The notes below the pieces were generated by a model. The model worked only from the letters and a program-made list of their open reading frames with translations. It was not told where the DNA came from and made no database searches. Below are positions 1-37,353 of a DNA stretch of 37,353 nucleotides, one piece after another; position 1 is the stretch's first letter, and the number at the start of each line of letters is the position of its first letter. Origin of the DNA: Nitrosopumilus sp. LS_AOA (GTDB lineage Archaea > Thermoproteota > Nitrososphaeria > Nitrososphaerales > Nitrosopumilaceae); NCBI GenBank assembly GCA_001543015.1, contig LFLC01000020.1, positions 1-37,353 on the forward strand. Reading direction: 5' to 3'. The position numbers and the translations under genes are program-made.

Positions 1-141
1 AATTAACTGAAATTTTAACACAAGGTAAGAATTATTAACTAAAAGTAAATCTGAAAGATTTAGCCTAATTGTTAGAGAATTTACCGAATTAATCTTTTGT
101 AAACTTTTTTTATCTAATTAAAATAAAAAAAGGAAAATAAA

Positions 142-552
142 ATGAGTAAAGAAAATAAAAAAAATATCTACCAATCCATGTCTGCTGGATTTGATCAAAT
201 ACACGATAATGTTGAGCAATCAACACCAGAATTCATTCAATCACTTAGTAATCTTCAACAAGAATATTTCACTGCATGGAAAAATATTGTCTCCACTAAC
301 TTTTCAATGCAAGAAGAATATGCTAAAAAGATTGGTTCATCTTCTGAATCCACTGATATGGCAGAACAAACTATTCAAAAAATTACAAATGAGATTGTAA
401 ATAATTTCAAACTACAAAATAATATCATCAAAATATGGTTAGATACATCAAAACAAAATATTCATGCAATTAATGAAAATTCAACATCCTTTTCTGATGT
501 AAATAAAAAATTTATTGAATCATTATCAAATATGTGGAATGTGCCCGAATAA
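142..552 (+). CDS. Phasin-like small helical protein
   Basis: This is a 136-residue, almost entirely alpha-helical, polar protein with no signal peptide, membrane segment or cysteine. Its pattern (MSAGFDQI near residue 13, then a Phe/Trp-containing amphipathic helix around residues 30-50 and a second long helix after residue 75) resembles phasin-type proteins that coat polyhydroxyalkanoate granules. Some Thaumarchaeota carry PHA synthase genes, but none is present in this window, so the assignment rests on overall character only. The ATG follows a purine-rich stretch (AAAAAGGAAAATAAA) that could serve as a ribosome binding site. The gene appears to be monocistronic. It could equally be an unrelated helical protein. 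Confidence 0.45.
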   Translation: MSKENKKNIYQSMSAGFDQIHDNVEQSTPEFIQSLSNLQQEYFTAWKNIVSTNFSMQEEYAKKIGSSSESTDMAEQTIQKITNEIVNNFKLQNNIIKIWLDTSKQNIHAINENSTSFSDVNKKFIESLSNMWNVPE

Positions 553-563
553 TGAGACTGATC

Positions 564-578
564 TGACAATAATTGTCA
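564..578. promoter_or_regulatory. Perfect 15-bp dyad TGACAAT-A-ATTGTCA
   Basis: Two perfect 7-bp inverted arms are separated by one base, 12 bp after the stop of the phasin-like gene and about 130 bp before the sensor kinase start. The symmetry and short spacer suit a homodimeric DNA-binding protein better than an intrinsic terminator, because no clean T-run follows directly. No regulator can be assigned. Confidence 0.35.
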
Positions 579-709
579 CATTTAGCCTAAAAATACTGAG
601 TAAATTTACTTTTTAAAATTTGGAACTAAAATCATCTGCAAATGTTTAATCCTAAAAAATACATAAAAAAACTATAACCATTATTAGCATATTTGCCGTA
701 TAGAATAAC

Positions 710-1804
710 ATGAGTGATACATCTAATCGTGCAGAGATGATGCAGTATTATGATGAAGTTTTAGCACAATCTGCTAGAAATTATGCTTTTACTTCTGATA
801 AAAAATGGGAGCAAAGATATCGAGAAGTTGAACCCCTATCTGATAAAATATTAAAAGATGCAATAAAAAAAGCAGATGTTTCAAACAGGGGTTTCTTTTC
901 TAGAATGGATTCTGCAAACCAGAAACTAGTGAAAATGGAGTTTACTGCAATTGATTATGTAAATAATGAAAAACCTAAACAAGCAATTGAACTTTTGGAC
1001 AGTGAGGGATATCTTAAACAAAGGGAAATTCTTGCAGGAGGGCTTGAAAAATTTGTTAAAAAATATCATGAAAAAGATTTTGAATCCCCAATTACATCTA
1101 AACACGTACGAGATGTGATTGAACTTGAACGACGTCTTGCTGTATTGGAGAAACAATTAGATGAAGAAAAGTTCACCACGGTTGGTCGCTTTGCATCCAA
1201 AATGGCACATGATCTAAGAAATCCTCTGGCTATCATTCAACTAAGTTTAGACAATCTAAAATTATTATATGGAGTAGATGCTACAAAACAAAAACAATTT
1301 GATAAGGTTGAACGTTCCATAGATAGAATTGTTCATCAAGTAGATGGAGTTTTAGATTTTGTAAGAGAAATACCAATCAAATTAGAAAAAATCACTTTAT
1401 CTGAAATAATTTGTGAATCTTTAGATTCTATCGTAATACCTGATAATATAAAATTGATACTTCCAAAAAATAATTTTGAATTAATCTGTGATAAAAGACA
1501 ACTCGCAGTCGGGTTAAATAATCTCATTTTGAATTCTATTCAAGCCATTAAAGATAAAGGAACAGTGACATTAAGTGGTATTGAAAAAGATAATTTGGTT
1601 ATTATTACAATAGAAGACTCGGGGTCTGGAATTTCAAAAGATAGGATTGATGATATATTTGAGCCTCTTTTTACAACAAAACAACAAGGTACTGGTTTGG
1701 GACTTGCAAGTGTCAAGTCAATTGTTAAGGCTCACGCAGGTACCATTTCCGTAACTTCGCCACCCACTGTTTTCACAATAACTCTACCAAAAACTAATTC
1801 ATAA
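710..1804 (+). CDS. Soluble sensor histidine kinase
   Basis: A 364-residue cytoplasmic histidine kinase. Residues 15-125 form a helical input domain (SARNYAF...WEQRYREVEP...LVKMEF...QAIELLDSEGY) whose pattern resembles a domain I know in front of bacterial GGDEF and PAS signalling proteins. A short coiled coil follows at 135-155. The HisKA dimerisation domain carries phospho-acceptor His167 in MAHDLRNPLA. The HATPase domain has the N box (Asn275 in NLILNSIQ), G1 box DSGSGI (303-308) and G2 box GTGLGL (327-332). There are no membrane segments, so it should sense a cytoplasmic signal or partner. The core closely resembles that of the kinase at 30693-32348. No response regulator is adjacent. Confidence 0.9.
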   Translation: MSDTSNRAEMMQYYDEVLAQSARNYAFTSDKKWEQRYREVEPLSDKILKDAIKKADVSNRGFFSRMDSANQKLVKMEFTAIDYVNNEKPKQAIELLDSEGYLKQREILAGGLEKFVKKYHEKDFESPITSKHVRDVIELERRLAVLEKQLDEEKFTTVGRFASKMAHDLRNPLAIIQLSLDNLKLLYGVDATKQKQFDKVERSIDRIVHQVDGVLDFVREIPIKLEKITLSEIICESLDSIVIPDNIKLILPKNNFELICDKRQLAVGLNNLILNSIQAIKDKGTVTLSGIEKDNLVIITIEDSGSGISKDRIDDIFEPLFTTKQQGTGLGLASVKSIVKAHAGTISVTSPPTVFTITLPKTNS

Positions 1805-1891
1805 TCCTAGTAGAGATTATGTATTTTACGTGTCTTAAAAATACGTTCATATTATAATATATGATTTTCATAAAAAGTATGAGTTTCTTAC

Positions 1892-2005
1892 ATGGCTAAG
1901 AGGATTACTTGTCCTTATTGTCCGAAAATATTAGTCCAAGGCTTTTTGCCAAGACATATTCGAGCTTTTCATAAATCAAAAGTGGATAAATCCACCAAAA
2001 AATAA
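1892..2005 (+). CDS. 37-residue C2H2 zinc-finger mini-protein
   Basis: A short reading frame starting at ATG with a single classical C2H2 finger: Cys7-x2-Cys10-x11-His22-x4-His27, followed by a lysine-rich tail (KSKVDKSTKK). The spacing is that of zinc fingers, and the basic tail suggests nucleic-acid binding. Small one-finger proteins are common in Thaumarchaeota, usually without known function. It ends 9 bp from the convergent ribbon-helix-helix gene. The C2H2 spacing argues that the frame is real, but its size leaves some doubt. Confidence 0.6.
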   Translation: MAKRITCPYCPKILVQGFLPRHIRAFHKSKVDKSTKK

Positions 2006-2014
2006 ATTTTGGGA

Positions 2015-2158
2015 TTATTTTAGTCCTTTTTCTAGAATTTCATTTACTATTCTTGAAAAGCTAACTGATGATGATGTTTCTGTAATTTTTTTTGCTTGTA
2101 ACTTTCTTATTTTTTTTACAATATCACTATTTAGCATGATTGTAATTCTTTCTGCCAT
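2015..2158 (-). CDS. Ribbon-helix-helix protein (CopG/Arc-like)
   Basis: A 47-residue protein with an N-terminal beta-strand (ERITIML) followed by two helices; the second (SFSRIVNEILEKGLK) is typical of the RHH fold. This is the minimal size of CopG/Arc/MetJ-type DNA-binding proteins, which act as dimers on short dyads. No toxin gene lies next to it, so it looks like a stand-alone regulator rather than an antitoxin. It lies about 0.6 kb from the first of the 22-bp dyads described here, but nothing in the sequence links the two. Confidence 0.65.
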   Translation of the reverse strand: MAERITIMLNSDIVKKIRKLQAKKITETSSSVSFSRIVNEILEKGLK

Positions 2159-2282
2159 TATTGTGTAACGTCTTTACTCTTCTTTGAATACATGAAATCT
2201 GATTAATTTATGTGATTGTCAAACAAAACCAAATATTACCATTTTTGGAAATACATCTTGAAGTTTGTGATCTGTAGTTAGA

Positions 2283-2732
2283 TTACGAAATATTCTTTGT
2301 AAATGAAAGAGATGATTGCTCAAAACCAATTTTACGATAAAATTTGTGCGAGTCTGTTCTTTGATTACCTGATTCAAGTCTAATTCTATGACACTTCTTT
2401 TTTGTTGCAAAAATCACACAATACTCAATAATCTTTTTTCCAATACCTTTACCCTGATGTTTTTTGGCAATTACTAGTTCGGGAATATACATTTCAGGTG
2501 GTTTTCTATTCAATCTGGACAGAAACATGATGCAAACTATTCCAATTACATTACCTTCTAGTTTTGCCACGATAATTTGTTTATCGGTATCATACAGGTA
2601 TTTTATTATTTTACTTTCAAATCGTTTTACTTCTGAATTATTTTGAGGTCTTGGTCTTCCAAGTTCATATAATAGATCTAGAATGACAGGGATATCATTT
2701 TTTGATGCTTTTTTGATAATCACATTTTCCAT
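2283..2732 (-). CDS. GNAT family N-acetyltransferase
   Basis: A 149-residue single-domain acetyltransferase. The acetyl-CoA pyrophosphate-binding motif A is QGKGIGKK at residues 93-100, preceded by the strand PELVIAKKH. The C-terminal FYRKIGFEQ is the usual GNAT motif B ending. The N-terminal IIKKASKNDIPVILDLL matches the first strand and helix of the fold. The substrate cannot be predicted: small-molecule amines and protein N-termini are both possible. Start at ATG. The gene stands alone, with about 330 bp of non-coding, repeat-bearing DNA upstream. Confidence 0.85.
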   Translation of the reverse strand: MENVIIKKASKNDIPVILDLLYELGRPRPQNNSEVKRFESKIIKYLYDTDKQIIVAKLEGNVIGIVCIMFLSRLNRKPPEMYIPELVIAKKHQGKGIGKKIIEYCVIFATKKKCHRIRLESGNQRTDSHKFYRKIGFEQSSLSFTKNIS

Positions 2733-2782
2733 ATTTTTTATGTAATGTGATGTAGTTTAAACAAATCTTCAATCGTCGTTTG

Positions 2783-2804
2783 CGTAATCTTACTATGGAT
2801 TACG
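2783..2804. repeat. 22-bp dyad repeat, copy 1
   Basis: Arms CGTAATC and GATTACG enclose an 8-bp centre TTACTATG. The same centre and 20 of the 22 positions recur at 3769-3790, and a weaker copy lies at 6041-6062. The copy sits in the divergent space between the acetyltransferase and the phosphoribosyltransferase. It is a candidate operator or a dispersed repeat. Confidence 0.6.
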
Positions 2805-2924
2805 AAATGGCATAAAATAATTAAACATAGAAACAAGTTTGATGCAACATATTCCACAATAAATTAAACAAATGTTCAGTCTAATATTGTTCTAATTTAT
2901 TATTCAATTTATAATATAATTTAA

Positions 2925-3021
2925 TGAAGACTGAAACAAACCTGCACCGCTAATTTAATCATGGTGTCACCTTATGGGATTTTACTCTATAGAGTAAAAC
3001 AGTTCAGGATTTCAGTCTTCA
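2925..3021 (+). ncRNA. Candidate structured RNA / leader element
   Basis: Twelve consecutive bases at 2925-2936 (TGAAGACTGAAA) are perfectly complementary to 3010-3021. Inside, CCTG (2941-2944) pairs with CAGG (3005-3008). This closes a junction with two hairpins: CACC (2945-2948) with GGTG (2963-2966), and an 8-bp TTTTACTC/GAGTAAAA hairpin (2980-2987 with 2992-2999) with a TATA loop. A TATA-like ATTTATTA lies roughly 30 bp before the outer stem, where an archaeal promoter would start an RNA. The element ends 45 bp before the phosphoribosyltransferase ATG, so it could be its leader, a free small RNA, or a DNA dyad. I do not recognise a known riboswitch class. The strand is inferred from the downstream gene. 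Confidence 0.45.
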
Positions 3022-3066
3022 ATATTTTTACTGAAATGTTATTAGATATTATGCGTAAACTATGGT

Positions 3067-3708
3067 ATGTTTAAGGATAGAATTCATGCTGGAAAATTAC
3101 TTGCTGAAAAACTAGTTGATGTTGTAAATGGTAGAAATTCTATTGTACTTGCAATCCCTAGAGGGGGGGTCATAATTGGTAATGAAGTTTCAAATAGAAT
3201 AGGCGCAGAACTTGATATTATAGTTTCAAAGAAAATAACTCCGCCTGATTCTTCAGAATTTGCAATAGGATCTATTGTTCATGATGGAACAATATACCTT
3301 GAACCGAACTGGAGAACATATTCAAATGATGAGCAGATTGCAAAAGAAATAAAAATTAAGACCCAAGAAGTTCAAAGAAGATTATTACAATATAGAGCAA
3401 AACCAAATTATAATTTTGATGCTAAGAAAACTGTAATTATTGTAGATGATGGTATGGCTACAGGTTGTACTGTTCAAGTAATTCTCAAATGGCTTGCAAA
3501 GCATGATGTCGGAGATATTATTTTAGCTGTTCCTGTAATGCCTGCTGTAACGTATGAGATTTTTAAAAAATTAATACAAAGAACAGTTGTACTTGAAATT
3601 CCTACTTTTTTTTCATCAGTAGGTCAGTTTTATGATAAATTTGACCAAGTATCTGATGAAAAAGTAATTCAAGTTTTACATGATTCCCAAATCTGGAAAT
3701 TGGAATGA
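3067..3708 (+). CDS. Predicted phosphoribosyltransferase (COG1926-like)
   Basis: A 213-residue type I phosphoribosyltransferase fold. The PRPP-binding loop is VIIVDDGMATGCT at residues 123-135. The N-terminal segment AIPRGGVIIGNEV (29-41) and DIIVSKKITPP (50-60) are typical of the family often annotated simply as predicted phosphoribosyltransferases. The hydrophobic strand pattern is complete and the length is normal. The base or substrate used is unknown for most members of this family, so a purine-salvage role should not be assumed. It starts at ATG, 45 bp after the foldable element at 2925-3021 and between two copies of the 22-bp dyad. Transcription therefore may be controlled by either element. 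Confidence 0.85.
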   Translation: MFKDRIHAGKLLAEKLVDVVNGRNSIVLAIPRGGVIIGNEVSNRIGAELDIIVSKKITPPDSSEFAIGSIVHDGTIYLEPNWRTYSNDEQIAKEIKIKTQEVQRRLLQYRAKPNYNFDAKKTVIIVDDGMATGCTVQVILKWLAKHDVGDIILAVPVMPAVTYEIFKKLIQRTVVLEIPTFFSSVGQFYDKFDQVSDEKVIQVLHDSQIWKLE

Positions 3709-3768
3709 GAAATTTGAGAAACTTATGGGATAATGAATAATAGAATTCATCAGTACGATCTAAATTTT

Positions 3769-3790
3769 CATAATCTTACTATGGATTACG
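3769..3790. repeat. 22-bp dyad repeat, copy 2
   Basis: CATAATC, the centre TTACTATG, then GATTACG. It is identical to copy 1 at 2783-2804 except for the second base. It lies between the phosphoribosyltransferase stop and the surface-protein start, about 97 bp before the latter. Confidence 0.6.
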
Positions 3791-3886
3791 CAAATAACAG
3801 ATATGAACAATTTTATGTGAAATTATAAGTTGTTCATAATTTAAACAAATATTATAAATTATTGTGATTCACAGAATTTGTAATCA

Positions 3887-6007
3887 ATGAATCATTCCAA
3901 AATCATATTTGTATTTCTTTCAATCATTCTTTTTTCAGGTTTATTTACTTCAACAAATCAAGTGTTTGCTGATGTTGATACTTGGACTGTAGGTGATACT
4001 GGTGATGCTGCAGGTAGTACTATTCTGCTTGCAGTATCAATGACTTCTGCTAATGATGGTGTAGCTGTAGGTCGTGGCGGCGTTATTGTTCACACTAGTG
4101 ATGGCGGTGTTACTTGGACTGTAGGTGATACTGGTGATGCTGCAGGTACCACTATTCTGAATGCAGTATCAATGACTTCTGCTAATGATGGTGTAGCTGT
4201 AGGTAATGATGGACTTATTGTTCACACTAGTGATGGCGGTGTTACTTGGACTGTAGGGGATACTGGTGCTGTAGTATCCACTATTCTGAATGCAGTATCA
4301 ATGACTTCTGCTAATGATGGTGTATCTGTAGGTAATGATGGAGTTATTATTCACACTAGTGATGGCGGTGTTACTTGGACTGTAGGTGATACTGGTGATG
4401 CTGCAGGCACTACTATTCTACGTGGAATATCCATGACTTCTGCTAATGATGGTGTATCTGTAGGTAATGATGGAGTTATTGTTCACACTAGTGATGGCGG
4501 TGTTACTTGGACTGTAGGTGATACTGGTGATGCTGCAGGCACCACTATTCTACGTGCAGTATCTATGATTTCTGTTAGGGATGGTGTAGCTGTAGGTGAT
4601 GGCGGCGTTATTGTTCACACTAGTGATGGTGGTGTTATTTGGACTGTAGGGGATGTTCGTGATGCTGCAGGTACCACTGCTCTACGTGGAATATCCATGA
4701 CTTCTGCTAATGATGGTGTAGCTGTAGGTGTTGATGGAGTTATTGTTCACACTAGTGATGGTGGTGTTAATTGGATTGTAGTGGATGTCACTAGTGATGC
4801 TGCAGGTACCACTGCTCTGCTTGCAGTATCCATGACTTCTGCTAATGATGGTGTATCTGTAGGTGCTGCCGGACTTATTGTTTACACTGTATCATCTAGT
4901 ATAATATCATCTGGTGGTGGGGGTTCAGCTAGCAAATACAATACAAAACCAACATTTGGAATAGACCCTAAAACATACTTTCAGATAATCGAGGGTGGTT
5001 TTAGTTTCAATGATGTACCCATAGATATTACAGATAATCATTGGACACAATATGAGAAACAGTCAATCAAAGTGGGAGAATCAAATGAATTTGAAACCAA
5101 AGTATTTGCTAGTCAAAAATTAAAAGTACAAGAATTTTTGTTTGGAATACCTGTAGTTGGTGAGTCTCACAAAGCAGAATTGGGAGTTGAGGTATTTTAT
5201 GATTCTTCAGGTGAGATTGAAGAAATTAGAGTAATTCAAAAAACAGATATCATAGATGTTGATTCAATTCAAATTGAAAAAATCAAATCAAAATGTCGGT
5301 TAGATGACTCAGATGAAAAATGTGTCACTACACAATTACAAATGATATTCCTAGAACCACTAAAAGATAGTGTGATGGCAATAAAGGCAATTGATTTCAA
5401 AGGTAGATCTCAAGTAACATACCTTAATGATGGCTTTGATATTTCAGGTAATTCTCTAAATCCTATGAAAACCATGATGATTATAGGCACTGAGAAATAT
5501 GAGAGTTTAGTCAAAGTAACACAGATTGCAAAGTATAGTGATGTTTGGATGGCACAAGATGGTAGAGCATTTGAAATTAATGAATATGGTTCATCCAAAC
5601 TCATTAATCAAACAATTCAAGATAGACAAGATACAAGTAATAATTTAGATAGATATAATTCAGAATTTACAAAAATCAAAAAAACTCAAATTGATAAAGC
5701 TATAAAATTATTACTTGAAAAATGTCCTGAATGTTTGGATTCTTTTGTAAATTTTGCTGATTCCTGGAGTTATGACTATCCTTTGAAAGTAGACCGCACT
5801 GAAAAAATTACAAAACTTGTTGAAATTGAAAAACAAAAAGCTACCAAAGTTTTAGAGAATGTACAACTACTCATAACATACCCTGATGCAGAAATAGATA
5901 GGGATGACAGATCAATTTCAGTCATTCTAGCAGAAGAGCGAGCAATGAAAAAAATCTTGGCAGAAGAGCGAGCATATCTCAAACAGACACTTGCTCCTAA
6001 ACAATAA
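3887..6007 (+). CDS. Secreted Ycf48/BNR-repeat surface protein
   Basis: A 706-residue exported protein. Residues 1-29 are a Sec signal peptide (Lys5, hydrophobic stretch, cleavage probably after VFA at 28). Residues 33-334 hold seven repeats of about 44 residues, each with WTVGDTGDAAGTT, VSMTSANDGVAVG and IVHTSDGGVTW elements. These are the marks of Ycf48/BNR-type beta-propeller blades. A glycine-rich linker (SSGGGGSAS) leads to a beta-rich domain (about 345-570) that resembles C-terminal domains I associate with Thaumarchaeal cell-surface proteins. A charged helical tail (580-706) ends in near-repeats of LAEERA. There is no C-terminal membrane anchor. The likely role is in the cell envelope or in binding; the ligand is unknown. 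Confidence 0.85.
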   Translation: MNHSKIIFVFLSIILFSGLFTSTNQVFADVDTWTVGDTGDAAGSTILLAVSMTSANDGVAVGRGGVIVHTSDGGVTWTVGDTGDAAGTTILNAVSMTSANDGVAVGNDGLIVHTSDGGVTWTVGDTGAVVSTILNAVSMTSANDGVSVGNDGVIIHTSDGGVTWTVGDTGDAAGTTILRGISMTSANDGVSVGNDGVIVHTSDGGVTWTVGDTGDAAGTTILRAVSMISVRDGVAVGDGGVIVHTSDGGVIWTVGDVRDAAGTTALRGISMTSANDGVAVGVDGVIVHTSDGGVNWIVVDVTSDAAGTTALLAVSMTSANDGVSVGAAGLIVYTVSSSIISSGGGGSASKYNTKPTFGIDPKTYFQIIEGGFSFNDVPIDITDNHWTQYEKQSIKVGESNEFETKVFASQKLKVQEFLFGIPVVGESHKAELGVEVFYDSSGEIEEIRVIQKTDIIDVDSIQIEKIKSKCRLDDSDEKCVTTQLQMIFLEPLKDSVMAIKAIDFKGRSQVTYLNDGFDISGNSLNPMKTMMIIGTEKYESLVKVTQIAKYSDVWMAQDGRAFEINEYGSSKLINQTIQDRQDTSNNLDRYNSEFTKIKKTQIDKAIKLLLEKCPECLDSFVNFADSWSYDYPLKVDRTEKITKLVEIEKQKATKVLENVQLLITYPDAEIDRDDRSISVILAEERAMKKILAEERAYLKQTLAPKQ
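3983..4888 (+). repeat. Seven tandem ~132-bp coding repeats
   Basis: The repeat units begin at Trp codons at 3983, 4115, 4247, 4376, 4508, 4640 and 4772. The period is 132 bp, except for the third unit, which is 129 bp. Long stretches match between units at the DNA level, including synonymous sites (for example GTTCACACTAGTGATGGCGG). That indicates recent expansion or ongoing homogenisation rather than ancient blade duplication. The last unit is partial and more diverged. Confidence 0.9.
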
Positions 6008-6040
6008 AATAAAATCACTACAAACTATATTCTAATTTTT

Positions 6041-6062
6041 CATAATCCTATACAATATTACG
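6041..6062. repeat. Degenerate third copy of the 22-bp dyad
   Basis: CATAATCC...ATATTACG keeps the outer positions of the 22-bp dyad (about 14 of 22 match), but the centre has diverged. It lies 34 bp after the surface-protein stop. It could be chance in AT-rich DNA. It is listed because spacing and orientation match the two good copies. Confidence 0.3.
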
Positions 6063-6114
6063 AAACATACCTGATTTTTTTATTCACGTATATTTTGGGA
6101 CTCTATAACCAACA

Positions 6115-6207
6115 ATGCCTTCAAATCCACGTGGAGTTGAACCTTCAAAACTCTCGAGAGGAATTATTATATTGATTCAAATCCATAAAACTCATTTGCA
6201 GTATTGA
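6115..6207 (+). CDS. 30-residue micro-ORF, possible gene remnant
   Basis: An ATG-started frame beginning MPSNPRGVEPSKLSRG and then a short hydrophobic run IIILI before it ends after 30 codons. The opening looks like the cytoplasmic N-terminus and start of a membrane segment of a larger membrane protein, so this may be the 5' remnant of a decayed gene. The rest of the 451-bp gap between 6008 and 6458 holds no other convincing frame, only the degenerate dyad at 6041 and the hairpin at 6348-6389. Confidence 0.3.
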   Translation: MPSNPRGVEPSKLSRGIIILIQIHKTHLQY

Positions 6208-6347
6208 AGTTTTAGTTTGATGCTGTAATCTCTATTTTTTCTAAAATTTTTTAATTTTATACGTGGCTAACTTTTAGTCAATAATTTTTGTCGTGCAAAC
6301 CAATTATTGATTATCAAAATTTGGCCATAAAAATTTGTGCCTATTTT

Positions 6348-6389
6348 GAAAATCACCTTTAGACACTCTGTCTAATTTGGTGAGATTTC
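6348..6389. promoter_or_regulatory. Imperfect hairpin ahead of the kinase gene
   Basis: TTAGAC (6359-6364) pairs with GTCTAA (6370-6375) around a 5-base loop. The stem continues with CACC/GGTG (6354-6357 with 6379-6382) and GAAA/TTTC (6348-6351 with 6386-6389). It lies 69 bp before the kinase ATG and could be a leader structure or an operator. Confidence 0.35.
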
Positions 6390-6458
6390 ACGCTTTTGTA
6401 CAATGTGTTCAAAAAATACACACAGATCATAATAGGAAAATTACTACTATTTCCAAAT

Positions 6459-7511
6459 ATGGTACTTGATAATCCTTCAGAACAAGATCCAGTAATGCGG
6501 GATTTATCAGAAATTACTGTAAATGCTTTAAAAGATTTAGAATTAGCAAGAAAAGATCTTCAAGAAAATGATTTACACATGAAGGAGATGAACAAACTTG
6601 CAAATGAACGGGTAGATGAAATGTCTCGTGTAAATCAACAACTACAAACTAAAATTTCCTTTGTAGAGAATGTAGCAAATACAATTAGAGAAAAAAATGA
6701 TAAACTCGAATCTGATATTAAATTAGTTAAAAATGAAAAGAGTCGTTATCTTCAATTAAATGATAGATTAAAAACAGATCTTGGAAAAGTAATTAAAAAA
6801 GAAAAAGAACTTTCAGTAAAACAAATATTTCTTGAGCGAAAAATTGAAACTCAAACAGATGATCTTAAAAGAACAGAAAAAATATCCATAATAGGACAAT
6901 TTACCTCAAGACTTGCTCATGATATGCGAAATCCATTATCCAGATTAAAAATGTCTCATGAAATTTTATGTAATAATCCTAATCTCAACGTACTGGAAAA
7001 GATCAAACATCAACAAAGAATTGATGCCTCTATTTCAGCTATGGTTCGAATAATAAAGGATGTATTGGAATTTGTTCGAATATCTGATTTACAAATGAAT
7101 GAAACATTACTTGATGATGTAATTTCATCATCTATTGAAGGAATTGATATTCCCTCCTCAGTTAAAATTGAAAGAATTGGTGAATCCATAAATATTTTAT
7201 GTGATTCACGAAAATTAGAAGCTGTTTTTTCTAATCTACTAACTAATGCCATTGATGCAATTGAGAAAAATGGAAAAATTAGGATTAAAACAATAATTAC
7301 ATCTAATAATATTGTTATACAATTTGAAGATTCTGGTGTGGGTGTTCCGCCCGGTGATGAATCCAAGATTTTTGATCCAATGTTTACTACAAAATCCTTT
7401 GGAAGTGGATTGGGGCTAACTATCAGTAAAATGATTGTTGACCAGCATGGAGGGAAAATTGTATACCGTAACATGCCATCAGTATTTTCAGTATTTTTAC
7501 CAAAACATTAA
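6459..7511 (+). CDS. Coiled-coil sensor histidine kinase
   Basis: A 350-residue soluble kinase. I start it at ATG 6459 (MVLDNPSEQD). The frame is open further up to a TTG at 6396, but the added 21 residues are unlike the rest. Residues 15-140 form one long coiled coil of Lys/Glu heptads with no recognisable ligand domain. His154 in RLAHDMRNPLS is the phospho-acceptor. The HATPase part has NLLTNAID, DSGVGV and GSGLGL boxes. The long coiled coil probably transmits or integrates signals from a partner protein. The transcript may carry the hairpin at 6348-6389. No partner response regulator is adjacent. Confidence 0.88.
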   Translation: MVLDNPSEQDPVMRDLSEITVNALKDLELARKDLQENDLHMKEMNKLANERVDEMSRVNQQLQTKISFVENVANTIREKNDKLESDIKLVKNEKSRYLQLNDRLKTDLGKVIKKEKELSVKQIFLERKIETQTDDLKRTEKISIIGQFTSRLAHDMRNPLSRLKMSHEILCNNPNLNVLEKIKHQQRIDASISAMVRIIKDVLEFVRISDLQMNETLLDDVISSSIEGIDIPSSVKIERIGESINILCDSRKLEAVFSNLLTNAIDAIEKNGKIRIKTIITSNNIVIQFEDSGVGVPPGDESKIFDPMFTTKSFGSGLGLTISKMIVDQHGGKIVYRNMPSVFSVFLPKH

Positions 7512-7577
7512 CGTACTTTTTACAATGACACTATTCTAACTGTTTTTAATTAATTGAATAATTATTTGAAAAAAGAA

Positions 7578-7718
7578 TTAATGGCTGTGTCCACAACCGC
7601 AAGAATCATGTCCTTCTTGACTACCTTCTGATTCTTTACCTGCACATCTAGAACATTTGTTAGCGTCTGTTGGTGAGAAAAATCCTATCCCACAAGAGAT
7701 ACATTTTTGATTTGCCAT
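7578..7718 (-). CDS. 46-residue Cys/His-rich metal-binding protein
   Basis: A short ATG-started frame with CISCG at residues 6-10 and CSRC at 22-25, forming a plausible zinc ribbon. It ends in a Cys/His tail (HDSCGCGHSH). The terminal CGCGHSH resembles metal-chelating tails of small zinc or nickel proteins. Function is unknown: it could be structural, a metal buffer or a nucleic-acid-binding ribbon. It lies 43 bp downstream of the next gene on the same strand, another zinc-ribbon protein, so the two may be co-transcribed. Confidence 0.7.
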   Translation of the reverse strand: MANQKCISCGIGFFSPTDANKCSRCAGKESEGSQEGHDSCGCGHSH

Positions 7719-7761
7719 AATATTTATCAAGAACTGCTGTATTTATTGAATGCGTATTTTT

Positions 7762-8112
7762 TTATTCAGAAGGTTTTGCTTTTCCAGCCTCACTTGATTC
7801 GTCATTCTTTTTGAAAACTCTGTATTCCCCAATTATTGAATTACATTTTTCACAAGTGTATTGACCCCTCTCAACTAGAATTAGGTTCTCTGCAACTTGT
7901 TCATTACTATTTTCTTCTAATTGTATTTTTGGTGGATTATCAAATTCAGTCTCACAGTTTTTACAGTAATGTTTTGATATTTTTTCTATTTCTAATTTGT
8001 CTGCTTTTGCCAAAAACAATTTTCCTACCCCTAAATCTGCTTTTTTAGCCTGTTCTTCAGTAATGTCAGCTATTACGTATCCCCCTGATCCTTCTAATTT
8101 GTATTCTGCCAA
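7762..8112 (-). CDS. Zinc-ribbon protein of unknown function
   Basis: A 116-residue protein. The N-terminal part (residues 1-45) is a small beta-rich segment (EYKLEGSGGYVIADITEEQAK). Next come two CxxC knuckles, CKNC (about 50-53) and CEKC (about 87-90), separated by a 33-residue acidic insert, enough to make one zinc ribbon. The C-terminus is polar and probably disordered. I recognise no enzyme motif. It probably forms a unit with the small Cys-rich gene that follows on the minus strand. Confidence 0.7.
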   Translation of the reverse strand: MAEYKLEGSGGYVIADITEEQAKKADLGVGKLFLAKADKLEIEKISKHYCKNCETEFDNPPKIQLEENSNEQVAENLILVERGQYTCEKCNSIIGEYRVFKKNDESSEAGKAKPSE

Positions 8113-8281
8113 CTTACTTTGATATTTTTGATGGCATTAAAATACTATTTGCATTTGTCTTAAAAAAAATTCAATTTGTTACTAATAATTTTAGAAAAAT
8201 GAATGGTGTAGAATTTGATTTTCTGATCGATATTGTTTTTGACAACAACCTTTGAATCCTGATTTTTCAAAGTATCATCCT

Positions 8282-8377
8282 ATGAGTTGTAAAGATGGAT
8301 ATGTTCATAATTTTGCATGGTTTGAAATACTATCTTCAAAAAGATGTATTCATTGTGGCCTTGAAGAAAATCAGTAG
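8282..8377 (+). CDS. Possible 31-residue Cys-containing micro-protein
   Basis: ATG-started frame MSCKDGYVHNFAWF..., with a CIHCG knuckle near the C-terminus and Cys3/His9 that could complete a metal site. It lies 30 bp upstream of the TrmI gene on the same strand and could be a short upstream gene in its transcript. Its length alone gives little statistical support; the four putative ligands are the only positive sign. Confidence 0.4.
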   Translation: MSCKDGYVHNFAWFEILSSKRCIHCGLEENQ

Positions 8378-8407
8378 ATTCTTATCTAAAATTTCTAGCA
8401 AAATTTC

Positions 8408-9298
8408 ATGGATAAAATAAAGAATAATTCTCCTGTATTATTTTACTATAATCATTCAAAAAAATGGCTAATGAAAATTTCAAAAAAAGAATCATTTCAT
8501 ACTCATATTGGTATTATCAAACACTCTGATGCAATTGGAAAAGAATATGGTTCAAGAGTATTCACAAACAAGGACAAGTATGTCTATGCTCTGAAACCCA
8601 CAATGTATGACTATGTAATGAAAATACAACATGGTACTCAGATTGTTTATCCTAAAGATATTGGATATATTATTGCAAGAGCAGGAATTGGAAGCGGCCA
8701 AAAAATTTTAGAGATTGGTACAGGTAGTGGTTCTCTAACATCTTTTATTGCGAGTGTTGTAAAACCACGTGGTCACGTATACACTTTTGATGTTGATGAA
8801 AATTTTATGAAGATTGCAGAAAAAAATATCAAAAAAGCTGGAGTTTCAAAATACATTACACAACATAATTTTGATATAAAGACTGCAAAAAAAATGCCTC
8901 TAAAAGACATGGATGTAGCTTTAATTGATTTAGGTGACCCTTGGGTAGTTATTCCTAAAGTACGAGAGATGTTAAAAAGCAGTGGTTGTGTTTTTGCAAT
9001 ATGTCCTACGATGAATCAATTAGAAAAATTAACAATGGCTCTAGTTGAAAATGAATTCACTGACATTGAATCTACAGAACATATTATTCGAACAATTGAG
9101 GCAAGAGAAGGAAAAACCAGACATTCTTTTCAAGGAATAGGTCATACCACATACCTTTGTTTTGCAAGAAAAGCCTTTTTTGATAGAGGCCCAAAAAAAC
9201 GCCCTATAAAATCAAAAACCACTAAACCAACCAAACCCACAAAAACTACCAAAACCACAAAAAATAGTAAAACTTCCAAAAAAGTATCCAAAAAATAG
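8408..9298 (+). CDS. trmI: tRNA (adenine-N1)-methyltransferase TrmI
   Basis: A 296-residue SAM-dependent methyltransferase expected to make m1A at positions 57/58 in the tRNA T-loop. TrmI hallmarks are the RNA-binding N-domain, HGTQIVYPKDIGYI (75-88) and SAM motif I LEIGTGSGSLT (101-111). Also present are the acidic strand DVDENFMKIAEKN and, after DLGDPW, the family's TrmI-like C-terminal strands. Unusually, residues 252-296 are a low-complexity tail made almost only of Lys, Thr, Pro and Ser, probably an unstructured tRNA-contacting extension. Start at ATG. Followed on the same strand by the NAD(P)HX dehydratase gene. Confidence 0.92.
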   Translation: MDKIKNNSPVLFYYNHSKKWLMKISKKESFHTHIGIIKHSDAIGKEYGSRVFTNKDKYVYALKPTMYDYVMKIQHGTQIVYPKDIGYIIARAGIGSGQKILEIGTGSGSLTSFIASVVKPRGHVYTFDVDENFMKIAEKNIKKAGVSKYITQHNFDIKTAKKMPLKDMDVALIDLGDPWVVIPKVREMLKSSGCVFAICPTMNQLEKLTMALVENEFTDIESTEHIIRTIEAREGKTRHSFQGIGHTTYLCFARKAFFDRGPKKRPIKSKTTKPTKPTKTTKTTKNSKTSKKVSKK

Positions 9299-9388
9299 TC
9301 TCATTTTTTAACAAACTCTGTAAAACAAGATTTATTCAACTATTTTTCATGATATGTTGTATTGATCCAAAAGAATCTAACAACTTTG

Positions 9389-10225
9389 ATGGTGAAAAAA
9401 TTCATTCCATCACGAAAATCTTCATCACGAAAAGGGGATAATGGAATCGTTCTAGTTGTTGGTGGGAGTTACATCTATCACGGTGCCCCTGTTTTATCAT
9501 CAATTGCAGCTTTGAAATGTGGAACTGATTTAGTTTACACCTGTGTTCCAAAAATCAATGTATCTCCAACACGTGCCATTTCTCCAAATCTAATTGTTAT
9601 TCCTTTAGTTGATCAAAAATTAACTCGTGGAGCTGTAAACAAACTTGTGGGAGTATTACCACTCAATCTTGATTCTGCAACTATTGGAATGGGTCTTGCA
9701 ATTCAGGATCGAAATTCATTATTACAACTTGTAAAGTCTCTTTTAGATAGAGATGTTAGACTGTCTTTAGATGCAAGTGCCCTAGTTCCTGAAATTTTAC
9801 CATTACTTAAAGACAAAAATGTTGTAGTAACCCCTCATGCTGGAGAATTCAAACATCTCTTTGGAGAATCCCCACCAAATGCAAAAATTCAACGAATAAA
9901 ATTAGTAGAAAAATATGCAAAAGATCATGGCATTACAATTTTACTTAAAGGTCCAACTGATATTATTTCAAATGGTAAAATTACATATCTAAACGAGACA
10001 AAAACTCCTGCAATGACTGTTGGTGGTAGTGGTGATGTTCTCTCTGGTTTAGTTGCAGGAATGTTATCTAAGAGCAGAAATGCATTGGAATGTGCAGCAG
10101 CAGCAGCTTTCATTAACGGATTAGCTGGAAAATCTGCTCAAAAGAAATTAGGATTACATTTGACTTCAACTGATATTTTAGATGAAATCCCATATGTCAT
10201 GAAGCCCTTTGATAAAATTGTGTGA
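9389..10225 (+). CDS. nnrD: ADP-dependent NAD(P)HX dehydratase
   Basis: A 278-residue ribokinase-fold enzyme that repairs hydrated NADH/NADPH using ADP or ATP. Diagnostic motifs are VLVVGGS near the N-terminus, the alanine-rich helix SSIAALKCGTDLVY, TPHAGEF (148-154) and the nucleotide-binding MTVGGSGDVLSG (about 209-220). The partner epimerase domain (NnrE), often fused in bacteria, is absent here. I use ATG 9389; a TTG nine codons upstream is also in frame. The stop is immediately followed by the TTG start of the peptidase gene, suggesting co-transcription of TrmI, NnrD and the peptidase. Confidence 0.9.
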   Translation: MVKKFIPSRKSSSRKGDNGIVLVVGGSYIYHGAPVLSSIAALKCGTDLVYTCVPKINVSPTRAISPNLIVIPLVDQKLTRGAVNKLVGVLPLNLDSATIGMGLAIQDRNSLLQLVKSLLDRDVRLSLDASALVPEILPLLKDKNVVVTPHAGEFKHLFGESPPNAKIQRIKLVEKYAKDHGITILLKGPTDIISNGKITYLNETKTPAMTVGGSGDVLSGLVAGMLSKSRNALECAAAAAFINGLAGKSAQKKLGLHLTSTDILDEIPYVMKPFDKIV

Positions 10226-11584
10226 TTGCCCTTGAATGTCTTAAAACATGTAGATTCGCACATGGATTCACTTGTTTCAGACTTGCAGACTTTGATTAGA
10301 CAACCTAGTGTGTCTGCAAAAAATGAAGGAATTGAGGAATGTGCAAAATTAGTCTCAAAATTATTGAAAAAATCTGGAATATCTTCTGAAATACTTCGAT
10401 TAAAAAAAAATGTAGCACCTGTAGTTTTTGGTGAAATAAAATCAAAACAAAATCCTGGAAAAACTTTGATGTTTTATAATCACTACGATGTACAACCCGC
10501 AGAACCTTTTGATTTATGGGATGACCCTCCATTTAGTGGAATCAGAAAGGGGAACAAAATTTTTGGTAGAGGTGCAACTGATGATAAGGGTGAATTGATT
10601 ACCCGAATTAAGGCAGTTGAGGCATGTTTGAAAACAACAGGTGATGTTCCTTGTAATGTGAAATTTGTAATTGAGGGTGAAGAGGAAACAGGCAGTGCTC
10701 ATATTGAAGATTATTTAAAAAAATACCAAAAGAAATTTTCGTGTGATGGTGTAATATGGGAATTCGGGTACGTTGATGCAAAAAATAGACCAATCATTGG
10801 TCTTGGAATGAAAGGATTACTGTTTGTAGAATTATCTGTTAAAGAATCAATTAGAGATGCTCATTCTAGTTTGGCTGTTTTAATTAAAAATCCTGCATGG
10901 CGACTAATTGATGCAATTAAAACACTTCGAGATACTGATGGAAAAATACTCATTAAAGATTGGTACAAAGAAGTAACACCATTTTCAAAAATTGATTTAG
11001 AATTAATTAAAAAAGAACCATTTGATGAAAATGTGTTCAAAAAAGAATTTGGAGTAAAATCATTTGTTGGAAACAAAAAAGGAATGGCTGCAAAAAAGGC
11101 TCTAGTAGGTGATGCAACTTGTAATATTGCAGGATTTCTTTCTGGTTATACTGGCGATGGTGCAAAAACAATACTTCCTGGAGATGCCTTAGTTAAAATT
11201 GATTTTAGATTAATTCCAAAGATGAATCCTAAAAAACAGATACTACGATTAAAAAAACATCTCAAATCAAAAGGCTTTGAAGATGTCAAAATCAAAGTTT
11301 TTCATGGTGAGGCAGCAGCTAGAACTAATTCAACTGATCCTTTTGTGGCTCAAGTAAAGAACGCAGCTGACAAATCATTTGGAACCTCAATACTAAATGT
11401 CTCAAATGCTGGAACTGGTCCAATGTATCCCTTTGTTGATATTTTGAAAACCCCCTGCATATCTATTGGCAGCACATACATGTTTTCACGAATTCATTCT
11501 CCTAATGAGTTTGCCAGAATTGATTTATTGAAAAAAACAACAAAGTGTATGTGTTTGATAATGCAAAATTTTGGAAAAAACTAG
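10226..11584 (+). CDS. M20 family metallopeptidase / dipeptidase
   Basis: A 452-residue di-zinc peptidase of the M20 group. Metal and catalytic motifs are HYDVQP (His86, Asp88), GRGATDDKGE (Asp119/120), EGEEETGS (catalytic Glu near 152/153) and the C-terminal FSRIHSPNE. The lid/dimerisation domain lies between, opened by the RDAHSS segment near residue 210, where most relatives have RDxHSG. It likely cleaves dipeptides or carboxy-terminal residues, but N-acyl amino acids are also possible substrates. The TTG start at 10226 directly abuts the preceding stop; ATG 10262 is an alternative. The gene overlaps the convergent DoxX gene by 4 bp. Confidence 0.88.
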   Translation: MPLNVLKHVDSHMDSLVSDLQTLIRQPSVSAKNEGIEECAKLVSKLLKKSGISSEILRLKKNVAPVVFGEIKSKQNPGKTLMFYNHYDVQPAEPFDLWDDPPFSGIRKGNKIFGRGATDDKGELITRIKAVEACLKTTGDVPCNVKFVIEGEEETGSAHIEDYLKKYQKKFSCDGVIWEFGYVDAKNRPIIGLGMKGLLFVELSVKESIRDAHSSLAVLIKNPAWRLIDAIKTLRDTDGKILIKDWYKEVTPFSKIDLELIKKEPFDENVFKKEFGVKSFVGNKKGMAAKKALVGDATCNIAGFLSGYTGDGAKTILPGDALVKIDFRLIPKMNPKKQILRLKKHLKSKGFEDVKIKVFHGEAAARTNSTDPFVAQVKNAADKSFGTSILNVSNAGTGPMYPFVDILKTPCISIGSTYMFSRIHSPNEFARIDLLKKTTKCMCLIMQNFGKN

Positions 11585-12003
11585 TGAAGACATCTAGGTA
11601 ATTTTTTAATTACTTGTGAAAGTGAAATTCTACCTGGACCTACGACAATTATCACTAATGCCACTGCCAGAAGAATCAAATCTAATTCTATTCCTCCCTC
11701 ACCTGTAATACTTGCAGCACTTTTGACGTGAAATATTGCACCAACCATTACTATGGAAATTACTGATGCTGAAATCCTACTTAGTACCCCAACAATTAAT
11801 AAAATTCCTGGAATAAGTTCAGCCATTGCAATTAGAATTTGAAACTCTGATGGTATGCCTAAACTTGGAAGCCAGCTTGCAAATCCATCATTTCCAATTT
11901 TTGAATATCCATGTAAAATAAAAATTACCCCTATTACTGATCGTAATCCCATAAAGACAACATCATTGAGAATTTTTTCTTTAATCTCACTTGTAGTCAA
12001 CAC
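11581..12003 (-). CDS. DoxX family membrane protein
   Basis: A 140-residue integral membrane protein with four hydrophobic helices (about residues 18-36, 53-72, 76-95 and 103-122). The first helix carries RSVIGVIFILHGYSKIG, typical of the DoxX family. Family members are linked to thiosulfate:quinone oxidoreductase subunits and to membrane redox stress complexes; no partner is present here, so the function stays open. Translation starts at GTG (or the following TTG). It overlaps the convergent peptidase by 4 bp and is divergent from the proteasome gene, with 92 bp between starts. Confidence 0.85.
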   Translation of the reverse strand: MLTTSEIKEKILNDVVFMGLRSVIGVIFILHGYSKIGNDGFASWLPSLGIPSEFQILIAMAELIPGILLIVGVLSRISASVISIVMVGAIFHVKSAASITGEGGIELDLILLAVALVIIVVGPGRISLSQVIKKLPRCLH

Positions 12004-12095
12004 ACTTGTCTTGAATTTTATGTATAATTATTTTGCCCATAAATTACTCGTAATATGTAGAAAGCCCTTTATTATGCTGCAGAATTATTTGAATT

Positions 12096-12692
12096 ATGTC
12101 AATGTATATGCCAGGAGCAACTGCTGTTGGAATTACTTTTGACGGTGGTGTAGTTTTTGCCAGCGAAAAAAGGATCGCATTTGGAAATTTCCTTGTAAGT
12201 AAATCTACAAAGAAAACATTCTCAATTACTCCCAAAGTGGGTGCAACTTGTGCTGGCCTTGTGGCTGATATGCAAATCTTAACCTTGCAAATTTCAGCAC
12301 TTGCAAAAATTCGAAAAATGGAACTAAAAAGGGATGTTCCACCAAATACTGTTGCTAAAATGATGTCAAATATGATGTATGAAAGACGATTCTTTCCTTT
12401 GTTAACTCAGGTAATTGTTGGCGGTGTTGTTGATAAACCAATTATGTATACTCTTGACCCATTAGGTTCTGTTCTACCTGATGATTATGCTGCAGTTGGA
12501 ACTGGTGCTGAGATGGCATTAGGAATCTTGGATCCTCAATTTAAGCCAAATATGTCCAAAGATGATGCAATTAATTTAGCAAAACATGCAGTCCGTTCAG
12601 CAGCTTTGAGGGATTCTGCAAGTGGTGATGGTTTGGATATACTTGTAATTACTAAAGACGGTACTGAAGAATTCACTGAAGACATTAAATAA
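12096..12692 (+). CDS. psmB: 20S proteasome beta subunit, probably non-catalytic
   Basis: A 198-residue beta subunit of the 20S core. The whole fold is present: KVGATCAGLVADMQ, a TQVIVGGV strand, and the C-terminal LRDSASGDGLD with the conserved Asp/Ser residues. Aligned to active subunits (TTTVGI...E17...K33), this protein reads ATAVGI with Glu24 and Lys40 at the matching positions. The residue at the catalytic Thr1 position is therefore Ala8. A paired inactive and active beta subunit is known from Crenarchaeota such as Sulfolobus. An active partner would have to be encoded elsewhere. The putative leader is just seven residues (MSMYMPG). Start at ATG, after a TTTATTA element about 25 bp upstream. 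Confidence 0.93.
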   Translation: MSMYMPGATAVGITFDGGVVFASEKRIAFGNFLVSKSTKKTFSITPKVGATCAGLVADMQILTLQISALAKIRKMELKRDVPPNTVAKMMSNMMYERRFFPLLTQVIVGGVVDKPIMYTLDPLGSVLPDDYAAVGTGAEMALGILDPQFKPNMSKDDAINLAKHAVRSAALRDSASGDGLDILVITKDGTEEFTEDIK

Positions 12693-12697
12693 TTACT

Positions 12698-13174
12698 CTA
12701 ATCGTAAATTATTTTTCCTGTTTCCCAAAATTTATCTGAGATGTAATGCATATTTTTTATTACTTCTCCTTTTTCCATATTTTCTAATTCTGTACTAGAT
12801 ACCATTGATTTTCCAACAGCTAAAAATTTATGCAGAGATTCCTCAACAATGCAAACAAGTTTGTCTTTTTCAAACTCTGTATTTTTTTTAATTCCAGGCC
12901 TCATGACATTTGCACCCTTACACATGAATTTGACAGCGCCCATATCCACCATTACGTTTGGAAATTTCTCCAACATTGCAGTTTCTGTCAAAAATGGTAA
13001 ATAATCATCATCAATTCTTAAAATTTTAATTCCTTTTCCTGTAATGATTTGTGCATTATTTTCAATTTGATGAACTTTGAGATTTTTTATTTTTGGTAAT
13101 TCAATTCCCCATTGTTCTGTGACATTTTTTAAAACTACACTTGTTTCACTTTTTGAGATTAAATTGGATTTCAA
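12698..13174 (-). CDS. PUA-domain RNA-binding protein (MCT-1/Tma20-like)
   Basis: A 158-residue two-domain protein. The N-terminal half (1-75) resembles the pre-PUA domain of MCT-1/DENR-type translation factors. The C-terminal half (78-155) is a PUA domain with VDMGAVKFMCKGANVMRPGI, followed by KLVCIVEES and AVGKSMVSSTELENMEKG. In eukaryotes these proteins act in ribosome recycling and re-initiation; archaeal ones are thought to bind tRNA or the ribosome. It begins with TTG inside the stop of homoserine dehydrogenase (4-bp TTGA overlap), so the two are translationally coupled, although their functions are unrelated. Confidence 0.85.
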   Translation of the reverse strand: MKSNLISKSETSVVLKNVTEQWGIELPKIKNLKVHQIENNAQIITGKGIKILRIDDDYLPFLTETAMLEKFPNVMVDMGAVKFMCKGANVMRPGIKKNTEFEKDKLVCIVEESLHKFLAVGKSMVSSTELENMEKGEVIKNMHYISDKFWETGKIIYD

Positions 13175-14181
13175 GCTTTTGCAATCTCTTGTCTAATGTC
13201 TAACAAATCTCTTAATATTGAACTAGCAGTTTCCGTACCTCCTGCACCTTTGCCAATAATAGTCTGAGTTCCTGAATGCTCAGATGTGAATGCTATGGCA
13301 TTTAGTGTTCCATTTACACATAATGGATCCTCATTTGAAATTTCTTTTGGACTAACAATAAGATCTTTGTTACATGATGCAATTAATTTTAAAGAACAAT
13401 TATTTTTCTCTGCTTTTTTGATATCTTCTGTTGTCACTTTTCGTATTCCTGTACAGTTGATATCTGGCATCGTCACCTTCATTCCCATAACCCAATTTGC
13501 AAGAATTACTAATTTTGCTGCAGCATCTAATCCATCAAGATCTAATGATTCATCAGCTTCAACGTATCCTTTATTTTTTGCATCCTTTAATGCATCATCA
13601 AAAGATAGTCCTGTAGTCATGTTTGATAAAATGTAATTTGTAGTACCATTTAGAATTCCTACAAATGATGTAATCCTTTCACCACTTAGACTATTTTTAG
13701 CATAATCTAAAATTGGTGTACCGCCACCTACAGTTCCACTAAATTTGAACATAACTCGATTGTATATGGCAAGCTCCATTAATGATGGAAATGCTAATGC
13801 CAGAGGTCCTTTGTTTACTGAAATTACATGCATTCCTTTTTTCATAGCAGATGTAATGTGTGTCATACCTGGCTCTGCATCTTTGTAGTTACTAGCAGTT
13901 GTTTCAATTAATACATCTGCTTCTACATTTTTTAACATTTCAATTCCGGACATTGAATTTTTTGTATCTGCATAATTTTTTACAGTTCCAAATTTTTTCT
14001 TTGTTTCAACGAGTTTCATTAAATCTAATCCTGCTGAATCAACTGCACTTCCTTTACTATCAAACACTCCGACAACTCTGGGTTTTAGACCGTATTTTGC
14101 ATAAAGATCCTCTGCTCTTGAATCAAATAATTTAACTAAACTTTGACCTACAACGCCAAATCCACATAATATGATTCTCAA
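13171..14181 (-). CDS. hom: Homoserine dehydrogenase
   Basis: A 336-residue enzyme that reduces aspartate semialdehyde to homoserine for threonine and methionine synthesis. The Rossmann motif GFGVVG is at residues 7-12. The catalytic-domain signatures VNKGPLA (Lys124), NGTTNY (178-183) and GYVEADESLDLDG (205-217) are intact. It lacks the ACT regulatory domain of longer bacterial forms, so threonine feedback through ACT is not expected. The start is TTG: the nearby ATG is out of frame, and an in-frame stop lies three codons further up. It is coupled to the PUA-protein gene through a 4-bp overlap. Confidence 0.93.
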   Translation of the reverse strand: MRIILCGFGVVGQSLVKLFDSRAEDLYAKYGLKPRVVGVFDSKGSAVDSAGLDLMKLVETKKKFGTVKNYADTKNSMSGIEMLKNVEADVLIETTASNYKDAEPGMTHITSAMKKGMHVISVNKGPLALAFPSLMELAIYNRVMFKFSGTVGGGTPILDYAKNSLSGERITSFVGILNGTTNYILSNMTTGLSFDDALKDAKNKGYVEADESLDLDGLDAAAKLVILANWVMGMKVTMPDINCTGIRKVTTEDIKKAEKNNCSLKLIASCNKDLIVSPKEISNEDPLCVNGTLNAIAFTSEHSGTQTIIGKGAGGTETASSILRDLLDIRQEIAKA

Positions 14182-14328
14182 TTCTTTTCATTCCTTTTTG
14201 ATACGTATTTTTTATTCATTTTATTTCCTCTAGATTTTATTTTCATTAATTATGTTTTTTAAAAACTCTTTGATGTGGATACTGAGCCTATTTTCATTAA
14301 TCTTTGATACAATTTAGTATTTTTGAGT

Positions 14329-14718
14329 TTATTCAGAATCTTTTTCATGGTGTAGAGAGATGGAATTAATACAATATCTAGAGTTTGTAGGCTTTGGCCC
14401 GTCATCAAACACATGACCTAAATGAGAACCACATTTTTTACAATTAACTTCTGTACGAAGCATACCATATGCTTCATCTGAAATGTATTCTATTTTTTCA
14501 TCAGATATTGGTTTCCAAAAACTTGGCCAACCTGAGCCTGAATCAAATTTTGCATCAGATGAGAAAAGTTCTTCCCCACAACATACACATTTGAAAGCAC
14601 CTTCAAGTTTACTTTGATCATATTTTCCAGAAAATGCTGGCTCTGTTCCATGTTTAATACACACTTCGTATTGTTCAGGTGTTAGTTCTTTTTTCCATTC
14701 ATCTGGTGTTTTTTTCAT
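14329..14718 (-). CDS. msrB: Peptide methionine (R)-S-oxide reductase MsrB
   Basis: A 129-residue MsrB that reduces methionine-R-sulfoxide in proteins. Zinc ligands are Cys44/Cys47 (in CVCCGEELF) and Cys93/Cys96 (in [15 protein letters not shown]). GSGWPSF (61-67) shapes the substrate pocket. The catalytic cysteine is Cys116 in NSRYCINS. The length is standard for a stand-alone MsrB. Its ATG overlaps the stop of the ThyX-like gene by 4 bp, so the two are probably one transcript. MsrA is not present in the window. Confidence 0.95.
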
Positions 14719-16331
14719 TTTAGTTTTTTCCTCTTTGCTTCTGTTCGCTTTTCTGATTCAAATCTTTCTAAATCATATTCTTTCATATCTACAAATTTCA
14801 TTATTTGACTTAAAATTGGATGAACTTTATTTATTTGAATATACATTTGCTGCGCAACTCGTCTATAATCTGCATGGCCTTGAGGGATAGTTCTTAATTC
14901 AATTAAATGACAAGCTTCCCTTAGATTAAATTTCATGAAATATGGATAATTGTATCCAAAATTAACAACATATTGTCCTTGTTCTGGATATTTTTTCCTC
15001 ATTTTTTCAAATGTGTCTTTTGTTTTATTCATTGCATCTTTGAAATCCTTATCAATTCCAAGAATTTTTACTTCATTTGGAATACTATACCCATGATCTG
15101 TTGTGAGTAGTTGTCGTTCTAATGTTAATGCTCTATGTCTATGTAAATCTCTAAACATTCCAAAATTATTACATAAATCAAATGTATAGTATACATTTTC
15201 AAATGCTCTTGATGGTCTGTGACGTCTATTTGTTCTAAGTTTTGCAAATTCTTGTATTATCTTTATTTTTTCTTGCTTTGGAATTTTTTTTACTTGTCGT
15301 AAAATATTCTGGTATGATGTACTTGGTGATTGCTCATACATTATACCTGTAATAATTTTATCAATTGCATTTTTTTCTGATTCAAAATCTACAATTTTTG
15401 TAAATGCTCCTTTTGTTGGTCCTGATTTAATTTGTTTTGCAGTAATTGCCCTTGATTTATTTTTTACATCTCTAAGATATTTTTGATAGGCTTTTCCATA
15501 TTTATCATCAGCCCTTTTAACAAATGATTTGATGGTAGTTTCAAGCTCTTTTTTGATTTTTGAGGCTAAATTCTGCTCCTCTTTTAGTTCTGATGAATTC
15601 AATACTGTTAGTAAATATTCAAATGCCCTTCCATTTCCTGTGATTCCAACATTAGTGAGTGTTGATGCAGGTAATAACCCTCTAAGAATATCTAGGGCTT
15701 TGGCTTTAGTTGAACCTCTGTAAATCATATTTGCAGATTTTATGTCTGATTCAATTTTTAATTTGGGGAATAATTTTTCTTTATTATCTTTTGAATCTTT
15801 GAAACTATATTTTTCAATAGGATATTTTTCTCTGATATATTTTATCATTGGTTCTATATTTCTTGAATACACATCAAAAGAAAAATTACACGTCTCTTCA
15901 TACGAATCACCAAATCTAGAATTTGTTATTTCTGAATCCCTATAAAATCTATATTTTCCTTTTTCTTTTTTATTCCATGCAACATACCTTGATGATTTTT
16001 CTAAATATGATAATCCTATTCGTCTATCTTCAATTTTTTTAACTGCAATATTTGATAATCCTTCAATTGCAATCTGTGCTTCTCCTAATTCTGCAACTGA
16101 ATCATCACCATACTCTAAAAGAACTCTATCATAAAATTCCTCTCCGCGATTTTTATTTTTTAAAAATTCATCAAGAAAAATTCGCCTCATACTTTTGTCA
16201 GTTCTACTATACCTTGACATCAATGCACCGCGGTCAACTTGTCTTGGCGTGATTATTGCAAATACGCTACTATCTGTATTTGAAAAGTGTTCTGAGAGAA
16301 TCTTTTTTTCGTTACTTGAAAATTCTGACAA
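14715..16331 (-). CDS. Tandem ThyX-like protein (double FAD-dependent thymidylate synthase fold)
   Basis: A 538-residue protein, about twice the length of ThyX. The first half has [19 protein letters not shown] followed by [14 protein letters not shown] (103-116), which corresponds to the ThyX RHRxxSxxExSxRY region with RHR degraded. The second half has [16 protein letters not shown] (369-384) and [17 protein letters not shown] (393-409), again ThyX-like but missing the canonical serine. FAD- and dUMP-binding positions may therefore be split between the two halves. Long ThyX-like proteins of this size exist in Thaumarchaeota and some bacteria; whether they make dTMP is uncertain. Lys-rich linkers lie between the halves. 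Overlaps MsrB by 4 bp. Confidence 0.8.
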
Positions 16332-16363
16332 TAATTATTTGCTGTTTCCCAATTATTAATAGT

Positions 16364-16657
16364 CTATTTCTTTTTTCCAATTTGAATTAGATCGGGGCCT
16401 TTGTCTCTATTTTTATCCTGACCTTTTGCTTGCCATCTCATTAGTACTTCTTTGAATGCTGTAGCATCTGCCTCATTTTCAGTATACATTAATGACGTTA
16501 CCCAAAATCCCTTTTTTGCAGTTTTACCTCCTACGGAATTCATCCAAAAATCACTTGGTAAATCTGCCATGTTTTTGTTGTTTGGATCTTTTGTGTTCTC
16601 AATCCACCTACTTGCAACAAAATTTAAAATTTGTTCTAATTCTTCTCTTTGAATCAT
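16364..16657 (-). CDS. Conserved-looking small protein, unknown function
   Basis: A 97-residue soluble, lysine-rich protein opening with a helix (QREELEQILNFVASRWIENTK) and ending in KGPDLIQIGKKK. Its hydrophobic pattern is that of a compact folded domain (FWVTSLMYT, FKEVLMRWQ). I recognise no family motif, cysteine pair or membrane segment. It lies 32 bp upstream of the ThyX-like gene on the same strand and is probably the first gene of that transcript. It starts at ATG. Confidence 0.7.
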   Translation of the reverse strand: MIQREELEQILNFVASRWIENTKDPNNKNMADLPSDFWMNSVGGKTAKKGFWVTSLMYTENEADATAFKEVLMRWQAKGQDKNRDKGPDLIQIGKKK

Positions 16658-16843
16658 ATCCTGATATCTTGAATAATTTATTCATTATTTCAAGATTTGT
16701 ACTAATTTACCGTGTTTTATCTTTATAATTATTGAACATTTGTTGTGATGATATAATTCAGTTATTTTGATATTCTATATTTCAAATTACTTCATTATTT
16801 TGAACAAACAATTATGCATTAATGATTTCAATTACTAAATTTT

Positions 16844-18073
16844 ATGCTGATATCATCTCAAAATGAGTACTTTTCAGATGAAATAGAAATTTCTAAAAAA
16901 AGATCAAATGAATTAAACCAATTCAAATATGCACTTGATTGTTCTTCAATTGTTTCAATAACTGATGAAAATGGAACAATTTGTGATGTCAATGATCGTT
17001 TTTGCCAAATCACTAAGTATTCTAGGGATGAACTACTTGGCCAAAATCATAAAATATTAAAGTCAAATTTTCATACAAATGAATTTCACAAAGGAATTAG
17101 AGACACAATTACTAGTGGGAATGTATGGCGAGGGGATATTAATCATAAAGCAAAGGATGGTTCTTTCTATTGGACAGATACAACAATTACTCCTTTACTT
17201 GGACTCGATGGAAAACCTGAAAAATATATTACAATTAGAACTGACATTACTGAGAGAAAAAATCAAGAAGAACAAATTAGAATGATTCAAAGAGAAATAA
17301 TTAAACGAAAAAAAGATATTGAATTAAAAAATAAAATTTTAGATAAAGAACTAATTACAATTACAAAATTAGAAAGACAAAAAGAAGAATTTACATCCAT
17401 GATGACTCATGAATTTAAAACTCCTCTAACTCCAATAATTAGTTGGGCGGATCTTTTATCCTCTAAAGTTTTAGGTGAACTTAATGAAAAACAAATTATG
17501 GCAACAGATAAAATCAATATTAATGCTGTCAAACTCTTGAATTTAATTACAGATGTTTTAGATGTGCATAAATTAGAAATGTCTCAATTGACATATAATA
17601 AAATAAAATGTAATTCAAAAGAAATTGTTGATGATTTGATTGAAACTTATTCTATAGTTCTGAATGAAAATAAAATTGAATTAATTCATTCAGATCTTGA
17701 ATCTATTCCATTATACACTGATTCATCACGAATTCAGCAACTCCTTCGAATTTTTATTACAAATGCACTTGATTTTGTACCAAAAGATAATGGACAAATA
17801 GAAATTAAAATTGAAACAAAAAATGATTCTATTTTCTTTTCAATAATTGATAATGGTGTGGGGATATCTGAAAATGATCAAAAACGATTATTCCATAAAT
17901 TTTTCCAAGTAGATTCATCTCAAACAAGAAAGCATGGTGGCTCAGGATTGGGATTGTCTATTGCAAAAGGCATTGCTGAAGGATTAGGTGGTGAAATTGG
18001 TGTAATTAGTTCACCAAATCATGGAAGCACGTTTTTTGTTAAATTACCACTAAATGTTGAAATTATTGCCTAA
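16844..18073 (+). CDS. PAS-domain hybrid-type sensor histidine kinase
   Basis: A 409-residue cytoplasmic kinase. A PAS domain spans residues 25-137 (FKYALDCSSIVSITDENG to TDITERK) with the PAC end GKPEKYITIRTDITERK. A coiled-coil linker (138-180) follows. His189 lies in MMTHEFKTPLTP, the classic HisKA H box. The ATPase part has N307 (FITNALD), DNGVGI (336-341) and GGSGLGL (365-371). It therefore belongs to a different kinase subfamily from the other four in the window. No receiver is fused despite the hybrid-like layout. PAS ligands (haem, flavin, other) cannot be read from sequence. No adjacent response regulator. Confidence 0.92.
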   Translation: MLISSQNEYFSDEIEISKKRSNELNQFKYALDCSSIVSITDENGTICDVNDRFCQITKYSRDELLGQNHKILKSNFHTNEFHKGIRDTITSGNVWRGDINHKAKDGSFYWTDTTITPLLGLDGKPEKYITIRTDITERKNQEEQIRMIQREIIKRKKDIELKNKILDKELITITKLERQKEEFTSMMTHEFKTPLTPIISWADLLSSKVLGELNEKQIMATDKININAVKLLNLITDVLDVHKLEMSQLTYNKIKCNSKEIVDDLIETYSIVLNENKIELIHSDLESIPLYTDSSRIQQLLRIFITNALDFVPKDNGQIEIKIETKNDSIFFSIIDNGVGISENDQKRLFHKFFQVDSSQTRKHGGSGLGLSIAKGIAEGLGGEIGVISSPNHGSTFFVKLPLNVEIIA

Positions 18074-18130
18074 CAATAGTTGGTGAAAATAATCTTACCA
18101 AAACCAAAACAATTTCTTACACTTTGTGGG

Positions 18131-18138
18131 TTATACAA
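18131..18138 (+). promoter_or_regulatory. TATA box of the CdvA gene
   Basis: TTATACAA is centred about 23 bp before the CdvA ATG. That is the spacing expected if transcription begins at or very close to the start codon, the leaderless arrangement common in this group. No Shine-Dalgarno-like sequence stands before the ATG. Confidence 0.5.
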
Positions 18139-18156
18139 ATCTCATAATGATCACAC

Positions 18157-19032
18157 ATGACCCACGACGAAACCGAAATAATCGGAAAAAACGTCAAAGA
18201 CATGTACGGTACATTCATGGGTAAAGTAGCAGGAACACTAACTGACATTGATGGAAGTATTCAATCCGTCGGCATTGATTGCGGTTCTCAAGGATTACAG
18301 CAAATCCCATATGAGCAACTTGTAGTTCAAGGCGATGCAGTTATTTTTGTTCCAAAATGGAGATTAGATTCTCAAAGACTCATTCGTGAAAAACAATTAA
18401 CTCTACGACGTCTGAAAGCATTGATTGACATTGTTTCTGAAAATGATGACATGAAAGCAGATGCTGAAATGATTCATGAAAAATACAAATCAAAACTTGT
18501 ATTGTTAGATGAAGCAGAAAGCGAAATCAAAGCTAAACTTGAGGCTAGATTGACAGAGTTAGATGAACAAATGAAGTCTGCAAAGATGTTATTGTTTGAT
18601 GCAAAAGTACAATTCAAAAGCAATGAAATTCCTGATGCAACATTTGATACTGTGAAATCATGCACAACAGAAATTATTGAGCATGTTACACACGAAATAT
18701 CTGAAATATCAAATGTAAAGAATAGAATTGCAGATCTTGAATTAGAAGTGCAAGAAATAACAGAATCTACAGAACCACATATCCAAGAATCAGCCGTTTC
18801 ATATCTGGAGACACCTGAACCTCAAATAGTTCAGTCAATACTTCCAGAAGCCCCTACAGAACCAATAGTCACTCCTTCAGAACCAATTGAAGCAGAAGTC
18901 AAACCAATTTCTGAATCTCCAGTAGAACCTGAAGTAACATTCGCATTTCCAGAACCACCCCAACAGGTGACAGCAGAAACATCAAAAGACGACAATGATA
19001 ACGATTGGCTTGCAAGAATGGAAGCACAATAA
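18157..19032 (+). CDS. cdvA: Cell division protein CdvA
   Basis: A 291-residue protein with the CdvA architecture. The N-terminal PRC-barrel-like domain (residues 5-68) has IGKNVKDMYGTFMGKVAGTL and VVQGDAVIFVPKW. A long coiled coil follows (75-215), then a Pro/Glu-rich linker (225-275). The C-terminal peptide ends DWLARMEAQ; in CdvA such tails recruit the ESCRT-III homologue CdvB. CdvA coats membrane and DNA at mid-cell and starts Cdv-based division. CdvB and CdvC are not adjacent, in line with the scattered cdv genes of Thaumarchaeota. Its 5' end uses more C and G at codon third positions than its neighbours, which suggests strong expression. Confidence 0.88.
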   Translation: MTHDETEIIGKNVKDMYGTFMGKVAGTLTDIDGSIQSVGIDCGSQGLQQIPYEQLVVQGDAVIFVPKWRLDSQRLIREKQLTLRRLKALIDIVSENDDMKADAEMIHEKYKSKLVLLDEAESEIKAKLEARLTELDEQMKSAKMLLFDAKVQFKSNEIPDATFDTVKSCTTEIIEHVTHEISEISNVKNRIADLELEVQEITESTEPHIQESAVSYLETPEPQIVQSILPEAPTEPIVTPSEPIEAEVKPISESPVEPEVTFAFPEPPQQVTAETSKDDNDNDWLARMEAQ

Positions 19033-19089
19033 TTTTTTTATTTTATTTTTTTTTAACACTTAGAAAGATCCACTTTCATACATTTTTTG

Positions 19090-21006
19090 ATGGCAGACAC
19101 TTTTGATATAGGCCTTGGAAATTCTGATTTTAAAACAAGAAAAATAGCTGATTCTGATTTTGTATCTTTTTGGAATAAGCAAGCAAAGAATCTATCATGG
19201 TTTTCTTCTTGGAGTCAAACCCTTGATTGGCAAATTCCTTATGCCAAATGGTTTGTTGGAGGTACGATTAATGCCTGTCATAACACTTTGGATGTTCATC
19301 AAAGTACCAAATCCGATAAAACAGCTATTTTTTGGGAGGGTGAGAACGGTGATTCTAGAGTAATTACTTATGGTGATTTGTTTATTGAGGTTCAAAAATT
19401 CTCAAATGTTCTAAAATCACTTGATGTCAAAAAGGGTGATCGTGTGACCATTTATCTTCCAATGGTTCCAGAATTACCAATTGCAATGCTTGCATGTGCT
19501 AGAATTGGTGCAATTCACACTGTTGTGTTTTCAGGTTTTAGTGCAGCATCAATTAAAGATAGAATTGTTGATTCAAAATCCAAAATTGTAATCACTGCTG
19601 ATGGTGGATATAGAAAGGGGAAAATTGTTAAACTAAAAGAAATAATTGATGAGGCAATTAAAGACATTGATTTTGTAAAACATGTTGTCGTTCTAGAGAG
19701 AACAAAAAATAAAATTTCATTAACATCAAAAGATAAACTTTGGAATAATTTGATGAATGATGCATCTGATTCATGTGTTGCTGAAAAATTAGATAGCACA
19801 CATCCTCTTTACATATTATACACATCAGGAACTACTGGAAAACCAAAAGGAGTTTTGCATGGAACTGGTGGGTATCTAACACATTTGTATTCAACTTTCA
19901 AATGGGCTTTTGATATCAAAGATTCTGATGTGTTTTTTTGTACTGCGGATATTGGATGGGTTACGGGACATAGCTATGTAGTTTATGCTCCATTACTTCA
20001 TGGTGCAACTCAAGTAATGTATGAGGGTGCACCTGATTATCCTGATGCTTCAAGAATATGGGATGTATTGCAAAAATACAAAGTTAGCATCTTTTACACT
20101 ACTCCGACAGCACTTAGAATGTTTATGAAGTTTGGAGATGACATTCCAAATTCATTTGATCTTTCTTCTCTGCGTTTACTTGGAACAGTTGGTGAACCAA
20201 TTAACCCTGAAGTTTGGAAATGGTATTTTACAATTATAGGGAAACAAAAATGCCCCATTATTGATACTTGGTGGCAAACTGAAACTGGGGGACTGATGAT
20301 TTCATCGTTACCTGGATTAGAAACTCTTCCACTAAAACCAGGCTCAGGTACTCTGCCTATTCCTGGAGTAGATATTGGCATTGTAGATGAAAATGGGCTT
20401 GATGTTCCTCCAAACACAAAGGGGTATCTTGTAATAAAAAATCCATGGCCTGGAATGCTCTTGACATTGTGGGGTGATGATAAAAAATATGAAAATGTGT
20501 ATTGGTCAAAATATAAAAAATACTACTACTCAGGAGACTATGCCAAAAAAGATGATGATGATTATATTTGGTTACTAGGGAGATCTGATGATGTCTTAAA
20601 AGTCGCAGGTCATAGAATTGGAACTGCTGAACTTGAAAGTTGCATTGTATCTCATAATGATGTTGTAGAATCAGCTGTGTGTGGAATTCCTGATGAAATT
20701 AAAGGTGAGGTAATTATTGCATTTGTAATTTTAAAAAATGGAATCACTTCAAGTGATAAATTAGAAAAAGAAATATCAAATAAAATACGTCATGATATTG
20801 GAGCAATTGCTACTCCTGCACAAATTTATTTTGTTTCAAAGCTTCCAAAGACACGTAGTGGAAAAATTATGCGAAGACTACTCAAAGCAATTGCAAATAA
20901 TGAAACAATTGGTGATACTAGTACGTTGGAGGATAGTACTGCAGTTACTGAAGTTAAAAGTGTGTTTGATGAAATTCAAAAAGTGATTAAAGAAAAATCT
21001 ACTTAA
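19090..21006 (+). CDS. acs: Acetyl-CoA synthetase, AMP-forming
   Basis: A 638-residue acyl-adenylate-forming enzyme. The ATP-binding loop [11 protein letters not shown] lies at about 244-254. The acetate-pocket motif [10 protein letters not shown] is near 390-400, and the C-domain hinge [24 protein letters not shown] is near 485-505. The catalytic Lys is in [11 protein letters not shown], close to residue 605. Together these identify an Acs rather than a long-chain ligase, although propionate or 3-hydroxypropionate use is not excluded. The known 3-hydroxypropionate/4-hydroxybutyrate enzymes of this group are ADP-forming, so this is probably a separate acetate-assimilation route. ATG 19090 is preferred over the TTG immediately upstream. 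The 3' end overlaps the convergent PAS gene by 4 bp. Confidence 0.93.
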
Positions 21007-21521
21007 TTATTTAATCTCTTTAAATTAATTGAAGAAAGCATATCAAACATATTTTTGAGGCCACTGTATTCTGATTTTGAATTTTCATCTAAATTTTCTT
21101 TTATTTCATTTAATCTGATGATTGATTCTTTAAAAAATTCTTCATATTCTTTAATTTTTTCATCATTCATTTGGGTTAAATTAAAAATTACTGTATTACT
21201 ACCGAGTAAATTCTTATTTTCATCATAAAGACTCGTTGCCTGCAATAATCCTGAAAATGTGCTATTATCTTGTCTTTTGAAAGTAATTTTTCTATCTGTG
21301 ACCTTTCCTGTCTCAAACCATGTTTTTAGTGAATCATTCATTGTTTCCCATTCCTCTTTTGGGACGTGCTCAAAAATTGTCTTTCCTAAAATTTCAGATT
21401 TGGCATATCCTAAATTTGTAGCATATGTGGAATTGCAATCCAGAATGATGCCTATGGAATTTATTCTTCTCCACATGATTGGTGCATCTTTAAGCGTTTT
21501 TCTGGCTTCGGTTTGAATCAT
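21003..21521 (-). CDS. Stand-alone PAS-domain protein
   Basis: A 172-residue protein with one PAS domain (about 15-125: [20 protein letters not shown], then [12 protein letters not shown], then [13 protein letters not shown]) and a C-terminal helix bundle (130-172) with no kinase, receiver or DNA-binding part. The PAS segment is clearly related to that of the kinase encoded 300 bp away at 21822-22946: both share the CNxxY/GYxKxEIxG pattern and the LxGSNT ending. It may be a kinase-less paralogue that competes for or relays the same signal, or a remnant of a duplicated kinase. Starts at ATG. Confidence 0.85.
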
Positions 21522-21821
21522 TTTTTAAATTATTTAGAACTTATTATTAAACTAAAAATCATCAACTAAAACAATTTGTTCAATTCAAACACATGATTTT
21601 TCATTATCTTTTTTTTACTCTAAATAGTTGTGAGAAAATATTTTCATAGAGAAATTCCAAAAAATTCTGAATCTTAAAACCACTTGTTGGGGTGAAAAAA
21701 ATACATTAGTTTTTTCAGAGTTTGACTTTTGTAACTGTTTTTGGGGATAGAAATAGACGCAGATAGACACGACAATGAAATTAGATTACTCAAATGATTT
21801 TTACATCATCTATATGTAATT
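21522..21821. other. 300-bp gap between the PAS protein and the PAS kinase
   Basis: No convincing reading frame or RNA gene is visible. The DNA is AT-rich, with a 12-bp palindrome GAAAATATTTTC and a small dyad TTACAT/ATGTAA (21801-21819) just beyond the kinase stop that may help end its transcript. A promoter for the minus-strand PAS gene should lie within this interval, but no strong TATA element stands out. Confidence 0.4.
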
Positions 21822-22946
21822 TTATTTTTCAAGTTTCTTAGATTCCGAAACAGAGTCATGGTTGTTTGTTGTAATAGATAGTCTAGATTTAGGTAACTCT
21901 ATCTCAAAAATAGTGCCTGCTCCGATTGTGGTTTCAAGTGAAATATTTCCGCCATGTTGTTCAATAATGGTTTTACAACTTGGCAATCCCAATCCAGTTC
22001 CAATCTGTCTTGTGGTGAACATAGGATCAAAGATCTTAGAAATCAACTTGTCAGGTATTCCAGATCCAGAATCTTTGATTCGTATTTTGGTGTGGGAGTC
22101 ATTTTCTTCCATCGTTATGGTGATTGTACCATTACCATTCATTGCTTGAGTTGCATTTAGCAGTAGATTTGCAAATACACTTTCCATTTTAATTTTATCG
22201 CACATAATCATACAATCATTTTCAGGCAATTGTATCGTGACATTCTTTGAATCAATTATTCCAGATATCACAGATTCAAGTATTTTTCCAATTGAATACT
22301 CATCAAGTTTCAAAGGTTTTGGATTTAGAAAATCAAATACCTGAGTTATTTGATGATCCATTCTAATTATCGAATGATTAATTGCTTGAAACAAATTCGA
22401 ATGTTGCTGAGTCATCGATTTATTTTTTATTTGTAATATCTCGATGGCAGTTTTAATTACACTTAATGGATTTTTTAAGTCATGAGCTATTCGAGTAGAT
22501 AATTCACCCATAATTTCCTGTCTTTTTCTTTTTATATTTTTGAATTCTTTTTTCATTAATGTGATTTCAGTAATATCCTGTATTGCAGTATTACTTCCAA
22601 CAAGAACCCCACTATCATAAAGATTATTTGCGCTAAACAGCCCAAGAAATTTATCTCCATTTTTTTTCCTTAACCATATTTCTTTATTGGAATACTGTTT
22701 TCCAGATTTCCATGTGTTAAACATTTCAGTCATTTCGTCAAGACTCTCTATAGCTGTATGTGCAAAAATATTTTGACCAATAATCTCATTTTTAGAATAT
22801 CCTATAGCATTAGAATATGCCTTATTACAATTTATTATCTCACCCTTTACATTTATTGTTCTAAAAAGTATGAGAGAGTTTTCATATAATTCACGATAAA
22901 TATCTAAATTATTAGCATCATCAAAAGAAATTATTTTTTCAGACAT
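21822..22946 (-). CDS. PAS sensor histidine kinase
   Basis: A 374-residue soluble kinase. The PAS domain spans residues 15-125 (INVKGEIINCNKAYSNAIGY ... VLVGSNTAIQDITE). The phospho-acceptor is His155 in TRIAHDLKNPLS. The ATPase part contains NLLLNATQAM, DSGSGI and GTGLGL boxes. The catalytic core is related to those at 710, 6459 and 30693. It differs from the neighbouring free PAS protein by keeping the kinase half. No membrane segment or receiver domain is present. The start is ATG; the transcript probably ends near the TTACAT dyad just after the gene. Confidence 0.92.
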   Translation of the reverse strand: MSEKIISFDDANNLDIYRELYENSLILFRTINVKGEIINCNKAYSNAIGYSKNEIIGQNIFAHTAIESLDEMTEMFNTWKSGKQYSNKEIWLRKKNGDKFLGLFSANNLYDSGVLVGSNTAIQDITEITLMKKEFKNIKRKRQEIMGELSTRIAHDLKNPLSVIKTAIEILQIKNKSMTQQHSNLFQAINHSIIRMDHQITQVFDFLNPKPLKLDEYSIGKILESVISGIIDSKNVTIQLPENDCMIMCDKIKMESVFANLLLNATQAMNGNGTITITMEENDSHTKIRIKDSGSGIPDKLISKIFDPMFTTRQIGTGLGLPSCKTIIEQHGGNISLETTIGAGTIFEIELPKSRLSITTNNHDSVSESKKLEK

Positions 22947-23008
22947 AATATTTTATTAAAATAATAACATCTATCCCAGTGTGTTATTGAATCAATCAAG
23001 CTGGAACA

Positions 23009-23182
23009 TCATATCATAATAGAAAATTCTTTTAGCATGATATTTAATTCCATTTTTTTACTTAGCATAAATGCGTGATAGACTGCCTCTTCTCTTGCTT
23101 TTTGAGTACTTTTCTTTGTAAATTTATGCCCAAATTCTGTTGCAAAATCTTTTTGATTGATTTTTTGATTAATTTTTAGCAT
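23009..23182 (-). CDS. Small Lys-rich protein with unclear start
   Basis: From the first ATG (23182) the frame gives 57 residues (MLKINQKINQKDFATEF...EEAVYHAFMLSKK). The same frame stays open for 31-33 further codons upstream, to about 23281, and reads as plausible protein (KQYYTVLKKFNSKKYYRVKIRPQYATC), yet contains no ATG, GTG or TTG. Either translation starts at a rare codon (ATT/ATA near 23275-23281), or the 5' end has been lost or frameshifted. It may be a small nucleic-acid-binding protein, given the basic and aromatic content. It follows FEN1 on the same strand. Confidence 0.45.
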   Translation of the reverse strand: MLKINQKINQKDFATEFGHKFTKKSTQKAREEAVYHAFMLSKKMELNIMLKEFSIMI

Positions 23183-23265
23183 GGATAGACATGTTGCATA
23201 TTGTGGTCTAATTTTTACTCTATAGTATTTTTTTGAATTAAATTTTTTTAGAACTGTATAGTATT

Positions 23266-23290
23266 GTTTGACTATGGGAATTAGTCAAAC
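23266..23290. terminator. 9-bp hairpin between FEN1 and the small gene
   Basis: GTTTGACTA (23266-23274) and TAGTCAAAC (23282-23290) are perfect inverted arms around a 7-base loop. It lies 28 bp past the FEN1 stop on the minus strand. It could be a transcript-end hairpin or an operator. It also overlaps the region where the small downstream gene should start. Confidence 0.35.
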
Positions 23291-23318
23291 TCTAAAGTCT
23301 TAAAGATGAATTTGTTAG

Positions 23319-24341
23319 CTAAAACCACTTGTCTAGATTCTGACTTTTTCTCTCTATTGCTTTTTTTAATCTGTTAAGTGTAGATTGAACCCTATCTCCT
23401 GAAAAACTTCTTTCTTTAACTAGATAATTTGTTATTGCGTCATAATCTATTTTTTCAAAAATTATTTCATCCACATTTGCAACATCTGGTTCTAAAAAGA
23501 TCTTTCTTATTTGTTGAAAATCAATTCCTTGTAGTTGTTCTTGAATTTGTGGGATATCTTCTAATCTTGAATGCTTTTTTATCATTTTTAATGCAGTTTT
23601 TGGACCAATTCTTTCAAAACCATTTGGATTAAAATCAGTACCAATCAAAATCCCAACATCAACTAGTTCTTCTCTTGTTAATCCAAGATTATCTAGAGTT
23701 TTTTGGGTTTCAATCATTTCTGGAACTATGTCTATGTACATATTTTTATTTGGTATTTTTCTTCTTCCACTATTTGTAAAATTTCTTACTAGTCTTTTTG
23801 CTCCACATAATACGGAATCAAAGTCTTGACTTGCAGATGCAAAAGCTTGCCCTGTATTTGTTAGATGTGCAGCAGTTGCCTCCCCTTCTGATGGTGCATC
23901 AATGTATGGAATTCCAAAACAAGTCAAAAGCTGTTTTGATTCTTTTACCATTCCGTCTTTCATACTTGTTGTTTGTTGAGCAAATTTCCTTGCATCCTCC
24001 ATATTTCCTTCAGAAATTGCCTTTTCGTATTTGACTGTGGCATCTTTTTTAATCTGTTTTCTACGCTCAATCTCTGCTGTTTTTAATGATGGTGGCTTTC
24101 CATCAAAGACATAGACTGGTTTTATCCCTAATGACAGAAAATTCACATTTCTGTATAATAGTCCGCTTAAATGACTTGTAATTCTACCTTCAGAGTCTGA
24201 TAATTGTAATCCATCTGCTCCTCTAATACTTGCCAAGAATTGGTAAATTGCATTGTATGCATCAATTGCAATTATTTTATTTGAAAATGCTTCTAGAGTT
24301 GTTTTCTCTCTAACTACTAAATCTTTAAGATTTAATCCCAT
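23319..24341 (-). CDS. fen: Flap endonuclease 1
   Basis: A 340-residue structure-specific 5' nuclease that removes flaps during Okazaki fragment maturation and repair. It starts with MGLNLKDL, as FEN1 requires. The metal-binding acids are all present: Asp27 (IAIDAYN), Asp80 (VFDGKPP), Glu152/Glu154 (APSEGEA), Asp173/Asp175 (SQDFDSVL) and the Asp in [10 protein letters not shown]. The helix-hairpin-helix GIGPKTALK-type segment follows ([12 protein letters not shown]). The C-terminus ends QNLDKWF, a PCNA-binding-like motif whose first Gln is shifted by one position from the usual QxxLxxWF. Length is normal. Confidence 0.97.
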
Positions 24342-24380
24342 AAAGGAATGATGATTTATTATAGTATTTTGATGTTAAGA

Positions 24381-25196
24381 TTAATCAGATGATTTGAATT
24401 CACATGATAATTGTAAAGTTTCACCTGTTTGTGTCATTTTATTAGTTAGGTCACATTCAATATTTTTAAACTGAGTCAGTCTTTTAATCTCATCTTTGGA
24501 AATATCTCCATTATAATATTCTTTGAGAATTTTACTTAGGTACTTTTTGATAATACTGTTTTCAAGATCTTTCTCCATTACTTCTAAATCAAATCCTAAC
24601 TTTGTAGTACTTTCAGATAACTTTCCTCCAATTCCTGATGTCATTATTACATTTGATTGAGCCATAATGACTTCTTTTGGTTGTTCTATACTGGACATTT
24701 TAATGGTAAATGAGGATTGTTTTGCCAAACTACCGTAATCTGTACTAATTCGCATAATGTATTGTCCTACTTGACTTTCATTCTTATCAAAATATTGAAT
24801 GAAATCTGCTTCATACACACCATTCCCTCTTTGTCTTAATTGTAGTTCTGATTCTTTAATTTTATCGCCTGTCGATGAATACACTTCTAACATCACACGT
24901 CCCATTTGAGGTTGATATCCTTCGTAGACGACATTTGACCTGAACAGACCATCAGTTGTATCAAGATCAATTGATGTACTATCAAATGAAATTTTAATTG
25001 ATTCTCTAACGTCAGTTATGCCTCCAATGCCTATAACCTCGATATTTTGACCCTTAATTGGAATTTGTTGGTCTATTGCTGTATTTCCAAAAAATCCAAA
25101 CCCTACAGCTAAAACTGAAATACTAATTGCTACAAAAATTCCTAACTTGTCTTGATTTTTAACGCCTTTCGGCATTATTTTTTTGAATTTTCCCAT
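24381..25196 (-). CDS. Membrane-anchored extracytoplasmic protein, unknown function
   Basis: A 271-residue protein with a short basic N-terminus, one membrane helix (LGIFVAISISVLAVGFGFFG, about 18-37) and an external beta-rich domain. Residues 60-180 look immunoglobulin-like (SIDLDTTDGLFRSNVVYEGY, VMLEVYSSTGDKIKESELQL, GQYIMRISTDYG). The C-terminal part is helical, with a Cys pair in ECDLTNK...LSCEFKSSD. This layout recurs in thaumarchaeal envelope proteins. ATG 25196 overlaps the regulator gene by 22 bp. An internal ATG ending at 25173 overlaps its stop in a TAATG junction and is an equally good start. It is coupled to the TrmB-type regulator. Confidence 0.75.
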   Translation of the reverse strand: MGKFKKIMPKGVKNQDKLGIFVAISISVLAVGFGFFGNTAIDQQIPIKGQNIEVIGIGGITDVRESIKISFDSTSIDLDTTDGLFRSNVVYEGYQPQMGRVMLEVYSSTGDKIKESELQLRQRGNGVYEADFIQYFDKNESQVGQYIMRISTDYGSLAKQSSFTIKMSSIEQPKEVIMAQSNVIMTSGIGGKLSESTTKLGFDLEVMEKDLENSIIKKYLSKILKEYYNGDISKDEIKRLTQFKNIECDLTNKMTQTGETLQLSCEFKSSD

Positions 25197-26002
25197 AACT
25201 CATCAAAAAGTAATTTTTTAGAATAACTCATTGAATGTGAATTTGTCCACATTGCAGTTACATCTTTTTGTGATTTATTTTTCATGTAAAATAATACTTC
25301 GTCATCTTTAACGATGAAACAAAGATTTTCTTTAACTGACTCTGGAACTTTTCGTATACTCTTTTTTTTGATATCTTCATACATGTATCTTGTTTTTTCA
25401 GTTGATGCTGTAAGTATTTTCAAATTATCTATTTTTGAAATAGTTTCTAAAATATCTGTATGATAAAAATTTGCAAAGTCTTTTTCATTTCCAATCACAC
25501 ATACTTCACTTTGTGTATCATTTACCATTTCATTTATTTTTGAATTAATTCTATTTTCACCTTGTAGAATTTGGAATTTTTCTTCAACTACTTTTTCATT
25601 ATTTCCAATAGGAACTGTTTTCCATAATTCAATTAATTCTACTTTTTGTTTTTCTAGTTTTTTTATTTTTTGTTTTTCAGAATCAATAATCGATGAAATG
25701 GCTTCAGATATTTCGATTGCTGTAAATTTGACTGGGTGTCCAATAATGGCAGATACTATTCCAATGCTTTGCAATGATGATAGAATCTGATATGTTTCTG
25801 TTCTTGGTAACTTTAATGCTTGATAAACTTCAGTAGCAGTTTTTGTACCGTTTTTTCCTAAAAATAGATAAACTTTAGATTGATTTGTAGATAATCCAAA
25901 TTTTTCTAAAGTGTTTTGAATTTCTCCTAATGATTTTTTAACATCATCTAGTGATACTCTTGGTTTTTCTTCATTTATTGTACTTTGTACGTTTAACGTC
26001 AT
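25175..26002 (-). CDS. TrmB-family transcriptional regulator
   Basis: A 275-residue regulator. A winged helix covers about residues 35-105 (LEKFGLSTNQSKVYLFLGK, TATEVYQALKLPRTETYQIL, SLQSIGIVSAIIGHPVKFTA), which is the TrmB signature. A coiled-coil linker leads to a C-terminal domain (140-275) related to the phospholipase-D-like part of TrmB proteins (SEVCVIGNEKDF, DNLKILTAST). Classic TrmB binds sugars; this C-terminal part is short, so the ligand is open. ATG 26002 is preferred; a TTG six codons upstream is also possible. The downstream membrane protein is coupled to it and may be its target or sensor. Dyads and GATCG repeats lie upstream. Confidence 0.85.
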   Translation of the reverse strand: MTLNVQSTINEEKPRVSLDDVKKSLGEIQNTLEKFGLSTNQSKVYLFLGKNGTKTATEVYQALKLPRTETYQILSSLQSIGIVSAIIGHPVKFTAIEISEAISSIIDSEKQKIKKLEKQKVELIELWKTVPIGNNEKVVEEKFQILQGENRINSKINEMVNDTQSEVCVIGNEKDFANFYHTDILETISKIDNLKILTASTEKTRYMYEDIKKKSIRKVPESVKENLCFIVKDDEVLFYMKNKSQKDVTAMWTNSHSMSYSKKLLFDELWENSKK

Positions 26003-26088
26003 TTCTCTAATTTGGAACAATTTGGATCGATTTATTCTTGATATGTAAAATTAAGTTGATCGTTCTGATCGCTATTTCTAATATTCAG

Positions 26089-26131
26089 GCACATCAATTA
26101 ATTCCCGTATTGTATTGGGCTTAATTTGTGC
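26089..26131. promoter_or_regulatory. 43-bp imperfect dyad in the divergent promoter region
   Basis: GCACA (26089-26093) pairs with TGTGC (26127-26131), AATTAA (26096-26101) with TTAATT (26121-26126), and CCC (26104-26106) with GGG (26117-26119), leaving a 10-base loop. It sits between the divergent TrmB-type gene and the protease gene. Three GATCG pentamers at 26025, 26058 and 26067 lie beside it. Either could be a binding site for the TrmB-type regulator. Confidence 0.4.
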
Positions 26132-26224
26132 GTAAATTACAGTGATGATTTTTATTGATTTTTTTGTGTCTTTTTGGATAATTACATACTTGTACTCTTA
26201 ATCATAAAATTCATAAAATTTGTA

Positions 26225-27223
26225 ATGTTTGAACACAAGTACGACGATGATTATGTCACTAATTTGATGTCTATTGAAAAAGAACAAATCCAATTGTTAA
26301 AAAGAAAGGCACAGTCCCTCAAATCTGAACTTGATAAAACAAATTTACTAATTGATAATTCTAGTCAAAAGAATCCTCATTTTGATGATTTTACAAAAAC
26401 CTCCAAAATTGAAAATATTAATATCTTGAAATCTAGTTCTGATAAAAATAATTTAATTCTAAATATTTCAAAGAAACATATTTTATTTTTATCATCTGTA
26501 ATTCTTTTAGTGTTGTCTGTTAATTTCATTGATGGACAATACACACTCATTAATCCTGAATTAAATGAACCAACCCTAATGAAATCAAAATTTGTAATTG
26601 AAAATTTACGTGGTGATACAATTGATACAATGAAGTCCTGGAGATTGTTATCTGGAGAATTGTTAAATGTAAATATATTAAATGATGATATCTTAACTAT
26701 TGAACAACAAGGAGCAGTCAATAAAGTCATAATGTCTACTGATTCAATTCAACTTGATGATTTTATGGTAAACCGTGGTTTTCAGGGATCTGAATCTACA
26801 TATTATTTAGGTTGGGCTGGTGCAATGAGTGCTGCAAAACAAACTGAAACCATTTATTCTATTCCTACAGATTTCACAATCAACCATTCATCAAACGGTG
26901 AAGGAAATATTGTCATAACATTTTCAACTATGATGGATACTGATGGGTTTTCCGGATATACTAGATCAGTTTTAGATAATGGTGAGATCTTAAAATCTTA
27001 TATTACAATTTACAATGTTGATGAATTGGAAGCATCTGAATTGGCAACAATAGTACGACATGAATTTGGACATGCATTGGGTCTTGGACATTCCACTGAT
27101 CCTGAAGATTTAATGGCACCTGTAATTCTTACAGATTTTCCTTATATTTCTGAATGTAATGTAGATGCTATGGTATCACTTTATGATGGAAATGAATCAA
27201 GCCAGGCGGTATGTGAAAAATGA
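26225..27223 (+). CDS. Membrane-anchored matrixin-like metalloprotease
   Basis: A 332-residue protein. Residues 12-45 are a cytoplasmic coiled coil (SIEKEQIQLLKRKAQSL), then a single membrane helix at about 85-101 (ILFLSSVILLVLSVNFI), then a large extracytoplasmic domain. It carries the metzincin zinc motif HEFGHALGLGH (from residue 279, with catalytic Glu280) and a Met-turn in EDLMAP about 14 residues later, typical of matrixins. No obvious propeptide Cys switch is visible. I use ATG 26225; a TTG 17 codons upstream would add a second hydrophobic stretch. It overlaps the next gene by 4 bp (ATGA), implying coupled synthesis with a response regulator. Confidence 0.85.
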   Translation: MFEHKYDDDYVTNLMSIEKEQIQLLKRKAQSLKSELDKTNLLIDNSSQKNPHFDDFTKTSKIENINILKSSSDKNNLILNISKKHILFLSSVILLVLSVNFIDGQYTLINPELNEPTLMKSKFVIENLRGDTIDTMKSWRLLSGELLNVNILNDDILTIEQQGAVNKVIMSTDSIQLDDFMVNRGFQGSESTYYLGWAGAMSAAKQTETIYSIPTDFTINHSSNGEGNIVITFSTMMDTDGFSGYTRSVLDNGEILKSYITIYNVDELEASELATIVRHEFGHALGLGHSTDPEDLMAPVILTDFPYISECNVDAMVSLYDGNESSQAVCEK

Positions 27224-27870
27224 CCATTCGTGCAGTTGTAATTGATGATGACAAAGATGCATTGGATTTATTTTGTAATCTCTTAACTAGTCATGAAATT
27301 AAAATTGTTGGTAAGGGGTATAATGGAGAGGAGGCATTATTTTTATTTCAAAAATTAAAACCTGATGTAATTTTCCTTGATGTTTCAATGCCTGTTTATG
27401 ATGGATTATATGCATTAGAAAAGATTAGAGAATTAAATCCTAATGCTGTAGTGTTTTTGATTGTAGAAAAAATGACATTAAATACAGAAATGAAGATGAA
27501 TAGATTAAATCCTTCTGTAGTATTTCGAGAACCTTTTGATGTTAATGAAATTATTCGTAAGACTCATCATTTTTGTTTACCTCCTAAAGATGAATTAGAA
27601 AAAATGCAAAAGACCATGATTACGTTGGCATTAAAAAATACATTACTTGAATTAGGTCCAGATGAACTTGATAAAGTGACAACAATATTGCAAAAAGATC
27701 ATAACATGACTCTTGATGATTGTTATGACAATCCTGATGAATTGAAACTTGTTTTACGGGATTTATTTGGTGAATCTATTGATGTTGTATTGGATTCCTT
27801 TAAAGAAAATATGAAAGTTATTTCTTCTAATACTCAAATTAAAAATTTTATTTCAAATTTGCATGAATGA
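27220..27870 (+). CDS. Response regulator with degenerate switch residues
   Basis: A 216-residue protein with a receiver domain (1-120) and a C-terminal helical domain (125-216, ALKNTLLELGPDELDKVTTIL...LRDLFGESIDVVLDSF) that I do not recognise and that lacks an evident helix-turn-helix. The acidic pocket (DDD 9-11) and phospho-acceptor Asp54 (FLDVSMP) are kept. The usual Thr/Ser after the fourth strand is Ile/Val, and the conserved Lys before Pro is Glu104 (REPF). Phosphorylation signalling may therefore be altered or absent. It is translationally coupled to the membrane protease upstream. Its receiver is closely related to the intact CheY-like protein at 33055-33408. Confidence 0.85.
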   Translation: MTIRAVVIDDDKDALDLFCNLLTSHEIKIVGKGYNGEEALFLFQKLKPDVIFLDVSMPVYDGLYALEKIRELNPNAVVFLIVEKMTLNTEMKMNRLNPSVVFREPFDVNEIIRKTHHFCLPPKDELEKMQKTMITLALKNTLLELGPDELDKVTTILQKDHNMTLDDCYDNPDELKLVLRDLFGESIDVVLDSFKENMKVISSNTQIKNFISNLHE

Positions 27871-27931
27871 TTTTTTAAATATTTATTTTAAAATCACTTT
27901 TCTTTATTATGGTGATTGTTTGAGACATGGT

Positions 27932-28013
27932 GCCGGGGTAGCCAAGTGGTAAGGCGGCTGTCTCGAAAACAGCTACGTGAAAGCGTGCAGGGGCTCGAAT
28001 CCCTTTCCCGGCG
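27932..28013 (+). tRNA. tRNA-Ser (anticodon CGA)
   Basis: A complete type II tRNA of 82 nt. Acceptor GCCGGGG pairs with TCCCGGC (28006-28012), with discriminator G28013. The anticodon stem GCTGT/ACAGC encloses loop CTCGAAA, giving CGA (serine, codon UCG). A long variable arm follows. The T arm AGGGG-CTCGAAT-CCCTT is intact. No intron is seen and CCA is not encoded. AT-rich promoter sequence (TATTTATTTTAAAA) lies about 45 bp upstream. Confidence 0.97.
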
Positions 28014-28030
28014 CTACATCAAGTGTGGTG

Positions 28031-28225
28031 GTGCCCCCTCTTGTCATATCAGTACTCAAACCACCTCTTAATACAAAACAACATGGAGAATTGGAAATGA
28101 AACGTGCTGAGCGTGCTGATAATGCAGCAAGAATTGATATCCAGATGGCCAAAGTTTCAACGAGTGCTGCACCTGTAGTTGATGTTCATAAATATGATAA
28201 AAAATTAGACGACCAAGCTAGTTAG
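28031..28225 (+). CDS. Small protein immediately downstream of tRNA-Ser
   Basis: A 64-residue protein starting at GTG 28031 (or GTG 28025/28028), 17 bp after the tRNA. The frame remains open into the tRNA, but that part is not coding. It reads MPPLVISVLKPPLNTKQHG, then a charged helix (ELEMKRAERADNAARIDIQMAK), then a polar end. The composition is protein-like and unlike random AT-rich DNA. There is no recognised domain. It could start instead at ATG near 28097, keeping just the helix. It overlaps the convergent gene by 8 bp. It may be co-transcribed with the tRNA, since there is little room for its own promoter. Confidence 0.55.
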   Translation: MPPLVISVLKPPLNTKQHGELEMKRAERADNAARIDIQMAKVSTSAAPVVDVHKYDKKLDDQAS

Positions 28226-28868
28226 AAAATTCATCTAACATTTTTTGATGCTCTATTGCAATTTTTTCAATCTCATTTTGTGCAATGCTCCATAATGTTT
28301 CAGAACTTTGAGAAGCTAATCGTTCATCCATTTTTTTTAATGCTTCATGAATTTCCTTTAGTGCTATTATCGCATGATCTTTTTGAATCGCGATATCATT
28401 TTTTAAAAATGCTGGACAGTCTCCTTCAGTTTCAATTAAAGTGAGCCAATTTAGGCGTGCAAGTAGCATTTTTTTACGATTATTTATCATCAGTTGAATT
28501 CGTTTTTTATCTTCGACAGATTCTTCCTCGGAGATTTTTAATTCAATCTCCATGTCTCTTGCTTCTTTTCTAATTGTTTTGATAACTCGATATTCATCAG
28601 AGACTAATTCCAATAATTTAATTTTATTTTTGGAAGCTTTGGGATTAATATAATAATATTTTGACTTGTCATCCCCTTCTTCATAACTTACCAAGTTTTC
28701 TCTTTTCAAACTGTTCATACCAACATGAAATTTATTGTGTGATAACATCACATCATATTCATTTTTAGCAATCAGTCTAGCTTCTTTTTCTAAATCTCTT
28801 GTTTTTATTTTTCCAGGAAGTGCTTTCCATATACAAATCTCCACATTAACAATAGTTTTTCCAGTCAT
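28218..28868 (-). CDS. Helical protein with a possible N-terminal winged helix
   Basis: A 216-residue soluble protein. Residues 20-75 (LEKEARLIAKNEYDVMLSHNKFH, MNSLKRENLVSYEEG, SKYYYINP) could form a winged helix in which KYYYINP is the wing, as in MarR/ArsR-type regulators. The rest (85-216) is long charged helices with conserved-looking Trp residues (LNWLTLIETEGDCPAFL, LWSIAQNEIEKIA). No enzyme motif is apparent. A regulator or a structural coiled-coil protein are the main options. Starts at ATG. A 23-bp sequence just upstream (28869-28891) resembles one at 28041-28063. Confidence 0.7.
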   Translation of the reverse strand: MTGKTIVNVEICIWKALPGKIKTRDLEKEARLIAKNEYDVMLSHNKFHVGMNSLKRENLVSYEEGDDKSKYYYINPKASKNKIKLLELVSDEYRVIKTIRKEARDMEIELKISEEESVEDKKRIQLMINNRKKMLLARLNWLTLIETEGDCPAFLKNDIAIQKDHAIIALKEIHEALKKMDERLASQSSETLWSIAQNEIEKIAIEHQKMLDEFSN

Positions 28869-29048
28869 GTCGTATCAGTACTAAAACTACGTATTAAAAA
28901 GTAAACAGCGTATGCAATCCTATTGTATAGCACAAGAAGGCATTTGGGACAAACAGACACAAGCTTGCTGGTAAAAAAAAGAGGAAAAATACGCCTAAAC
29001 TTTAAGTTAATATGAAATTAAAAAAATTATGGTTGAGGATAATAAAAA

Positions 29049-29192
29049 ATGAGTGCAGTATTTGATGCAGAAATAGCAGAACGCGAATGCCCTGGATGTA
29101 AAAGAATGACAAAATCAATGTTTTGTCCAAAGTGTGGCAAGTGTGAATTCTGTCATAAAGTAATAGAAGGAGAATTAAAATGTCAAAATTAG
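29049..29192 (+). CDS. 47-residue double zinc-ribbon protein
   Basis: An ATG-started frame with three CxxC-type knuckles: CPGC (14-17), CPKCGKC (26-32) and CEFC (32-35), plus His36. This is enough for one or two zinc sites. Small ribbon proteins like this are numerous in archaea, often nucleic-acid or complex subunits of unknown role. The AT-rich leader AATAAAAA precedes the ATG. A 14-codon frame (MSKLDTPEADLFEN) overlaps its 3' end but is too short to call. Confidence 0.75.
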   Translation: MSAVFDAEIAERECPGCKRMTKSMFCPKCGKCEFCHKVIEGELKCQN

Positions 29193-29538
29193 ATACACCT
29201 GAAGCTGACCTTTTTGAGAATTAATTAACATAAAACAAACTGTTTAGAATAAAAAAACCAGAATACCGTAAGTGCTCTATTTACTCACAGTATTTGTAAT
29301 TTTTAGAAGTGTTTTGTATCCAATCAATTGGGTTTGTATTACAATTTTTTGCATTTCTCTATTGATTCCAATCATACTCATGAATTGAATTTGCCAAATT
29401 ATGATCTAATGTAGAATGTTATTTTTTTTTGATTCTTTACCCAGTTCATATCGATTAGGCATGTTACTCAGGAAAGTCAGTCAACAAGTTGGTCGATATT
29501 CATTAGATACAAAGATTAGATTAAGGAAAAAATCTAAA
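29193..29538. other. 346-bp AT-rich gap without a supported gene
   Basis: No frame here has convincing protein composition. A possible frame from 29416 or 29461 overlaps the convergent gene and looks random. Poly-T tracts (TTTTTTTTTT near 29422) suit transcript ends for the genes on either side. Nothing RNA-like or repetitive is evident. Confidence 0.4.
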
Positions 29539-29814
29539 TTAAAAAATGTAAACATAACCTGCCGAACCTCCTCCCGCATCTCCTTTCATGCCTTTACTTA
29601 GAAAGTATTCTTCAATGTCTCGTCCATCTTTTTCACTATCTATAGACCAATCCTTCCAATGTCCGATATCTTTACCATCATTATCGTGTTGATCTTTTCT
29701 AACTTTGGGGGTATCTGAAATACCTACAGTCCATGGGGTATAATCTGCTCTTTCTGAGTTCTTCACTCTACTTTCAATTTCAGAAATTATTCGTGATTTA
29801 TCCATAATGATCAT
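29539..29814 (-). CDS. Small GIY-YIG-like protein of unknown function
   Basis: A 91-residue protein with the pattern YTPWTVGISDTPKVRKDQHDN, then GHWKDWSIDSEKDGRDIEEYF and GMKGDAGGGSAGYVYIF. The TVGISDTP...R segment resembles the N-terminal strands of GIY-YIG-type folds, and I recall short proteins of this same pattern across many bacteria. A nuclease role is not shown: the usual catalytic Tyr pair, Arg and Glu cannot all be placed. ATG at the start or three codons later (MDKSR) both work. Being widespread in bacteria, it may be horizontally acquired. Confidence 0.7.
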   Translation of the reverse strand: MIIMDKSRIISEIESRVKNSERADYTPWTVGISDTPKVRKDQHDNDGKDIGHWKDWSIDSEKDGRDIEEYFLSKGMKGDAGGGSAGYVYIF

Positions 29815-29867
29815 GGTTCTGACCTTTACTTAAGAAAATATACTTGTACATTCTTGTGATGTACCAA

Positions 29868-29927
29868 TCATGTGATATGTTTCTCCCAATCAGCTGGGGA
29901 ATGATTGCAGATTTTACAAGTAATCAT
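29868..29927 (-). CDS. Possible 19-residue zinc-finger micro-ORF
   Basis: ATG-started frame MITCKICNHSPADWEKHIT. It contains Cys4-x2-Cys7 and His17, which resembles the start of a C2H2 finger cut off by a stop. It could be the remnant of a longer mini zinc-finger gene, or a chance frame; on its own the evidence is weak. Confidence 0.2.
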   Translation of the reverse strand: MITCKICNHSPADWEKHIT

Positions 29928-30023
29928 TAGAAACCCCCCTTGTGGGATTGTGCATGTTGTATTATCTATTCAAACAAATGTCAGTGCTTGAAAAAATTAT
30001 TAAAAATAAAATTAATTTCTAAT

Positions 30024-30413
30024 TTATGTTAGTATCCCATTTTTCTTTATTACAGTATTGGTATTTCTCAAAACTTTTTCTATTTGTTTTAGTGAGTGTG
30101 GATCTTTGACTAATATGGGTAGATTCAACGGCTTTATTTTCTCCTGAACTTCTTTAATGTCACATCCAGTTAAAATAACTATTTTTGCATATGAATTAAT
30201 TTTTTTGATATGTTTTATGCCATAGTATCCATCATATTCAGGCATCAGAATATCCATTAAAACAAAATCAGGCTCATGTTTTTTGTACAATTCAATTGCT
30301 TCTAACCCATTATGAGCAGTTCCAATTACGTTGAATTTTTTGATTGTAAGATATTCACAAACACATTCTGCAAGATCAATGTTATCTTCAACAACTAGTA
30401 TGCTTTCATTCAT
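30024..30413 (-). CDS. CheY-like response regulator
   Basis: A 129-residue single-domain receiver. Acidic residues Glu9/Asp10 (VVEDN), phospho-acceptor Asp54 (VLMDILMP), Thr82 (ILTGCD) and Lys103 (VKDP) are all present, so it should be phosphorylated. There is no output domain, so it acts by protein interaction or in a phosphorelay. It is divergent from the dCache kinase at 30693, its most likely partner by position. Its leader on the minus strand could contain the hairpin at 30426-30495, just 13 bp before the ATG. Confidence 0.93.
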   Translation of the reverse strand: MNESILVVEDNIDLAECVCEYLTIKKFNVIGTAHNGLEAIELYKKHEPDFVLMDILMPEYDGYYGIKHIKKINSYAKIVILTGCDIKEVQEKIKPLNLPILVKDPHSLKQIEKVLRNTNTVIKKNGILT

Positions 30414-30425
30414 GTAATTTAGTTA

Positions 30426-30495
30426 GCCTAAAAATATGCTATATTATCCAGTATGTAATTTCCAAAACATACACCTCTTGGATTAATTTTTAGGC
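30426..30495. promoter_or_regulatory. Nested hairpin between response regulator and kinase
   Basis: GCCTAAAAAT (30426-30435) and ATTTTTAGGC (30486-30495) are perfect 10-bp inverted arms. Inside, TCCA/TGGA (30447-30450 with 30479-30482) and GTATGT/ACATAC (30451-30456 with 30467-30472) extend a second stem with a 10-base loop. It lies 13 bp before the minus-strand receiver start and about 200 bp before the kinase. It could be a leader RNA of the receiver gene or a divergent operator. The rest of this 279-bp gap shows just AT-rich promoter-like DNA. Confidence 0.45.
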
Positions 30496-30692
30496 ACAGT
30501 TATCAATAATATTGGAAAAATACCCCATCCCTGATCTTGATACAGTATATTCAAAAATGATGTTTTTGTTTAATCAAATTTAATATGATTGATTAGTTTT
30601 TCACATGCTATTATTTTTGACAAGTATTTTTTTAATACGAACATAAAATCATATTCAATTCATATAAATTTGATTTAAAATTGATTTTTTTG

Positions 30693-32348
30693 ATGAGTAA
30701 AATAATTCTCTCAAAAAGAATGCTGAGTATTATTGCAGTTGCTGTATTTTTGAATGGGGTATTATTTTTCTCTATAGGATATATTCAAAATGAAACTGAA
30801 CAAAAAATCTATGATTCATTAATTACAAGTGAATCTGATACAAAACATGCAGATGTAATTAGAACATCTCTACACATTTCATCTAATCTTGAATCCATTA
30901 CAGACAAACTTGCAATTGCATCAATGTTACTTTCAGAGGATAATTTGGCAAGTGAATATACTTTAGATGTTCTTGATAAATTATACACAAAACTAAACTC
31001 AAAAACCAATGTTGGATGGGTATTTCTTCTTGATGAAAATGGAGTATTGACATCATCTGTAAGTCCAAATGGAACTAGTGTTAGTACTAGTCATGTAGAT
31101 TTATCATATAGGGATTATTTTATCAATACAAAAACTTCTTTGAAATCATATCTTACAAATGGATTTATTGGAATTAATGATGTCCCATTGATAATTACAA
31201 CTTATCCAATATTAAATTCAAATAATGACTTCATTGGAATGATTGGGGCTTCTCTTATCATTCATGAATTCTTTGATCAATATGGGAATACCTCTGATCC
31301 AACTACTACCTTTCTACTAGTAATTGGTAATGACCAGAATTTCATTACTCATCCCGAGTCTGAACAGATCGGGAATTATGCTTTAGATGATGAATTTTTC
31401 TTGAATAATAATTCAAACAAAGTTGAGTTAGTCCAAAAATTATTTTCAGAAAACAATCCCACTGAGATGTATGACTTTCATGATGTGGAAAAGATGACTC
31501 ATGGGGTTCCTGTAATTGTTAATGAAAATATCTCATATTTTATTTTCATGATTACTCCTATTGATTCTATTAGTCAACAAACTAGTGATGTTTTTCAGAA
31601 CGCAAAATACTCTACATACCTAATCATAATTTTTCTGATTTTATCTTCAGGTGTAGTAATAGTATTTTTTGAAAAATTCAAAATAAAGGAACAAGAAGAA
31701 AGAGAGACAAAATTGATTTCTATAGGGGAGTTATCTGCACGTTTAGCACATGACATGAGAAATCCCTTGTCTGTAATTTCAATGACTATTGATAATTTCA
31801 AAGATATCTATGGTGCTGATTCCAAAATGACTCCAAACTTTGAGAAAATTGAGAGAGCAATAGATAGAATCACACATCAAATTAATGGCGTTTTAAATTT
31901 TGTTCGAGAAAATCCCGTCGTTTTTGAAAAAAATAGTTTGTTACAAATTATAACAAATTCAGTAGATTCAATCAATATTCCAGATGGAATTAAATTAATT
32001 CTTCCAAAAAATGATATTGAATTTAGATGTGATAAAGTTCAATTACAAATCGTAATGTCCAATTTGATACTAAATGGAATTCAGGCAATGGTAGGAACTG
32101 GAGTAATCATTGTAACTTTGAGTGAAACAAATAAAAAAATCATTATAGAAGTTGAAGATTCAGGCAAAGGAATTCATAAAAATGATTTGCCACATGTGTT
32201 TGATCCTATGTTTACCACTAAACAACATGGTACAGGGTTGGGTTTGGTAAGTTGTAAATCAATCATTAAAGCACATAAGGGTACACTTTTAGTAAAATCA
32301 CCTCCAACAATTTTTACAATTACATTACCAAAGAAAAATTCATTATAA
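30693..32348 (+). CDS. dCache-domain transmembrane histidine kinase
   Basis: A 551-residue membrane sensor. Helix 1 is at about 11-31 and helix 2 at 309-327. Between them is a roughly 270-residue external double-Cache domain with VGWVFLLDENGVLTSS, LSYRDYF and IGMIGASLI hallmarks, which bind small ligands such as amino or carboxylic acids. His353 lies in RLAHDMRNPLS. The ATPase part has NLILNGIQAM, DSGKGI and GTGLGL. There is no HAMP domain: helix 2 joins the kinase by a short coiled coil. ATG 30693 is preferred over the upstream TTG. The core closely matches the soluble kinase at 710. The CheY-like protein at 30024-30413 is divergent. Confidence 0.93.
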   Translation: MSKIILSKRMLSIIAVAVFLNGVLFFSIGYIQNETEQKIYDSLITSESDTKHADVIRTSLHISSNLESITDKLAIASMLLSEDNLASEYTLDVLDKLYTKLNSKTNVGWVFLLDENGVLTSSVSPNGTSVSTSHVDLSYRDYFINTKTSLKSYLTNGFIGINDVPLIITTYPILNSNNDFIGMIGASLIIHEFFDQYGNTSDPTTTFLLVIGNDQNFITHPESEQIGNYALDDEFFLNNNSNKVELVQKLFSENNPTEMYDFHDVEKMTHGVPVIVNENISYFIFMITPIDSISQQTSDVFQNAKYSTYLIIIFLILSSGVVIVFFEKFKIKEQEERETKLISIGELSARLAHDMRNPLSVISMTIDNFKDIYGADSKMTPNFEKIERAIDRITHQINGVLNFVRENPVVFEKNSLLQIITNSVDSINIPDGIKLILPKNDIEFRCDKVQLQIVMSNLILNGIQAMVGTGVIIVTLSETNKKIIIEVEDSGKGIHKNDLPHVFDPMFTTKQHGTGLGLVSCKSIIKAHKGTLLVKSPPTIFTITLPKKNSL

Positions 32349-32376
32349 TATTTTATTTACGCTAATAATTACACAT

Positions 32377-33003
32377 TTAGGAATTTGCTAACCCATTTTT
32401 AAAAATTTTTTGAATAATTGTACTATTGTAAAATACGCTCATTGAAATTTTTATTTTCACAAAGTATGTTCCCTCTTTAATTTCCATCATGATTTTTTCC
32501 CAAAATATTGTATATTTGTCAACAGCTCTTTTTTTACTTGTAAGCTCAAATCCTGTTCTTATCAAATATCCATTTCTACTCAAATTATTGATTTTTCTAT
32601 ACCCTGATGTTTTTGATAATTTACAAATTTTTAATATATCTGGTACTGCTAGTGGTTTTTTTGCAACTTGTTCTAAAATTTTCCTTGATTCTTTATCTCC
32701 TACAATTTCTAAAATTTGTTTAATTAATGATTCATCTTTTATCAATAAGACTAAAGAATTTTTTTTAATTTCCTCAAAATTTATTATTTTAAATAAACAA
32801 TCTTTTTCAAATTTTAGTGAATCTGATTTTAAAAACTCATTTAATTCTCCGTCAAATGCTGAAAAATCAAGAATTGACTGTTTAATTGAATATCCATATT
32901 TTTTAAACAAATTTAGTTTAAGTTTTTGTTGAATTTTTGGTTCTAGATTATCTTTGATTTTCAAACTCAGAGATTTTGATAGAAATAGGTCAATGCCTGT
33001 CAA
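32377..33003 (-). CDS. Probable winged-helix transcriptional regulator
   Basis: A 208-residue protein. Residues 110-175 fit an ArsR-like winged helix: SRKILEQVAKKPLAVPDILKICKLS, SGYRKINNLSRNGYLIRTG, then a wing ELTSKKRAVDKYTIFWEKI. The N-terminal half (1-105) is a polar domain without known motifs. Thaumarchaeota have many such lineage-specific regulators. The 3' end lies 28 bp from the convergent dCache kinase, and its start is 51 bp from the divergent CheY-like gene at 33055, which it may regulate. Starts at ATG. Confidence 0.7.
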   Translation of the reverse strand: MTGIDLFLSKSLSLKIKDNLEPKIQQKLKLNLFKKYGYSIKQSILDFSAFDGELNEFLKSDSLKFEKDCLFKIINFEEIKKNSLVLLIKDESLIKQILEIVGDKESRKILEQVAKKPLAVPDILKICKLSKTSGYRKINNLSRNGYLIRTGFELTSKKRAVDKYTIFWEKIMMEIKEGTYFVKIKISMSVFYNSTIIQKIFKNGLANS

Positions 33004-33054
33004 TATGTAATTTTAATTAAGAACTTATTAAAACAAAATGATTTTTTCTAACTT

Positions 33055-33408
33055 ATGAGTAAAACTGCTATTGTAATTGATGATGATTATGATACTGTAG
33101 ATATTTTTAGTGAATTATTAGAACAACATCAAATCACTGTAGTTGGAAAAGGATACAACGGTAAGGATGCCATTGATTTATTTTCAAAATACTCCCCTGA
33201 TGTTGTTTTTGTTGATATTATGATGCCTGATGGTTCTGGTTTTCATGCAATTCGTAATATTAAAAAAATAAATGATAAAGCCAGAATAATTGCAGTTACA
33301 GCTGATCTTAAACCTTCTACCCATGAAAAATTAATGGATCTAAAAATTCATGGACTTGTTTACAAACCATTGGATATTGAAAAAATTGTTTATCTTGTGA
33401 ATAATTAG
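33055..33408 (+). CDS. CheY-like response regulator
   Basis: A 117-residue single receiver with all switch residues: Asp9-11 (IDDDYD), phospho-acceptor Asp54 (VFVDIMMP), Thr82 (AVTADL) and Lys104 (VYKPLD). No output domain. It is very similar to the first 115 residues of the degenerate regulator at 27220 (both have VIDDD and LLxxHxIxxVGKGYNG). It is divergent from a winged-helix regulator, with just 51 bp between the starts, and may work with the kinase encoded before that. Confidence 0.94.
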   Translation: MSKTAIVIDDDYDTVDIFSELLEQHQITVVGKGYNGKDAIDLFSKYSPDVVFVDIMMPDGSGFHAIRNIKKINDKARIIAVTADLKPSTHEKLMDLKIHGLVYKPLDIEKIVYLVNN

Positions 33409-33451
33409 ATATTTCCAAATCTTTAAAGTAATTTGATTATTAATTGTCATA

Positions 33452-33637
33452 ATGGCAGAATTGATTCAATCAAAGATTCGAGATTCTGGAATTTCACTTG
33501 CTGAATTAATTGCTCATTTTAGAGAAAAATGTAAAATTTGTGGTCATCATAGAATAATGCATAATGAATTAGGGGTATGTGAAGGTGTAATGAATAAGCC
33601 TTGCAATTCTGGTTGTGATTCTTATGAGTCTGAATGA
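33452..33637 (+). CDS. 61-residue Cys/His zinc-binding protein
   Basis: A small protein with a helical N-terminus (AELIQSKIRDSGISLAELIAHF) and a Cys/His cluster (CKICGHHR at 27-34, His37, Cys44, then CNSGC at about 51-55) able to bind one or two zinc ions. The pattern KCKICGHHRIMHNE...C resembles small thaumarchaeal zinc proteins of unknown role. It lies 43 bp after the CheY-like gene and 40 bp before the nitroreductase, all on the same strand, and could be in one transcript with either. Confidence 0.75.
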   Translation: MAELIQSKIRDSGISLAELIAHFREKCKICGHHRIMHNELGVCEGVMNKPCNSGCDSYESE

Positions 33638-33677
33638 TTATCTAATTCTTTAATAAGATATTTCTTGTAATTTGTCT

Positions 33678-34325
33678 ATGGGTGAGGAAATAAAATATGA
33701 AAAAACTTACCCATTAGGTTATGAACCCGAAAAAGCTCCAACTACAGCTGATCCTAATATTAGAAATCAACTAATTGATTTTATTTTAAAATCTGGCCCC
33801 TCTGAAGTTATTGATACAGATCTATTTGCAGTAATGGCAAAAAGACGTTCTACGAGAAAATTTTCTGACAAACCCGTTCAAACAACAAAAATTGATAAAA
33901 TAATTGCAGCAGCTGATACTGCTCCTACTGCTGGAAATTATCAAGGATTTGAAATATTTTATATCAAAAGTCCTGAAAAGAAAAAACTTCTAGTTGACGC
34001 CTGTAACAAACAACCTTATGTTGATGCACCTGTTGTGTTAGTTTTTTGTAAAAATCCTTCAAGAGTGAAATTTGATTTCTCTGAAAATATTCTAAAAAAA
34101 TTTGCTATACAAGATGCAACACTTGCAGCTGGATATTCTCAACTTGCAGCTCAGGCATTGGGATTAAGTTCAATATGGATAGGCATGTTTGATGAAGAAA
34201 AAATAATGGAAATAATTGGAACAGACTTGATTCCATCATCTGTTTTGTGTATTGGTTATCCTAAACAAACTAAATTCCCTAAACCTAGAAGAAATCTCAA
34301 AGATTTAGTACATGTAATATGGTAA
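33678..34325 (+). CDS. Nitroreductase-family flavoprotein
   Basis: A 215-residue FMN-dependent oxidoreductase. Markers are MAKRRSTRKFSDKPV (about 52-66, FMN phosphate binding), ADTAPTAGNYQGFEIFYI, and the helix AAGYSQLAAQALGLSSIWIG, followed by LCIGYPK. About 45 extra N-terminal residues precede the family's usual start. Substrates in this family range from nitroaromatics and flavins to quinones and cannot be told from sequence. ATG 33678 is chosen over the TTG two codons earlier. The Lrp-like gene follows after 50 bp. Confidence 0.9.
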   Translation: MGEEIKYEKTYPLGYEPEKAPTTADPNIRNQLIDFILKSGPSEVIDTDLFAVMAKRRSTRKFSDKPVQTTKIDKIIAAADTAPTAGNYQGFEIFYIKSPEKKKLLVDACNKQPYVDAPVVLVFCKNPSRVKFDFSENILKKFAIQDATLAAGYSQLAAQALGLSSIWIGMFDEEKIMEIIGTDLIPSSVLCIGYPKQTKFPKPRRNLKDLVHVIW

Positions 34326-34375
34326 ACCATTCATAATTCTCCAGATTTAAATAATGAATAATCCCTGAATCTTTT

Positions 34376-34609
34376 ATGACTGATGCATATGTTATGTTAA
34401 ATTGTGAATTAGGTGCAGAAATTGAACTTGTTGAAAAACTAAAAGAAATTGAACAAGTAACTGATGTCTTTGAAACTATTGGAACCCATGACATGTTGGT
34501 AAAATTGCAAGCAGAAAATTTTGAAAAAATTAGAGAAATTGTATCGTGGAATATTCAAAAATTACCTAAAGTTCGTTCAACTTCAACTCTAATTAAAAAA
34601 GAAGCCTAA
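34376..34609 (+). CDS. Stand-alone Lrp/AsnC ligand-binding (RAM) domain
   Basis: A 77-residue protein comprising only the RAM domain of Lrp/AsnC regulators: AYVMLNCELGAEIELVEKL, then VTDVFETIGTHDMLVKLQA and STSTLIKKE. The DNA-binding half is missing, and no frame upstream could supply it. Such single-domain proteins are common in archaea and may bind amino acids or form mixed oligomers with full-length Lrp proteins. Starts at ATG; the region after the stop contains three hairpins (34680-34794). Confidence 0.9.
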   Translation: MTDAYVMLNCELGAEIELVEKLKEIEQVTDVFETIGTHDMLVKLQAENFEKIREIVSWNIQKLPKVRSTSTLIKKEA

Positions 34610-34679
34610 ATTCTGAATCTAATCTCCTTGACTATTTGTATAATATGTTTTAGAACAATTCTAAATGATTTTAGAAAAT

Positions 34680-34794
34680 TGTAAAATCCGAAAGATCATG
34701 AAAATGAGGGGGCATAATTTACGGGCTTTCGGATTTTATACCTAATTTATGATGTATAGGTCTATACGAATTTGTTTGTTTATTTCAAACAAAC
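34680..34794. ncRNA. Three consecutive inverted repeats, candidate structured RNA
   Basis: First: 13 perfect pairs between 34682-34694 (TAAAATCCGAAAG) and 34726-34738, extendable to 34680/34740, enclosing a 31-nt loop with AGGGGG. Second: GTATAG/CTATAC at 34754-34767. Third: GTTTGTTT/AAACAAAC at 34774-34794 with a 5-base loop. The cluster follows the Lrp-like gene by 70 bp and precedes a small gene at 34875. It could be a small RNA, a processed 3' end or regulatory DNA. Strand unknown. Confidence 0.45.
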
Positions 34795-34874
34795 CATGCA
34801 TAAATTCCAATTCTGATTGACTATTTTTAACCTCAAAATTGATTAAAATATGATTAATTGTTATTCTAATTCAA

Positions 34875-35051
34875 ATGAGTGATGAGAAAAATGAAATTGA
34901 AAAACTAATTGATACTATGATAACTAGTGGCGATGAATTAGTGGGTAATCTAAAAACTGTTTTACCTAACTCGTTATCCGAATCCATGGTAATGTTCCAT
35001 GAATCTAATGTTTTGAATTTAAAGAAAATTAAAGAATTCCTAAATAAATAA
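34875..35051 (+). CDS. 58-residue acidic-helical small protein
   Basis: ATG-started frame MSDEKNEIEKLIDTMITSGDELVGNLKT...SMVMFHESN, ending KKIKEFLNK. Composition and helical periodicity are protein-like. No Cys, membrane segment or known motif. It follows the hairpin cluster by 80 bp and lies 65 bp before the SRPBCC gene on the same strand. Function unknown. Confidence 0.6.
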   Translation: MSDEKNEIEKLIDTMITSGDELVGNLKTVLPNSLSESMVMFHESNVLNLKKIKEFLNK

Positions 35052-35116
35052 TTTTAAATTATTTTTGATGAACATTCCTACTATATCCTTTTTAATTATT
35101 AATTGAAATTTTTAGT

Positions 35117-35497
35117 ATGTCCAGATCTAGAACTATTTGTATTTCTGTAAAAAAAAAGACTGGAGATGCTTTTGATGCAGTTTTGAATATTCTTCCTAAA
35201 ATGATGCCAGATGCAAAGATTGATGATGATGGATGGTGGTCATTTACTGGATCTCATGGAAAATCCTATCTTAAATTCAATGAACATAAACTTAATGGAA
35301 TTTTAGATCATCAATTTATTGATGAAGAATCCACTTGGACTGTTCCAATGAGAGTAATGCCCAGTGGTGATTATTCTGAAATTCTGATTACTTTGAATAA
35401 ACCTGATGAGTTAAATGATAAAGAATTTGATCAAAGAATTTCTGAAATGGGTGAAATGGTAATTGTGATGAAAAATATCATTGAATCTGATTCTTGA
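35117..35497 (+). CDS. SRPBCC (START-like) fold protein
   Basis: A 126-residue domain. The pattern of strands (RTICISVKKKTGDAFDAVLNI; DGWWSFTGSHGKSYLKF; GILDHQFIDEESTWTVPMRVMP; DYSEILITLNKP) and a long C-terminal helix (FDQRISEMGEMVIVMKNII) match short SRPBCC/polyketide-cyclase-like proteins, in which GxLDHxxx...PMRVxPxGxxSE is characteristic. These bind hydrophobic ligands; no ligand or reaction is known for this type. Starts at ATG. Confidence 0.8.
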   Translation: MSRSRTICISVKKKTGDAFDAVLNILPKMMPDAKIDDDGWWSFTGSHGKSYLKFNEHKLNGILDHQFIDEESTWTVPMRVMPSGDYSEILITLNKPDELNDKEFDQRISEMGEMVIVMKNIIESDS

Positions 35498-35578
35498 GAA
35501 TATTATTTTTTGTATCTACCCCCGTACAAATCATTCTTCAAGCTTAAATGCAAATTTTGTAATGATTAATTGATAAAG

Positions 35579-35659
35579 ATGCCATATGAGGAAGTATATT
35601 TTCAGAGAATGGATGATGAGATATCTAAGAAATCTGATGAACTAGAAAAGAAAGAATAG
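35579..35659 (+). CDS. Possible 26-residue charged micro-protein
   Basis: ATG-started frame beginning MPYEEVYFQRMDDEIS and ending in a charged helix DELEKKE. It is plausible as a short helical peptide and lies between two genes of the same orientation, but its length gives little support. Confidence 0.3.
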   Translation: MPYEEVYFQRMDDEISKKSDELEKKE

Positions 35660-35748
35660 TTTTTGAATTAAGAATTCAACTTTTAGTTAATAATCTAATT
35701 TTTAATAGATTTTATTTATATAATTTTTTGTGTTAGTACGACATATAG

Positions 35749-35883
35749 ATGATTACTCAATTCCTGCATGTCAAAATAGATTGTCAGGATGGGTTAAATC
35801 CGGTTTATCTTAAAGTTCAAGATAATAATGCCCTGATTCAACAATCGATGAAAGAATTAAAAAAGAAAAATCAACTAAAGTAA
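35749..35883 (+). CDS. 44-residue small protein
   Basis: ATG-started frame MITQFLHVKIDCQDGLNPVY..., ending in a Lys-rich helix (MKELKKKNQLK). A TATA-like stretch (TTTATTTATATAA, about 35711-35723) lies some 30 bp upstream, suiting a short-leader or leaderless transcript. It ends 3 bp from the convergent membrane-protein stop. There is no known domain; the single Cys and basic tail give no function. Confidence 0.5.
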   Translation: MITQFLHVKIDCQDGLNPVYLKVQDNNALIQQSMKELKKKNQLK

Positions 35884-35886
35884 TTT

Positions 35887-36696
35887 CTAACCTACGCTTT
35901 TGTGCTTGTACAACGCATAGATTACTACCATATTTGACAAGTACCAAATCACATTTACAACATGTTGGTCAGTATACATACCAAAAATCTCCAGATGATA
36001 ATACCATACATCACCAAAAGTGTTTATCAGAAAACCAACCAATAATAATAGCCAGACCGTCCCAAGAAGACTAGTTCTAAACGTTGTAGAGCCTAAAATG
36101 ACCATGGCCAAAATCACAGCTGATGCAGATACAATAATTAATCCATAGTAGAAATCAACGCCAAATTCTTGTATGATTTGCAGATAGTCATTGTGTACTG
36201 TATTCTCTTGAACAATTATGGATAAAATCACGTATGAAGCCACAACTGTACATGAAACTATTGGCATCCAAATCTTTTGTACCTTTGTTAATTCAATTCC
36301 AAAAAATCTAAGATTCAAAAATAAATGAATTGCCATACATGGATACACCAGAAAAAAGAACACATCGGCAATTGAAGGATAATTATCATATCCTAAAAAA
36401 TCAAGTACATAAAATGTGATCTCAGCTATAGTATAAAACAAATAACCTATACCCAAAGTAAGATATGATTTTCCAAAAACTGCTGTACCCCAATGTTGTT
36501 TTGATACAAATAATGCTGCAATTGCTGCAGCACCAGTAAATAATACAGATATTGGAAATAATATCAAACTTATTGTATCTTCATCAATGATTTGCATTGA
36601 AAAATAAATTGCAATTGTAATTGCAATGATGACTGATAAAACTTTGATATTAATGATGTTTTTTGCTACATCTGGAACAATATCTGGTTCAGTCAT
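35887..36696 (-). CDS. Eight-helix integral membrane protein, unknown function
   Basis: A 269-residue protein with about eight hydrophobic segments (near residues 17-34, 45-64, 78-100, 107-128, 142-162, 178-200, 209-230 and 243-262). Loops carry patterned residues (FYTIAEITFYVLDFLGYDNYPSIADVFFF; INTFGDVWYYH; DQHVVNVIWYLSN). The repeated acidic/aromatic residues around helix ends suggest a two-fold internal repeat of four helices. I know no transport or enzyme signature in it. It resembles lineage-specific thaumarchaeal membrane proteins and could be a membrane sensor input without output. Starts at ATG, monocistronic. Confidence 0.75.
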   Translation of the reverse strand: MTEPDIVPDVAKNIINIKVLSVIIAITIAIYFSMQIIDEDTISLILFPISVLFTGAAAIAALFVSKQHWGTAVFGKSYLTLGIGYLFYTIAEITFYVLDFLGYDNYPSIADVFFFLVYPCMAIHLFLNLRFFGIELTKVQKIWMPIVSCTVVASYVILSIIVQENTVHNDYLQIIQEFGVDFYYGLIIVSASAVILAMVILGSTTFRTSLLGTVWLLLLVGFLINTFGDVWYYHLEIFGMYTDQHVVNVIWYLSNMVVIYALYKHKSVG

Positions 36697-36784
36697 TACA
36701 CGATAGTTGAGTATAGTTTAATTTATGAGTAATGAAAATAATTCTAAACATATCTACTGTTATCTTTCAGTTTAACTTTAGATG

Positions 36785-37285
36785 CTATAAAATCTGTGAT
36801 GGGGTATATTTTTGATCACAGTTTTTTAATCTTTGTAGTCGTTTTAACACAAATTCTGCGGTCTCTCTAACATCTACACTGGGATCATTACATGCTTTTT
36901 TTATCAAATCTTCTGCTTCAAATGCTCTCATTAACCCCAAAGATTCTATTGCTTCGTGTTTTGATAATATGCTATTATCATTTAATGCAACATCAACAAG
37001 AACATGAATTTTATTTCTTAAATTCCTTGCAGCTATTTGAAAACTTGCTTCATGTTTTACAACTCCATTTTTATCATTTTTTAGAGTCCATTCCAATAGA
37101 TCTGCAACTTTTTCACGCATTTTATTTTCATCAGATACATCTTCAGCTAATTCTCCAATTAACCATACTGCATCCCATCGTTTTGATTCATCAGATTCAT
37201 TTTTTAATGTATTTTGACAAAAATTAAATCGTTCTTCGTCAGGCATAGCTCGAATATCATTTTCATCAAATACTTCTATTGCCAA
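36785..37285 (-). CDS. HEAT-repeat protein
   Basis: A 166-residue all-helical protein with about four HEAT/PBS-lyase-like repeats: RWDAVWLIGELAEDV, VVKHEASFQIAARNL, LSKHEAIESLGLM and DVRETAEFVLKRL. Such repeats act as protein-binding scaffolds, and in archaea they are seen next to modification or assembly factors. No enzyme part is attached. The start is TTG at 37285; the next in-frame ATG (residue 14, MPDEERF) would shorten it. It is 88 bp upstream of the membrane protein on the same strand, so co-transcription is possible. Confidence 0.82.
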   Translation of the reverse strand: MAIEVFDENDIRAMPDEERFNFCQNTLKNESDESKRWDAVWLIGELAEDVSDENKMREKVADLLEWTLKNDKNGVVKHEASFQIAARNLRNKIHVLVDVALNDNSILSKHEAIESLGLMRAFEAEDLIKKACNDPSVDVRETAEFVLKRLQRLKNCDQKYTPSQIL

Positions 37286-37353
37286 TTACCAAACTTGGGA
37301 ATAGTTGTTATTAAAAATACCTATAATCTCATAAAAAAATAAATTTCCATGAT

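Follow-up and report, generated by a model that had tools for sequence, protein, structure and literature searches.

A probable gene for a structured non-coding RNA in Nitrosopumilus sp. LS_AOA, a divergent copy of an RNA family predicted in the Nitrosopumilaceae

The element upstream of a phosphoribosyltransferase gene

The window analysed here is a stretch of 37,353 nt from contig LFLC01000020.1 of Nitrosopumilus sp. LS_AOA, and the positions below refer to it, on the + strand. Between 2925 and 3021 it contains a 97-nt fold closed by a perfect 12-bp outer helix, P1 (5′ arm TGAAGACTGAAA, 2925-2936; 3′ arm TTTCAGTCTTCA, 3010-3021), inside which lie a 4-bp helix (CCTG at 2941-2944 with CAGG at 3005-3008), a predicted 5-bp hairpin (2945-2966, pairing 2945-2949 with 2962-2966) and an 8-bp hairpin formed by the 20-bp palindrome TTTTACTCTATAGAGTAAAA (2980-2999). 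These helices and hairpins had been described in an earlier note on this DNA and were all found again, as was the ATG at 3067, 45 bases past the outer helix. This ATG starts a gene with a phosphoribosyltransferase domain (3067-3708; PF00156, E 7.8e-16), directly followed by the gene for a secreted-looking protein of 706 aa that carries Ycf48/BNR-like repeats in tandem (PF14870; 3887-6007). An inverted-repeat motif of 27-30 bp, CGTAATCTTACTATGGATTACG, flanks the element and the phosphoribosyltransferase gene (2781-2807 and 3765-3793), and near-identical copies of this motif occur in G107, G152, G161, G163, G171 and G186.

Folding of the 97-nt element led to an energy of -30.1 kcal/mol (z -4.7), equalled by none of 200 shuffles; the opposite strand (z -5.0) also beat all 200 shuffles, so that the strand is not given by folding alone. 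A perfect helix of this kind had been considered hard to get by chance. For the helix taken by itself this did not hold, as perfect 12-bp inverted repeats with a spacing of 40-120 nt occurred four times in the window against a mean of 1.2 in Markov-shuffled windows; a 20-bp perfect palindrome was expected 0.17 times per Markov-shuffled window. That the element is not a chance product nevertheless stands, because of the comparative data from related genomes.

Upstream of the element, a core promoter of GTTCTAA (BRE-like) followed by the TATA box TTTATTATT covers 2889-2904 and is the most conserved upstream block of the family described below, and a distal motif, ACAAATGTT (2868-2876), about 55 nt before the RNA, is conserved as ACA(A/G)A... 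in an alignment of 36 upstream sequences. The TATA-like element itself (2896-2904) begins 29 nt before the stem of the window copy. Its suggested suitability for a transcription start at the outer stem is borne out by the family: the start of the TTATTA-type motif precedes the first G of the stem by 28 nt in 30 of the 35 members scored, by 29 nt in four, the window copy included, and by 30 nt in one, so that all 35 have, at 28-30 nt, the own promoter with fixed spacing expected of a stand-alone ncRNA gene. A run of five U (3025-3029) is situated just past P1, where most members have a T-rich stretch, and transcription of the window RNA probably ends there. The body of the putative ncRNA gene, for which a covariance model and a leave-out profile speak (see below), is about 100 nt long (2925-3021, + strand) with a predicted start at or near 2925.

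Orthologues of the locus

A protein search with the phosphoribosyltransferase led to two MAG contigs, from NORP47 (L056) and NORP334 (L057), with proteins 83-89% identical. Both carry the same element upstream of the gene, and a near-identical gene order around the element was found in these two only. In both, the promoter region, the outer helix and the palindrome have persisted, and the interior between them is changed. One A to G change in an outer-helix arm of L057 leaves a G-U pair; the inner helix pairs as CUGC/GCAG in both orthologues and in a relative from genome G173, versus CCTG/CAGG in the window copy; and the region of the 2945-2966 hairpin, which is particular to the window copy, folds differently in the orthologues. 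As the palindromic hairpin is invariant among the three orthologues, it provides no covariation evidence. Its 3′ half is the counterpart of a conserved GUAAA strand of helix P3 in the wider family, and the palindrome is broken in L029 and L076. L057 (JAESUG010000043.1) is filed under a Robiginitomaculum MAG, yet its genes are archaeal and Nitrosopumilus-like, and the contig is probably mis-binned. A viral origin was dismissed, since a scan of viral contigs for the phosphoribosyltransferase gave no relative.

A family of RNAs in two classes

When 250 genomes of the taxonomic family were searched at the DNA level, one match was obtained in G173 (L029, 75% identity), ahead of an unrelated ORF, together with three shorter ones confined to the upstream region. 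All three of the latter bear a common stem, GAAGACTGA ... TCAGTCTTC, around a different interior. An exact pattern search then gave matches in seven genomes, with seven copies in G173 and at least three in G171, while a control pattern gave none. A covariance model built from 16 copies, window copy included (R1), matched in 27 genomes, all of one genus. Many of these matches are single-copy genes with an altered stem, GAAGACAGA ... TCTGTCTTC, in which both arms are changed together; these single-copy class-1 genes occupy a conserved site, convergent with a uracil-DNA glycosylase(-like) gene. A second model extended by 36 nt of promoter, also including the window copy (R2), matched in 47 of 95 genomes of the genus, its weaker matches representing a sister class (class 2) whose stems form a third set (GAAAGCUGAC, AAGCCAAC, GAAAGUCGAC).

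A third model, R3, was made from class-2 sequences only. It detected the RNA in 99 of the 250 Nitrosopumilaceae genomes, in 7 of 22 genera, and nothing in the other sampled families among 400 genomes of the order. Single-copy genes of class 1 were recovered by R3 (E 7e-8 to 3e-5) with no class-1 sequence as input, indicating that the two classes are homologous. A match in G159 (L112, E 0.08) inside a coding-like region was discarded as a false positive, and the matches in G034, which coincide in position on opposite strands (E 0.003 and 0.014), are regarded as doubtful. The genome of the window itself has one class-2 gene (C35:154935-155048; L202, L213), well preserved and 53 nt upstream of a DUF72 gene; its class-1 copy is the window copy, single in that genome at the DNA level.

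Covariation and sense strand

The earlier note had asked for compensatory changes in both arms, with a lack of conserved pairing in related genomes speaking against the element. Pairing turned out to be conserved by compensatory changes, as expected for a structured ncRNA gene. At one outer-helix pair, 18 sequences have U-A and 14 have A-U; at the innermost pair, 12 have G-C and 4 have A-U. Over 35 sequences, pairing in P1 as a whole amounts to 97.4%, and double changes occur in it. In MAFFT alignments, which are not fitted to the structure, class 1 showed 13 pairs with double changes, a number reached in 0 of 500 shuffles, and class 2 had 98.3% of cells paired, with 65 double-change cells against 18 in shuffles. 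In an alignment of 59 sequences made to R3, and thus fitted to the structure, 97.2% of cells were paired and 186 double-change cells were counted against 51 in shuffles. G-U pairs outnumber A-C mismatches by 106 to 4 in class 2 and by 23 to 5 in class-1 P1, indicating that the RNA strand of the window copy is the + strand, in agreement with the promoter.

The anatomy common to the family consists of a terminal helix P1 of 10-12 bp by which the molecule is closed, a small hairpin, CAAUAUCC.AUUG, toward the 5′ side, and P2/P3, a long hairpin whose asymmetric internal loop (UCGUGUUAC ... GUAAAGGA) is conserved. A pseudoknot between the loop of H1 (AUCC) and GGAU 3′ of P3 was rejected as it is broken in class 2; this pairing is attractive in class 2b (ACCC with GGGU in G027).

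Place of the window copy in the family

R1 gave the window copy 79.7 bits on the + strand and 23.7 bits on the - strand; as R1 and R2 contain the window copy, their scores for it are circular. An nhmmer profile was therefore rebuilt leaving out the window copy, L056, L057 and the G173 relative, and it matched window 2855-3032, promoter and RNA together, at E 1.2e-11, with E 1.3e-4 for the upstream part alone (2856-2910) and E 2.2e-4 for the RNA alone. With R3 the score was 18.3 bits (E 0.09), all of it from P1. The window copy is a divergent member of this predicted family.

Diverged inside as it is, the window copy could be decaying or changed in role. That the family is real but this copy a degenerate paralogue or pseudogene would fit its poorly kept P2/P3 core, the scoring of P1 alone by the class-2 model, and the well-preserved class-2 copy in the same genome. 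We consider this unlikely, however, as the two orthologues have accumulated many substitutions and still have promoter, P1 and hairpin intact, and the folding is strong in all three orthologues.

Neighbouring genes

The position of the element ahead of the phosphoribosyltransferase gene had implied a tie between the two, which was not borne out: a homologue of the gene was found in 1 of 36 other genomes of the genus sampled, split and of low identity, and most copies of the ncRNA lie beside other genes. A riboswitch of the phosphoribosyltransferase gene was rejected on the same grounds, the gene being nearly absent from the genus and the RNA occurring at other sites, and the gene is probably not a regulatory target of the RNA. 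In the family, the nearest downstream gene may be the phosphoribosyltransferase (three orthologues), DUF72, an agmatinase-like gene or a convergent gene, and in G171 and G173 several copies each share stem and upstream region and stand beside unrelated genes. These varied neighbours make a single cis target unlikely for the family. The steady link to one downstream gene family or pathway that would characterize a riboswitch was not found, with the partial exception of class 2 and DUF72 within core Nitrosopumilus.

This exception and the short distances bear on another reading, a cis-acting leader (riboswitch or attenuator), in which the downstream mRNA would begin with the RNA and termination at the U-run would depend on a ligand or protein. 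The phosphoribosyltransferase ATG is indeed 45-46 nt past the RNA in each of the three orthologues, a class-2 RNA is separated from a same-strand DUF72 gene by 33-53 nt in many genomes, and G146b is 59 nt before an agmatinase-like gene. On the other hand, these downstream genes are mutually unrelated, and most single-copy class-1 genes have no same-strand gene near and face a convergent one, uracil-DNA glycosylase-like or other. The T-rich stretch after the RNA could moreover serve a leaderless downstream gene as its TATA box and would then account for the short spacing; in the case of DUF72, a leaderless mRNA may start from a TATA box in this T-rich end. Taken together, a leader appears rather improbable, although for class 2 such a function is conceivable.

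Some further features were observed close to members of the family. Small proteins, either DUF6659 (PF20364, as tested in L124 and L125) or similar, adjoin ncRNA genes in L124, L125, L213 and L218. A protein of 136-141 aa with no Pfam match, phasin-like by eye only, is encoded near the ncRNA at window 142-552 and at L124:4654-5079. At L217:3936-3991 (G107), a sub-threshold match to a C/D-box sRNA (RF01126, E 0.011) lies next to a class-2 ncRNA, on the other strand.

Two readings of the locus at the level of DNA were also weighed. The 20-bp palindrome, identical in the three orthologues ahead of the gene, could be an operator for a dimeric regulator of the phosphoribosyltransferase gene, with the RNA fold incidental, but other family members have no such palindrome, yet P1 and promoter persist in them, and the covariation reflects selection on RNA pairing, leaving this very improbable. 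A MITE-like mobile element with the 12-bp arms as terminal inverted repeats, as the perfect inverted ends, the short length and the several copies in G173 and G171 might suggest, is hardly credible, since the window's own genome has one copy at the DNA level, conservation among family members is not confined between the repeats but extends about 70-90 nt upstream of the stem and hardly at all downstream, changes in the arms compensate each other and admit G-U but not A-C, and no clear target-site duplication was seen by eye at the window copy.

Comparison with known RNA classes

The earlier note had matched the element to no riboswitch class, in agreement with Rfam, which gave no match at gathering score for the window element or its relatives, only sub-threshold chance matches. 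The one above-threshold match in the window is a tRNA away from the element, and neither RNase P RNA, SRP RNA nor any other Rfam family exceeded its gathering threshold for the family. Conserved pairing, an own promoter, varied neighbours and the lack of an Rfam match together argue for a new family of structured ncRNAs, predicted to be independently transcribed and comprising at least two classes in the Nitrosopumilaceae, and against a riboswitch of the phosphoribosyltransferase gene.

Guide RNAs of the H/ACA and C/D types are likewise products of small structured archaeal RNA genes, but the RNAs described here show neither conserved boxes of these types nor a match in Rfam. A conserved ANA box 3′ of the stem, as in H/ACA RNAs, is absent (the flank is AAATTT in class 2 and TATTTT in most single-copy class-1 genes), and alignments and inspection gave no conserved RUGAUGA/CUGA box pair near the ends. 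Y RNAs are about 100 nt long, with the ends paired in one closing stem, a variable interior and a U-rich 3′ end, and the family resembles them in all these respects. Identity with Y RNAs was rejected owing to the absence of the Ro protein (TROVE, PF05731), found in 0 of 21 genomes searched, the window's own included; a control search over 14 known genomes matched one.

Tan1 (Thalassoarchaea ncRNA 1), an abundant orphan structured ncRNA of 229 nt from MG-II Euryarchaeota, was found among intergenic transcripts (PMC5069720). By description only, it is comparable as another orphan structured ncRNA of marine archaea, but differs in length, host lineage and transcript support, the Nitrosopumilaceae family being known from sequence alone. 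Haloferax sRNA132, the product of a stand-alone intergenic sRNA gene in haloarchaea, has a proposed trans-acting regulatory role (PMC6560208); it belongs to another lineage, and for the Nitrosopumilaceae RNA a function can only be inferred, with its structure conserved by covariation. No published description of the family was found in a literature search that covered subscription papers in part, so that an earlier mention is possible, and the literature searched contained very little on small RNAs of the Nitrosopumilus group beyond the common ones. The family appears to be new, within the known broad kind of lineage-specific structured sRNAs.

Proposed role and significance

From the comparison of genomes, homology of the RNAs, a conserved structure, fixed promoter spacing, the sense strand and independence of neighbouring genes have been established here. 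It is highly probable that a stand-alone gene occupies window 2925-3021, with its own promoter and a structured ncRNA of about 100 nt as its product, and that it is a divergent copy of the Nitrosopumilaceae family. Such a gene would be transcribed on the + strand from the archaeal promoter (TATA box at 2896-2904), with its start at the foot of the outer stem; the transcript would stop at the U-run 3025-3029. The RNA, presumably expressed, would work in trans: the closed P1 stem would protect its ends, the conserved hairpin and internal loop would bind a shared partner, protein or RNA, and specificity would come from the loops that vary among paralogues. That it acts as a regulatory sRNA in trans has about an even chance; a structural component of an RNP is a possible but doubtful role. 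More broadly, the two classes might, as a tentative proposal, be the RNA parts of an undescribed RNP system, or global sRNA regulators, throughout the Nitrosopumilaceae, with paralogue expansions such as the at least seven class-1 copies of G173 varying the loops while the scaffold stays constant.

Nitrosopumilus and its relatives rank with the most abundant ammonia oxidisers of the ocean. With strong covariation, a fixed promoter and an occurrence in nearly 100 genomes, the family provides defined genes that can be probed in cultured strains, and it would allow the re-annotation of existing ocean metatranscriptomes.
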